From Bacteroidota bacterium (GTDB lineage Bacteria; Bacteroidota; Ignavibacteria; Ignavibacteriales; Ignavibacteriaceae), in contig JAKALM010000010.1 of assembly GCA_021824145.1 (NCBI GenBank), positions 52,940-104,012 on the forward strand: a stretch of 51,073 nucleotides of DNA, written 5' to 3'. The translations under genes and the position numbers were made by a program. How positions within the stretch are numbered: position 1 is the stretch's first letter; each line of letters begins with the position of its first letter. Below are positions 1 through 51,073 of the stretch, in pieces. The notes beneath the pieces were generated by a model. The model was not told where the DNA came from. It saw only the letters and a program-made list of their open reading frames with translations, and ran no database searches.

Positions 1-294
1 CAAAGGTACAATAACGAAAGACCGGGAAGGTTCTTCGAAAGTCATGGAATTGATATCGAAACAGCCGGAAACTTCCACGAAACACTTGGAATGATCATCG
101 AAACAGTTGGAAGCTTCCACGAAAGACTGGGAAAGCTCTTCGAAACGCCGGGAAAGGTCTTCGAAACGGCTGGAAGCTTCTACGAAACGAAAAGAATTAT
201 CTTCGAAATACCGGGCAGCATTAACGAAATGCCTGGCAATATCTTCGAAAGACAGAATCAGATCATCGAATGTTAGGGTACAATTACCGCGCAT
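1..294 (-). CDS. Heptad-repeat protein, partial (runs off left edge)
   Basis: A leftward reading frame opens with ATG at 294-292 and stays open for 98 codons to the window edge. After a short start (MRGNCTLT) it is about 13 tandem 7-residue units of the form F-[E/V/D]-[E/D]-x-[S/A]-x-x, encoded by a 21-bp repeat whose conserved core (TTCGAA/TTCGTG on this strand) recurs every 21 bases from about position 16 to 272. A purine-rich AGGAG lies about 11 nt upstream of the ATG (complement of 305-309), which the opposite strand lacks. Because 21 is a multiple of three, the + strand frames are also open and repetitive, but they have no start signal. The regular spacing of Phe predicts an amphipathic helix or coiled coil. 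The 3' end is outside the window. I do not recognise a named family. The gene is divergent from the one at 360. A non-coding minisatellite is the alternative. Confidence 0.55.
   Translation of the reverse strand, partial: MRGNCTLTFDDLILSFEDIARHFVNAARYFEDNSFRFVEASSRFEDLSRRFEELSQSFVEASNCFDDHSKCFVEVSGCFDINSMTFEEPSRSFVIVPL
16..275. repeat. 21-bp tandem repeat (minisatellite)
   Basis: On the + strand GAA recurs at 16, 37, 58, 79 and on at exact 21-base steps to about 268, usually preceded by TTC, ATC or CAC and followed by a partly conserved Gly codon. Units have diverged in sequence but have no indels that break the step. This is what selection for a coding heptad would give. Confidence 0.85.
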
Positions 295-359
295 TTGAAA
301 CGATTCTCCTATAAATAATTAAATTATTAAATAACATTAACAATACCATTGGAGGAAAA

Positions 360-1088
360 ATGGTAAACAAAACATCAAAAGCACAGGTGCGCTTATATCA
401 TATAAGCGATGCAAAAATGCTCGAATCAATGAGATCTATTAAAAAAGCGTTCAGCGATAACAAACCTAAATTTGTTGAGTACGACGCAAACTTTGACGAT
501 TCTTTTGAAGATGATTTTGCGGCTAAGCTTCAAAAAGCAGAATCTGTGAAATCAGACGACACGGTTAAAGCTTCACAGAAAGGTGTTACGGCAGGTGTTC
601 AAAGCAATATGATTAAATGCTATGATCATGTAATGTACACTCAAAGATTTGTTAAGAAGGCTTTCCCGGATAACCAGGCAGTTTCCGATGAATTCGGGTA
701 CAACAAAATTGCTTCCCTAAGAGAGAAGCAGGCTGAGATGATACTTTTTATGAAGGATTTTTCGGCTACAAGCATCAAATACCAGGCAGAGCTGACTGCA
801 AAAAAGTACCCTGCTGCAAAGATTGAATTATCGAACACGTTGTATAACGATCTTCTTAACTCTAATTCTATACAAGAAGATACAATAGACGGACGTTCTA
901 TTGCAACAGAAGAGAGAATACAGATTTATAACGATCTCTTTACCATCGGAAGTGATGTTATGAATGCAGGCAAGAAAATATTTAAAGATGATCCGGCAAT
1001 GAAAAAGCTCTTTACGCTTGGAGGTAAAAGCGGCAACGGCAGTACTGATACTCCAGCGGATAACCCGCCAACGCCACCTGCACAGTAA
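360..1088 (+). CDS. Hypothetical protein, 242 aa, Pro-rich tail
   Basis: The ORF starts with ATG preceded at a good distance by GGAGG (352-356). The protein is charged and mostly helical by composition, with no signal peptide or membrane segment, and ends in a low-complexity Gly/Ser/Thr/Pro tail (GNGSTDTPADNPPTPPAQ). The middle (residues about 85-215) is Lys/Glu-rich and contains several Met-Tyr-Asn-containing helices. I recognise no enzyme motif and do not assign a function. It is divergent from the heptad-repeat gene at 294-1, so the two may share the 65-bp promoter region. A hairpin repeat follows 6 bp after its stop codon. Confidence 0.8.
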   Translation: MVNKTSKAQVRLYHISDAKMLESMRSIKKAFSDNKPKFVEYDANFDDSFEDDFAAKLQKAESVKSDDTVKASQKGVTAGVQSNMIKCYDHVMYTQRFVKKAFPDNQAVSDEFGYNKIASLREKQAEMILFMKDFSATSIKYQAELTAKKYPAAKIELSNTLYNDLLNSNSIQEDTIDGRSIATEERIQIYNDLFTIGSDVMNAGKKIFKDDPAMKKLFTLGGKSGNGSTDTPADNPPTPPAQ

Positions 1089-1093
1089 TATTG

Positions 1094-1150
1094 ACCTCAC
1101 CCCCAGCCCCTCTCCTTAGCAAGGAGAGGGTGGCTTTAGCCGGGTGAGGT
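1094..1150. repeat. Nested inverted repeat downstream of 242-aa gene
   Basis: Outer arms ACCTCACCC (1094-1102) and GGGTGAGGT (1142-1150) enclose a perfect 10-bp stem, CCCTCTCCTT (1108-1117) and AAGGAGAGGG (1121-1130), with loop AGC. It may end transcription of the upstream gene, but there is no clean T-run. Sequences of this CCTCACCCCC...CCCTCTCC type are common interspersed palindromes in many bacterial genomes, so I call it a repeat. Confidence 0.75.
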
Positions 1151-1419
1151 TATTTAATTATTAGAAATATTTTTATTTACATACATAATTATTTTAATTA
1201 AGTTTTAACCACAAAAGTTTGATTATATGAATTGGACTAAGATCCAGGGTTGATTAGGGCGAGCTTCGAAAAGAATTAAAAATTAAGAATTTGAAATTTG
1301 GAAGTTGAAGACTAAGTTCCATTAGTAAATTTAACTTAAGTAGTAAGTAATAGTTATAACACAAAGAAATTTAGAATATTTTTGCTGATTGCGTGTTTTC
1401 AATTTGATATATTTATGAT
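1151..1419. other. AT-rich spacer before the restriction-modification operon
   Basis: No gene or convincing structured element is visible. It is A+T-rich and contains low-complexity AATTAAAAATTAAG-like runs near 1275-1310. The promoter of the restriction-modification operon should be in the last 100 bases, but I cannot assign boxes with confidence. Confidence 0.4.
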
Positions 1420-2664
1420 ATGAATGATAAAAATATTTTCACACATAATTTTGCTAATAAATTATTTGATGATAAGGTTGAATTATTACCTTCAGTCACT
1501 GAATTATTCGAATTGGAACTTGCATTTCTAGAATATAATTCCTTACAATCGGATGAATTGATTAGAAAGGTTGCATATTTTAAGTCGATTAACTCAAAAA
1601 CGACATTACATTACCAAGCGAATAATTTTAAACCGTCTTTTGAAATATTATCTAGATCAAATAAAACAAAAAGTTATTTTGAACAAGGCGCATTTTCTAC
1701 TGGTTATGCAACCCACTCTTTATTCCCATATCGAGGTAAATTCCATCCACAATTAATAAAAAGTTTATTGAATATTATAGGAATAAAAAAGGGTGAACTA
1801 GTATTAGACCCAATGTGCGGAAGTGGAACAACCAATATTGAAGCAGCACTTCTTGGCATAAACTCCGTCGCTGTTGATATTAGTCCATTTTGCAGGTTGA
1901 TGGCTAAAACTAAATATGAATCTCTTAAAGCCAAAAAAGAAGAATTACAACACTTATTAAAGAAGAAAGATAAAATATTCGTCTTTTTTTCTGATAAGAA
2001 AAAGTATGATTCTAAAAAAAATATCCAGTTATTTGAAAGTGAGGCAAATTATTACCTTACGTTATTAGCATTCCTTGATTCAATGGGCTATTTCAATAGA
2101 ACAAAAAGTTCGTCTAATAAAGAATTATTTAATCGAGTTCTTGAACGTTATATTTACACTGTTCTGAATTATTTAGAAAATCCGTTTTACTATAAAGATA
2201 ACTTAGGTAATTTGGTTGTTTCTAAAGAATCGACAGCAATGGATATAAAATATTATGAGAATACATTTGACGGAATTATAACATCTCCACCTTATTCGTT
2301 CGCTATTGACTACGCTAGCAACGATGAAGATCAACTTAAATATTTAGGCTTAGACGTGGAAAAGTTAAAAGAAAAAATGATCGGATTGAGAGGAAAGAAT
2401 AAAACAGAAAGACTTGAAAATTATTTCGAAGATATGAAGACTGTATGTGTGGAAATCTCTAGAGTGTTAAAACTTAATAAATATGCTGTAATTATTATTG
2501 GCTCGAATACAAATCAAACTGGCGGCATTAGACTAGAAGATAAAATAATAAACTTTTGCGAAGGTTCTAATCTAAAACTTGTTAAAAGTATTGTTAAACC
2601 TATCAAAGGTTTACGAAATACTATGAAGGAAGAATATGTTCTCTTTTTTAAAAAAATGGGTTAA
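1420..2664 (+). CDS. Type II DNA methyltransferase (TSPPY type)
   Basis: AdoMet-dependent DNA methyltransferase acting on an exocyclic amino group (N6-adenine or N4-cytosine). Motif I is LDPMCGSGTT at residues 129-138, preceded by FPYRGKFHPQLI (102-113), a pre-motif seen in this family. The catalytic motif IV is TSPPY at 288-292. Motif I precedes motif IV, unlike the partner at 3655, so the two enzymes come from different circular-permutation classes. TSPPY is frequent in N4-cytosine enzymes but does not prove base choice. The region between the motifs (160-280) is Lys-rich and could hold the target-recognition part. The restriction endonuclease gene starts 10 bp after the stop. The ATG at 1420 lacks a clear Shine-Dalgarno sequence. 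Confidence 0.88.
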   Translation: MNDKNIFTHNFANKLFDDKVELLPSVTELFELELAFLEYNSLQSDELIRKVAYFKSINSKTTLHYQANNFKPSFEILSRSNKTKSYFEQGAFSTGYATHSLFPYRGKFHPQLIKSLLNIIGIKKGELVLDPMCGSGTTNIEAALLGINSVAVDISPFCRLMAKTKYESLKAKKEELQHLLKKKDKIFVFFSDKKKYDSKKNIQLFESEANYYLTLLAFLDSMGYFNRTKSSSNKELFNRVLERYIYTVLNYLENPFYYKDNLGNLVVSKESTAMDIKYYENTFDGIITSPPYSFAIDYASNDEDQLKYLGLDVEKLKEKMIGLRGKNKTERLENYFEDMKTVCVEISRVLKLNKYAVIIIGSNTNQTGGIRLEDKIINFCEGSNLKLVKSIVKPIKGLRNTMKEEYVLFFKKMG

Positions 2665-2674
2665 GAGGTAATTG

Positions 2675-3652
2675 ATGAAATCAACTGATGAAAAATTTAA
2701 AAAAGTAATCGACAAAAACACATTTTATTTTTACAATAAAGAATTTGAAGAAACTTATGAAGGTTATGTTAATTCGATTAAAGAACTACTTCTAAATTTA
2801 AAGAACGAAATTGAGATTAACGGCCTTAAAAAAGAATTCCTTGAAAAATTATTATTGGAAAAAGAAAATGGATTGCGCGCTTTACTAGCTCTTACTGGTT
2901 TTTCAAATGAAAACTTGAAAAGAATTACAACTTTAATTAGAGTTGTAGACGATGTCGAATTAAATCGAATCCTTTTAAAGGGAAAATGGTTCAAAATTGA
3001 AAAAATATCTGAGGATGGGATTGTTGAATGGTCAGATTCAAAAATTATGTCTATGATAAAAACGGATAAGTATTTTAGACAAGGAATCGTAAATCTTTTT
3101 TTTGAGGGTGCGACAATACCATTCTTAGCTAAAACATTACCTTTGTTTGAGCTAAAGAAGTTGAGCATATCAAAATTACAATATCAAATTCCCGATCTAA
3201 TCGATACATTAATCAGATATAAAGAAAAAGGTTCATACTCTGGCAAAAAGGAGAAAAATCCTGAAACTGTTATTGAAAATATATTAGAGGAATTCAAAGT
3301 AACTTTTGAAAGAGGCGATCTTTCTGAATTAATTACAAATGCACCTGATTCTAAAAGAACTATGGATTTTATAATACCCAATAAGAAAAAACCTCTGATT
3401 ATAATTGAAAGTTCTTATCTAGTTACTACATCATCCGGTCAAGGTGATAAATCAAAAACTGAAATTTCAATTGATGTGCTGATCAAGCAACATTATCCCA
3501 AAGCTAAATTTATTGGTTTTGTTGATGGTATCGGATGGTATGTTAGAAAGGGAGATTTAAAAAGGATGGTTTCCGCATATGAGGATGTTTTTACTTTTCA
3601 CGAAGATGAATTAAGAAGGTTTAAGGAATTGTTAAAGGATACAATAAAATAG
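2675..3652 (+). CDS. Type II restriction endonuclease, DpnII-like
   Basis: Predicted type II endonuclease of 325 residues. The C-terminal part has the PD-(D/E)XK-like signature of the DpnII/MboI group: D231 in RTMDFIIPN, then strand LIIIESSY (E245), a GQGDKSKTE segment (255-263), and AKFIGFVDGIGWYV (277-290). From memory this parallels FDFVI...LIEVNFYSGSG...WITDGQGWY of DpnII. The lysine of ExK is replaced by Ser, as it is by Asn in DpnII. The N-terminal 200 residues are helical and not recognised. An in-frame TTG sits just upstream, but ATG at 2675 has AGAGG six bases before it, so I chose that. It lies between two methyltransferases, 10 bp after one and 2 bp before the other, which fits a restriction-modification operon. 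Specificity cannot be read from sequence. Confidence 0.8.
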   Translation: MKSTDEKFKKVIDKNTFYFYNKEFEETYEGYVNSIKELLLNLKNEIEINGLKKEFLEKLLLEKENGLRALLALTGFSNENLKRITTLIRVVDDVELNRILLKGKWFKIEKISEDGIVEWSDSKIMSMIKTDKYFRQGIVNLFFEGATIPFLAKTLPLFELKKLSISKLQYQIPDLIDTLIRYKEKGSYSGKKEKNPETVIENILEEFKVTFERGDLSELITNAPDSKRTMDFIIPNKKKPLIIIESSYLVTTSSGQGDKSKTEISIDVLIKQHYPKAKFIGFVDGIGWYVRKGDLKRMVSAYEDVFTFHEDELRRFKELLKDTIK

Positions 3653-3654
3653 TT

Positions 3655-4647
3655 ATGAAGAAATATATTAATAAAATACTTAATGGAGACGCCATAGAAT
3701 TATTTAAGAAAATTCCAGATAATTCAATCGATGTTACATTTGCTGACCCTCCATTTAATTTAAAGAAAAAATACAATGGTTATAAAGACTCTTTGGAATT
3801 TGAAGAATACTTGAAGTGGTGTGAGATATGGTTACAAGAAATGGTTAGAGTTACAAAACCTACTGGCTCTATTTTTATACACAACATACCTAAGTGGTTA
3901 ACCTATTATTCATCTATCTTAAACAAATATGCTACTTTTCGACATTGGATTTCTTGGGATGCTCCAAGTTCACCAATGGGAAAATCTTTACAACCTTCGC
4001 ACTATGGAATTTTGTATTACGTAAAGGATATTAAGCAAACTAAATTTTATGAATTAAGATACCCACATAAACGTTGCAGGAAATGTGGTTATTTGTTAAA
4101 AGATTATGGTGGGAAAAAGGAAGGGCTACATCCTTTTGGCCCTCTTTTATCAGATGTATGGACAGACATTCATCGCATAAAGCATAATAAATATAGGGAC
4201 GAACATCCCTGTCAATTACCTATTCATCTTTTGGAAAGAATAATATTAATGAATACAGATGAATCTGATATTGTTTTTGATCCATTTATGGGTACTGGTA
4301 CTACAGCGATTGCAGCTAAACGACTAGGTAGAAATTATATCGGATTCGAATTGGATAATAAATATGTCTCTATTGCTAATGATAAACTCAAATATGAACA
4401 GTCTAATTCAAAACTCGGTGATTATTGGGTCAGTTTCTTCTTAAAAGAAATTATTACCCTTAGAGATGTTGATTGGAAGGGTTTATCAGAATATTATTTA
4501 CTACCTCAAAATAACCGCGCAATCGACCACACAAAAATTGAATTTATAGATAAGAAAAAAATTATAAAGCATTTTGATTTAATTATTAATGGAAAAGGAA
4601 AATTAAAACAAGATTCAATGCAACTGGAGTTTTGCAATTGTCTATAA
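3655..4647 (+). CDS. Type II DNA methyltransferase (DPPF, beta class)
   Basis: Second AdoMet-dependent DNA methyltransferase of the operon. Catalytic motif IV is ADPPFN (30-35), near the N-terminus, and motif I is FDPFMGTGTTAIAAKRLG (208-225), so the order IV-TRD-I gives the beta class. HPCQLPIHLLERIIL (184-198) is the usual region before motif I. Between them a CRKCGYLLKDYGGKKEG segment (141-157) holds a CxxC pair but no second pair, so metal binding is uncertain. About 75 residues beyond motif I form a C-terminal extension rich in Lys and Ile. It starts 2 bp after the endonuclease stop codon, suggesting translational coupling. It may protect the other strand of an asymmetric site, or act on hemimethylated or single-stranded DNA as M.DpnA does; this is inference. 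Confidence 0.88.
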   Translation: MKKYINKILNGDAIELFKKIPDNSIDVTFADPPFNLKKKYNGYKDSLEFEEYLKWCEIWLQEMVRVTKPTGSIFIHNIPKWLTYYSSILNKYATFRHWISWDAPSSPMGKSLQPSHYGILYYVKDIKQTKFYELRYPHKRCRKCGYLLKDYGGKKEGLHPFGPLLSDVWTDIHRIKHNKYRDEHPCQLPIHLLERIILMNTDESDIVFDPFMGTGTTAIAAKRLGRNYIGFELDNKYVSIANDKLKYEQSNSKLGDYWVSFFLKEIITLRDVDWKGLSEYYLLPQNNRAIDHTKIEFIDKKKIIKHFDLIINGKGKLKQDSMQLEFCNCL

Positions 4648-5079
4648 ATAAGAGATGCGTTATAACCTCTTTAATAAGTAAAAAGTCAATAGTATAATAT
4701 ATTCCCATAACAAATATAATTTATAAAAAATAATTCTAAGAGATATTGATATTCAAAACTAACAATTACTCATGCTGTAGTATCTAAAAAGTAAATTGAC
4801 CGCCAGAGCCGGGCATCCTGTTTTCAAATTGGCAGTATTTGTATTTTAGAGTTTATTGGTTAAAGTAAGCGTTGTTGTTTGGCATTGTACTATTAAATAA
4901 AATTGTTAATTTTTTAACTGTAACTTTTTAATTCGTCACTGCTCTTCATTTCTTTATTTTACTACTCTTGGCAGACAGACGTAAAGCCGCTAATTATAAA
5001 GAAAGAATCTACAATCAAGTTAGCAGTAATAAAAACAGACAACACAACATACACATAAAAAACAATCACACTTAAATAT
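4648..5079. other. Accessory-gene spacer upstream of arr
   Basis: No ORF of note. The segment at about 4926-4982 (TTTTAATTCGTCACTGCTCT onward) recurs at 6646-6697 beside a broken arr copy, and its first part recurs more loosely at 5545-5575 just after arr. The stretch at 4800-4822 is unusually GC-rich (GCCAGAGCCGGGCATCC) for this genome. Spacers of this look, between single unrelated genes, resemble exchange arrays seen in Bacteroidetes-type genomes; I found no integrase or clear recombination site. Confidence 0.4.
4926..4982. repeat. Direct repeat, copy 1 (upstream of arr)
   Basis: Aligns without gaps with 6646-6702 at a constant offset of 1720 bases, for example AATTCGTCAC at 4931 and 6651, and ACTACTCTT at 4961 and 6681. 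It lies about 100 bp upstream of arr. Confidence 0.7.
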
Positions 5080-5532
5080 ATGACTATAGAAAAAAATACA
5101 AGCGAGAACAAATCAAATGAAATTAGTCCAAGACCTTTTTCTCAGACATTCTTTCACGGCACAAAGGCTGACTTAAAGCTTGGCGACTTTATCCAAACCG
5201 GCATTAACTCAAACTATGGACAAAAGGAAAAAGCAAAATATATTTATCTCACTTCTACCCTGGATGCAGCTATTTGGGGCGCCGAACTTGCTTTAGGTGA
5301 AGGGCGTGAAAGAATATATTTAGTAGAGCCAACAGGCCCAATTGAGGATGATCCGGATTTAACCGACAAAAAATTTACAGGTAATCCTACAATGTCTTAC
5401 CGTTCAGAACATCCGTTTAAGGTTGTTGGCGAGGTTACAATTTGGAGCGGGCACTCCGCAGAACAAATCAAAGTAATGAAAGGCGGAATAACAAAACTTG
5501 AAGAACAAGGCATTAAGGCAATTGAAGATTGA
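5080..5532 (+). CDS. arr: Rifamycin ADP-ribosyltransferase (Arr)
   Basis: Arr-family enzyme that transfers ADP-ribose from NAD+ to the ansa-chain hydroxyl of rifamycins, inactivating them; cytoplasmic. At 150 residues it matches the family, with about 18 extra N-terminal residues. Diagnostic stretches are RPFSQTFFHGTKADLKLGD (18-36), YIYLTSTLDAAIWGAELA (65-82), GRERIYLVEPTGPIEDDP (87-104), GNPTMSYRSEHPFKV (110-124) and a C-terminal IKVMKGGITKLEEQGI. The pattern HGT...YLT...E carries the NAD-binding residues of the fold. No clear Shine-Dalgarno sequence precedes the ATG. It stands alone in an accessory region, next to a partial second copy at 6697-6766, which suggests past duplication. Arr genes often move as single cassettes in other bacteria. 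Confidence 0.93.
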   Translation: MTIEKNTSENKSNEISPRPFSQTFFHGTKADLKLGDFIQTGINSNYGQKEKAKYIYLTSTLDAAIWGAELALGEGRERIYLVEPTGPIEDDPDLTDKKFTGNPTMSYRSEHPFKVVGEVTIWSGHSAEQIKVMKGGITKLEEQGIKAIED

Positions 5533-6019
5533 TATGTTTATGACTTTTTAATTCGCCGTTGCTACTCCCTTCTTCACTGTATTAAGTAGAACTGAAGCCA
5601 AAATACAAAGTCTATTTATTGTGATCACTTTTAAAGATTTCCGCCATAGCCGGACAGATAAAACGGTAGTGGCTTTAGAATTTCTCTTATTAACCCACAG
5701 ATTAAGAGGCTGTGCGAAAATCATATTTTTGTTTATTGATATTCATAAAATTGAATATGCAATTACTATTTTACATTGAACCTGCTTAGCGGCAAGGCTG
5801 GCGGTGTTCTGGTTTTTGCGGGGCATCTTTTCTTCAAACATTTCGTTCCTCTAAATTGTACAGTTTTAGGTAGTAGTTTGTCTTGCGGCATTGAGACTCT
5901 AATATCGTCACATTTACACTGCAATAATTAGCTCTTTGTCGGTGATATTTGTATACTAACAAAGCCGCTTTTGAAGAAGCTTATTAAACAACAAATTATC
6001 ATTGGAGGTAAATAATATT
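5533..6019. other. Spacer between arr and VOC gene
   Basis: No gene seen. It holds repeat debris: a loose third copy of the AATTCGYC motif at about 5549, a GC-rich CCGCCATAGCCGGACAG at 5641-5657, and a half-copy of a larger repeat element at 5700-5820 (listed separately). The ribosome binding site of the next gene (GGAGG, 6004-6008) is at its end. Confidence 0.45.
5700..5820. repeat. Half copy of composite repeat element (see 46953)
   Basis: GATTAAGAGGCTGTG (5700-5714) is identical to the complement of 47321-47335, the inner terminal repeat of the element at 46953-47402. About 65 bp further on, CCTGCTTAGCGGCAAGGCTG (5781-5800) matches CCTGCCTAGCGGCAAGGCTG at 47119-47138 in the same order and at similar spacing. 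The other half of the element is not evident here. Confidence 0.65.
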
Positions 6020-6451
6020 ATGGCAGTTATCAATCCACACATCAACTTTAACGGGAATGCGGAAGAAGCATTCAATTTTTACAAATCAGTATTTGGCGGA
6101 GAGTTCACAAAAATTATACGCTTCAAAGATATAGCAAGCCCTCAACTTCCGGTAGCAGAAAATGAAGCAAATAAAATAATGCACATTGCTTTACCAATTG
6201 GCAAAAACGTTTTAATAGCCAATGATGTTCCTGAAAGCATGGGTAGGGTAAATGAGAATGAAAACAGATCTAAGATATCAGTTAGTGCAGAAAGTCGTGA
6301 AGAAGCAGACAAAATATTTTACGGACTTTCAGCCGGCGGAAGTGTTGAAATACCTATTGGCGATAGCCCCTGGGGTTCATATTTTGCAATGTTTAGAGAT
6401 AAATACGGTATCGAATGGATTGTGGATTTTGTTTCAAGAAATAAAGGGTAA
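6020..6451 (+). CDS. PhnB-like VOC family protein
   Basis: Small vicinal-oxygen-chelate (glyoxalase/bleomycin-resistance fold) protein of the PhnB-like/3-demethylubiquinone methyltransferase-like type. Seen: INPHINFNGNAEEAFNFYKS (4-23) with the family's fold-starting pattern, FGGEF (25-29), MHIALPIGKNVLIANDVP, and the C-terminal DSPWGSYFAMFRDKYGIEWI (115-134). Members of this subgroup often lack the full metal-ligand set; reaction and substrate are not predictable. The start is ATG 6020, with GGAGG ten bases upstream, rather than the in-frame TTG at 6002 that overlaps this ribosome binding site. The gene stands alone between arr and its broken copy. Confidence 0.88.
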   Translation: MAVINPHINFNGNAEEAFNFYKSVFGGEFTKIIRFKDIASPQLPVAENEANKIMHIALPIGKNVLIANDVPESMGRVNENENRSKISVSAESREEADKIFYGLSAGGSVEIPIGDSPWGSYFAMFRDKYGIEWIVDFVSRNKG

Positions 6452-6610
6452 AAGTAACTGACAAAACCAACAAGCACTTAAAGTAGGTTTCCCGGCATAA
6501 ATGCTTATCCTTCTGAACGAGTCCGTACCATGATAAATAAAACACATTTAACACTATTACGGATTGCTTTTAGTCTAAGTCATAAAATTAGTGACGACCA
6601 TTGTAAAATT

Positions 6611-6651
6611 AACTGCTTACGCTAAGAAGCTTAGGCAGACAGTTTTTTTTA
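6611..6651 (+). terminator. Possible intrinsic terminator after VOC gene
   Basis: AACTGC(6611)...CTAAG-AAG-CTTAG-GCAG...CAGTT forms a bulged stem, followed by a run of eight T at 6643-6650. It is about 160 bp beyond the VOC stop codon. Confidence 0.4.
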
Positions 6652-6702
6652 ATTCGTCACAGCTCTTCCTTTCTTTATTGCACTACTCTTAGCAGACAAA
6701 AT
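6646..6702. repeat. Direct repeat, copy 2 (joined to arr fragment)
   Basis: Same sequence as 4926-4982 with scattered substitutions and no gaps. In this copy it runs straight into the 3' end of an arr-like sequence, whereas at 4982 about 480 bases separate it from the matching arr segment. Confidence 0.7.
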
Positions 6703-6766
6703 CAAAGCGATGAAAGGCGGCTTAACAAAACTTGAAGAACAATATATTAAGGCAATTGAAGATTGA
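6697..6766 (+). pseudogene. arr 3'-end fragment (pseudogene)
   Basis: The segment encodes KIKAMKGGLTKLEEQYIKAIED and a stop, aligning with the last 22 codons of arr (5466-5532) at a constant offset of 1234 bases and even continuing into the shared GATATGTTTA after the stop. The 5' 85% of arr is missing and replaced by the sequence that normally lies upstream of arr. It is best explained by duplication of the arr unit followed by an internal deletion. It has no start codon of its own. Confidence 0.8.
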
Positions 6767-6838
6767 TATGTTTAAGATTGATAAATCAATATTAACAAGC
6801 AGAAAATTAAATTTTCTGTTGTATTAACAATTAAAAGA

Positions 6839-6863
6839 CGAGCGCAGCTTAAATAACTGCGGA
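6839..6863 (-). terminator. Possible terminator of the two-component operon
   Basis: Read on the minus strand, CGCAG-TTATTTAAG-CTGCG is followed by CTCGTCTTTTAATTG shortly after the stop codon of the sigma-54 regulator. The stem is short, so this is tentative. Confidence 0.35.
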
Positions 6864-6880
6864 CTATTGGCAAAGGAATA

Positions 6881-8293
6881 TTACTTGTAATCTTCTGCTT
6901 TAATATTGTACTTTTTCATCATTCGCTGGAAATTTTGGCGAGTCATACCTGAAGACTTTGCCGCTGCGGTAACATTTCCGTGAAGTGCTGTAAGCTTGTT
7001 TTCAACAAACTGCTTTTCGAACAAGTTTATAACAAAGTCGCGGGATTGTTTAAATGTATCACCATTAATCGGAAGTACAGGAGTTTTAACCGAAGGATTG
7101 AGACTAAGCATTTTAGCAAGAATATCTTCTGTAATTTCTTCACCTCTTGCAAGCATAACTGCACGTTCAATTATATTCTCAAGCTCTCTAACGTTTCCGG
7201 GAAAAGGATAAGATGAAAGAATATAATTAGCTTGAGAAGAAAATCTTTTCACATTCTTTTTCAAATGCTGATTATATTTTCCTAAAAAGTAATTTGAAAG
7301 AAGAGGAATATCTTCAGAACGCTCTCTTAAAGAAGGAAGATGAATTGAAACAACGTTTAAACGGAAGAATAAATCTTCTCTGAAATTTCCATTCTTAATT
7401 TCCAATTCAAGGTCTCTATTTGTTGCCGCTATAAATCTAGCCTGGACTTTTATAGGCACATCACCACCGACTCTTTCAAATTCCCTTTCCTGAAGAACAC
7501 GCAATAACTTTTGCTGAAGGTTCGGCAGAAGATTGCCGATTTCATCTAGAAAGATTGTTCCATTCTGTGCAAGCTCAAACTTGCCAAGCTTACGCTCTGC
7601 TGCGCCAGTAAAAGCACCTTTTTCATAACCGAATAATTCTGATTCAAGAAGATTATCTGGAACTGCCGAGCAGTTGATTCCAATAAATGGATGTCCGGTT
7701 CCTAAAGTACTTCCGTGGATAGCGCGCGCAACTAATTCTTTTCCAGTACCGCTCTCGCCGGTGATTAATACCGAAACTGTATTTGGAGTTGTGGAAACCA
7801 TTCCGATTAGTTTATAGATTTCCTGCATCTGTGCGCATCTACCGATGATTTCATACCTATCTACAACATCGGCGTTAAAAGGTGAAATGCTCTCAACATT
7901 CTCCGGCGGAGTAGATTTAGCTAAAGCTTTTTTTGTCAGCTCTCTAATTTTGTTTATATCCAGCGGCTTTGTTAAATAATCGAATGCGCCGAACTGCATT
8001 GCTTTAATTGCGTTCTGCATAACACCGTAGCCGGTAATGATGATTGTTGGAGTGTTAATCCCCTGCTCTTTGAATCTGCGTAATACTTCCAAGCCGTCAA
8101 TCTTAGGCAGATTTATATCCATAAAGATTAAGTCAACATTCTCTGTAGATGCGGCTTTCAAACCTTCTTCACCGTCGCTTGCAGTTATATATGAATAACC
8201 ATCTTTCTTTAAAACTTCTTGGAAGGCAAAAACTATATTTGTGTCGTCATCAACAATTAGAATTTTTCCTTTGCTATTATTTATTTCGTTCAA
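6881..8293 (-). CDS. NtrC-family sigma-54-dependent response regulator
   Basis: Bacterial enhancer-binding protein of 470 residues that, when phosphorylated, activates sigma-54 promoters. Receiver domain 8-122: acidic pocket DDD (15-17), phospho-acceptor D59, and the K of LTKP (109). The AAA+ domain (about 145-375) has Walker A GESGTGKE (179-186), the sigma-54 contact loop GAFTGA (226-231), Walker B GTIFLDEIG (245-253) and arginine-finger-region FREDLFFRLNV. The C-terminus has a Fis-type helix-turn-helix (GNVTAAAKSSGMTRQNFQRMMKKYNI). The start is a TTG at 8293, preceded by GAAGGA; no ATG lies nearby. It follows its kinase by 20 bp. I could not identify a -24/-12 promoter by eye, so its targets are unknown. 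Confidence 0.93.
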   Translation of the reverse strand: MNEINNSKGKILIVDDDTNIVFAFQEVLKKDGYSYITASDGEEGLKAASTENVDLIFMDINLPKIDGLEVLRRFKEQGINTPTIIITGYGVMQNAIKAMQFGAFDYLTKPLDINKIRELTKKALAKSTPPENVESISPFNADVVDRYEIIGRCAQMQEIYKLIGMVSTTPNTVSVLITGESGTGKELVARAIHGSTLGTGHPFIGINCSAVPDNLLESELFGYEKGAFTGAAERKLGKFELAQNGTIFLDEIGNLLPNLQQKLLRVLQEREFERVGGDVPIKVQARFIAATNRDLELEIKNGNFREDLFFRLNVVSIHLPSLRERSEDIPLLSNYFLGKYNQHLKKNVKRFSSQANYILSSYPFPGNVRELENIIERAVMLARGEEITEDILAKMLSLNPSVKTPVLPINGDTFKQSRDFVINLFEKQFVENKLTALHGNVTAAAKSSGMTRQNFQRMMKKYNIKAEDYK

Positions 8294-8313
8294 TGTAATC
8301 CTTCAGATTTATT

Positions 8314-10827
8314 TTAAAGACGTTTAGGGAAAATATAGCTTTCATTATTCAGAGGAAGGAAAATGCTGAAAGTAGTGCCGCTTCCTTTTTTACTTTCTAC
8401 GGTTACAATTCCGCGGTGCGCGTTGATTGTTCTTTTAACCATCGGCAAGCCTAAGCCTGTACCATTCGTCTTAGTAGTAAAGAACGGATCAAAAATCTTT
8501 TCAATATTATTAGATTCTATTCCTGTACCGGTATCGGTAATTTGAAGGAGGATGCATTCAGTACCTTTTGCTAAATTTATTTCGTATTTGCTGCGGTCTT
8601 CATCATCTATATTGGTATATCCGGCGGCTTCTTCCAATTTATAATCATGCAGAGCTTTTTTAAGTATTACTTTCTTAACCGAAATATAAATTTCATTGTT
8701 GCCGTTTGTATGCTGGGAACTTTCAAGTGAACTATTTTTTTCATCAATTGATTGAACTGCATTAAGTAAAACGTTAATAACTGCTTCTTTAAGATGAGAT
8801 ACATCTAAGAGCAATGATGGTGTCGGCTCAATTTCTTTTCTAACAGATATCCTAGATTTTTTAAATCGCAGTTGGACAAAAGAAAGACTATCAGTTAATA
8901 TGATATCAATTCTTTCAGATTGAAAATTCATCGGCAAAGGATAAGCATAGTTTAGAAGCTTTGTAACAGTTTCTTCCATTTCTCCGGTGGAATTAAGCGC
9001 AACCGTAACTGATTTCTTTTCAGATTTTGAAATGTTATTTGACTCAGCTAAAAGCTGAAGAATCATTTTAATAGAAGTAAGCGAATTGCGGAATTCGTGT
9101 GCAACAAATGCGGCAATTTCTCCGGTTGCGGCAAGCTTTTCAGTTTTTACTAAAACATTTTCAAGCTGTTTTCGTTTTGTTATATCTGTAATAACAGCTA
9201 ATACAGCTATTACTTCCCCGTTATTTTTCATCGGAATTGCTATGTGCTCAATATATTTTTCCTGCTGCTTTTCATCAACCTTTAGATTTATGCAGCTTTC
9301 AATTTTACTTTTTGAAATTGCATCATGGCAAATACATTCAACGCAGAAACCATTATTGCCGAAGATCTTATTGCAGCTTTCACCTTTTACGTCTTCAATA
9401 TTATAACCTGTTATTACATTAAATGCGGCGCTCGCGGTTTGAATTTTTAAGTCTTTATCCAAAAGTAAAAATGCACTTGGAACATTATCCAATATCGCCT
9501 GAAGTTTGGATTTCTCGGCGAAGAGCTCGTTTGTTCTTGAGCTTACCATTTCTTCAAGATGGCTTTTATACTGCTGTATTTCATTTTCATGATCGTAAAG
9601 AGACTTAGCCATCAAATTAAACTGCTCTGCAAGCTTTTCAATTTCATCGCGGGTTTCAACTTCAACACGGTGCTCATAATTTCCTTTTGTAATTGTTTCT
9701 GCGCCTTCTGTAAGCAGAGCGATTGAAGTTGTAAAATGCCTTGTTGCAAGCAGACTTAAAATGAAAGATATCATAAGAAAAGCAATTAGAATACCTGCAA
9801 ATATTAGTTCATATTTATGAACTGGATTCATTATTAAAGATTTTGGTATTGCTACTAATAAGTAAAGCGGCAAAGCAAGATTATGTTCAAAGCTAGTGTG
9901 ATATATTGATGAATAGCCATAGAATAAAGGCTCATGTGAAATTATATCATCGCTGCCATTTGTAATTACTGAATTTTGGTTTGAAAGAATTTGGTTTGCG
10001 ATATTTTCTGGATAATCATGTTGAAGATTAAATATATCTTTGCCCGCAAGAAGCTTATTCCAGCTTTTCTTTTTTTGCGAGTGGTAGAGATAATGCCCAT
10101 CGCCACCGACAAGAATTACCTTCTCATCTTGATTTAAACTTCTATAATTTTGAAGCGTTCTAAAAAGATTTTTAACAAAAACATCTGCTATAAGAATTCC
10201 AATTCTTTTGCCGTTTGAAAACAGCGGCATTGCAAAGCTGATGACTGGAACTGTTCGATTATTTGAGTCAAGCAATTCTGCCGGAGCTAATGCAATTTGA
10301 TTTTCGGTAAGGTTCTTAATTAGAAGCAAATAATAAACCTGCGGACTGTGCCTTAATTCAGCAGCAGGAACAATGTTGTATTTTCTTGCTGCTTCCAGCT
10401 GATCGTTAGTTTCTACGCGAGATATTTCATTTCCTTCATTATCAACTATCCTAAGCTGGAAATAGATTTTTCTTATTGATGCGAAAGACAAAAGTTCTTT
10501 ATCCAATAGATTTATATCATTACCATCTGAGGAATAAGACTCCTTAACCATTGCAGCTTGGATTTGTTTATCAAGATAAATATTCCTAATTAACATCATA
10601 TCGCGTTCAATACTTGAGATTAAGTTGGCGGTGTTTTCTTGAATCAAAGAAAGATCATGATCTAAGTTTTGGATAGCGGTAGCTTTCATAGATCTAGTAT
10701 TAGAGATTATTCCATAAATTCCGATAAGAATTATTGGAAGAATAGACAAACCGACAAAAGCAATTATCAGCTTATTTCGGATTGAAAGCCACGGGAATAA
10801 ATTATTTAACTTGAACTTTAAATGCAT
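8314..10827 (-). CDS. Membrane sensor histidine kinase (dCache-HAMP-PAS)
   Basis: Cognate kinase of the sigma-54 regulator downstream. From the ATG at 10827 (837 residues): TM1 about 19-40; an extracytoplasmic sensor of about 290 residues, double-Cache-like, with LRIVDNEGNEISRV and VGGDGHYLYHS; TM2 about 340-360; HAMP 363-412; a coiled coil; PAS about 440-550; HisKA with AAFVAHEFRNSLTS (phospho-His 577); HATPase with NVLLNAVQSI (N box), DTGTGIE (G1) and GTGLGLPMVKR (G2). The PAS has a cysteine cluster C-x9-C-x2-C-x-C (GESCNKIF...FCVECIC), a pattern seen in some redox- or metal-associated PAS domains. A longer frame reaches TTG 10896, but the ATG places TM1 at a normal distance. The layout resembles AtoS/ZraS types. 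The ligand is unknown. Confidence 0.92.
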   Translation of the reverse strand: MHLKFKLNNLFPWLSIRNKLIIAFVGLSILPIILIGIYGIISNTRSMKATAIQNLDHDLSLIQENTANLISSIERDMMLIRNIYLDKQIQAAMVKESYSSDGNDINLLDKELLSFASIRKIYFQLRIVDNEGNEISRVETNDQLEAARKYNIVPAAELRHSPQVYYLLLIKNLTENQIALAPAELLDSNNRTVPVISFAMPLFSNGKRIGILIADVFVKNLFRTLQNYRSLNQDEKVILVGGDGHYLYHSQKKKSWNKLLAGKDIFNLQHDYPENIANQILSNQNSVITNGSDDIISHEPLFYGYSSIYHTSFEHNLALPLYLLVAIPKSLIMNPVHKYELIFAGILIAFLMISFILSLLATRHFTTSIALLTEGAETITKGNYEHRVEVETRDEIEKLAEQFNLMAKSLYDHENEIQQYKSHLEEMVSSRTNELFAEKSKLQAILDNVPSAFLLLDKDLKIQTASAAFNVITGYNIEDVKGESCNKIFGNNGFCVECICHDAISKSKIESCINLKVDEKQQEKYIEHIAIPMKNNGEVIAVLAVITDITKRKQLENVLVKTEKLAATGEIAAFVAHEFRNSLTSIKMILQLLAESNNISKSEKKSVTVALNSTGEMEETVTKLLNYAYPLPMNFQSERIDIILTDSLSFVQLRFKKSRISVRKEIEPTPSLLLDVSHLKEAVINVLLNAVQSIDEKNSSLESSQHTNGNNEIYISVKKVILKKALHDYKLEEAAGYTNIDDEDRSKYEINLAKGTECILLQITDTGTGIESNNIEKIFDPFFTTKTNGTGLGLPMVKRTINAHRGIVTVESKKGSGTTFSIFLPLNNESYIFPKRL

Positions 10828-11276
10828 AATTAAGAAATCTAGAACATGTTTACTAATTTTTGGCGGAAATCTATGGATGAGAGAAATAAGTTGCAAATTA
10901 AAACCAGTGTAGTTCTTATTACAGTGAAATTATTTATAAAATATTTAAATGACGTAAAACTTTGTCATTTTGACTTAAAGAAAATTTCATGCTATTCATA
11001 GGCTTGTTAGAGGCGAGTTACAGGCTTGTTAGAAGTCATGCAGAAACGTGTGTAATCAAAACTAAGATTGTCAAAATGGCTGAGTAAGAGATTAAGTTTA
11101 AGTTAAAGTTTAAGTGTAAGTTAAAGTTTAATTGTAAGTTCAGGATTAAGAGGAAGAGTAATATTTGGGATAGATTATAAAATAGATAAGGATAAAACAA
11201 TTTAAAATAATATTCGATTTTAAGAAGTGTTTTATTTATATTTTATCAAAGTAAAAATTAGAAAAGGGAGCGAGAC
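10828..11276. other. Intergenic region with low-complexity AAGTTT repeats
   Basis: It lies between divergent genes, so both promoters should be here. AGGCTTGTTAGA occurs twice (about 11000 and 11023). TCATTTTGAC near 10965 and GTCAAAATGG near 11069 form a loose inverted pair about 100 bp apart. Positions 11090-11155 are a degenerate hexanucleotide tract of AAGTTT/AAGTTA units, similar to one at 27298-27380. Confidence 0.5.
11090..11155. repeat. Degenerate hexanucleotide tract (AAGTTT-like)
   Basis: Repeated units such as ATTAAG, TTTAAG, TTAAAG and TGTAAG follow each other for about 65 bp. The same composition and strand orientation recur at 27298-27380; both tracts lie upstream of a rightward gene. 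Confidence 0.65.
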
Positions 11277-11963
11277 ATGGAAAAATTCTACATGGGAAAT
11301 CTTAATAGTTCTGGGTCTAAAGGGAAAGTTCTTGTATATCATTCTGACAAAGGAAAAGTTCTTACAGCAGAAAAACCGGTTAAAGAGAAAAAAGAAACAA
11401 CAAAAAGCAGCAAAGGCCGGTCGGATACTTCAATTACGTTTGCCAAATATGTTAATTCTATTCCGGAGATATCAAATATTTGGAATAACGCAAAAGTAAA
11501 AGGTACTTCTCCATTCAATAAACTTGTTAAAAACAATTTAAAGTTTATTGATTATAATTTACTTACTGTTTACAACATCATTACACCAAATATTTCAGAA
11601 TTAAATGATATTAAGCTGCAGGCGTCTGAAATTGTACTTAACAGTAAAGCACTTAATTTGAATTTCAAAATTCAAGCAAGCAAGTTTATTCCGGAAGATG
11701 GAATTTTAATTGCAGTATTGGCTTTTCAAAATCCTAAAAGAAACAATGAAGAACAGTTAGTAATAAGCCATATTGCAAAACAAATTTCTTCGATTGTGAG
11801 TGAAGCACCGTTAAATCTTGAACTTCAGATGAGTGATATACAAAAACAGCTAAGGGATAAATATCAAAATTGCATTGTATACCTTGCAATGATATTTAAC
11901 GGCCCTAATTTAATTTGCGATGAATATTCAGCAACACTTGCAAAATCATTTACGGGATTATAA
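11277..11963 (+). CDS. Hypothetical protein, 228 aa
   Basis: The ATG is preceded by GGGAG, giving a well-supported start. The N-terminal 45 residues are basic and low-complexity (KGKVLVYHSDKGKVLTAEKP, then Lys-rich), without a signal peptide. The rest is a mixed alpha/beta domain with ITFAKYVNSIPEISNIWNNA and SPFNKLVKNNLKFIDYN, then a beta-rich half ending SATLAKSFTGL. The phrase order (Ile-Pro-Glu...Trp...Ser-x-Phe-Asn-Lys-Leu) recalls hypothetical proteins of the Bacteroidetes/Ignavibacteria side, but I do not recognise a named family and assign no function. The gene ends only 8 bp from the convergent cysteine-less protease-like gene. Confidence 0.75.
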   Translation: MEKFYMGNLNSSGSKGKVLVYHSDKGKVLTAEKPVKEKKETTKSSKGRSDTSITFAKYVNSIPEISNIWNNAKVKGTSPFNKLVKNNLKFIDYNLLTVYNIITPNISELNDIKLQASEIVLNSKALNLNFKIQASKFIPEDGILIAVLAFQNPKRNNEEQLVISHIAKQISSIVSEAPLNLELQMSDIQKQLRDKYQNCIVYLAMIFNGPNLICDEYSATLAKSFTGL

Positions 11964-11971
11964 GAAGCAAA

Positions 11972-12607
11972 TTACTTTTTCTGTTTTACACTGATAATGC
12001 AATAATGAGAAATCCGCTGAGGCAGGCTTTTAATATCCCAAATGATATATTCGTCGTTTTCATCATTTAGGCAGGATGGCAAAGTACTTCTAATCATTAA
12101 TTGATTAGGAACAGGGCCATAATATCCGGGAATAAATCCAACAGCCGTACATATGAAAGGCAGAAGTGCGTTAAGGCTGTCATTTGAAAATAATATAACC
12201 GGCCTCATACTTTTTAATTCATCATATAAAAATTTCGGTGTGGGAGATTCATCTACTAATTTTGCAGTAATTAAATATTTTTTTCTTTTATATTTAATTA
12301 TCCAGTTATTAAGCCGATTTACAATTTTAGAAAAATTCATTTGGAAGTTAGGAAGGCTATCATAAGGGTCATAAATATGAAATGATCTTTTTATAATATC
12401 TTCCTGCGATATTTTTACGTTGTAATTATTTAAAACAAACTGCACACTTGCCGCCCATATCCAATTAATATTTTTTTGTTCAGCATAAACTTGATTTACC
12501 TTACCCTTCTCTATTCCTGTATAAACAAGCTGTGCATTTGAAATTGCTTGAAATAAAAATATTTGTATAGCAATTATTAGAATATATGATTTAAGATTTA
12601 ATATCAT
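11972..12607 (-). CDS. Secreted papain-like (C39-like) protein lacking catalytic Cys
   Basis: An export signal spans residues 1-25 (cleavage likely after SNA). The segment QKNINWIWAASVQFVLNNYN (44-63) then matches the active-site helix of papain-like/C39-like peptidases, which normally reads NWCWAASVQMVLNYYG. Here the nucleophile position holds Ile50, codon ATA, two base changes from a Cys codon. KISQEDIIKRSF follows as in the family. Further on, RPVILFSNDSLNALLPFICTAVGF occupies the place where active enzymes have RPV...GHAVVLTGV, so the catalytic His is also absent or moved. The fold looks kept while catalysis is lost, suggesting a binding pseudoenzyme. The gene is intact. It is convergent with 11277-11963 and followed upstream by a MITE-like repeat. 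Confidence 0.75.
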   Translation of the reverse strand: MILNLKSYILIIAIQIFLFQAISNAQLVYTGIEKGKVNQVYAEQKNINWIWAASVQFVLNNYNVKISQEDIIKRSFHIYDPYDSLPNFQMNFSKIVNRLNNWIIKYKRKKYLITAKLVDESPTPKFLYDELKSMRPVILFSNDSLNALLPFICTAVGFIPGYYGPVPNQLMIRSTLPSCLNDENDEYIIWDIKSLPQRISHYCIISVKQKK

Positions 12608-13323
12608 TACTTGCCTTAAAATTTATAATGAACGAATTACATTAATATTAAATATGAAAGCTTAAGTGTAAAAGCAACTCAAATGAAATTATTTTTTCAC
12701 CTAGTTTATATATATGTAAGCAGTTGTGTGAATTAGATTGTAAGCCGTTGAAACGGCTCTGATAAAGTACGTTTTTCATATGGGCAGTCCAAAAAGTAAT
12801 TTTGCCATCACGAGAGAAGCGAAGTGATCTGATTTTTGAATTAAAAACAAAAGATTGCTTCGTCGTTTCACTCCTCGCAATGACTTCTACTCTACTTTTT
12901 GGACAGCCCCTTAATAAAATCACTCTTTTATTTAGTAACTGTTTCAACAGTTTTCTATGATTAATTTTTAATTCACACAACAGGTTTATGTACTATTTTT
13001 TAACATAATCAAAGCGATGCATAACATACAAAATAATTTTTATATTAAAGCAAAGAAGAATAAAAAATTCAAAGTGTACATTCTCGTCATCACACAAAGT
13101 AACAACACAATATTTTTTATTGAAATTATATATTACAATTTATAATATGCTAGCGAGATTTAAGAAATTAGGCTCATTCCTTTGAAGCGGATACTTGCGA
13201 TCAAACTATTTTCATTTAAATGAATTTTATTTTGAACTTAATGATATCAAGGAAAAAGTAAATTAATACAGTAATTATAATTTGAAAGTTAAAGTTATTT
13301 CAAAGTTAAATAATAGGATTAAC
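12608..13323. other. Intergenic region carrying repeat copy A
   Basis: Apart from the palindromic element at 12723-12981 it is AT-rich sequence with no gene seen. A 110-codon frame on the minus strand at 12648-12980 is only the translation of the repeat, which occurs elsewhere too. AGGA at about 13313 is the likely ribosome binding site of the next gene. Confidence 0.6.
12723..12981. repeat. Palindromic MITE-like element, copy A (full length)
   Basis: Terminal inverted repeats are GTTGTGTGAATTA (12723-12735) and its complement (12969-12981). Inside each end is a small hairpin: CCGTTGAAACGG (left) and ACTGTTTCAACAGT (right). The core is bounded by GGGCAGTCCAAAAAGTA and its complement-like CTTTTTGGACAGCCCC, and contains CATCACGAGAGAAGCGAAGTG facing GTTTCACTCCTCGCAATGAC. 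No coding capacity for a transposase. About 259 bp; the same family is at 16456, 20510, 22330 and, with a different core, 46953. Confidence 0.85.
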
Positions 13324-16260
13324 ATGAATAAAAAAATTTTAATATTCTCTACAATTGCCTTAATAGCAAGCTTTTCGTATTTCAGATTTCATAATAAACA
13401 GCAAAATAAAATTATAAAAAAAGATTTATTAGAACCCACACAAGGAGTATATGACGACCCTTATGCTGCTTATGAATTCAGATTTAACATGATTGCCGGC
13501 AAGAAAAAATATATAGATCCGCTTGCAAGATTTAGAGCAATTGAATACTCGAAAAAATTTCTTCAGAAAAAAGACCCAAATAACTTGACAACAATTTCGA
13601 CTTGGAATTCTATTGGTCCTGGCAACATTGGCGGAAGAATAAGATCAGTATTAGTGCGTCCTTCAAACTCAAATACAATAATAATCGGAGCAGTTGCAGG
13701 AGGTGTTTGGAAAACGACAAACGGTGGAACTTCATGGACGCCTGAGATGGATAATTACAATCCAATTGCAATCAGCACAATGGCAAACAACGGCGATACA
13801 GTTTATGCAGGCACAGGAGAAGCATGGGGAAATGTTGATGCTGTATACGGCGGAGGAATTTATAAATCTACTGATTTCGGAACTACCTGGACATTACTGC
13901 CAAGCACAACAGGCTCAAATATTTCAAGCTTTCGAAATGTTTTAAAAATTGCCATAGATCCTTCTAACAATATTTATGCAGTAACAAAAGAATACAACTA
14001 TAAAGACGGAGCAGGCACATACGGACTTAGCGGTGGGCTTTATAAATCCAGTGACGGAGGCGCTACATGGGTAAGTATAAATTCTACTTCATTTTCTACA
14101 AATTATTTTAATCCTTGTGATGTAATTCCGGTTACATCATCGACAATACTTTTTGCAACAGAAAATTACAGCACTACTCCAGGCGGAATTTATAGGACAA
14201 CAGACAGCGGAACAACATGGAATCAAATTACAAATGGATTGCCAAGTTCCGGTTATAATAGAATTGCAATGACACAAGACCCTAACAATGCTAATAATAT
14301 TTTTGCGGTATTTCAATCGACAGATGCTTCATCATCTGGAGATGCAGGATTAAAAGGAATTTATAAAAGCACAGACGCAGGAGCTACGTGGTCAGCATTA
14401 ACAAAACCTTCAAAAATTACATCTACCGGAGGGCTTTCATATTTAGGATCTCAAGGTTGGTATGGAAATGTTATTGCTGTTGATCCAAATAATTCAAATA
14501 ATATATACGTCGGTGGAGTTGATGATATGAAATCAACAAACGGCGGTTCATCATGGTATCAGTTGACATATTGGAATTCCTATTATGGAAATCCGGTTGT
14601 TCATGCAGATCATCATGCATTCACATTTATAAAGGGAACTGCTAATACAGTATTTGACTGCAATGACGGTGGAATATATAAAACAACCAACGGTGGAACA
14701 AGCTGGACAAGCTTAAATAACGGCTTAGATATAACTCAATTTTATGGAGGTGCGGTTTATCCAAGCGGAAATATTTTTTACGGTGGAGCTCAAGACAACG
14801 GCCATTTACTTTATTCTACCGGAACATCATGGAATATGGTTGTAGGCGGAGATGGAGGCTATGCTGCAATTGACCAATCAAATTCGAATATAGCATACGA
14901 AGAATATACAAACCTTCAGATGAGTAAAACTACAGACGGCGGATCAATATGGTTTACCAGCACAACAGGATTGACAGATGCAGGCAATAGCAGCGCCAGC
15001 TTATTCATTGCTCCTTTTTCTTTGGATCCGGAAAATTCTTCTATTCTGATAGCCGGTTCAAATAGAATTTGGGTAACATTTAATAAAGCATCAACATGGA
15101 CAGACTCGAGCACAGTACTTTCAACATCAAACAAAGTTAGTGCAGTTACAATTGTAAACACAACTTCACCATACTTAGGATTTGCAGGAACTACAGACGG
15201 TAAAATATTTAAATGCACAAACATAACGGGCAGCCCATCAAGTGAAACATGGACGGATATTACTCCAACTGGAAATAATGGAGCTTATGTAAGAAGAATA
15301 GTTGTTGACCTATCAAATAAGCAGCACATATATGCATGCTATTCAGGCTACAACAATGACGGAGTTACACCTTCGCGTCATATTTATTATTCATCGGATC
15401 AAGGCACAACCTGGACAGATGATTCAGGAGACCTTCCGGATGTTCCGGTACACTCGCTTGTAATTGATTCACAAAATTCTCAGGTTCTATATATCGGGAC
15501 TGAAACCGGAGTTTATCAATCAACCAATGGCGGCACGAATTGGGTTCACACAGGAACCGGAATGGCTTCTTACGTACCGGTTGATGAGCTAGTAAGACAG
15601 ACAGGAACGAATATGCTATTTGCATTTACGCACGGAAGAAGCGCTTTTGAAACTGCGACACCACTTCCAGTAGAACTTAGCACATTCACTTATTCTGTTA
15701 ATGAAGGAACAGTAGAACTTTTCTGGAAGACAGCAACAGAAGTAAATAATTACGGATTTGAAGTTGAACGAAAAGCAATAACTAATAATCAGACAAACGT
15801 CAATCAAAGTCAATCTGATGATGGATGGTCACAAATCGGATTTGTAAAAGGGAACCAAACAACTACAACTCCAACACAATATTCTTTTGTTGATCCTAAT
15901 CCTACGGGCGGAAATAAATTCTTTTACAGGATTAAGCAAATTGATAATAATGGTACATACAAATATTCCAATCAAATAGAAGTTCAGCTTTCAATATCAA
16001 AATTTGCATTGCAGCAAAACTTCCCTAACCCGTTTAATCCTACGACTACGATTCGATACTCAATTCCTCAGAATTCTTTTGTAAACATAAAAGTATATGA
16101 TATTGCTGGAAAGGAAGTTGCAACCCTTGCAAATGATATGGAGACACAAGGAAATCACAGTATTGAATTTAATGCAAGCAATTTAGCAAGCGGAATATAT
16201 TTTTACAGAATACAGTGCGGTAATTTTTCTGATACTAAGAAACTTATATTATTAAAGTGA
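13324..16260 (+). CDS. T9SS-secreted beta-propeller (sortilin/BNR-like) protein
   Basis: Large cell-surface or secreted protein, 978 residues from ATG 13324, which has AGGA five bases upstream; the longer frame starts at a TTG. An N-terminal hydrophobic segment (KKILIFSTIALIASFSYFRF) is a signal or anchor. The body is built from VPS10/BNR-type propeller blades, with Asp-box motifs such as GGVWKTTNGGTSW, GGIYKSTDFGTTW, GGLYKSSDGGATW, GGIYRTTDSGTTW and GIYKSTDAGATW at roughly 50-70-residue steps. Near residue 780 comes LPVELSTFTYSVNEGTVELF, a linker domain common before sorting domains in this phylum. The last 85 residues are a type A T9SS sorting domain (FALQQNFPNPFNPTTTIRYS, ending KKLILLK). 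Such proteins often bind glycans or act as hydrolases, but no catalytic residues are evident. Confidence 0.9.
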   Translation: MNKKILIFSTIALIASFSYFRFHNKQQNKIIKKDLLEPTQGVYDDPYAAYEFRFNMIAGKKKYIDPLARFRAIEYSKKFLQKKDPNNLTTISTWNSIGPGNIGGRIRSVLVRPSNSNTIIIGAVAGGVWKTTNGGTSWTPEMDNYNPIAISTMANNGDTVYAGTGEAWGNVDAVYGGGIYKSTDFGTTWTLLPSTTGSNISSFRNVLKIAIDPSNNIYAVTKEYNYKDGAGTYGLSGGLYKSSDGGATWVSINSTSFSTNYFNPCDVIPVTSSTILFATENYSTTPGGIYRTTDSGTTWNQITNGLPSSGYNRIAMTQDPNNANNIFAVFQSTDASSSGDAGLKGIYKSTDAGATWSALTKPSKITSTGGLSYLGSQGWYGNVIAVDPNNSNNIYVGGVDDMKSTNGGSSWYQLTYWNSYYGNPVVHADHHAFTFIKGTANTVFDCNDGGIYKTTNGGTSWTSLNNGLDITQFYGGAVYPSGNIFYGGAQDNGHLLYSTGTSWNMVVGGDGGYAAIDQSNSNIAYEEYTNLQMSKTTDGGSIWFTSTTGLTDAGNSSASLFIAPFSLDPENSSILIAGSNRIWVTFNKASTWTDSSTVLSTSNKVSAVTIVNTTSPYLGFAGTTDGKIFKCTNITGSPSSETWTDITPTGNNGAYVRRIVVDLSNKQHIYACYSGYNNDGVTPSRHIYYSSDQGTTWTDDSGDLPDVPVHSLVIDSQNSQVLYIGTETGVYQSTNGGTNWVHTGTGMASYVPVDELVRQTGTNMLFAFTHGRSAFETATPLPVELSTFTYSVNEGTVELFWKTATEVNNYGFEVERKAITNNQTNVNQSQSDDGWSQIGFVKGNQTTTTPTQYSFVDPNPTGGNKFFYRIKQIDNNGTYKYSNQIEVQLSISKFALQQNFPNPFNPTTTIRYSIPQNSFVNIKVYDIAGKEVATLANDMETQGNHSIEFNASNLASGIYFYRIQCGNFSDTKKLILLK

Positions 16261-16668
16261 AAAACTGAGACCGCAGGCGGCAGGAAGGAAGAATGGAATG
16301 TTTGAGTAATGGAATGGTGGAATGATGAATTATGAATGGATGGAAAAGAAACGTGATAAATAATGAGCTGGTACCAAAATAGAATTGTTTATGAAAAGGA
16401 TTACTTTGAATGGCATCATAAAAAAGTATAAGATTAGAGTATAAAATAAATGCCTAGGGGCTGTCCAAAAAGTAATTTTGTCATCACGAGTGAAGCGAAG
16501 TGATCTGAATTTTGAATTAAAAACAAAAGATTGCTTCGTCGTTTCACTCCTCGCAATGACTTTTAAACTACTTTTGGGACAACCCCTTAATATAATCGAT
16601 CTTTTATTTAGTAAATGTTTCAACAGTTTACTATGATTATTTTTTAATTCACACAAAAGGTTCATTAA
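16261..16668. other. Convergent intergenic region with repeat copy B
   Basis: Positions 16270-16345 are a GGAATG/GGATGGA-rich low-complexity stretch similar to one at 27067. The rest is mostly repeat copy B (16456-16656), which ends 13 bases before the stop codon of the convergent T9SS gene. No gene seen. Confidence 0.6.
16456..16656. repeat. Palindromic MITE-like element, copy B (left end missing)
   Basis: It begins at AGGGGCTGTCCAAAAAGTAA and keeps the core and the right end (TAATTCACACAA, 16645-16656) but lacks the left terminal segment GTTGTGTGAATTA...CCGTTGAAACGG. Core sequence is nearly identical to copies A and C. Confidence 0.82.
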
Positions 16669-18738
16669 CTATTTCAAAAGAACTAGTTTCTTCATTTCAC
16701 TAAATTCTTTTTTACTATCAATAGAAACTGCATTTATTTTATAAAGATAAATTCCAGAAGAAAGTGATTCGCCATTAAACTTAACTGAGTGATATCCTGT
16801 GCTTTCAGTTTCGTTTACTAAATCAGAAATTTTTTGTCCAAGCAGATTATAAATACTCACCTTTACCCTGCTCTCCACAGGAACAGCAAAATTAATAACA
16901 GTGGAAGGATTAAATGGGTTTGGATAATTTTGAGCCAGCGAAAATTTTAAAGGTATTCCACTGCGTTCTTCATTTATTTCTGTAGAAAGACTAAAATTAG
17001 CCGTAATGGCCATCGGCTTATACATTGATAACGTAATAGGATTTCCAGAATAAACTGTATCGCCGCTCCATCCAGAAAATACATATCCATTATTAGAAAC
17101 AGCTGTAATAGTTACTTTAGCATTAGGGTCATAGTAGTTTATAGCAGCTGAGCTTGAATATCCTCCGGAACGCGGGTTATAACCTATTATCAATTGATAC
17201 TGCATAGTAAAAAAAGCTGTATCAACCATATCTTTATAAGGATAAATTGTGTGAGGATTTAATCTCATGTCACTCCATCGAGTCCAATTATACCTAATAT
17301 TGCCATTAGTTTGAGCAACCGTTGAAAGTGTGTGGCTAGAATCGGGTAAAAATGAAAATGTATATGGTGCAGTATAAGCATTTCCATCCATTGAGAATCC
17401 GAGTCCGGTAGGAACCGTTTGAATTGTTACATTAACATTTCTAGTATCAATTCTTTTAAGATTTCTTTCGGGAGACCAACCTATAAGACCGTCATTCCAT
17501 TTTATCTTCCACCAGACGTAATAAGTTGAAGAATAATAGCCTCCTTTAGGTCCATCGATAATTATTCCACTGCTGTTTGTTTGCTCATTACCAGTAACAG
17601 AGCCACCGAAAGTAGTTTCTACCGGGACAGTATTTACAGTAATTACGGAATCATTAAAACTTACACCTGGGCGCCATAAATAATCAACATGAACCCATGA
17701 ATTATCAGGCAACTTTAAATCATTGAAGAAAGTTCCATCTGCTAAATCAATTCCCGCAGGAAGTTTTACTTTGTAATAATCGCTTCCGTTTCCGGTGAAA
17801 TCACCGCTCCAATCTTGATTGTAATTATAGTAATATGCTGCTTGAGATTCGGGCACGCCTTCACCTAAACCAATTTTACCGCCATGATGCAAAGTTGCAT
17901 AAATTTGTCGAAGGCTGTCAGGATTCCAATAATCATCTTTAACATTCCACGGGCCAATATCCCATACAGGTGCAACTACAGATAGATTACCATATGAAAC
18001 TCTTACTTGAAAGTCGTAAGTCTTATCATTTTTGTTTAACACAAGTCCAGATGGCAGTGCAACAAAATGATCATTTGGAACAATGATATGACCATTAGCG
18101 CAAGTACCACCAACAAGACCTTCGTCAGTTGCATAAACTAAATATTGTGTGTTTGTAATTTTATTAGGAGATGGAAGAGGATTGATTTTTTGTAATTGTT
18201 TATTTGCAAATACTTCATCTCTATACATAAACGGTCCATCTTTTACATTTCCATAATAATATTTTGCAAATGCACTATGAGAAAGCGAAGCATTAACTTG
18301 CAAAGCCATAACAGCGCCGGGAAGAACCGGAACTTGATCAATAATTAATAAATTATATCCAGAAGATTTTACAATAATAGTATAAAGTTTGCCAGGCATT
18401 GGAGTGCGGACAAAATTAATTAAAAACTCACCTTTAGAATTTGAAATACCAGATTTAGCGGCAGATGAAAAATTGGGTAAACCGAAAGTACCAGCATTTG
18501 TCTGAATTGTGTTAACAAAATTCCCCTTCTGCAATGCTTTAGTAAACAAATAAACCTCTGCACCAGGAATCGGATTGCCTGTAGAAGAATCGATAACAGT
18601 TCCATAAACATTGCCAACTAATGAATCAGGTGAAATGGCACTTAAGTATTCTTGAGCATAAGCATTGTTAAACAATAAACATAAGACAGCAATTGAAAAG
18701 CAGGCTTTAATATTAATACATGCAAAGAATTTATTCAT
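16669..18738 (-). CDS. T9SS-secreted protein with GPWN domain and InlB-like repeat
   Basis: Secreted protein of 690 residues. The signal peptide is MNKFFACINIKACFSIAV... with cleavage after NAYA. The ATG at 18738 overlaps the stop of the lipoprotein gene upstream by 8 bp, implying translational coupling; the longer frame to 18792 would delete the signal context. Domains in order: a carboxypeptidase-regulatory-like beta domain (GNVYGTVIDSSTGNPIPGAE); a domain with VAPVWDIGPWNVKDDYWNP and PAGIDLADGTFFNDLKLPDN, a signature shared by secreted proteins of several phyla and suggestive of a double-psi barrel, though I cannot name it; a WWKIKWNDG segment; InlB-type beta repeats (GYVFSGWSGD); and a T9SS type A sorting domain (SLAQNYPNPFNPSTVINF...KKLVLLK). 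The substrate is unknown. Confidence 0.85.
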   Translation of the reverse strand: MNKFFACINIKACFSIAVLCLLFNNAYAQEYLSAISPDSLVGNVYGTVIDSSTGNPIPGAEVYLFTKALQKGNFVNTIQTNAGTFGLPNFSSAAKSGISNSKGEFLINFVRTPMPGKLYTIIVKSSGYNLLIIDQVPVLPGAVMALQVNASLSHSAFAKYYYGNVKDGPFMYRDEVFANKQLQKINPLPSPNKITNTQYLVYATDEGLVGGTCANGHIIVPNDHFVALPSGLVLNKNDKTYDFQVRVSYGNLSVVAPVWDIGPWNVKDDYWNPDSLRQIYATLHHGGKIGLGEGVPESQAAYYYNYNQDWSGDFTGNGSDYYKVKLPAGIDLADGTFFNDLKLPDNSWVHVDYLWRPGVSFNDSVITVNTVPVETTFGGSVTGNEQTNSSGIIIDGPKGGYYSSTYYVWWKIKWNDGLIGWSPERNLKRIDTRNVNVTIQTVPTGLGFSMDGNAYTAPYTFSFLPDSSHTLSTVAQTNGNIRYNWTRWSDMRLNPHTIYPYKDMVDTAFFTMQYQLIIGYNPRSGGYSSSAAINYYDPNAKVTITAVSNNGYVFSGWSGDTVYSGNPITLSMYKPMAITANFSLSTEINEERSGIPLKFSLAQNYPNPFNPSTVINFAVPVESRVKVSIYNLLGQKISDLVNETESTGYHSVKFNGESLSSGIYLYKINAVSIDSKKEFSEMKKLVLLK

Positions 18739-19300
18739 TAGATATCTTTTCCTCGATTTTATTTTTATAATAGTCATATAAATATTTAACACCGCTGGAA
18801 CTTGTTAAAGTCATTCCTTTCAGTGATAAAGTTCCATCGCTGTTCCATTTAGGATCGGAAGTAGAAAACCTTTGATTTGGATCTGGCTGCGTAATCATTC
18901 TAAGATCAGAGCCATCGCTCTGCATTATCCATACATGTGAAGTAGTAAGCGGGCTATGCCCAGCAATATTATCTGTTTGAAATACAATTAACTTTCCGTC
19001 CGGCGAAATGCTTGCGGAATTTATACTATCATCTTTACCGAGAGAAGTTATTTTAATTGCATGAGCAGTACTAGTTGAAACGAGCCAGACATCATTACCG
19101 GATTCAGCTTTACTAATCAACAACAAATGATTTTGATCATTAGAAATTATAATAGTATCGCCAACAACTCCAGAATGGCTTTGTGAAATTGAAATGGAGG
19201 AATTTTTTGATTCTCCCGAAGAATTACGACTTGCATTACAGCCATTTATTATTAATAAAGAAATAATAAATGCCAAAACAATCATTAATTTCCTATACAT
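18731..19300 (-). CDS. TolB-like (PD40) lipoprotein
   Basis: Lipoprotein signal peptide with lipobox IINGC (Cys21 to be acylated), followed by a Ser-rich linker. The body of about 150 residues contains beta-propeller blades of the PD40/WD40-like TolB type: SASISPDGKLIVFQTD and HVWIMQSDGSDLRMITQPD, then FSTSDPKWNSDGTL. Only about two to three blades are present, fewer than a full six-bladed TolB, so it may oligomerise or act with the coupled T9SS protein encoded immediately downstream (8-bp overlap). It probably sits on the periplasmic face of a membrane. Role unknown. Confidence 0.82.
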   Translation of the reverse strand: MYRKLMIVLAFIISLLIINGCNASRNSSGESKNSSISISQSHSGVVGDTIIISNDQNHLLLISKAESGNDVWLVSTSTAHAIKITSLGKDDSINSASISPDGKLIVFQTDNIAGHSPLTTSHVWIMQSDGSDLRMITQPDPNQRFSTSDPKWNSDGTLSLKGMTLTSSSGVKYLYDYYKNKIEEKISNE

Positions 19301-19458
19301 TTTTGCCCTAATTATTTTGGCAATAATAAAACAATTTTAGAATTGTTTCTACACAGATTAAAAGTGAAATTTTACTTAAAAATATTGCTTGCTTTTTAAA
19401 GAGAGGCTATTAGGTATGATTTGATAATTAATTTTACGAATATTTTTAGAAAATAAAT

Positions 19459-20367
19459 TCAGAAAATTTTCTTCAGATAACGATTGAACTTAAGCGAATA
19501 CACATTTTTCTTAACAAGCTGTTTTATTTTATCAAGATTTTGCATTGCTGCAGATTCACCTAATTCGATAATTTTTACAGCACCATCGAAATCTGCCCAG
19601 GATAGCTCTTTCACTTGGGGACTGATTATAAGATCAGCTTCAGTCAACCTAATTTTTGAAAGTTGATAAGAAGTAACATCCTCCGTCCTATAAAGAACAT
19701 CGAGAATGTTATTAACCGGCCTAATAATTTTTAGACTTTTAATTACATCTACAGCAAGCACTCTATCCGCGCCAATATCTTTAACCTTTCTAACAGGGAC
19801 ACTTTCAGAAGCGCTGCCATCAATAAGCAAATAATTATTAATAAGGACAGGCGGGAAAACTCCCGGAATTGCTGAACTTGCTTTGAGAACATTCCGAAGA
19901 CTTCCTTTAGTAAAATTTATTTCTTCGCCGGAAGATAAATCGGTAGCAACAGCAGAGAAAGAAATTTTTAAATCTTCGATTTGGATATCAGGAATCGCAT
20001 TATAAATATCATCAGCAACATTAGAATCGAAGTAAGACAATCTTCCGATAGTATTTATCGCATGAATTCTTGCTTTGATATATTCGCTGAATTTTTCTAA
20101 TGAAGTTTTGTTAATACTTTTAATATTATCATTAAGCGATTCGATATTAAGCTTAGCAAATCTAGGATCTTTGATTGCCTGCAGAATAAATTCTTCAACC
20201 TTAAAGGCATTTCCGAAATAAGCATAAAGACCGCCAATAATAGCACCCATGCTGCAACCGGTTATTGCAGAGATTTGAATACCTTCTGCATCAAGCACTT
20301 TGAGAACACCGATATGAGCTAGACCGCGGGCACCGCCGCCGCCTAATGCTAGTCCCAATTTTGACAT
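19459..20367 (-). CDS. Patatin-like phospholipase (RssA-type)
   Basis: Patatin-fold serine lipase/esterase. The oxyanion loop is GGGGARG (9-15). The nucleophile elbow GCSMG (37-41) has Ser39. The catalytic Asp is D183 in LLIDGSASESVPV, where the usual DGG/A is DGS. AAFSSAIPGVFPPV-like sequence (LKASSAIPGVFPPV) precedes it, as expected. Length of 302 residues and lack of a signal peptide fit the cytoplasmic RssA/YlbK subgroup rather than secreted toxins. The sequence after about 220 is a helical tail. It is transcribed alone, 158 bp downstream of nothing on its strand and upstream of the lipoprotein pair's promoter. The natural lipid substrate cannot be predicted. Confidence 0.9.
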   Translation of the reverse strand: MSKLGLALGGGGARGLAHIGVLKVLDAEGIQISAITGCSMGAIIGGLYAYFGNAFKVEEFILQAIKDPRFAKLNIESLNDNIKSINKTSLEKFSEYIKARIHAINTIGRLSYFDSNVADDIYNAIPDIQIEDLKISFSAVATDLSSGEEINFTKGSLRNVLKASSAIPGVFPPVLINNYLLIDGSASESVPVRKVKDIGADRVLAVDVIKSLKIIRPVNNILDVLYRTEDVTSYQLSKIRLTEADLIISPQVKELSWADFDGAVKIIELGESAAMQNLDKIKQLVKKNVYSLKFNRYLKKIF

Positions 20368-20877
20368 TAGAGTTTACCCGATTAAATATTTTATCTGCAA
20401 TTTAGATGTTTAAATATAATAAAAGTTAGGCTAAGGAATGCGCAGTAAAATAAATTAAGGAAATGGGAAACTTTATTAAAATTGGGAAATATTGAAATAT
20501 AATTAACCAGTTGTGTGAATTAGATTGTAAGCCGTTGAAACGGCTCTAATATAGTACGTTTTTATATTAAGGGGCTGTCCAAAAAGTAATTTTATCATCA
20601 CGAGTGGAGCGAAGTGATCTGAATTTTGAATTAAAAACAAAAGATTGCTTCGTCTATTCACTCCTCGCAATGACTTCTACTCTACTTTTGGGACAGCCCC
20701 TTAATAAAATCACTCTTATATTTAGTAACTGTTTCAACAGTTTTCTACGATTAATTTTTAATTCACACAACAGGTTATAATTAATTTTAAATCATTGAGT
20801 TAAATTGTTTGAATTTATCCTAACTATAGACATTAAAATATTTTCATCTAAAATAAATTAACTTATTCATTCGGACA
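20368..20877. other. Intergenic region carrying repeat copy C
   Basis: Apart from the palindromic element at 20510-20771, AT-rich sequence only. It contains the promoter side of the patatin gene and the 3' side of the SRPBCC gene. Confidence 0.6.
20510..20771. repeat. Palindromic MITE-like element, copy C (full length)
   Basis: Ends GTTGTGTGAATTA (20510-20522) and complement (20759-20771). The symmetry reaches a few bases further out on both sides (AACCA left, AGGTT right). It has the same internal hairpins and the GGGGCTGTCCAAAAAGTA...TTTTGGGACAGCCCC core as copy A, with which it is nearly identical over 260 bp. Confidence 0.87.
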
Positions 20878-21303
20878 TTATGATTTTTCAAGAGCAATGA
20901 GCTTTGGCAAACTTTCACCAAAATATTGGTTCCACCCAGCCTCGCAGTCTTTGTAACATTCAATACCTGGAATGAGACCAACGTGAGTCATTTTAATTTT
21001 AACGGATTTATTTTCTTCGGAAATGTTCCAGACTATTTTGGTATCGTTCCATTCAGTTTTGTTATTAATCCAATCCAAATAACAATCGGTTACCAGCCAA
21101 ACCAATTTTTTATACGGAACCGATTCGATCACTTTGAAGTTTACAGTAGTTTTGCCGAAAGTAACATCAAAAACGTCATTTACGTTTTTCGCACTTCCTT
21201 TAAAGCTTTTTGTCCACCATTCACCTACGTTAATAATATTTTCAAAAGCCTCTTTGGCTGTAGCATCTGCAATAAAGCTTTTTTGATAATCTTGATTCTT
21301 CAT
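20878..21303 (-). CDS. SRPBCC (AHSA1-like) domain protein
   Basis: A 141-residue START/Bet v1-like protein of the SRPBCC superfamily, of the activator-of-Hsp90-ATPase-homologue type. Pattern seen: KSFIADATAKEAFENIINVGEWW at the N-terminus (about 20 residues covering the first strand and helix), FDVTFGKTTVNFKVIESVPYKKLVWLV in the middle, and a C-terminal helix GWNQYFGESLPKLIALE. It probably binds a hydrophobic ligand; ligand and process are unknown. It lies 30 bp after the VOC gene and likely forms an operon with it. Genes of this type often accompany small VOC and YciI proteins, as here. Confidence 0.85.
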   Translation of the reverse strand: MKNQDYQKSFIADATAKEAFENIINVGEWWTKSFKGSAKNVNDVFDVTFGKTTVNFKVIESVPYKKLVWLVTDCYLDWINNKTEWNDTKIVWNISEENKSVKIKMTHVGLIPGIECYKDCEAGWNQYFGESLPKLIALEKS

Positions 21304-21333
21304 TTTAACTCCTTAATAGTTTGCCGATTAAAT

Positions 21334-21825
21334 TTATTTCTTCTGTTGATGTTTTGATGCCAATTCACTCAACGCATTTTCTTTGAGTACCTCAGCTTCT
21401 TTTTCTGTATTCTTACCTTCTAAAGTTCCCTTGTAATATGATTGGTTCTCGTCGATTGGGAGAAGTTGGAATACCTGTCCCCCAGGCGCTTGAAAATAAA
21501 GATAAGGAACCGACTCTGGCAAGCCGGATGGTATATCAAGCTTCTTTGCACCAAAATCGATAATCTTTCGTGACAATTCTTCCACATTGTCCGATTTAAT
21601 CTGCAGCCATAACGCTCTTGGCGAACTTAAGAATTCGGTTTCGTCGGGAACATCTGCGTAGCGAAAAAGAATATAGAATTCATAATCAAGATGGTAGATG
21701 TCTTTGTCATTATCTTCTTTTACAAGTTTGCCGCCAAGGACATCCGAGTAAAATTTGCGGATGCTTTCACGGTCTTTTCGAGGAACTGTTATTGCTGAAG
21801 CGTTTCCAATAATTATCTTTGCCAT
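21334..21825 (-). CDS. VOC family protein (glyoxalase-like)
   Basis: A 163-residue vicinal-oxygen-chelate protein. The opening ITVPRKDRESIRKFYSDVLGG (about 12-32) is the usual beta-alpha start, followed by FYILFRYADVPDETEF and the second half LQIKSDNVEELSRKIIDFGAKKL and LYFQAPGGQVFQLLPID, whose last strand gives the expected end of the fold. The C-terminal 30 residues are a charged helical extension. The metal ligands are not obvious (no His at the usual first-strand site), so catalytic activity is uncertain. Probably co-transcribed with the SRPBCC gene. Confidence 0.85.
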   Translation of the reverse strand: MAKIIIGNASAITVPRKDRESIRKFYSDVLGGKLVKEDNDKDIYHLDYEFYILFRYADVPDETEFLSSPRALWLQIKSDNVEELSRKIIDFGAKKLDIPSGLPESVPYLYFQAPGGQVFQLLPIDENQSYYKGTLEGKNTEKEAEVLKENALSELASKHQQKK

Positions 21826-21915
21826 AATATTCTCTTTAGTTTTTAATCTTTAATCAATCTTTTTGCAACTGTTAAAATAAAATTTCTTTGTGCCGAAATA
21901 TTGTAAAAATGCGAA

Positions 21916-21960
21916 TTAACTATAACGGATAAATTATCGAAATCGGATTGTTATAGTTAA
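21916..21960. promoter_or_regulatory. Perfect 11-bp inverted repeat between YciI and VOC genes
   Basis: TTAACTATAAC (21916-21926) and GTTATAGTTAA (21950-21960) are exact complements separated by 23 bases. There is no T-run, so an operator or a transcript stem upstream of the VOC-SRPBCC pair is as likely as a terminator. The neighbouring TTGTAAAAATGCGAA (21901-21915) recurs at about 22638. Confidence 0.45.
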
Positions 21961-21980
21961 AAGATGGTTTTATTGCTTAA

Positions 21981-22286
21981 TCATTTAACCGGCACAATTG
22001 CTTTCATAGGATAAAATTCATAATCATTAATCTTAACTGCAGGGTCATTTTTTATCAGCGCGTCAAGTTGATTTTCATTATCAACTCCTACAACGCCGAT
22101 ACCATAAACACCCTGCGGATCCAACACTGGACCATAAACCGCCACCATACCTTTATCCAAAAAGTCTTTCCAATATGCAACATGCTGCTGCATTATTGTC
22201 CGTTCCTCTTCAGACATAGTCTGTGAAAAATTAGAACGTTTAGGAATTAGTTTTAGAAAATAATATTTCTTTTCAGAGTTGCTCAT
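21981..22286 (-). CDS. YciI-family protein
   Basis: A 101-residue ferredoxin-like-fold protein of the YCII-related family. Typical features are MSEEERTIMQQHVAYWKDFL, with the conserved His of the YciI cleft, GMVAVYGPVLDPQGVYGIGVVGVDNENQ and DPAVKINDYEFYPMKAIVPV. The family is mostly uncharacterised; some members act as small dehydrochlorinase-like or binding proteins. It sits 155 bp upstream of the VOC-SRPBCC pair on the same strand, and downstream of the AraC regulator, from which a chimeric repeat separates it. Confidence 0.88.
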   Translation of the reverse strand: MSNSEKKYYFLKLIPKRSNFSQTMSEEERTIMQQHVAYWKDFLDKGMVAVYGPVLDPQGVYGIGVVGVDNENQLDALIKNDPAVKINDYEFYPMKAIVPVK

Positions 22287-22329
22287 TTACATTAAATTTT
22301 ATGTTGTTCAGTTTAAATACTCTTAAATA

Positions 22330-22520
22330 GTTGTTTGAATTAGATTGTAAGCAGTTGAAACGGCTCTAATAAGCATGTTTTTCATATTAAAGAAATGTCC
22401 AAAAAGTAATGTTGTCATCACGAGCGAAGCGAAGTGATCTGAATTTCGAATTAAAAACAAAAGATTGCTTCGTCGTTTCACTCCTCGCAATAACTTCTAC
22501 TCTACATTTGGGACAGCCCC
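22330..22520. repeat. Palindromic MITE-like element, copy D (right end missing)
   Basis: The left end GTTGTTTGAATTAGATTGTAA and the core through TTGGGACAGCCCC (to 22520) match copies A and C with a few more substitutions. The right terminal segment is absent, and a different repeat (22525-22582) follows at once. Confidence 0.8.
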
Positions 22521-22524
22521 AATA

Positions 22525-22582
22525 GATTCCCACTTTCGTGGGAATGACATTCTAGATATTTAGGCTTTTTAGACCGGACTCA
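22525..22582. repeat. Right half of repeat family 2
   Basis: It aligns with the right half of the element at 50473-50621: GTGGGAATGACATTC, then a short AT stretch, GGCTTTTT and CGGACTCA. The left half (TGAGTCCG...) is missing and copy D of the other family stands in its place. Confidence 0.75.
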
Positions 22583-22656
22583 TCTTTAATAAATTTTCTA
22601 TTTCTAATGCAAAACTAAGATTTCCTTCGGGCGAAGGATTGTAAAAATGCGAACTA

Positions 22657-23481
22657 CTAATGAAGAGTAAGTTTGCGTCCGAATTCATTTGAAACTTCGT
22701 TAGCGTATTGAAGTGGAGAGAAACCAGTCATTCTTTTAAACTCTTTTGAAAAATGAGCTTGATCGAAATAATAATTGTTTAGTTCTTCTTTAAGTTCATC
22801 GTATGATCTACCCATTGCCCAACTGCTGTAAAATTTTTGAAAACGGAAGATGCCGGCAATAACTTTTGGGGAAAAACCTACGTGATTTTTAAAAAGCATT
22901 TCAAGATAACGACGGCTGTATCCAGTTTTTCTTTCCAATTCCGGAATGGACTGTAAGCCATTTGTAAATTTCAAAGTGTCAACACAATATTTAACTATGC
23001 TATTTTGGAGCTGTCTTTTATTCAGCATCTCGACCATTTTCGCTTGTAAATAATTAATCTTGTCGGATGTATTTTCCAGATTATAAAGCTCTTCTCGAAA
23101 TTTTTTACCCACGTGTCCTAAGAGATCTTCAATTGTGAAGAGATGGTTTGCAGTTTCCATCATCGGTATTCCAAGAATAGGGTAAGCTCCATACGGAAGA
23201 AACTCAATTCCTATAAATCCAGTTTTCTTCTCTGATGTACTGACGTAAACAGGAATATCTCTATTCCCGGAAAAATATATTCCGTTTTCTCTGCTTTCAC
23301 TTGATCTGCCTTCAACAAGAGAAGTAATATTATTTTCATAATTAATAATTAATTTCGGGCAGCCGTTCGGCGCAGCAAGATTCATGTCCTTTAACGGCAT
23401 TCCAAACTGACTTTCAAATACCCAGATACTTTTAATATAAGATTTTAGTTCTGTACGAGTTTCTCTAAAAGATATTTTCAT
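22657..23481 (-). CDS. AraC-family transcriptional regulator
   Basis: A 274-residue AraC/XylS regulator. The N-terminal 150 residues are a ligand/sensor domain of the type often found with a divergent C-terminal HTH (SYIKSIWVFESQFGMPL, PNGCPKLIINYENNI, GFIGIEFLPYGAYPILGIPM). The C-terminal part (about 165-262) has two helix-turn-helix units: SIPELERKTGYSRRYLEMLFKNHVGFSPK and YYFDQAHFSKEFKRMTGFSPLQY, the latter being the well-conserved second motif. Likely targets are the YciI/VOC/SRPBCC genes downstream on the same strand, by position only. The ATG is at 23481. Confidence 0.92.
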   Translation of the reverse strand: MKISFRETRTELKSYIKSIWVFESQFGMPLKDMNLAAPNGCPKLIINYENNITSLVEGRSSESRENGIYFSGNRDIPVYVSTSEKKTGFIGIEFLPYGAYPILGIPMMETANHLFTIEDLLGHVGKKFREELYNLENTSDKINYLQAKMVEMLNKRQLQNSIVKYCVDTLKFTNGLQSIPELERKTGYSRRYLEMLFKNHVGFSPKVIAGIFRFQKFYSSWAMGRSYDELKEELNNYYFDQAHFSKEFKRMTGFSPLQYANEVSNEFGRKLTLH

Positions 23482-23733
23482 TATAAATCTCGTTTTGCAT
23501 AAATTTTACAATTGGGAAGTTATCTACCACATATTACTGGTTTGTTACTTTTAATAACTATTTAATACTAAATAATTCAGAATAAAAAATGCTTGTGCAA
23601 AAAAGTTACAGTAAAATATTATGATGATATTAGAATTAATCCGCGTTATAATTTACCAATTGGAATATATAAAGACAAATTGAAGAAAATAACAAAATCA
23701 CTAGTTGTATATCAATTCTATGGGCAAGTTACA

Positions 23734-26097
23734 TTAAATTCCCATCTGCTCGGTACGCTTTATAATTTCATTCTGAAGCTCAACAGTCAGGTCAACAAAA
23801 TAATCGCTGTAGCCAGCAACTCTAACAATCAAGTCTCTGTACTTTTCCGGTTCCTTTTGCGCTTGGCGAAGTGTATCTGCATCAACAACATTAAATTGGA
23901 TATGATGACCGTCCATTCGGAAGTAAGTTCGGATAAGCTGAGTAAGTTTTTCAATTCCGCTTTCATCCTCTAAAAGCTGCGGTGTGAATTTCTGATTTAA
24001 TAAAGTACCACCCGTCCTAAGATGATCAATCTTGGATGCAGATTTTATTACAGCAGTAGGACCATTAACATCGGCACCTTGAACAGGTGAGATCCCTTCC
24101 GATAAAGGCTCTTCGGCAAATCTGCCGTCGGGAGTAGCTCCGCACACACTTCCAAAATAAACATGTGAAGTTGTAGGGAGAAGATTTATTCTGTACTTCC
24201 CACCCTTTGTGTTGGGACGGTTATCCACGGCGTTAAAATATATTTCGAATACTTGCTTAGTTAATGAATCAGCTTGATCATCATCGTTGCCATACTTTGG
24301 TGTATCGCTTAAAAATATCTGCCGCATAGATTCGCTTCCGGCAAAATTGGACTTAAGAATCTTCAGCAACTCTTTCATGCTGAGAATTTTCTTTTCAAAT
24401 ACGTTGTGCTTAATTGACGAAAGAGAATCGGTAATGCTTCCAAGTCCGACGCCTTGAATATAAGAAGTATTATATCTAGCGCCGCCGTTATTATAATCTT
24501 TTCCTTTAGAGATACAATCATCAATTAAAACAGACATAAACGGAGCAGGAAGATATTTGGCGTAAAGCTTTTCAATAATATTATTACCTTTAATTTTAAT
24601 ATCGATAAAATGATTCAACTGCTTTTCATATGCTGACAACAATTCTTCAAACGTCTTAAAACTTTCAGGATTTCCGGTTTCAATTCCGATTTTCTTTCCC
24701 GTTTTAGGGTCGATTCCGTTGTTTAATGTTATCTCAAGAACTTTTACAAGATTAAAATAACCAGTAAGGATGTAACATTCTTTTCCGAAAGCGCCGGTTT
24801 CAACACAGCCGCTTGCGCCGCCGTTACGAGCATCGATAATTGATTTACCCTGGCGAATTAATTCTTGAATGATAGAATCAGTATTAAAAACAGAAGGCTG
24901 ACCGTAGCCGGTTTTAATAATTTTTAAAGCGCGCTTAATGAATCTATCTGGATTTTTCTTGCTTACTTGAATCATAGAGCTTGGCTGAAGCAGCCGCATT
25001 TCTTCGATAACATCAAGAAGAATAAATGTTAATTCATTAACTGCATCATCACCATTTTCTTTAACGCCGCCAAGATTGATTAAACAAAAATCAGTGTATG
25101 TGTTGCTTTCCTGCGCGGTAACTCCAACTTTAGGAGGAGCAGGCTGGTTATTGAACTTAATCCAGAACGCCTGCAAAAGTTCTTTAGCTGATTCGGGAGT
25201 ATGCGTTCCGTCTTCAATATCTTTTTTATAAAATGGATAAAGATGCTGATCGAGCCTGCCAGGATTAAATGAATCCCACGTATTTAATTCAGTAATTACT
25301 CCAAGATGAACGAACCAGTAATACTGAAGAGCTTCCCATAAATTTCTTGGTGCGTTTGCCGGAACATAAGAACAGACCTCTGCAATTTTTTCAAGTTCTT
25401 TTTTCCTTTGCGGAATTTCTTCCTTTTCAGATTTTTCTTTTGCAAGTTCCGAATATCTTTTAGCAAAATTAATTACTGCATCGATAGCAATTGACATTGC
25501 TTTAAGCTCTTCCCTTTTATCGAATGCTTCGGGGTCATTATAAAAGTCGAGCGAGCCGATTTGAATTTCAATTTCGGATTTAATATCAAGCAAGCCATGG
25601 CTGTAAATTTTACTGCCAAGGACAGTATGCCCCGGCGCTCTTTGTTCCATGAACTCTGTAAATATTCCGGCAGCGTAAGCTTGTTTCCATGCCTCATCAA
25701 CTTCACTAAAGATTTTTTCACGGATTGATTTTCCTTTCCAGAAAGGAATGATAGTATCATCATATATTTTTTTTGTCTGATCATCTGACTTAAACGAAAT
25801 TTTTTCTCTTGTATTTAAGATATCCAAATCTTGAATACTATGAATGCAGATTTCAGGATAAGTTGGAGTAGCTTTTGGAGCCTGCCCTCTTTCACCAACA
25901 ATCAGCTCGCCGTCTTCCAAATATAATTTTTTATTTTCAAGAATATGATTAAGGCAAAGCGCTCTTGTTACCGGCACGGAAAATTTTTCAGGTGCGCCTG
26001 TTTTATAGAACTCGGTAACAAGCACTGCTCTTTCTTGTGAAAGTGCAGGGATTGCGTTTAAAGATTTTTCTCTTAATGTTTTTATTCTGTCATTCAT
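23734..26097 (-). CDS. hypD: trans-4-Hydroxy-L-proline dehydratase (glycyl radical enzyme)
   Basis: Oxygen-sensitive glycyl radical enzyme that dehydrates trans-4-hydroxy-L-proline to pyrroline-5-carboxylate. At 787 residues it follows the Clostridioides difficile enzyme, as I recall it, closely over its length. Every published active-site residue I can place falls at a constant offset of three: H157 (EQRAPGHTV), D275 (LNTWDSF), thiyl C431 and base E433 in SGCVETG, Y447 (LTGY), and glycyl radical G762 in VRVAGYSDYF. The pair CVE with NNQPAPPKVG and LNTWDSFNPGRLDQ distinguishes it from pyruvate formate-lyase and choline or glycerol enzymes. Its activase gene ends 2 bp upstream of the ATG, so the two form an operon. 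The naming clashes with the unrelated hydrogenase hypD. It implies anaerobic use of hydroxyproline, for example from collagen or plant wall protein. Confidence 0.92.
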   Translation of the reverse strand: MNDRIKTLREKSLNAIPALSQERAVLVTEFYKTGAPEKFSVPVTRALCLNHILENKKLYLEDGELIVGERGQAPKATPTYPEICIHSIQDLDILNTREKISFKSDDQTKKIYDDTIIPFWKGKSIREKIFSEVDEAWKQAYAAGIFTEFMEQRAPGHTVLGSKIYSHGLLDIKSEIEIQIGSLDFYNDPEAFDKREELKAMSIAIDAVINFAKRYSELAKEKSEKEEIPQRKKELEKIAEVCSYVPANAPRNLWEALQYYWFVHLGVITELNTWDSFNPGRLDQHLYPFYKKDIEDGTHTPESAKELLQAFWIKFNNQPAPPKVGVTAQESNTYTDFCLINLGGVKENGDDAVNELTFILLDVIEEMRLLQPSSMIQVSKKNPDRFIKRALKIIKTGYGQPSVFNTDSIIQELIRQGKSIIDARNGGASGCVETGAFGKECYILTGYFNLVKVLEITLNNGIDPKTGKKIGIETGNPESFKTFEELLSAYEKQLNHFIDIKIKGNNIIEKLYAKYLPAPFMSVLIDDCISKGKDYNNGGARYNTSYIQGVGLGSITDSLSSIKHNVFEKKILSMKELLKILKSNFAGSESMRQIFLSDTPKYGNDDDQADSLTKQVFEIYFNAVDNRPNTKGGKYRINLLPTTSHVYFGSVCGATPDGRFAEEPLSEGISPVQGADVNGPTAVIKSASKIDHLRTGGTLLNQKFTPQLLEDESGIEKLTQLIRTYFRMDGHHIQFNVVDADTLRQAQKEPEKYRDLIVRVAGYSDYFVDLTVELQNEIIKRTEQMGI

Positions 26098-26099
26098 TT

Positions 26100-26909
26100 T
26101 TAACCCCGAATAGTTATTTCTACACCTAACGGTTCAAATGTTTTTTTTATTTTAGTTAGAGATTCATCCGATTGAATCTTTAAGCTTTCAAGCTGAACTT
26201 TGCTGCAGAACTTTTTGTTTTTACTTTCACTTAATTCATTATACGGAAGAAGATCTACGTTTGAAATATTTTTTAATTTAGATAGAAACCCAGCAATTTG
26301 GTTAAGGTTAGATTCAGAATCAGTAATATTGGGAATAAGAGGGATTCTGATCCTAATTTTCCCTGCCGCTTCGGATAAATAAATTAAATTGCGAAGAATA
26401 AGCTTATTTGAAACGCCTGTATATTTTTTATGATCTTCTTCATCAATTAATTTAAGATCGAAAAGAAATAGATCTGTAAAAGGAGCGATCGAATCAAGTA
26501 CTTCTTTTGATGCATAGCCGGAAGTATCAACCGCAGTGTGGATGTCATGTTCTTTGCACTTAAGCAATAATGATTTAAGAAACTTCGGCTGCATTAAAGG
26601 CTCGCCGCCAGAGAAAGTTACACCACCTCCGGACTGCTCATAGAACATTCTATCTTTTAATATTTCATTAAATATTTCGTCGTCTGTTACTTCTCTGCCT
26701 ACTACATCTTTCGTTTCAGAGTAAGAAAGTTTAAGAACTTTATTGCGGGTAATTTTTGTAGTGGTTTCAGGCTCTAATTTTTTGCTTTCGGGGTTATGGC
26801 ACCAGATACAGTCGAGCGGGCATCCTTTTAAGAATACTGTTGTGCGTATTCCCGGTCCATCATGGACGGAATATTTTATTATATCAAATACAATTCCCGA
26901 TTGGCTCAA
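26100..26909 (-). CDS. hypE: Glycyl-radical enzyme activase (radical SAM), short form
   Basis: Radical SAM enzyme that installs the glycyl radical on the dehydratase encoded 2 bp downstream. The [4Fe-4S] motif CPLDCIWC holds C30, C34 and C37 (CxxxCxxC). TFSGGEPLMQP (about 98-108) is the GGE motif that binds AdoMet. HTAVDTSGYA and the C-terminal LLPYNELSESKNKKF are typical of the family. The stretch between CHNPES (residues 37-42) and GREVTDDEIF (about 71-80) is only some 28 residues and has no Cys, whereas activases of most non-PFL glycyl radical enzymes carry an eight-Cys ferredoxin-like insert there. This enzyme therefore has the compact, PflA-like layout, or has lost the insert. ATG at 26909. 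Confidence 0.9.
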   Translation of the reverse strand: MSQSGIVFDIIKYSVHDGPGIRTTVFLKGCPLDCIWCHNPESKKLEPETTTKITRNKVLKLSYSETKDVVGREVTDDEIFNEILKDRMFYEQSGGGVTFSGGEPLMQPKFLKSLLLKCKEHDIHTAVDTSGYASKEVLDSIAPFTDLFLFDLKLIDEEDHKKYTGVSNKLILRNLIYLSEAAGKIRIRIPLIPNITDSESNLNQIAGFLSKLKNISNVDLLPYNELSESKNKKFCSKVQLESLKIQSDESLTKIKKTFEPLGVEITIRG

Positions 26910-27441
26910 AGTTTATTACAATATTAATAATAAAAATATTTTTGTTGCATACAGACTAAAATAGAGAAAAGTTATAAATACTTTCAATAGATTAAATCGT
27001 TAAGTAAAATGTATAAAATTATTCTTTCATTTATTTTTTACTAATATATTCTTTATTAAATAAAAGGATGGATGGAAAAGTGGTGAATTGCTTGATCGGT
27101 GAGTCGGTAAATCGGTGAGTTGATAAAGCAGACTAAGTGTTTAATATTCATAATTGATTTAAGTCCTTGTAAATACACTTAAATTTTAATATAATTTCTC
27201 CGCGGATTTTCCAAAATAATTATTAATTAAAGTTACGAATTATTCTGACACGTTAATCGCCATCTTACTTTTATCAATGTTAATTAGGATTTTAGGCAAA
27301 GATTAAGTTCAAGTTTAAGTTTAAGATTAAGTTCAAGTTCAAGTTTAAGATCAAAGTTGAGATTAAGGTAGAGAGTAAGAATTCACTTTCAAGTTCGGTT
27401 AATAATCTAAATATATTTTCCAATTCAATAAAGAGACTGAA
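26910..27441. other. Divergent intergenic region with low-complexity tracts
   Basis: Promoters of the hydroxyproline operon and the next T9SS gene should lie here. 27067-27130 has GGATGGATGG and repeated CGGTGAGT (CGGTGAGTCGGTAAATCGG). 27298-27380 is a hexanucleotide tract like that at 11090. No gene is seen. Confidence 0.5.
27298..27380. repeat. Degenerate hexanucleotide tract (AAGTTC/AAGTTT)
   Basis: Units AAGTTC, AAGTTT and AAGATT follow one another for about 80 bp, in the same orientation and of the same type as 11090-11155. It ends about 60 bp before the start of the T9SS gene at 27442. Confidence 0.7.
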
Positions 27442-29037
27442 TTGAGCAGTGTTTCACAGAGAGTTTCATTCATAATATTATTTGCAGCTATAATTAGTCA
27501 GTCATTGTTTTCACAAACTGCTGTTCAGCCATTGGGCAGCGGCACTGCGAATGACCCATACCAAATTGATTCTTTAGCAAATCTATACTGGATAACCCAG
27601 GATACAAGCTTATGGAGTTCCTATTTTTTGCAGACTGCTGATATAGATGCATCACCAACCAGCACCTGGTTTTATTACAATGCCGGCGGGAGTAATTACT
27701 ATTACAAGGGATTCCCGCCGATAGGAAACTCTTACACAACATATTTTTCGGGTACATATGACGGCGGAGGACACACTATTACTGGTTTATATTCTTATTT
27801 GAGCGACCACTACGAGGGATTATTCGGAAGATGCATTGGTGCTACTATTAAAAATGTTCGCTTAATAAATGTAAACTTGAAAACAGGAAATTATGGCGGT
27901 GGAGTTGCGGGATATTTGCAGCAAGGCAGCATGTCAAATTGTTCTGTTATAGGGGGTACAGTTTTGGGTGGAGCTGCTTTTAGTCCCGTTGGCAGTCTAG
28001 TTGGTCAGTCAAGATTAGGAACTATAATTGACCAATGCTACAGCTTAAATGTAGATGTATTGGCAGGCAATTCTGGAGAATTTATTGGGGCAGTTGGGGA
28101 CGGGAGTAACCCATCGAGTACAACAATAGTTTCAAATTGCTACTGTATAGACACCACAACGACTGAAAGTACATCAGGTTTTGTATGTGACAATTGGGGA
28201 ACCGTTAATAATTGCTATACCGTATACGGCGATAACGGAGGGTTTGGACCTTTTTATTACTCAAATAGTGGAACTATAACCAATTGCTTTTACGATGAAC
28301 AAACTGCTAATGACACATCCCAATCATTCGGCATTACTACTGCACAGATGAAATCGAATTCAACATTTATCAATGCAGGATGGGATTCAAACATTTGGTA
28401 TATGGATAACAATATAAATAGCGGTTATCCATATTTAGCCTGGCAGAATTCGGGCGGTACTCCTCTTCCGGTAGAACTATCTACATTCACTGCCGATATT
28501 CTTAATAATAAAGTTGAACTGCAATGGCAAACAGCGACGGAAGTGAATAATTATGGATTCGAAGTTCAAAGAACAATTCAAAATTCAAAATTAAAAATTC
28601 AAAATTTCGAGAAGATTGGATTTGTTAAAGGCAATGGGAATAGCAACTCACCGAAGAATTATTCATTCATAGATGATAATCCTCCTAGCGGAACAGTTGT
28701 ATATAGATTGAAACAGATTGACAATGATGGAAACTTTAAGTATTCACAAATTGTAACGGTAAATTCACTTCCGACAAAATTTGAATTATTCCAGAACTAT
28801 CCAAATCCGTTTAATCCGACTACGGTCATACAATATTCGGTTCCAATTGAAAGTTATGTAATAATAAAACTGTATGACGAACTAGGAAGAGAAGTAAAAA
28901 CATTAGTAGCCGGAAATAAAACCGCCGGGAAATATAGATTTTATTTTGACGGCACAAAGTTAGCTAGCGGAATTTATTTTTACAGAATAAAAGCGGGAAG
29001 TTTTTCAGATTTGAAGAAGCTTGTACTGCTGAAATAA
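27442..29037 (+). CDS. T9SS-secreted GLUG-repeat protein
   Basis: Secreted surface protein of 531 residues. The signal peptide is VSFIILFAAIISQSLFSQ, with cleavage near residue 25. The start is a TTG at 27442; no ATG occurs between the in-frame stop at 27403 and it. GSGTANDPYQIDSLANLYWI and FSGTYDGGGHTITGL introduce a beta-helix of GLUG-type units (GLFGRCIGATIKNVRLINVN, GGVAGYLQQGSMSNC, LVGQSRLGTIIDQCYS). After about residue 340 come LPVELSTFTADILNNKVELQ and a T9SS type A sorting domain (FELFQNYPNPFNPTTVIQYS ... KKLVLLK). The linker contains an Asn/Gln/Ile/Lys-rich insert, IQNSKLKIQNFEK, encoded by AATTCAAAATT repeats. Such proteins are usually adhesins or surface scaffolds; the ligand is unknown. 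Confidence 0.88.
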   Translation: MSSVSQRVSFIILFAAIISQSLFSQTAVQPLGSGTANDPYQIDSLANLYWITQDTSLWSSYFLQTADIDASPTSTWFYYNAGGSNYYYKGFPPIGNSYTTYFSGTYDGGGHTITGLYSYLSDHYEGLFGRCIGATIKNVRLINVNLKTGNYGGGVAGYLQQGSMSNCSVIGGTVLGGAAFSPVGSLVGQSRLGTIIDQCYSLNVDVLAGNSGEFIGAVGDGSNPSSTTIVSNCYCIDTTTTESTSGFVCDNWGTVNNCYTVYGDNGGFGPFYYSNSGTITNCFYDEQTANDTSQSFGITTAQMKSNSTFINAGWDSNIWYMDNNINSGYPYLAWQNSGGTPLPVELSTFTADILNNKVELQWQTATEVNNYGFEVQRTIQNSKLKIQNFEKIGFVKGNGNSNSPKNYSFIDDNPPSGTVVYRLKQIDNDGNFKYSQIVTVNSLPTKFELFQNYPNPFNPTTVIQYSVPIESYVIIKLYDELGREVKTLVAGNKTAGKYRFYFDGTKLASGIYFYRIKAGSFSDLKKLVLLK

Positions 29038-29101
29038 AGCCATCTATTTATTATTTACTAGAAATAATAAAGCAGAATAATTGTCTATTTAAAAGCAATG
29101 A

Positions 29102-31426
<2,325 letters not shown>

Positions 31427-31459
31427 GAATATTTTCTAAAAAAATATTTTTCATGATTG

Positions 31460-31495
31460 AACGGATAGGGATTAATTCCCTATCCGTTTTTTATT
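31460..31495 (+). terminator. Intrinsic terminator of icd
   Basis: A perfect 12-bp stem, AACGGATAGGGA (31460-31471) and TCCCTATCCGTT (31477-31488), with a five-base loop TTAAT, is followed by a T-run (TTTTTTATTTG). It is 34 bp after the stop codon. Confidence 0.92.
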
Positions 31496-32169
31496 TGTAC
31501 AAGAAAACTTTCTAACTTACGTTGCGCACAAATTAAGAAATTACTCGTTTGTCATTTCAAACATCTCATCCCGAACTTGTTTCGGAATCTCATTTTTTGA
31601 AATGTGTTTAGATTCTGAAACAAGTTCAGCATGAACTATGAATATCTTACAACCTTATGAACTTTAACATAGTGGAATTTGTTTCATGCAGTTATGAGAA
31701 TAAACCTTTATAAATAGAATGGATAATTTAAAAATGGACTCATTATTTTTAATTTGCTGGATTTTTGAGATGGTTAATTTCTTAAAGATTAATATTTAAC
31801 ATCTTATAAGGAAAACTTTAGCTCCTTCTATAGTTTAAGATAGATACTTTTGTATATAATTATAATTTCAATTTAAACCATTGAAACGGTTAATTAGTTT
31901 TTGATTTTATTTCATTCACCGCAGTGTATTACAATGTTAATATTAAATTCAACCACAGCAATTTTAATTAAAAATTTTGTAATTGATAGTTAGGAAAAAG
32001 AAAGATCAATTTGTTTTCAAATACATAGAATTTACTCGGATCTTCATAAATTTTAGAAGAAATAATTTATAATTTCTAAATGTTTTATGAAAAGAATTTA
32101 TTGTGAACATATCTTAAACTACTGCGATAATGTATTACTTTATTCAGAAATACCATCACTATTCCTAAA
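31496..32169. other. Long AT-rich spacer
   Basis: Besides the inverted repeat at 31566-31635 no feature is evident. TTTAAACCATTGAAACGG at about 31870 recalls the short hairpin of the palindromic repeat family but is too short to call. The promoter of the MFS gene is presumably in the last 100 bases. Confidence 0.4.
31566..31635. repeat. Inverted repeat of the CCCGAACTTGTTTCGG type
   Basis: Left arm ATCCCGAACTTGTTTCGGAA (31568-31587) plus TCT, and right arm AGATTCTGAAACAAGTTCAG (31610-31629) plus CATGAAC, are imperfect complements around a 19-base spacer. Sequences of this kind are interspersed palindromes in many bacterial genomes. Confidence 0.7.
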
Positions 32170-33375
32170 ATGAATAACAACTCTTTAAGTGAAAAAGACA
32201 AAAAGAATGGAATAATATTAATTGCTACTCTTAGAGTTTCTAGAAGCATAGCTGCCGGGATGATTAATGTTGCTTTCCCATATTACATATTAACAACTTT
32301 ACATTATGGCGCTTTAGTAATCGGTTCAATATATGTGGCAGCTACAATTGCAACTGCGTTGCTTGGTTTTTTATTTGGAATTACAACTGATGTTTGGGGT
32401 AAGCGAGAAACTTTAGTGATAACTGGATTATTGATGCCATTAAGCGCTTTCATGGTTTATATTTCCTCAAGCTTATGGGTTATTTTTCCAGCTGCCATGA
32501 TTGGAGGATTTTCTGCAACGGGCTCTCTTGCAGGCGGCGGTATCGGAGGCGCTATGCAGCCAATACAAAACGCAGTAATTGCAAATCTAACTACCAATGA
32601 AAATAGGACAAAATATTTTTCAAGATTTACATTTTTATCTGGCGCTACTGCGGCTATTGGTGCGCTAATGGTAAAACTTTTCAATGTAGAGGATGTATTT
32701 CTTGCTGCTACCTTAATTTCACTTGCTGGTATTCCAGGATTATGGTTTATAAAAGTTACAAATTCAAATGGCAATATCAGAAAACTAAAAACGAAAACAA
32801 CCATTGGTAAGTTTACTTTAACCGGCATGCTCAACGGATTTTCACAAGGATTGACTGTCCCATTTCTCATACCATTTTTTGTATTAGTTTATCACCTTCC
32901 CAAATCTCAGGTTTCAGAATACGCATTTATCAGCGGAATGTTAGGTTCATTTTCAATTTTAGCTGCACCGCTTTTAGAACGATTGTTCGGTTTTGTAAAA
33001 AGCATTGTTGTTACTAGAGCTATTGGTGCAATACTATTTGTAATATTCCCGATTATAAGATACCTACCGGTTTCAGTTTTAATTTATATTATTAGTCCTT
33101 CTTTAAGAATAGCTGCATTGCCAATACAACAATCTGAATTAACAAAGCGTGTTGATGATGAAGAGATGGGCAGAGCGCTAGGAATAAACCAAGTTGCAAG
33201 ATTAGCAGCTTCATCTTCCGGCACAGGATTAAGCGGATATTTAATGGAAAATGCTTTATTTGAACTCCCCTTCTTTATATACGGAGGAATAATGGCGGTA
33301 AATCTTTTCCTATATATTAAATTCTTTGGAGAAAAGAAAAATCAAATTGCTTCATCCACACAAAAAATAGGTTAA
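32170..33375 (+). CDS. MFS transporter
   Basis: Major facilitator superfamily permease of 401 residues, with about 12 hydrophobic segments in two halves joined by a basic loop (NSNGNIRKLKTKTTIGKFTL, about 200-219). The motif A loop between TM2 and TM3 is GITTDVWGKRETLVITGLL, matching the G-x-x-x-D-x-x-G-R-K/R consensus. SGATAAIGALMVKLF and FFIYGGIMAVNLFLYIKFF are membrane segments. The GSLAGGGIGGAMQPIQNAVIA stretch (TM4 region) is Gly-rich. No substrate can be read; single-component exporters or sugar-acid carriers share this layout. It stands alone, 92 bp before the hemerythrin gene on the same strand, and may be co-transcribed with it. Confidence 0.9.
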   Translation: MNNNSLSEKDKKNGIILIATLRVSRSIAAGMINVAFPYYILTTLHYGALVIGSIYVAATIATALLGFLFGITTDVWGKRETLVITGLLMPLSAFMVYISSSLWVIFPAAMIGGFSATGSLAGGGIGGAMQPIQNAVIANLTTNENRTKYFSRFTFLSGATAAIGALMVKLFNVEDVFLAATLISLAGIPGLWFIKVTNSNGNIRKLKTKTTIGKFTLTGMLNGFSQGLTVPFLIPFFVLVYHLPKSQVSEYAFISGMLGSFSILAAPLLERLFGFVKSIVVTRAIGAILFVIFPIIRYLPVSVLIYIISPSLRIAALPIQQSELTKRVDDEEMGRALGINQVARLAASSSGTGLSGYLMENALFELPFFIYGGIMAVNLFLYIKFFGEKKNQIASSTQKIG

Positions 33376-33467
33376 GATATTCTAGCAAATTCTTCACTTT
33401 TACATACTGCACTTTAATGCTGCAAATTATTTACGATTATATAATTGAAATTTTGGAGTTGAATAAA

Positions 33468-33878
33468 ATGCCGATAAGCTGGTTGAACGTTTATAATACT
33501 GGAATTGCAAAAATAGACGAACAGCATAAAAAACTTGTGCAGATGATTAATGATTTAGAATCAGCTCAAGGAAAAGAAAATGAAGCACAAATAATCAGAG
33601 ATATTTTTTATCGTTTAGTTGATTACACACATTATCATTTTACTCAAGAAGAGATGTTAATGGGAGAAGCTGAATATCCCAAAACTTCAACACACAAACA
33701 GCAGCATAAAATATTAGTTGAAGAAATTGTGAAGATGCTTGAAGCGCTAAAAACCGGCAAGCTAGTAGTGGGGGAAAAATTAATGACAATGTTAAAAGAC
33801 TGGTTAATAACTCACATTCTTGGTTATGATAAGGAGTTTGGTATTTATTACAAAACTTCTACAAAAGTATCTAATTGA
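33468..33878 (+). CDS. Bacteriohemerythrin
   Basis: Non-heme diiron, O2-binding four-helix protein. From the ATG at 33468 (136 residues; GGAG ten bases upstream) the diiron ligands all fall in place: H20 (DEQHKKLV), H57 and E61 (HFTQEE), H76 and H80 (HKQQH), H116 and D121 (HILGYD). W5 and the GIAKIDEQH start are typical of single-domain bacteriohemerythrins. A longer frame back to 33417 would add a non-homologous leader, so I chose the internal ATG. It may buffer or sense oxygen, which suits an organism with oxygen-sensitive glycyl radical enzymes and many chemoreceptors nearby; that link is inference. Confidence 0.93.
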   Translation: MPISWLNVYNTGIAKIDEQHKKLVQMINDLESAQGKENEAQIIRDIFYRLVDYTHYHFTQEEMLMGEAEYPKTSTHKQQHKILVEEIVKMLEALKTGKLVVGEKLMTMLKDWLITHILGYDKEFGIYYKTSTKVSN

Positions 33879-33954
33879 ACAATGTTATAATCTAGATTCA
33901 AAGTTTTTATTTTTAATAAAATTGCAATTAAGAAAAATTACAATTCGTATAACT

Positions 33955-34428
33955 TCATTTTGAATTATAATCTATTTTTGAATAATAATTGCTGATAATG
34001 ATGGAAACAGGAAGTCCGATACAGAACATTAAATACAAAACACCAAGTACATCATGAAGCAAGCTGAAATTTATACGAGGCACCTTGCTTAATTTTAGAA
34101 CTACTTTATTCATTATTATCCATATAAATATTCCGTAACCAAAACCGGAAATTATTTTATTAAATTTTAAGAATTTGAGATGAGGATATAAAAAGAAGTA
34201 AATTACCGTCCATGATAAAGCTATAAAATAATGAAAAACTAAACCTGCCAATGCCATAGATAATCCACCGTTAAAAGCACTACTGCCAAAAACACCACTT
34301 GCAATATATTGAAACAAACCCAGCAAGCTGCTTTTACTAGTAATTAGAAAATTAATTATAGCAGAAGAAATATCAAGAGTTCCAGCAATCAGCCAAGCAG
34401 CTAAAATAGTTTTAACTGGTTTATTCAT
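33955..34428 (-). CDS. Small integral membrane protein, about 4 TM
   Basis: A 157-residue protein with about four hydrophobic segments: TILAAWLIAGTLDISSAIIN, the MALAGLVFHYFIALSWTVIY pair, GFGYGIFIWIIMNKVVL, and VLGVLYLMFCIGLPVSIIIS. SSAIINFLITSKSS and LVFHYFIAL give a pattern seen in unassigned inner-membrane proteins of the DUF1440/YagU-like kind, but I am not certain. No catalytic motif is visible. It faces the hemerythrin gene and is followed upstream by the sensory operon's terminator region. Function unknown. Confidence 0.75.
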   Translation of the reverse strand: MNKPVKTILAAWLIAGTLDISSAIINFLITSKSSLLGLFQYIASGVFGSSAFNGGLSMALAGLVFHYFIALSWTVIYFFLYPHLKFLKFNKIISGFGYGIFIWIIMNKVVLKLSKVPRINFSLLHDVLGVLYLMFCIGLPVSIIISNYYSKIDYNSK

Positions 34429-34619
34429 GATTTTATACCATAGATAAAAAATGATTGAATATTGACTGCGACATATTCAGTAATTTTTAATTATTTCGAA
34501 TTTATAAGATTACATTAATAACTTTTTCTTAATTGAATTGTGATTTAGCATAGGGGGAAAAAATTTGAATGATAAATAAACAACTTACATTCTGGCCATA
34601 AATATTTACTAAAGGAAGG

Positions 34620-34648
34620 AGCCATCCCAAATATTATTTGAGATGGCT
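34620..34648 (-). terminator. Likely terminator of the chemoreceptor operon
   Basis: AGCCATCCCAAAT (34620-34632) and ATTTGAGATGGCT (34636-34648) pair with one G-U, nine bases past the stop codon of the last chemoreceptor gene. On the minus strand the stem is followed by CCTTCCTTT; on the plus strand by TTTTAACTTTT, so it could work either way. Confidence 0.5.
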
Positions 34649-34656
34649 TTTAACTT

Positions 34657-36879
34657 TTATGAATGGACTATAACTCCGTTTGAACGGACTGATAAATTAC
34701 TTTTGTGTGCCGATAAATTTTTGAAGTTGTTATTTCCCTTTCCATTATTTTCAATTTTAAACATAGCAATCAACTCTTGAAGATTAAGCGTTAAATTATT
34801 TAAATCTTCTGCAGCGCGTGCAATTTGCTGAACTCCTGCTGTACTTTGTTGTGTAACGCTGCTAATAGCTTCAATATTTTTACTGATTTGTTCTGCAGTT
34901 GCACTTTGCTGTTCACTTGCAGCAGCAACTTGAGTTGACATATCTACTACCTCCTCTGCGCTGTGTATTATTGACTTTAACGACTGTCCAGCTTTATCTG
35001 CTAATTCCTTGCCTTTTTCAACTTCTGCTGTACCTTGCTTCATAGAAACTACAGCTTCTTCTGTATCCCTTTGAATCTGCTTAATCATCGATGCTATTTC
35101 TTTTGTTGCTTTTGTAGTACGCTCTGCAAGTTTTCTTACCTCATCTGCAACTACGGCAAAGCCTCTTCCCTGCTCACCAGCCCGCGCTGCTTCAATTGCT
35201 GCATTAAGTGCTAGCAGATTCGTTTGATCTGCAATGTCATCAATTACCTGAATTATCTCGCCAATCTGCTCACTATTTTTACCTAATTGATGAACTGTAT
35301 CTGCTGATTTTTTTACTACTTCTGAAATTCTGTTCATTCCTTCAATCGTTTCAGATACAACTTTTCCTCCTTCTTTTGCAATACTTCCAGAGTTCTTTGC
35401 TGCATCGGAAGCTGAAGCTGAATTTTTTGTTGTTTCATAAATAGTTTTTGTCATTTCTTCAACAGCACCGGCAACTTCTGTAGTTTGAGAACTTTGTTCT
35501 TGAGCTCCAGCAGCCATTTCTTCGGTGCTTGATGAAATTTGATTTGATGCACTTGCTGTTGCTTGTACTGCTTCGGTAACTTTCTCTATAATGTTTCGTA
35601 AATTATAAACAGACTGGTTAAATCCTTGGAAGAGTTTTCCAATTTCATCATAATCTTTTTCTGGAGTAACAGAAACTGTTAAGTCTCCATCGGCAAATTT
35701 ATCCATTGCCTGCAAAATATTTTGAGTAGACCTGGTTAAATAATTTTGAGCTTCCTTAATATCTTTAATATCAGTAATAGCTTCTAAAGCTCCAATTATT
35801 TTCCCTTCTTTATTTTTAACAGGAGCGCCTGTATATAAAATTGGAAGTTCAGCACCATTTGGATGAGCAATTGTTTCATCTGTAAAAGTTGAATCATTCT
35901 TCATTGCTTTATTCAATGCACAATTTTCTGTTTTACAATGGCCGGTTTTAAATTGATCGTAACACTTCTGTCCGATTAATTGTTTTTGCTCTTTGCCTAC
36001 AACCTTTGCGCCAAACTTATTCATATATTGAACATTAAATTCTTTATCGATAATCATAACCGGATTTGGCAAATTATCAAGATATTGAATTTGGAGTGCA
36101 ATTTTTTCAATCATATTTTGGAACGATTTTGTTAATTCGCCAATTTCATCATTACTATTATTAAGAATACTAATATTAGTTTCGCCAGCGGCAAATTTAT
36201 TAGTTGCGTTTAATAATTCTGTTACTGGTTTGCCTATTACTTTTGAGATAAAATAACCTAAACCAACTGCAATCAGCATTGCAGAAATCATTAAGATTAT
36301 CATAAAATTTACAGATGCATTTGCTGCATCAGTATTGTTATTGGATCTAGTTTTTGCTCTTCTATCCAATACCTCATCTAACTTAGATAATGCGTTCTGC
36401 GTATTAGTTCTTGCAGTTTCTAGTGTGCCATGCCAAAATGCTACTGCTTCATCTACCTGCTTATTTTTTGCAAACTGAATTAATTTCTTAAAATCTGCCT
36501 GAAAATTTTCATAAGAATCTTTTACATTATTCAAGGCTTGCTTTGACTCATCGGGAAGATTTATTTTTTCAAAATCAGAAAGCACATTAGTAATATCTTT
36601 TTCACGTTCTGAAATACTATTTACTGCATCTTCACTATCCGATGAAGTTTTTGCTATTACAAGCTCCAAGCCATTGTTTCTCATTCTCTGAAAATTAGTT
36701 GATAACTTACTGCTTAAAGCCAGCGGATATGTATTGGTTTCATAGAGAATTGTATCACTTGAATTAGCCGATTTAAGACTAGAGATGCCCTCGTAACCTA
36801 CTAATCCAGCAATTAAAGCTCCAAGTATAAAACTTAATAAAAGCTTCATACCTATTTTAAGATTATAGAACCAGTTCAT
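34657..36879 (-). CDS. Methyl-accepting chemotaxis protein with PAS
   Basis: Transmembrane chemoreceptor of 740 residues. TM1 about 12-30; periplasmic four-helix-bundle sensor about 31-190; TM2 about 192-214; HAMP 213-265; PAS about 268-375 ([20 protein letters not shown]); a second HAMP-like stretch ([20 protein letters not shown]); then the signalling hairpin to the C-terminus, whose tip contains [20 protein letters not shown]. The PAS carries a Cys set C-x8-C-x4-C ([18 protein letters not shown]), like the kinase at 8314. The signalling half is nearly identical to that of the neighbouring receptor 36975-39077. There is no NWETF-like C-terminal pentapeptide for CheR docking. It is last in an operon with CheW. 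Confidence 0.93.
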
Positions 36880-36940
36880 TTTATTACCTTATTTTTTATA
36901 TAAGAAATATTTCCAATTAAAATTGGAAAATTTATATTTT

Positions 36941-36966
36941 TACCGGCTGAATCTTTTCAGCCGGTA
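36941..36966. other. Perfect hairpin between the two chemoreceptor genes
   Basis: TACCGGCTGA (36941-36950) and TCAGCCGGTA (36957-36966) form a 10-bp stem with a 6-base loop, 8 bp after the stop of the upstream receptor. A second, weaker palindrome (TCCAATTAAAATTGGA, about 36911-36926) follows. With no T-run it may stop only part of transcription, or protect or cleave the transcript. Confidence 0.6.
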
Positions 36967-36974
36967 TATTACTA

Positions 36975-39077
36975 TCATTTATTTATTAAAGATCCATTAC
37001 TCCGAACGTATGTAGTACCTTTGGTTTTATTTGTAGTAGTAACTTTCATATCATAATTATCGGAAGAACTTATTTTAAATTTAGATATTAAGTTTTCCAA
37101 ATTACTTGTTAGTTGATTTAGATCTTCAGAAGCGCGTGCAATCTGCTGAACACCTGCTGCACTTTGCTGTGTAACGCTGCTTATTGCTTCTATATTTTTA
37201 CTGATTTGTTCTGCTGTCGCACTCTGCTGTTCACTGGCGGCTGCTACCTGGGTTGACATATCTACTACTTCTTCTGCACTTTTTATTATTTGTTTTAGCG
37301 ACTGACCTGCTTTATCTGCCAACTCCTTGCCTTTTTCTACCTCTACAGTTCCTTGCTTCATCGAAACTACTGCTTCTTCTGTATCTTTCTGAATCTGCTT
37401 TATCATTGATGCTATTTCTTTTGTTGCCTTTGTTGTTCGCTCTGCCAATTTCCTTACTTCATCTGCTACTACTGCAAAACCTCTTCCCTGCTCTCCAGCT
37501 CGCGCTGCTTCTATTGCAGCATTCAATGCCAGAAGATTTGTTTGATCTGCAATGTCATCTATTACTTGAATTATCTCTCCAATCTGTTCACTGTTTTTGC
37601 CTAATTGATGAACTGTGTCTGCCGACTTTTTAACCACTTCTGATATTCTGTTCATTCCTTGAATTGTTTCATCAACTACTTTTCCGCCATCTTTTGCAAT
37701 GCTTCCAGAATTCTTTGCTGCGTCTGATGCTGATGCTGAATTCTTTGTTGTTTCTATAATTGTTTTTGTCATTTCCTCTACTGCGCCGGCTACTTCCGTT
37801 GTTTGTGTGCTTTGTTCCTGAGCGCCTGCTGCCATCTCTTCTGAACTTGATGATATTTGTGTTGATGCGCTTGCTGTTGCCTGCACAGCTTCTGTAACTT
37901 CGATAAGTACAGAGCCTATATTATCGCCTAAATTATTAATGCTATCCTTAATAATTTTATGATCGCCTTTATAATTACCCTTTACCCGGGCTGTAAAATC
38001 TCCGTTTGCCATAACAGATAATACATCACTGCCTTCTTTTACTGGTTCAATAACGGCATCAAGTACATCATTAATACCTTTAACAAGAGACTTATAATAA
38101 CCTTCAAATTTAGACGCATTTGCTCTGTTGCTTAACTTACCTTCTTTTGAATCATCAATTAATTTTATTGTTTCTTCATTAAGAATATTTAATATTTTTC
38201 TAACTTCTTCATAAGCGTCAATCCCACCTTGGGCTTTTGTTAGCATTTGATCAAAAACTTTAGCCATTTCACCAATTTCATCTTTTAAATCCATGTTTAA
38301 GTGTTTTGTACCTTTTTCTACTTTTGCATTCAAATCACCTGAAGCCATTAAGCTTAAGCCATTACCAAGATTTGTCAAACAAACTTTTTCCAGATGTGCC
38401 ATTCTTTCTTTAACTGCATTTACTGGCTTAACAATACTTTTTGTAATAATGAAAGCAAAGCCCAAAATAATTAAAAAAGTTAAAGCGCTTATTATCAATA
38501 AAAGGTTTTTAGAATTTGAATTTGATTGATCAGCCAATGCACTTGCGTTATCAACTTTTTTATTCTGTAAATCAATTAATGAATTTATTCCGTCTAAATA
38601 CATTGACTCTGCATTATGATATTCTCCTTGTAAAATAGATAAAGCCGTTGCTTTATCTCCAGATTTAAGTGCATTTAAAGCATTTTGCAATTGTGCTTTA
38701 TAGTTCCCTCTTTCTTTTTCTACTTTTGCTAATGCAGATTTCCCTTCTACTGATATAATAGTTCTATTCAGAGAATCATAATTTGAAGCTGCGCTATCAA
38801 CCAACGTATTTAATTTAGAAATTAAAGTTTGGAGCTGTTGCTGGTTGTTAGTCAGGACCATATCCCTTAAACACTTAGCTTCTTCATTAACTACATTTAT
38901 AACATTATTCGCCCAAATAGTTTTTGGAAATACGTCATTATTTATATAATTAATATCTTCATCTAGCTTTGATGAATTTGATATTGAAAGCAACACAATA
39001 ACAATTAGAGCTGTCAAACTGATGCCAAATCCGATGGCAAGCCGAAGGCTTATTTTTAAGTTATTGAACCATTTCAT
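36975..39077 (-). CDS. Methyl-accepting chemotaxis protein
   Basis: Transmembrane chemoreceptor of 700 residues. TM1 about 12-31; a periplasmic four-helix-bundle sensor about 35-185 ([20 protein letters not shown] at its start); TM2 about 193-212 ([20 protein letters not shown]); HAMP about 213-290, followed by a second HAMP-like segment with [20 protein letters not shown]; and a signalling hairpin with the conserved [20 protein letters not shown] tip. No PAS, unlike its neighbour. From about residue 395 on the two receptors agree almost residue for residue, while codon third positions differ, so the similarity is old but kept or exchanged. It is preceded 42 bp upstream by cheW. Confidence 0.93.
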
Positions 39078-39119
39078 TAGATTACTCCTTTTTATAAATA
39101 ATAATTGAATATTATATTT

Positions 39120-39608
39120 TTAATTGACCATTTCTTCTATTAATTCTTTTTCCTCTTCGACAAGTAATTTGTTTAAGTCCAAAAGTATTAACAATCTATC
39201 TTCTAACTTTCCTATAGCTGTTATATACTTTGAATTTATTCCAGCTACTATTTCAGGCGGGGCTTCGGTTATGTTCTTCGGTATCCTCAAGACTTCACTT
39301 ACTGCATCAACTAAAAATCCAACTGTTTTTCCTTCAACATCAACGACAACAATTCTTGTATCTTTATCATAATCTCTTTTAGGCAATCCTAATTTTACTC
39401 TTAAGTCAATTACAGGCAGCACTCTACCTCGAAGATTAATAATACCTTCAACAAACTCAGGAGAGTTAGGAACCTTTGTAATTGTAATCATGCGATTTAT
39501 TTCTTGGACATTGAGAATATCAACTCCAAATTCTTCGCTTCCAATTTTAAAGCTGACTAATTGTAAAAGCTCAACAGAATCTTTAACAATATCATTACTA
39601 TTATTCAT
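39120..39608 (-). CDS. cheW: Chemotaxis coupling protein CheW
   Basis: Single CheW domain of 162 residues, which links chemoreceptors to the CheA kinase. It shows the usual LQLVSFKIGSEEFGVDILNVQEI start, ITKVPNSPEFVEGIINLRGR (receptor/CheA contact face), VLPVIDLRVKLGLP, RIVVVDVEGKTVGFLVDAVSEVLRIP and the closing ITAIGKLEDRLLILLDLNKLL. The operon holds two receptors downstream and a receiver-kinase upstream, but no cheA, cheR, cheB, cheD or cheY was found anywhere in the window. Gaps to neighbours are 12 bp (upstream) and 42 bp (downstream). Confidence 0.95.
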   Translation of the reverse strand: MNNSNDIVKDSVELLQLVSFKIGSEEFGVDILNVQEINRMITITKVPNSPEFVEGIINLRGRVLPVIDLRVKLGLPKRDYDKDTRIVVVDVEGKTVGFLVDAVSEVLRIPKNITEAPPEIVAGINSKYITAIGKLEDRLLILLDLNKLLVEEEKELIEEMVN

Positions 39609-39620
39609 TATTTACTCCTA

Positions 39621-40745
39621 TTAATTTTTAAAGTTGTTTGCGCCAAAAAATATTTGGTCTTTACTTAAAACAAGGGGAATACCGATTTCAACTGTGCTGC
39701 TAGAATTATAAATGCTTTCAATTGTTATATATCCGTTTGATAGGTCAACAATTTTTTTAACTATTGCCAAACCCATTCCTAAACCCTCTTCTGTATTATC
39801 TTCTTTTCCAAATTGGTTAAAAGTATTGATTTTATTTAAATCAAAATTTATCGTACCAATTCCATTGTCAATTATCTTTGTTACATAATTATCTTCATTG
39901 GATTTTCCTATTACTAAAATCTGACTTCCTTTTTTTGAATACTTCAGCGAATTTTCAATTAATTCATCCAGAACTGTATCGAAATGCCATTCAGCAATTT
40001 TAATTTTACGTTTTTCAAACTGAATATTTAAATCCGCTTTTCTTCCAAACTCTTCTGCCTTTTGCAATAACTTTCCGTAAACTAAATCCGGATCAACTTC
40101 ATATTCATTGCTGGTTTTATTAACGCCAATATTATTATTTTGATTTTCGCGGAGTAATTCTGAGTAAGTTAAAAATTTCTCAATCCTTCTGTACAACCGT
40201 TTGCCAGAACGATTAATTCTTAAAGCCATTTCATTTATTTCTTCTTTGGAAAGATTATCAATATCATCCTGCATAATACCGGACAGCCCTAGAATACTTA
40301 CTAGCGGGGTTCTTAATTCGTGGGGCACTCTTTTAATTAAAATATTTTTAAACTCTTTTACTTCTGAAAGGTATCTTTCATTTTTTCTTAGTCTTGAATT
40401 AATTGCGTTTAGAACATCAGTAATTTTAAAAGGTTTAAGAATATAGTCGTCAGCCCCTAATACCATGCCTTGCCTTACATCAGTATTTTCAGTTTTTGCT
40501 GTAAGAAAAATGAAAGGAATTATTGAAGTCTTAGAATTCTCCTGAAGTTTCTTTAATAATTCAAGTCCATCCATCTTAGGCATTCTTATATCGCTTAGAA
40601 TTAGATCTGGCTCATAATGAATTGCAATTTCATAACCTTCTTTTCCATCTTCGGCGCTTAGGATATCAAATCCTTCAGCTTCTAATAAGTCTTCAAGATT
40701 TCTTCTAACATCTAATTCATCTTCTACTACTAATATTTTTTTCAT
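39621..40745 (-). CDS. Response regulator-histidine kinase fusion (REC-HisKA-HATPase)
   Basis: A 374-residue cytoplasmic protein with a receiver first and a kinase after it. The receiver (1-120) has acceptor D52 (SDIRMP), T82 (LTAK) and K104 (LKPF). The kinase has H142 in RVPHELRTPLVS and an ATPase domain with DELIENSLKYSKK (N box), DNGIGTI (G1) and EGLGMGLAIVKKI (G2). There is no CheA-type Hpt, P3 or P5 domain, so it cannot contact CheW in the standard way. It sits between a STAS-like gene (23 bp upstream) and cheW (12 bp downstream). It may take phosphoryl groups from another kinase and relay them, or take over an output step of the receptor array; both are inference. Confidence 0.93.
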   Translation of the reverse strand: MKKILVVEDELDVRRNLEDLLEAEGFDILSAEDGKEGYEIAIHYEPDLILSDIRMPKMDGLELLKKLQENSKTSIIPFIFLTAKTENTDVRQGMVLGADDYILKPFKITDVLNAINSRLRKNERYLSEVKEFKNILIKRVPHELRTPLVSILGLSGIMQDDIDNLSKEEINEMALRINRSGKRLYRRIEKFLTYSELLRENQNNNIGVNKTSNEYEVDPDLVYGKLLQKAEEFGRKADLNIQFEKRKIKIAEWHFDTVLDELIENSLKYSKKGSQILVIGKSNEDNYVTKIIDNGIGTINFDLNKINTFNQFGKEDNTEEGLGMGLAIVKKIVDLSNGYITIESIYNSSSTVEIGIPLVLSKDQIFFGANNFKN

Positions 40746-40768
40746 TATCTACACCTAATTAAATTTTC

Positions 40769-41149
40769 TTACTTATTTTTCGTATCCATTTCATCTAGAA
40801 TTATATTTGCAGCGTCTACAGTTTCCGCTTCCATTGCGACATAACCAACTGAACGTGAACTGCGCTGCCATTGATTTGCAGTGACATAATTATTTTTACT
40901 TACAATACGAACAGCATTACCAAGTCCTAATTCTTTTACTTGCTTTTGGGTTTCGACAAGCATTTGTCTTACCTCTTCCGTAGCGGGCTGACAATTTAGT
41001 ATTTCAGATACAACACTAAATCCTGGTTTAAGCTTTTTTAATTTTGATAACAAATCATCGGACCATGCTTTTAGTTCTGCAGCATCCACTTTTCCTTCGA
41101 GCATAAGATGCATTCGGTTTTTAGCAAAATTTAGTTGGTTCTTGTACAT
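40769..41149 (-). CDS. STAS/SpoIIAA-like domain protein
   Basis: A 126-residue protein with no signal peptide or membrane segment. The beta-alpha order and the phrases KNQLNFAKNRMHLMLEGKVD, LKKLKPGFSVVSEILNCQPA and the helix VRQMLVETQKQVKELGLGNAVRIVSKN, with AMEAETVDAANIILDEMD at the end, match small STAS/SEC14-like proteins in which PGF-x-V-x-[ST]-[DE] is a hallmark. No known acceptor Ser in a DSSG motif can be placed, so it may bind rather than be phosphorylated. It is first in the receptor operon, 23 bp before the receiver-kinase. Confidence 0.65.
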   Translation of the reverse strand: MYKNQLNFAKNRMHLMLEGKVDAAELKAWSDDLLSKLKKLKPGFSVVSEILNCQPATEEVRQMLVETQKQVKELGLGNAVRIVSKNNYVTANQWQRSSRSVGYVAMEAETVDAANIILDEMDTKNK

Positions 41150-41466
41150 CTATTTTTTACCTATAATTTTGTTAGAATTAAATGTGAATAATTATCAAAT
41201 AACGTTTTATTTTAATCCCAATGTATATTCGGAGATTTTAATTAGATTTTATAGATTAATGTTGTAAGCGGGAATTTTGAGGAGTAAGCGGGATAAATGT
41301 GGAGTTAATTCGCACACAAATTAGTATTTACTTGAGTCCCTTTCGCCGAATAAATTCTTTGGAGCGTTGGAATTCTGGAATAATGGAGTAAGTCTGTCAA
41401 TTCCATTTTTCCAAAGACTGTATAACGTAACTACTAATGGCAATAATAAACTCTTCATAATTTTAA
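41150..41466. other. Spacer upstream of the chemoreceptor operon
   Basis: It likely holds the operon promoter and the end of the LytTR transcript. Two GTAAGCGGGA direct repeats (about 41267 and 41286) 19 bases apart could be regulatory or chance. The GAATTCTGGAATAATGGAG stretch is low-complexity. No gene seen. Confidence 0.4.
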
Positions 41467-42234
41467 TTATTCGATTTTGTTTTTGCGAATAATTGAAGAA
41501 AATCTTTTGCTAGAAATAAATGGTTCAGAAATATCTTTAAGATAAATTTGAAAAGTAGAGTGAAACCACTTTTCAATGCCAACAATATATTCTGAGTTTA
41601 TAATTGTTGACCGATGAATTCTAAGAAAATTTTTATCAGGCAAAACACTTTCCCATTCAGAAATTGATTTTCTAATTAAATAATCTTTTTTATCCTTCAT
41701 ATATAAAAGAGTATATTGGTTGTCGGAATTTATATATACAATATCCTTTATCGCTATAATTTGAGGCTTATTTTTGTATTGGATAAAAATTTTATCATCA
41801 TAATCATACTTGGTTTTATTAATATTTTCGTCGTTGATTACAGCTTCAGATTTTAATAATTCAATTCTTTTCAATCTAGTTTTAATTGCCTGTAATAAAT
41901 CATCTATTCTAAATGGCTTTAGAATATAATCATCAGCACCAAGCTGCATACCTTTCCTAATATCTTCCTTTTCCACCTTAGCCGTAAGGAAAATAAAAGG
42001 AATTGCCTGAGTTAATTTGTTGCAAGATAATTCATCAATAACACCGTAACCATCAATACCAGGCATAGCGATATCGCAAAGAATCAAATCGGGTTTTTCA
42101 TCTTGTGCTTTTTTAAGACCGGTAATTCCATCGCTGGCAGTAATAACGATATAACCCTCTTCCACTAAAATTGTATTTAAATTGAGCCGAACGTCAGCCT
42201 CATCTTCAATTACAAGAATTTTTATTTTGTCCAA
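41467..42234 (-). CDS. LytTR-family response regulator
   Basis: Response regulator of 255 residues. The receiver (1-125) has acceptor D54 (CDIAMPG), the LTAK Thr and KPF Lys (ADDYILKPF). The C-terminal LytTR DNA-binding domain (about 155-250) shows KPQIIAIKDIVYINSDNQYT, YLIRKSISEWESVLPDKNFL, RIHRSTIINSEYIVGIEKW and the final ISSKRFSSIIRKN. LytTR proteins bind direct repeats in promoters as dimers. Its likely kinase is the 1514-residue protein encoded 103 bp upstream on the same strand. Its receiver resembles that of the receiver-kinase at 39621 in sequence around LTAKxExxDxRxGMxLGADD. Confidence 0.93.
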   Translation of the reverse strand: MDKIKILVIEDEADVRLNLNTILVEEGYIVITASDGITGLKKAQDEKPDLILCDIAMPGIDGYGVIDELSCNKLTQAIPFIFLTAKVEKEDIRKGMQLGADDYILKPFRIDDLLQAIKTRLKRIELLKSEAVINDENINKTKYDYDDKIFIQYKNKPQIIAIKDIVYINSDNQYTLLYMKDKKDYLIRKSISEWESVLPDKNFLRIHRSTIINSEYIVGIEKWFHSTFQIYLKDISEPFISSKRFSSIIRKNKIE

Positions 42235-42337
42235 ATGTCCCTCAAATATGTTAATGTCACTCTTAGTTCAACTGATGTACCTTCTCACCGTGTAATGGGA
42301 AGTCGAGTTGTTATTTGCAAAAGATTAAAAATTATTT

Positions 42338-45300
42338 TTACAATTTAAGTTTTACAGTGAATACTGATCCTTTACCTAACTTTGAGCTAACACTTATTTC
42401 GCCGTTATGAAGTTCTACAGATTGTTTGACGATAGATAAACCCAGCCCAGTGCCTGATATCTCGCTTGAGTTTGAGCATCTGAAAAAAGGTTCGAATAAA
42501 TGCTGTTTATCGTTTTCAGGAATTCCGATGCCTTCGTCACTCACTTCAAAAATCAAATAATTTCCTTCTATAAATATATCAAATTTAATTTTACCATTTG
42601 GTTTGGAATATTTAAAAGCATTTGACAACAGATTAGTTAAAATGAACTTCAATAATTTACTGTCAACTTTAAAATCTTTATCCTTGGGCTTATATTTGAA
42701 TAATAAATCGCATCCATCCTTATATGCCGATTTAATATCGCTTATTATTTCATTACAAAAATCATAAAGGTTTAACAACTCCGGTTCAAATTTAATTTTT
42801 CCGCTGTCTACACGACTTATAGTTAGTACCTCATCCAGCAATTTTGTAACATAATCAACTGAGACTTTTATCCTTTCTATATGCTCATTAACTTTTTCCC
42901 GTCCCCATTTTTCACCATACCTCTGAATTAATTCCGCTGAAGACAAAACTGAAGTAAGTGGAGTTCTAAATTCATGCGATGTGGTTGAAATAAATCTTGT
43001 TTTAAGCTCATTAAGATCTTTTTCTTTTTCAAGCGACTCCCTTAACATCATTTCAAGCTCTTTTTGCCTTTGAAGCTGTTCAGTCAAATTCAAATTTACT
43101 TTATCTAGTTCTTTAGTTCTTACATCAACCAGCCGTTCCAGATGATTTCTATATTCTTTAAGCTCATTTTCGGCTTTTACTTTTTCAGTAATATCCTCTT
43201 TAACGGCAATATAATTTGTTACTATTCCAATTTCATTTTTAATCGGAGTAATTATAGCGGATTCCCAATACAACTCTCCGTTTTTCTTTTTATTATGAAA
43301 TAGACCTGCCCAAGTCTTTCCGGATGTTAGAATATCCCACATCTCTTTATATTTTTCCGGAGTTGTTTCACCAGATTTTAATACTCTGGGATTTTGATTT
43401 AATGCTTCCTCTTTCGTGTAGCCAGTTACCTCAGAAAAATAAGGATTTACATATTCAATATTTGCTTCGGCATTTGTAATTACGATTGATAATCTGCTTT
43501 GTTCTACTGCGGTAGAAAGCTTATTCAAATTTTCTATAAGTTTAGCTCTTTCTGTAATATCTCTGGCAGCAGCATATAAACTTTTTGCGTCCGGTGAAGG
43601 GCTTGCTACCCAATCCAGTAATTTATATTCTCCATTTTTAGTGCGGTATCTATTAGTAAAACTAATGGTTGGTTTTCCAGATAATTGTTTTTCAACTTCT
43701 TTAAAAGTCAGTTCTTTATCATCTGGATGAATAAAATTAGCAAATGGTTTATTTAACATTTCTTCTTTTTTATAACCAAGTGAAATTTCCCAGGCGCTGT
43801 TTATTTCTTTAAATCTACCGTCTACAGCAATGCATACCATATCCGGCACAAGGTCAAAAAATCTTTTCAACTGTTCTTCAGCTAATCTTCTGTCGGTTAT
43901 ATCATGTATTATGGAATGCAGATACGTCTTACCGGAAATTTTAACAGTACTGGAATACACTTCAATATCTCTAACCGAACCATCTTTTAGTAACGATTTA
44001 AGCTGGCTGTAATTCTGCTTCCTTTCCTTAAAAAGCTGTAGATTTTTATCTATGATTCCAGTTAATGAATTTGTAAGATCATGAATTCTCATGGTTTTTA
44101 ATTCAGGAATTGTCCAGCCGTAATATTTTTCTGCTGCATTATTTGCATCAATGATGTTTCCAGTCTCCGGCTCCACAATCATCTTAACTGCGCTATGTTC
44201 CTGGAAAATGCTGCGGAATTTTTTCTCGCTCTCCTGAAGTTCTAACAGAGCTTCTTTTCTCTCAGTTATATCAATCATTATAGTAAGAAAATATTTAATG
44301 CCTCCGCTTTCGATAATATCGCCAAAAAATAGTCCGCTGATTATCTTCCCGCTTTTAGTTCTTACATCAAGCTCCACGTTACTTATTTTGCCCGATATTT
44401 CTAATTCTTTTGCTATCTGTCTTTGTTTATTCTGCTCGACAAATAAGAATAAGTCACTTGATTTTTTGCCTATAACTTCTTCACGCGTATAACCAAGCTC
44501 AGTTAAAAATGCTGAATTAACCTCCGTTATAATTCCATTAGGAATTGTACTTAATACCATTAAAGAAGGATTAGCTTCAAAAAGCTTATTAAATTTACTT
44601 TCGCTTTCCCTCAATGCTTGTTCAGCTTCCTTCATTTCTGTAATATCGGAAATCATTGCAATGTTTGCAGTAAACTTATTTTGCTCATCAAATAATGCTG
44701 AAGCTGAAACCAATCCGAAAAATATTTTTCCATCTTTCCGTAAAAATCTTCTTTCGAAAACACCACTTTTCCCTTTTTCTCTTTCCTTAATTTGAATTTT
44801 ATAATTATCAATATCTTCTTTAAAGATTAATTTCTCTAAAGTCATTCCAATTAATTCCGATTGACTGTATCCAAACATTTCTGAGATTTTATTGTTTGCG
44901 AGTATAATTTTGGTATTAGGATCCGCAATCATTATCCCTTCATTTGATGTTTCGACAATTTTACGGAATCTTTCTTCGCTAATTTTTAATGCCGATTCTG
45001 TATTTTTCCTTTCGTCAATTTCAAGTGACAAGTCTTCAATTATATTTAATGTAGCTTCCCTTGCTCTTATTAAATCCAAATTCAGCTGCTCAAGCTCTTT
45101 GCTTTTAGCCTTTGCTTCTTCTTCTTTTTCTTTTAAACTTTTCTGGTATAGCTTTGAATCGGTAACATCAATAAAAGATATTAAAACTTTATTAAATGAA
45201 TTATAACTATCAGGCAATATTGTTGCCTTAATCTGCATTAAAGCTTTTTGTCCGTTTATTTTAATTATCGGCAGTTCTCCTTCAAACTCTGTACTGCCGT

Positions 45301-46882
45301 TAAAAAAAGCAACCATCTCATCTTTAAATACATCAAAAGAATCTGTATCGAAATAATCGGTAAGGCTTAGATATAATTGCTCTTTTGAAGCTGCACCCAC
45401 AACTTCAATAGCTGCTTTATTAAATAGTTTTATCGATATGCTTTTAGAAAGTCGAAACAGCATTTTCGGATTTTTATCAAGATAATTTCTTAATTCTGTA
45501 ACGCCTTCGGTTTTTAATGCTTCAAAAATATTTTTAACTAGAGAAAAATCTCCTTCCCAAATAGGAATAGGCGAATTATGGAAAAGGGTTTCAAAATGTT
45601 TTTGAACTTCAGCCAATGAAGTTTCGGATTTTACTCTTCTTACAATGTCCCATGATAAATCCCCAAGTTGAGTCATTATATCTATATCAATTTCATCATA
45701 TTCAGTTTCTTTATTACCGACGCCGAAAATTGCAACAACTTTATTGTTTTTAATTATAGGAACAACCAATTCCCTAAATATAGGCGCATGCCCTTCAGGC
45801 ATTCCCTTTTTATTCGTCAAGCTCATATAATCGTTGTGAATAACCGGCTGGCGTTTATAAAAACATTCCACCCAAACACCGGCTTGGCTAATGTTATAGT
45901 GCGAGCCTTTGCCTTCCGCGCTGCACATATTTTTTTTTGTATTGGTTGACCAATTTTGCAGCAGCAAAGTATCCTGATTATCATCGACAAAATGATAAAA
46001 TCCTATTTTGCTTTCAGTCAGTCCTTCCCCTTCATCTAATATTTTCTGTAAAATATCATCAAGCGAGCCATTATGAGAAATTTCATCTATTCTTAATTTT
46101 GCTTCCAACAGCAGTTTAGATCTTTTTTCTTTTGTTATATCGGCTATATTGCCATATACCTTTATAACTTTACCATCAACAGTTATGGCTTTGCCTACAG
46201 TTCGAATCCATAAATTCTTCCCTTTAAAGTTGGTAAATTCACATTCTAAATCATACTCTTCACCTTTGGTAACACAATTATCTAAAGCCTGCAAAACTTT
46301 AGTTCGGTCATCCGGATGATAACATTCTAAGCTCTTGGTAATAAGCATAGTAGAATTATCACCTGCTTCTTCTTCATTTAATCCATGGATACGATATACT
46401 TCCTTTGTCCACCATAATTTATTATTTATTAAATCATATTCCCATCCCCCGATTTTAGAAACTCTTTCAGTTTCGTCTAATATAATTTTAAAACGCTGGG
46501 CTTTTTCTTGAGTTTCAATAATATCAGTAACATCCTGCCCAGTAAGAACTATGCCTTTGATGTCGGGATTATTTAATAAATTACTCCTATGAAAAATAAT
46601 CTGCCGTGGCTTACCATCTTTATCAATTATTCTTAAATATCCTTGCTGAACCTTTTCAGGATTAGCCAATAATTTTTCAAAATCTACTTTTACTTTATCA
46701 TTATCCTCAGGATAGACAAGGTTAAATATACACGCACCCTTTAACTCTTCGCTTTCATAACCAAGAACTTGTTTAAATGAAGGGCTGGAACTTTTAATTA
46801 TTCCTTCCGGAGTAATAACGGCAATTAAATCGGAAATATTTTCGATTAAAGAATGGAAGAATTTTTCATTTTGTGTATTCAT
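42338..46882 (-). CDS. Large cytoplasmic multi-PAS/GAF histidine kinase
   Basis: A 1514-residue kinase without membrane segments. N- to C-terminus: PAS1 (about 8-118); PAS2, of the GGWEYDLINNKLWW kind (about 135-250); GAF (about 262-420, ending FGVGNKETEYDEIDIDIMTQ); an atypical PAS with SPIPIWEGDFS (about 430-590); four more PAS each introduced by ESE-like helices (about 640-1040); a PAS with YKEEM-type loop; and a final PAS, EYVNPYFSEVTGYTKEEALN (about 1100-1220). A coiled coil then leads to HisKA (phospho-His 1303 in TTSHEFRTPLTS) and HATPase (SNAFKYSKP, DEGIGIP, GTGLGLSIVKQ). That is about eight PAS plus one GAF. No receiver is attached. Likely partner of the LytTR regulator 103 bp downstream. 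Confidence 0.94.
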   Translation of the reverse strand: MNTQNEKFFHSLIENISDLIAVITPEGIIKSSSPSFKQVLGYESEELKGACIFNLVYPEDNDKVKVDFEKLLANPEKVQQGYLRIIDKDGKPRQIIFHRSNLLNNPDIKGIVLTGQDVTDIIETQEKAQRFKIILDETERVSKIGGWEYDLINNKLWWTKEVYRIHGLNEEEAGDNSTMLITKSLECYHPDDRTKVLQALDNCVTKGEEYDLECEFTNFKGKNLWIRTVGKAITVDGKVIKVYGNIADITKEKRSKLLLEAKLRIDEISHNGSLDDILQKILDEGEGLTESKIGFYHFVDDNQDTLLLQNWSTNTKKNMCSAEGKGSHYNISQAGVWVECFYKRQPVIHNDYMSLTNKKGMPEGHAPIFRELVVPIIKNNKVVAIFGVGNKETEYDEIDIDIMTQLGDLSWDIVRRVKSETSLAEVQKHFETLFHNSPIPIWEGDFSLVKNIFEALKTEGVTELRNYLDKNPKMLFRLSKSISIKLFNKAAIEVVGAASKEQLYLSLTDYFDTDSFDVFKDEMVAFFNGSTEFEGELPIIKINGQKALMQIKATILPDSYNSFNKVLISFIDVTDSKLYQKSLKEKEEEAKAKSKELEQLNLDLIRAREATLNIIEDLSLEIDERKNTESALKISEERFRKIVETSNEGIMIADPNTKIILANNKISEMFGYSQSELIGMTLEKLIFKEDIDNYKIQIKEREKGKSGVFERRFLRKDGKIFFGLVSASALFDEQNKFTANIAMISDITEMKEAEQALRESESKFNKLFEANPSLMVLSTIPNGIITEVNSAFLTELGYTREEVIGKKSSDLFLFVEQNKQRQIAKELEISGKISNVELDVRTKSGKIISGLFFGDIIESGGIKYFLTIMIDITERKEALLELQESEKKFRSIFQEHSAVKMIVEPETGNIIDANNAAEKYYGWTIPELKTMRIHDLTNSLTGIIDKNLQLFKERKQNYSQLKSLLKDGSVRDIEVYSSTVKISGKTYLHSIIHDITDRRLAEEQLKRFFDLVPDMVCIAVDGRFKEINSAWEISLGYKKEEMLNKPFANFIHPDDKELTFKEVEKQLSGKPTISFTNRYRTKNGEYKLLDWVASPSPDAKSLYAAARDITERAKLIENLNKLSTAVEQSRLSIVITNAEANIEYVNPYFSEVTGYTKEEALNQNPRVLKSGETTPEKYKEMWDILTSGKTWAGLFHNKKKNGELYWESAIITPIKNEIGIVTNYIAVKEDITEKVKAENELKEYRNHLERLVDVRTKELDKVNLNLTEQLQRQKELEMMLRESLEKEKDLNELKTRFISTTSHEFRTPLTSVLSSAELIQRYGEKWGREKVNEHIERIKVSVDYVTKLLDEVLTISRVDSGKIKFEPELLNLYDFCNEIISDIKSAYKDGCDLLFKYKPKDKDFKVDSKLLKFILTNLLSNAFKYSKPNGKIKFDIFIEGNYLIFEVSDEGIGIPENDKQHLFEPFFRCSNSSEISGTGLGLSIVKQSVELHNGEISVSSKLGKGSVFTVKLKL

Positions 46883-47405
46883 GGTAAAACTTCATTAATT
46901 AATATTTTCTTTTAATTACAGCAATATGTTTATATATTTTAATATATAACCCGTTGTACGAAACTAAATGATATAATCGGAAACAGTTAAACATAAATTT
47001 AGTCATATCATTAACACCTCGATAAATAGGCTGTGTTAGAATAAGATAATGATTTATAAATATTTACGAAATTTAATATTACAATTCCGGTTAATAGCAA
47101 ATATTATCGAACTCTTACCTGCCTAGCGGCAAGGCTGGCAGAGTTCCAGTTCTTTTGGTTTTCTTTTTGCTACAAATATATAGCTCCTCTGGAGCTAAAA
47201 AAGAATGAAGATAACTCCGTAGGAGTTAAATATTTGTAGATTAAATATTCTTCCTAAATGCCCGAACCCCTTAGGGGTTCAACAAAAAATGAATATTTAT
47301 TTTTTGACCTTTAATATTCACACAGCCTCTTAATCGAGGTGTTAATAGTATAATCATAAAAACGTAGTCGTTTCAAAGGCTTACAATAAAACTTTGAACA
47401 ACATG
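46883..47405. other. Intergenic region made mostly of a composite repeat
   Basis: Nearly all of it is the nested repeat at 46953-47402. The last 70 bases before 46953 include the promoter area of the PAS kinase. No gene was seen. Confidence 0.6.
46953..47402. repeat. Composite nested palindromic element, copy E
   Basis: Outer ends GTTGTACGAAACTAAAT (left) and CTTACAATAAAACTTTGAAC (right) resemble those of copies A-D, including GTCGTTTCAAAGGC like their CGTTTCAACGGC. Inside lies a 26-bp inverted pair, ATTAACACCTCGATAAATAG... (47010-47035) and its complement (47321-47346), 24 of 26 matching. Three short hairpins follow in the middle: TAGCTCCTCTGGAGCTA (47181-47197), AACTCCGTAGGAGTT (47213-47227) and GAACCCCTTAGGGGTTC (about 47264-47280). 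CCTGCCTAGCGGCAAGGCTG (47119-47138) recurs at 5781. No transposase is encoded. Confidence 0.75.
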
Positions 47406-49175
47406 TTAATCATTAAGGTACTTTTGCTCTAAACCAAGTTTTTTATGAAGCGAATTGATTTCTTTCTTTAATTCAATCATTTTTTCTTCTCTTCCAACCA
47501 TCAAGCGGTTGAACTGATTGATTTCATTTATCTGCTGAAGCAGTTTATTCTCATAATTTTTTCGCAGGGTAATATTATTTGCAAATACCAGTATCTGCTC
47601 AAGACTGTCCGAATAAGTAGCGCTAATTTCTAAATCAAGCTTCTTGCCGTTTTTACACTTGTGGCGAGTTTCAAATTTTTCATATCCTATTTGCTTTATT
47701 TTTAATATGTGACTTGCAACTTCTTCGTTAGTTTCAATTGTATTTAAGTCATTTATTTTCATCTTTAGCAATTCTTCCCGGCTAAATCCTGTCATATTAC
47801 AATAAGCATTATTTACGTCAATAATATTTCCCAAATTGTCTAATTTTAAAAATCCTTCCATAGATGTTGATGTTAAAAGCTTGAATTGCTCTGCATTTAA
47901 TTTTAATTGCTTCTCTGCATTTCTAATTTCTGTAATATCATTTAATATTGTAAGCAGATGATTTCCATTTTGAGTATATAACATTCTTCCTGAAATTAGA
48001 CAATGTTTAATTACACCGTTTCTATCCTTTCTCTTAATTTCAATATTGTTAAAAAAGTTATTATTCATTAAATCATCGATTAAAATTTTCCTATCGTTCT
48101 CATCATACCATAAACCCAGTTCTAAAGTAGTTTTGCCTATCATTTCTTCTTTTTTGTAACCGAAATATTTTTCATAAGCTTCATTAACCTCTACCAACTT
48201 GGTAGTTATTATGTCCATAATTGAAATTGGGATAGGAGAGATATTATATATTGTTCTAAAACGTTCTTCACTTTCTATTAAAGCTTTCTGCGCCATTTTT
48301 TGTTCTGTTACATCATAAAATGAATTAAAAATTGCATCTTCATTATTAAAATTTATAATAATTGAGCTGACAAAAATTGTTTTAATCTTATTATCAAATG
48401 TTTTTATTTCTCGCTCAAAGCCTTCTACAATTTTTTTACTTTTTAACAATGAAAGAAATTCAACTCTTTTTTCCGGATTAGCATAAAAATCTATTATATA
48501 GTAATCTTCTATTGACTTGCCTAAAGCAGGTTGCCCAACAAATTCCATAGCTTTCTTATTTACATATAAAAAATTACCCCGCTCAAGACTTATAATTACC
48601 ACAGGAAATGGAGAGTTTTCTAATAACAATCGATATCTTTCTTCACTCTTCTTTAATTCAAATTCAGCCTTTTTGCGTTCAGTTATATCCTCCACAATAC
48701 CATCATAATAAAGGATTTTCCCTTCAGAATTTTTGACAACTTTTGCATTTTCTCGAACATAAAGCACTGTTCCGTCGCTTCTAGTCCATGCCGATTCTAA
48801 ACCTTTAATTACTCCTTCACTTTCTATTCTTTCAATAAAAATTCTTCTTTCATAAGAAGGTTCAAATCCAGTTTCTTCTAAATTTCTTTTAGCTAGCTCT
48901 TCAAAAGAAGAATAATTCAACATTTTTAATAAGGCAGAATTTGCTAGAAGAATTCTTCCATCTTTGGATGTCCTATAAATTCCAAGTAATGAGCTTTCAT
49001 AAATTTCCCGGTACCTTTTTTCACTCTGTTGTAATTTTTCTTCATTCCTTTTATGTTCAGTAATATCCCATATAATACTTTGATAGAAATTTTGACCTTC
49101 AACCTCAATAAATTGTACGCTTACTTCAACCGGGAAAGTACTCTTATTTTTTCTTATATGAATACTTTCAAACAA
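47406..49175 (-). CDS. PAS-repeat sensor, 3' part of a frameshifted gene
   Basis: The 589 residues begin in the middle of a PAS domain and continue with four whole ones: EEKLQQSEKRYREIYESSLL, ELKKSEERYRLLLENSPFP, ALIESEERFRTIYNISPIP and QLKLNAEQFKLLTSTSMEGF each start a unit of about 120 residues. There is no kinase or other output domain; the protein ends in a coiled-coil tail, FNRLMVGREEKMIELKKEIN then SLHKKLGLEQKY. The missing first half of PAS1 is at the end of the ORF at 49226-50422, in another frame, so this is one gene broken by a single-base shift (see junction). The tail is shared with the paralogue at 50659. It may signal by binding a separate kinase. Confidence 0.9.
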   Translation of the reverse strand: MFESIHIRKNKSTFPVEVSVQFIEVEGQNFYQSIIWDITEHKRNEEKLQQSEKRYREIYESSLLGIYRTSKDGRILLANSALLKMLNYSSFEELAKRNLEETGFEPSYERRIFIERIESEGVIKGLESAWTRSDGTVLYVRENAKVVKNSEGKILYYDGIVEDITERKKAEFELKKSEERYRLLLENSPFPVVIISLERGNFLYVNKKAMEFVGQPALGKSIEDYYIIDFYANPEKRVEFLSLLKSKKIVEGFEREIKTFDNKIKTIFVSSIIINFNNEDAIFNSFYDVTEQKMAQKALIESEERFRTIYNISPIPISIMDIITTKLVEVNEAYEKYFGYKKEEMIGKTTLELGLWYDENDRKILIDDLMNNNFFNNIEIKRKDRNGVIKHCLISGRMLYTQNGNHLLTILNDITEIRNAEKQLKLNAEQFKLLTSTSMEGFLKLDNLGNIIDVNNAYCNMTGFSREELLKMKINDLNTIETNEEVASHILKIKQIGYEKFETRHKCKNGKKLDLEISATYSDSLEQILVFANNITLRKNYENKLLQQINEINQFNRLMVGREEKMIELKKEINSLHKKLGLEQKYLND

Positions 49176-49232
49176 TGCTTTTTCATTTCTTTGAATGTTT
49201 TTACTAAGAAGATCAACTTCATTTATTAAAAA
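49176..49232 (-). other. Frameshift junction in a T homopolymer
   Basis: On the minus strand the upstream frame reads ...IKYNF and stops at TAA in AATTTTTAATAAAT. The run has five T (five A at 49228-49232 on +). With six T, or a -1 shift, the frame would read on as NFLINEVDLLSKNIQRNEKA into LFESIHIRKN, which is the normal PAS sequence, without a stop. The 50 bases between the two ORFs thus encode the missing residues. Confidence 0.85.
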
Positions 49233-50422
49233 TTATATTTAATATCACTTAATGACAAAGACATCAATTCATCATGAGAAAACCCATAAGCTTCTTCGGC
49301 TGATTTATTGCAAAAAACTATTTTTAAGTCCAAGTCAAAAAGAAAGAATATTTCCTTTGTGAAGTTGCCTAAATGATCAAGATATTTTTCAAATGATTTC
49401 TTTCGCAGCTTTGTCAGCAGAATTTCTTTTTCTGATTTATTCTTAAAATACTGCCAAATCCAAATGTTTGATACATATAGTAATATTATTAGAAAAAAGA
49501 CAACAAAGAATATTATTAGAGCTGCATTATAAGTTCGGGAATAAATCTCAGCTTTATCAACTTTTGAAACAATAAACCAAGATGTATTTGGTATTTTTCT
49601 AATATCCGATAAAACCTGAATCCCGCGATAGTCATTGCCTTCAAATATTCCTTCCTTTCCTAAAGCTGCATTTACTGAAGGATGGTCCAATAAACTAATA
49701 TGAATTTTAGAAGCAAAAGATTTGAGTTTATCATTTTTTATTTGGCTCATGCGCACAGCATAATCTCCCTCTCTTCTAACCAAGTAAGATTCTTTCGATT
49801 TATAATTTAAAGGAAGTGAATTAACCAATTTAAAAAATGATTTATAAGGGTTTATTCGCAGGACCAAAACACCCAAATTTATTTTTCTGTTATTCATATT
49901 TATAGAAAGCGGAATAAAGTAATCCATATGCGCTTTATTATTTTCAGAATTAATAATTAAATCTGTACGGAAGATTTTTGATTTAGTTAAATACTGAAGA
50001 TCAAATAGCTGTTCTTTCTTTTGTAAATTAGAAGTGATGTATGAATAAATTAACTTACCTTTAGAATTTAGAATATAAGCATTATCATAATCGTGATATT
50101 CCATTATTGGATGAAGCCACAATTTAATCTGTTCTTTGTTTTTAAGATTATTAGGATTATTGACTAATTCGAAGAAATAAGGTTTAATAATTTTATTTTC
50201 ATAAATTAATTGAGCATCACTTTCTCTTTCGTTTAGCCATAATAAAATATCATTTACGTTTTTCCTTGCCGCTTGCGATAGTTCATTATAAACTTCTTGT
50301 TTTAGTTTAGATTTTTGGTCATCATAAACAATGTAGCCAATAACGATTAAAAGAAATGAAGTTATGGAAAAAGCAACTAGAAGTTTATACCAAGTAATGT
50401 TTTTGAAAAATGAATTATCCAT
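49226..50422 (-). CDS. Cache-type membrane sensor, 5' part of a frameshifted gene
   Basis: N-terminal part (398 residues) of the membrane sensor completed at 47406-49175. TM1 about 14-30 (KLLVAFSITSFLLIVIGYIV); extracytoplasmic domain about 35-300, dCache-like, with KKNVNDILLWLNERESDAQL near the start, AYILNSKGKLIYSYI, LGVLVLRINPY and SYLVRREGDYAVRM; TM2 about 301-325; then the first half of a PAS domain, FFLFDLDLKIVFCNKSAEEA and YGFSHDELMSL. The reading frame closes at TAA 49226-49228 inside a five-base homopolymer. Joined to the downstream part the protein would be about 1000 residues. ATG 50422. Confidence 0.9.
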   Translation of the reverse strand: MDNSFFKNITWYKLLVAFSITSFLLIVIGYIVYDDQKSKLKQEVYNELSQAARKNVNDILLWLNERESDAQLIYENKIIKPYFFELVNNPNNLKNKEQIKLWLHPIMEYHDYDNAYILNSKGKLIYSYITSNLQKKEQLFDLQYLTKSKIFRTDLIINSENNKAHMDYFIPLSINMNNRKINLGVLVLRINPYKSFFKLVNSLPLNYKSKESYLVRREGDYAVRMSQIKNDKLKSFASKIHISLLDHPSVNAALGKEGIFEGNDYRGIQVLSDIRKIPNTSWFIVSKVDKAEIYSRTYNAALIIFFVVFFLIILLYVSNIWIWQYFKNKSEKEILLTKLRKKSFEKYLDHLGNFTKEIFFLFDLDLKIVFCNKSAEEAYGFSHDELMSLSLSDIKYNF

Positions 50423-50472
50423 ATAATTTTCCCATAAAATTATAGCAAAAAAATCTTTTGAGAAATAAAAAC

Positions 50473-50621
50473 TGAGTCCGTTCTAAAAAGGTCATTCCCG
50501 TGAAAACGGGAATCTAAAAAACCTTATATTTAGAATAGATTACCACCCCGCCTTGCCCACAAGTCGGGCAGGTTTCGTGGGAATGACATTCCGGTTATTT
50601 TGGCTTTTTAAAGCGGACTCA
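50473..50621. repeat. Repeat family 2, full copy
   Basis: Ends TGAGTCCGTTCTAAAAAG (50473-50490) and CTTTTTAAAGCGGACTCA (50604-50621) are imperfect complements. Inside, CATTCCCGTGAAAACGGGAAT and GGTTTCGTGGGAATGACATT form further stems, with a GC-rich CCGCCTTGCCCACAAGTCGG in the centre. The right half recurs at 22525-22582. The outer and inner stems suggest a small non-autonomous element. Confidence 0.8.
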
Positions 50622-50658
50622 AAACTATTTAATTTTTTTTAATTCAAATAATGTTTAA

Positions 50659-51073
50659 CTAATCCACAGTCTCTTCGTTTGATATTTTATACTTTTGCGG
50701 CAGCCCTAGCTTTTCAAGCAATAAATTGATCTCATGTTTTAGATCCATCATCTTATACTCTCTTCCCAACATCAATTTATTAAAACGGTTTATTTCATTT
50801 AGAGTCTTTTTTAATTCAGTTTCATCAATTTTTCGTTGTGTTATATCATGAACGAAAACTAAAAATTGTTCTAATTCACTTGAATAATTAACACTAACTT
50901 CTACATTAATTATTTTGCCATTTTTACATTTATGCCGGCTTTCAAATCTGTGAAAGCCGGATTTGATTATATATTTAATATGTTGTTTAGTTTCTTCGGA
51001 TGATTCATTTTCTTCCAAATCAAAAATATATTTAGTGAGTATTTCATTTCTAGTATAACCTGTCATTTCGCAA
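50659..51073 (-). CDS. PAS-domain sensor, C-terminal part (runs off right edge)
   Basis: Read leftward from the window edge, the frame is open upstream of the first ATG (51066): the codons before it give C-E, as in the usual YCEMTGYTRNE of a PAS domain, so the gene continues beyond the window and the visible ATG is internal. It contains most of one PAS (FESRHKCKNGKIINVEVSVN, FLVFVHDITQRK) and ends with the coiled-coil tail FNKLMLGREYKMMDLKHEIN, then LLLEKLGLPQKY. No kinase follows. The last PAS and tail are paralogous to those of 47406-49175 (CKNGKxxxxEIS/VS, GREx(K)M). The two are in tandem, separated by repeat family 2. Confidence 0.9.
   Translation of the reverse strand, partial: CEMTGYTRNEILTKYIFDLEENESSEETKQHIKYIIKSGFHRFESRHKCKNGKIINVEVSVNYSSELEQFLVFVHDITQRKIDETELKKTLNEINRFNKLMLGREYKMMDLKHEINLLLEKLGLPQKYKISNEETVD

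Follow-up and report, generated by a model that had tools for sequence, protein, structure and literature searches.

How does a chemoreceptor operon signal when it encodes a CheW adaptor and two receptors (MCPs) but no CheA? The question is raised by a locus within a 51,073-nucleotide stretch of an Ignavibacteriaceae genome (contig JAKALM010000010.1; hereafter the window), for which the original prediction proposed two outputs, either a CheA recruited from elsewhere or an unusual route through a receiver-first histidine kinase (REC-HK) and a STAS-like protein. The first of these is supported, as a single full CheA is encoded in a complete che cluster elsewhere in the genome; the second found no direct support, and the receiver of REC-HK groups, with modest support, with those of REC-LytTR response regulators. 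The locus is probably an accessory cassette: a two-component system of its own would control its expression, and its receptors and adaptor would enter the array of this sole CheA.

Gene Content of the Locus

The five open reading frames predicted for the operon (STAS-like, REC-HK, cheW, mcp, mcp) are all present in that order on the minus strand, separated by 23, 12, 42 and 95 nt. Pfam assigns REC, HisKA and HATPase domains to REC-HK, with no match to a CheW-like P5 or Hpt, and detects no CheA with P3, HATPase and CheW-like P5 domains in the operon, in agreement with the claim that it lacks a cheA. The list of genes was nevertheless incomplete: a REC-LytTR gene lies 317 nt upstream of the STAS-like gene on the same strand and a gene for a large PAS/GAF kinase lies further upstream. 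With REC and LytTR domains encoded beside a histidine kinase, this pair has the make-up of a LytTR-type regulator system. The features are as follows.

42338-46882, minus strand: 1514-aa multi-PAS/GAF histidine kinase (HisKA and HATPase), first gene of the cassette and probable sensor
41467-42234, minus strand: REC-LytTR response regulator, 255 aa (Response_reg 1.1e-28, LytTR 8.7e-23)
41264-41291, minus strand: predicted LytTR-type operator, CCGCTTAC-N12-CCGCTTAC, 10-bp exact direct repeat with period 20
40769-41149, minus strand: STAS-like protein (candidate fold), 126 aa, from the open reading frame
39621-40745, minus strand: REC-HisKA-HATPase hybrid kinase (REC-HK), 374 aa, from the open reading frame and Pfam
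39120-39608, minus strand: CheW adaptor, 162 aa, from Pfam
36975-39077, minus strand: MCP, 700 aa (4HB_MCP_1, HAMP, HAMP_2, MCPsignal), from the open reading frame and Pfam
34657-36879, minus strand: MCP, 740 aa (4HB_MCP_1, HAMP, PAS, MCPsignal), from the open reading frame and Pfam
34620-34648, minus strand: terminator-like hairpin of 13 pairs closing the unit, the longest stem among the sites listed

Terminator-like sites number eight in the 8.7-kb region against a mean of 4.0 in shuffled sequences. Sigma-70-like promoters show no excess there (39 found, 39.8 expected from shuffles), and an Rfam search of positions 33000-47500 gave no match at the gathering score.

The CheA of the Genome

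The original prediction called for a genome search for cheA, cheR and cheB, and all three are found together. The one full CheA, with Hpt, P3, HATPase and CheW-like P5 domains, is encoded on contig 27 in a cluster of cheW, mcp, cheR, two cheY, a cheZ-like gene, cheA and cheB that adjoins flagellar genes. The CheW of this cluster is 66% identical to that of the window, and its receptor aligns without gaps to both window receptors through the signalling hairpin, all being of the same signalling-domain length class. In a tree limited to CheWs of 131-229 aa, cassette and che-cluster CheWs share one starred set of 28 rows (11 cassette, 8 che, 9 other), in which four of the eight che rows, derived from different and divergent che clusters, sit on a long branch and many forks are weak. 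Judged by these alignments, the CheW and receptors of the window are of the same kind as those of the CheA cluster. They would probably be incorporated in its array. Given a single CheA elsewhere, a 66% identical CheW and a gap-free receptor alignment, the "missing" CheA is ordinary.

Across 164 genomes of the order, a CheA P3 match is found in 96 of 104 genomes with a strong MCP versus 7 of 60 others. Among the matches listed, all 19 genomes with CheW or MCP downstream of REC-HK have one, as do 26 of the 30 REC-HK genomes without this arrangement (Fisher P 0.15), so this contrast by itself proves nothing. Eight genomes have strong MCPs and no P3 match. Seven of them (all but G112) were searched again: in four there is a CheA, fragments of one or a divergent form, and the three in which no CheA was found (G014, G094 and G138) are 79-89% complete. 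CheA-free chemosensing was thus given a low probability, since the genome has a CheA and most of the strong-MCP relatives that seemed to lack one either encode CheA, whole or in pieces, or have incomplete genomes.

Recurrence in Relatives

Is the neighbourhood conserved? The exact five-gene order that the original prediction looked for in other Ignavibacteria, STAS-like gene included, is seen at none of the 67 REC-HK loci marked among the matches listed; the arrangement found repeatedly, spread over three families of the order, is REC-LytTR, REC-HK and then CheW and/or MCP. A complete che operon used by these receptors, along with an order not conserved, had been named as grounds for giving up an unusual pathway: a complete che operon does exist and the exact order is unseen elsewhere, but the related order recurs, and the neighbourhood is therefore not accidental.

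The loci comprise seven initial ones and the best 60 of a longer match list, with 12 candidates scored per genome, and one REC-HK gene (L268) added as the neighbour of a ranked REC-HK. The neighbour counts leave aside loci whose sequence extends under 1 kb upstream or under 1.5 kb downstream. Among these matches (68 genes, 49 genomes), REC-LytTR lies upstream of REC-HK at 39 of 61 loci with room, and CheW or MCP lies downstream at 27 of 60 with room (28 of 68 overall, in 19 genomes), a placement that chance would produce in under 2% of cases by our estimate from gene numbers. At the other 33 of the 60, neither CheW nor MCP follows within 3 kb, which shows that the regulatory half occurs on its own as well; G085 (L254), where the genes run MCP, CheW, REC-HK, was scored as lacking the cassette. 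In 80 REC-HK relatives across phyla, some with short flanks, CheW, MCP or CheA was found in the flanks of L100 (Stygiobacter) only. Gene labels in these loci and flanks, and in the repeat counts and CheW tree, come from profiles made from Ignavibacteria sequences. Within the genus, other two-component genes, too, have CheW and MCP genes beside them.

A Direct Repeat Behind the REC-LytTR Gene

The predicted operator (41291-41264) lies in the 317-nt gap, 114 nt before the STAS-like ATG. LytTR sites described in the literature are direct or inverse repeats of 9-11 nt with spacers of 11-13 nt, for example ACCACTTAC-12-ACCACTTAC (PMC4847170, PMC6193735). The ten identical bases at period 20 in the window, equivalent to a 9-nt repeat with an 11-nt spacer, match this layout.

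Similar pairs are enriched behind REC-LytTR genes of relatives. Core pairs of period 20 occur 13 times in 41 gaps versus 0.06 expected from shuffles, the 8-mer having been picked from the very gaps in which it was counted. A lag test independent of the 8-mer and of any consensus found an 8-of-9 self-match at lag 20 in 18 of 45 gaps, and in at most five at other lags from 12 to 44. With identical proteins counted once and genes with under 80 nt of downstream sequence left out, a core pair follows within 450 nt at 11 of 49 REC-LytTR genes versus 11 of 1559 other genes (Fisher P 4e-12); the remaining 38 of the 49 have no period-20 pair near the consensus.

The pair was rejected as a means of finding a wider regulon. 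The window site is the single perfect match in its genome, in which a scan allowing three mismatches gave 10 sites, one of them perfect, versus 10 in the control. Thirteen genus genomes, scanned with up to two mismatches, gave 14 sites versus 9 in the reversed control, none besides that of the window being on a contig with a known REC-HK cassette.

On the favoured reading, the PAS/GAF kinase (42338-46882) would phosphorylate REC-LytTR, which would bind the direct repeat and control, by activation or repression, transcription of the STAS-like, REC-HK, cheW and two mcp genes. The resulting CheW and receptors would then enter the array of the contig-27 CheA, with the signal leaving through this CheA and its CheY and CheB to the flagella.

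REC-HK and the STAS-Like Protein

Six residues of REC-HK (H142, E143, N265, G321, G323 and G325), presumably the phospho-acceptor and ATP-binding positions, are invariant in 7 of 7 aligned relatives. In a receiver tree of modest support, its REC falls with REC-LytTR receivers (fork 84) and the CheYs stand apart (97). The likeliest place for REC-HK is in the two-component branch, perhaps as a second kinase or a phosphate sink sharing the REC-LytTR receiver type.

The STAS-like protein has no match to a STAS model in Pfam or NCBIfam. A PDB profile search returned Ttg2E and two "anti-sigma factor antagonist" chains as the three best hits, which we take to be STAS proteins, at E-values of just 0.15-0.18, and a distant relative (L041) matches PF11964 (SpoIIAA-like) at E 0.009, below that model's cut-off. 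A profile comparison against a STAS protein confirmed by Pfam did not support the assignment, and a poor single-sequence structure model (pLDDT 47) of the window protein shows strand-helix-strand-helix only. Close relatives are confined to the genus among the 164 genomes of the order. They occur at 3 of 67 REC-HK loci among the matches listed, and at four genus loci (L036-L039) with no REC-HK, CheW or MCP adjoining. One genus genome (G018) has the STAS-like gene and REC-HK together without CheW or MCP, another (G013) has the order REC-HK, STAS-like, MCP, and relatives of the protein adjoin MCPs in other genomes (L035, L041, L044 and L045).

Alternative Readings

Could the CheW and receptors merely share the contig-27 CheA, with their two-component neighbours functionally unlinked? 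All evidence for a single CheA and a full che cluster fits this, as do the many REC-HK and REC-LytTR loci free of CheW or MCP and the other two-component neighbours of these genes in the genus. The recurrence of CheW or MCP after REC-HK in three families, beyond the chance estimate, and its near absence from the cross-phyla flanks speak against it, and we consider it unlikely.

A second output of the array, in which CheA or receptor-CheW complexes would act on REC-HK, with or without the STAS-like protein, and thereby on gene expression via REC-LytTR, is improbable. In its favour are the repeated finding of CheW and MCP genes next to REC-HK, the conserved REC-HK residues and the STAS-like relatives beside MCPs, and a STAS-only protein, CheS, is described as binding CheA in Sinorhizobium (PMC12654446). 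The receiver tree, the lack of a P5 or Hpt match, the rarity of the close STAS-like gene at REC-HK loci and its four genus loci apart from REC-HK, CheW and MCP weigh against it. That REC-HK is itself an array partner under CheA or receptor-CheW control, such that chemoreceptors feed the LytTR circuit setting their own amounts, is likewise improbable; if true, it would be a closed sensing-expression loop recurring across Ignavibacteriales.

A CheA-independent complex, with CheW coupling the receptors to REC-HK instead, is favoured by one observation, namely how seldom cheA lies close to the cassette (within 8 kb at 4 of 68 REC-HK loci among the matches listed), and is highly improbable given REC-HK's lack of a CheW-like P5 match and the outcome of the seven repeated genome searches.

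Comparison With Known Systems

The favoured reading, an accessory cassette serving the sole CheA, has partial precedents. Agrobacterium fabrum C58 is described as having one CheA, while two CheW genes and another 19 MCP genes lie away from its che cluster (PMC12654446), and so resembles the window in having CheW and receptors apart from the only cheA; in the window, unlike there, they form part of a recurrent cassette of kinase, REC-LytTR and REC-HK for which an operator is predicted. YpdA/YpdB, HdrR and BrsR, as presented in PMC4847170 and PMC6193735, likewise pair a LytTR regulator with repeats about two helical turns apart before the controlled genes, whereas the window has a PAS/GAF HisKA kinase as its probable sensor, with a second kinase and chemoreceptor genes as predicted targets. 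CheS, the STAS-only CheA partner of alpha-proteobacteria (PMC12654446), is like the STAS-like protein a small protein of a chemosensory operon, but the latter, a candidate for this fold, adjoins REC-HK rather than cheA and its family often has no chemosensory neighbours. No description of a CheW/MCP/LytTR/REC-HK cassette was found among the titles and abstract openings listed by searches of open-licence PubMed Central papers. PMC8396549 is one of three papers that mention CheW, LytTR, chemoreceptors and histidine kinases together, and its LytTR passages amount to a comment of general nature and a citation.

The locus offers a testable case, in a little-studied order, in which a two-component system encoded next to chemoreceptor genes, and dedicated to them, may adjust the composition of a chemosensory array. 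It also shows that the rest of a genome needs to be searched before the pathway of a cheA-less CheW/MCP operon is called CheA-independent. Long CheW frames (302-412 aa) met in the survey were set aside as CheW with a long N-terminal extension, not beside REC-HK, and on our reading they adjoin an ExeA-like ATPase.

CheA and the window receptors

The lack of a CheA gene beside the window operon is ordinary; the observation itself stands. The five genes originally described (STAS-like, REC-HK, cheW and two mcp genes) were correct and include no CheA, but that frame left out the two upstream genes that matter, those for a PAS/GAF kinase and a REC-LytTR regulator. An accessory receptor cassette governed by a LytTR-type two-component system accounts better for the neighbourhood. 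The cassette genes are, in order:

Minus strand, PAS/GAF histidine kinase, 1514 aa, first of the cassette
Minus strand, REC-LytTR regulator, after the PAS/GAF kinase, 317 nt ahead of the STAS-like gene
Minus strand, STAS-like protein, 126 aa, directly after the 317-nt gap
Minus strand, REC-HisKA-HATPase kinase (REC-HK), 374 aa, after the STAS-like gene
Minus strand, CheW, after REC-HK
36975-39077 and 34657-36879, minus strand, two receptors (MCPs), last genes, after CheW

A terminator-like hairpin 3' of the receptors closes the run. Judged by eye only, both receptors end in a C-terminal tail like VRxNGxLV, as do many others (loci L044, L045, L049, L064, L069, L095); it is possibly a tether for adaptation enzymes.

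In this 95%-complete genome of 3.48 Mb in 37 contigs, the CheA P3 domain is matched once, and the one CheA lies on contig 27. The cluster there comprises CheW, a TonB_C protein, MCP, hemerythrin, a HEAT-repeat protein, CheR, two stand-alone receivers (CheY by place), CheZ-like, CheA and CheB; flagellar rod, FliF, FliG and export-ATPase genes come next. The five CheW-domain matches in the genome are the window CheW, the cluster CheW, the P5 domain of CheA and, on contig 4, a pair of divergent CheWs. The window and cluster CheWs share 66% identity and 84% similarity over 161 residues. Array sharing among receptors is governed by the length class of the signalling domain, and since the signalling hairpins of the window receptors align with that of the cluster receptor without gaps, this rule would let them share one array. 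Membership of the window CheW and receptors in the CheA array is predicted from sequence similarity; that the cassette has an alternative output is improbable.

The contig 4 CheWs (L008:8456-8950, L008:18827-19336) lie near genes reading as exopolysaccharide, NtrC-type regulator and efflux functions, and no CheA was seen in 28 kb of that contig. Hemerythrin genes (Pfam) adjoin both the window cassette (33417-33878) and the canonical che cluster (L006:12051-12446). In che clusters of the order, a gene for a small protein with a TonB_C domain is repeatedly found next to cheW and mcp or between them, by Pfam at L006:9375-9758, L041:3717-4121 and L045:4660-5058 and by profile or tblastn match at L062, L063, L065, L073 and L226.

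CheA across the order

At E up to 0.001, P3 was matched in 103 of 164 genomes of the order Ignavibacteriales, the CheW domain in 129 and the MCP domain in 125. P3 occurs in 96/104 genomes whose best MCP match is strong (E at most 1e-45) vs 7/60 others. A whole-CheA search, run in seven of the eight strong-MCP genomes lacking P3 (the eighth being G112), recovered CheA pieces in G016, G065 and G153 and a CheA-type protein, 36% identical, in G103; none was found in G014, G094 and G138 (79-89% complete). P3 is present in 19/19 genomes with CheW or MCP after REC-HK and in 26/30 REC-HK genomes without that order, a contrast that is not significant by itself.

Recurrence of the cassette

With 12 candidates scored per genome, REC-HK was found in 105/164 genomes (E at most 1e-40). 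The scored set held 68 REC-HK genes from 49 genomes, sampled as the best 60 matches outside seven already in the set, with neighbours marked by profiles built in this analysis. An upstream REC-LytTR is present within 1.5 kb at 39 of the 61 loci with room, and a CheW or MCP follows within 3 kb at 27 of the 60 with room (CheW 16, MCP 22); over all loci the latter figure is 28/68, spanning 19 genomes and three families. CheA is within 8 kb in 4/68. The order two-component gene, REC-LytTR, REC-HK, CheW, MCP is seen at L066 (G017, same genus), L213 (G145), L226, L266 and L268 (twice). REC-HK relatives, 80 in number, were also collected across all genomes, cyanobacteria, Chloroflexi and Bacteroidota among them; the flanks examined, some of them short, showed CheW or MCP only in a Stygiobacter cassette (L100), from an organism that NCBI assigns to Melioribacteraceae, Ignavibacteriales.

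The full five-gene order turned up at none of the related loci: REC-LytTR, REC-HK, CheW and MCP are found together in relatives, but a close STAS-like gene accompanies REC-HK in only 3/67 loci, namely the window, G018 (both genes placed as in the window, but CheW and MCP absent) and G013 (REC-HK, STAS-like, MCP). Close relatives of the STAS-like protein (E below 1e-50) occupy seven places in 6/13 genus genomes and occur nowhere else among the 164; four of these places (L036-L039) have no adjoining REC-HK, CheW or MCP. A STAS fold for the 126-aa protein is plausible. CheS, known from other bacteria, is a STAS-only protein acting on CheA (PMC12654446). Among the weak relatives (E 5e-12 to 5e-4) are three (L041, L044, L045), of a 130-aa family distantly akin to the STAS-like protein, that directly adjoin receptors.

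A putative LytTR operator

The 8-mer CCGCTTAC, picked from the same 41 gaps behind REC-LytTR in which it was counted, occurs in 21 of them with one mismatch allowed (1.8 expected). Its copies form 13 direct-repeat pairs with a period of 20 vs 0.06 expected from shuffles, with three more pairs at period 21. In the window the copies lie at 41291-41284 and 41271-41264, both perfect and sharing ten identical bases; no other exact 10-mer repeat at lag 20 occurs in the window, and nowhere else in the genome is the pair matched perfectly. A period-20 pair follows within 450 nt of 11/49 distinct REC-LytTR genes vs 11/1559 other genes; a pair near the consensus is absent behind the remaining 38, and the consensus did not find cassettes when used as a genome-wide finder. 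A test independent of the word gave an 8-of-9 self-match at lag 20 in 18/45 gaps and in at most five at other lags from 12 to 44. The layout is the one published for LytTR sites, with 9-11-nt repeats, 11-13-nt spacers and ACCACTTAC and ACCGCTTAT among the listed repeat halves (PMC4847170, PMC6193735). From the DNA, the LytTR-type system is predicted to control the accessory receptor cassette.

Receiver and CheW phylogenies

A quick tree covering 41 receiver domains, of modest support and with several outside rows on long branches, unites 14 REC-HK receivers, 14 REC-LytTR receivers and two free ones (support 84) and sets four CheYs apart (support 97). The tree favours a phosphate source for REC-HK that would be common with REC-LytTR, the PAS/GAF kinase being the simplest candidate, rather than CheA. 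In a similarly quick CheW tree of 52 proteins, 11 cassette, eight che-cluster and nine other members fall in one starred set; four of the eight come from divergent che clusters and form a long branch. Cassette CheWs are more clustered than under shuffled labels, yet fall in more than one clade. At L091-L094 (G162, G160, G159, G115), a CheW with a long N-terminal extension adjoins an ATPase read as ExeA-like; that of L094 is also beside STAS-domain proteins, one Pfam-confirmed.
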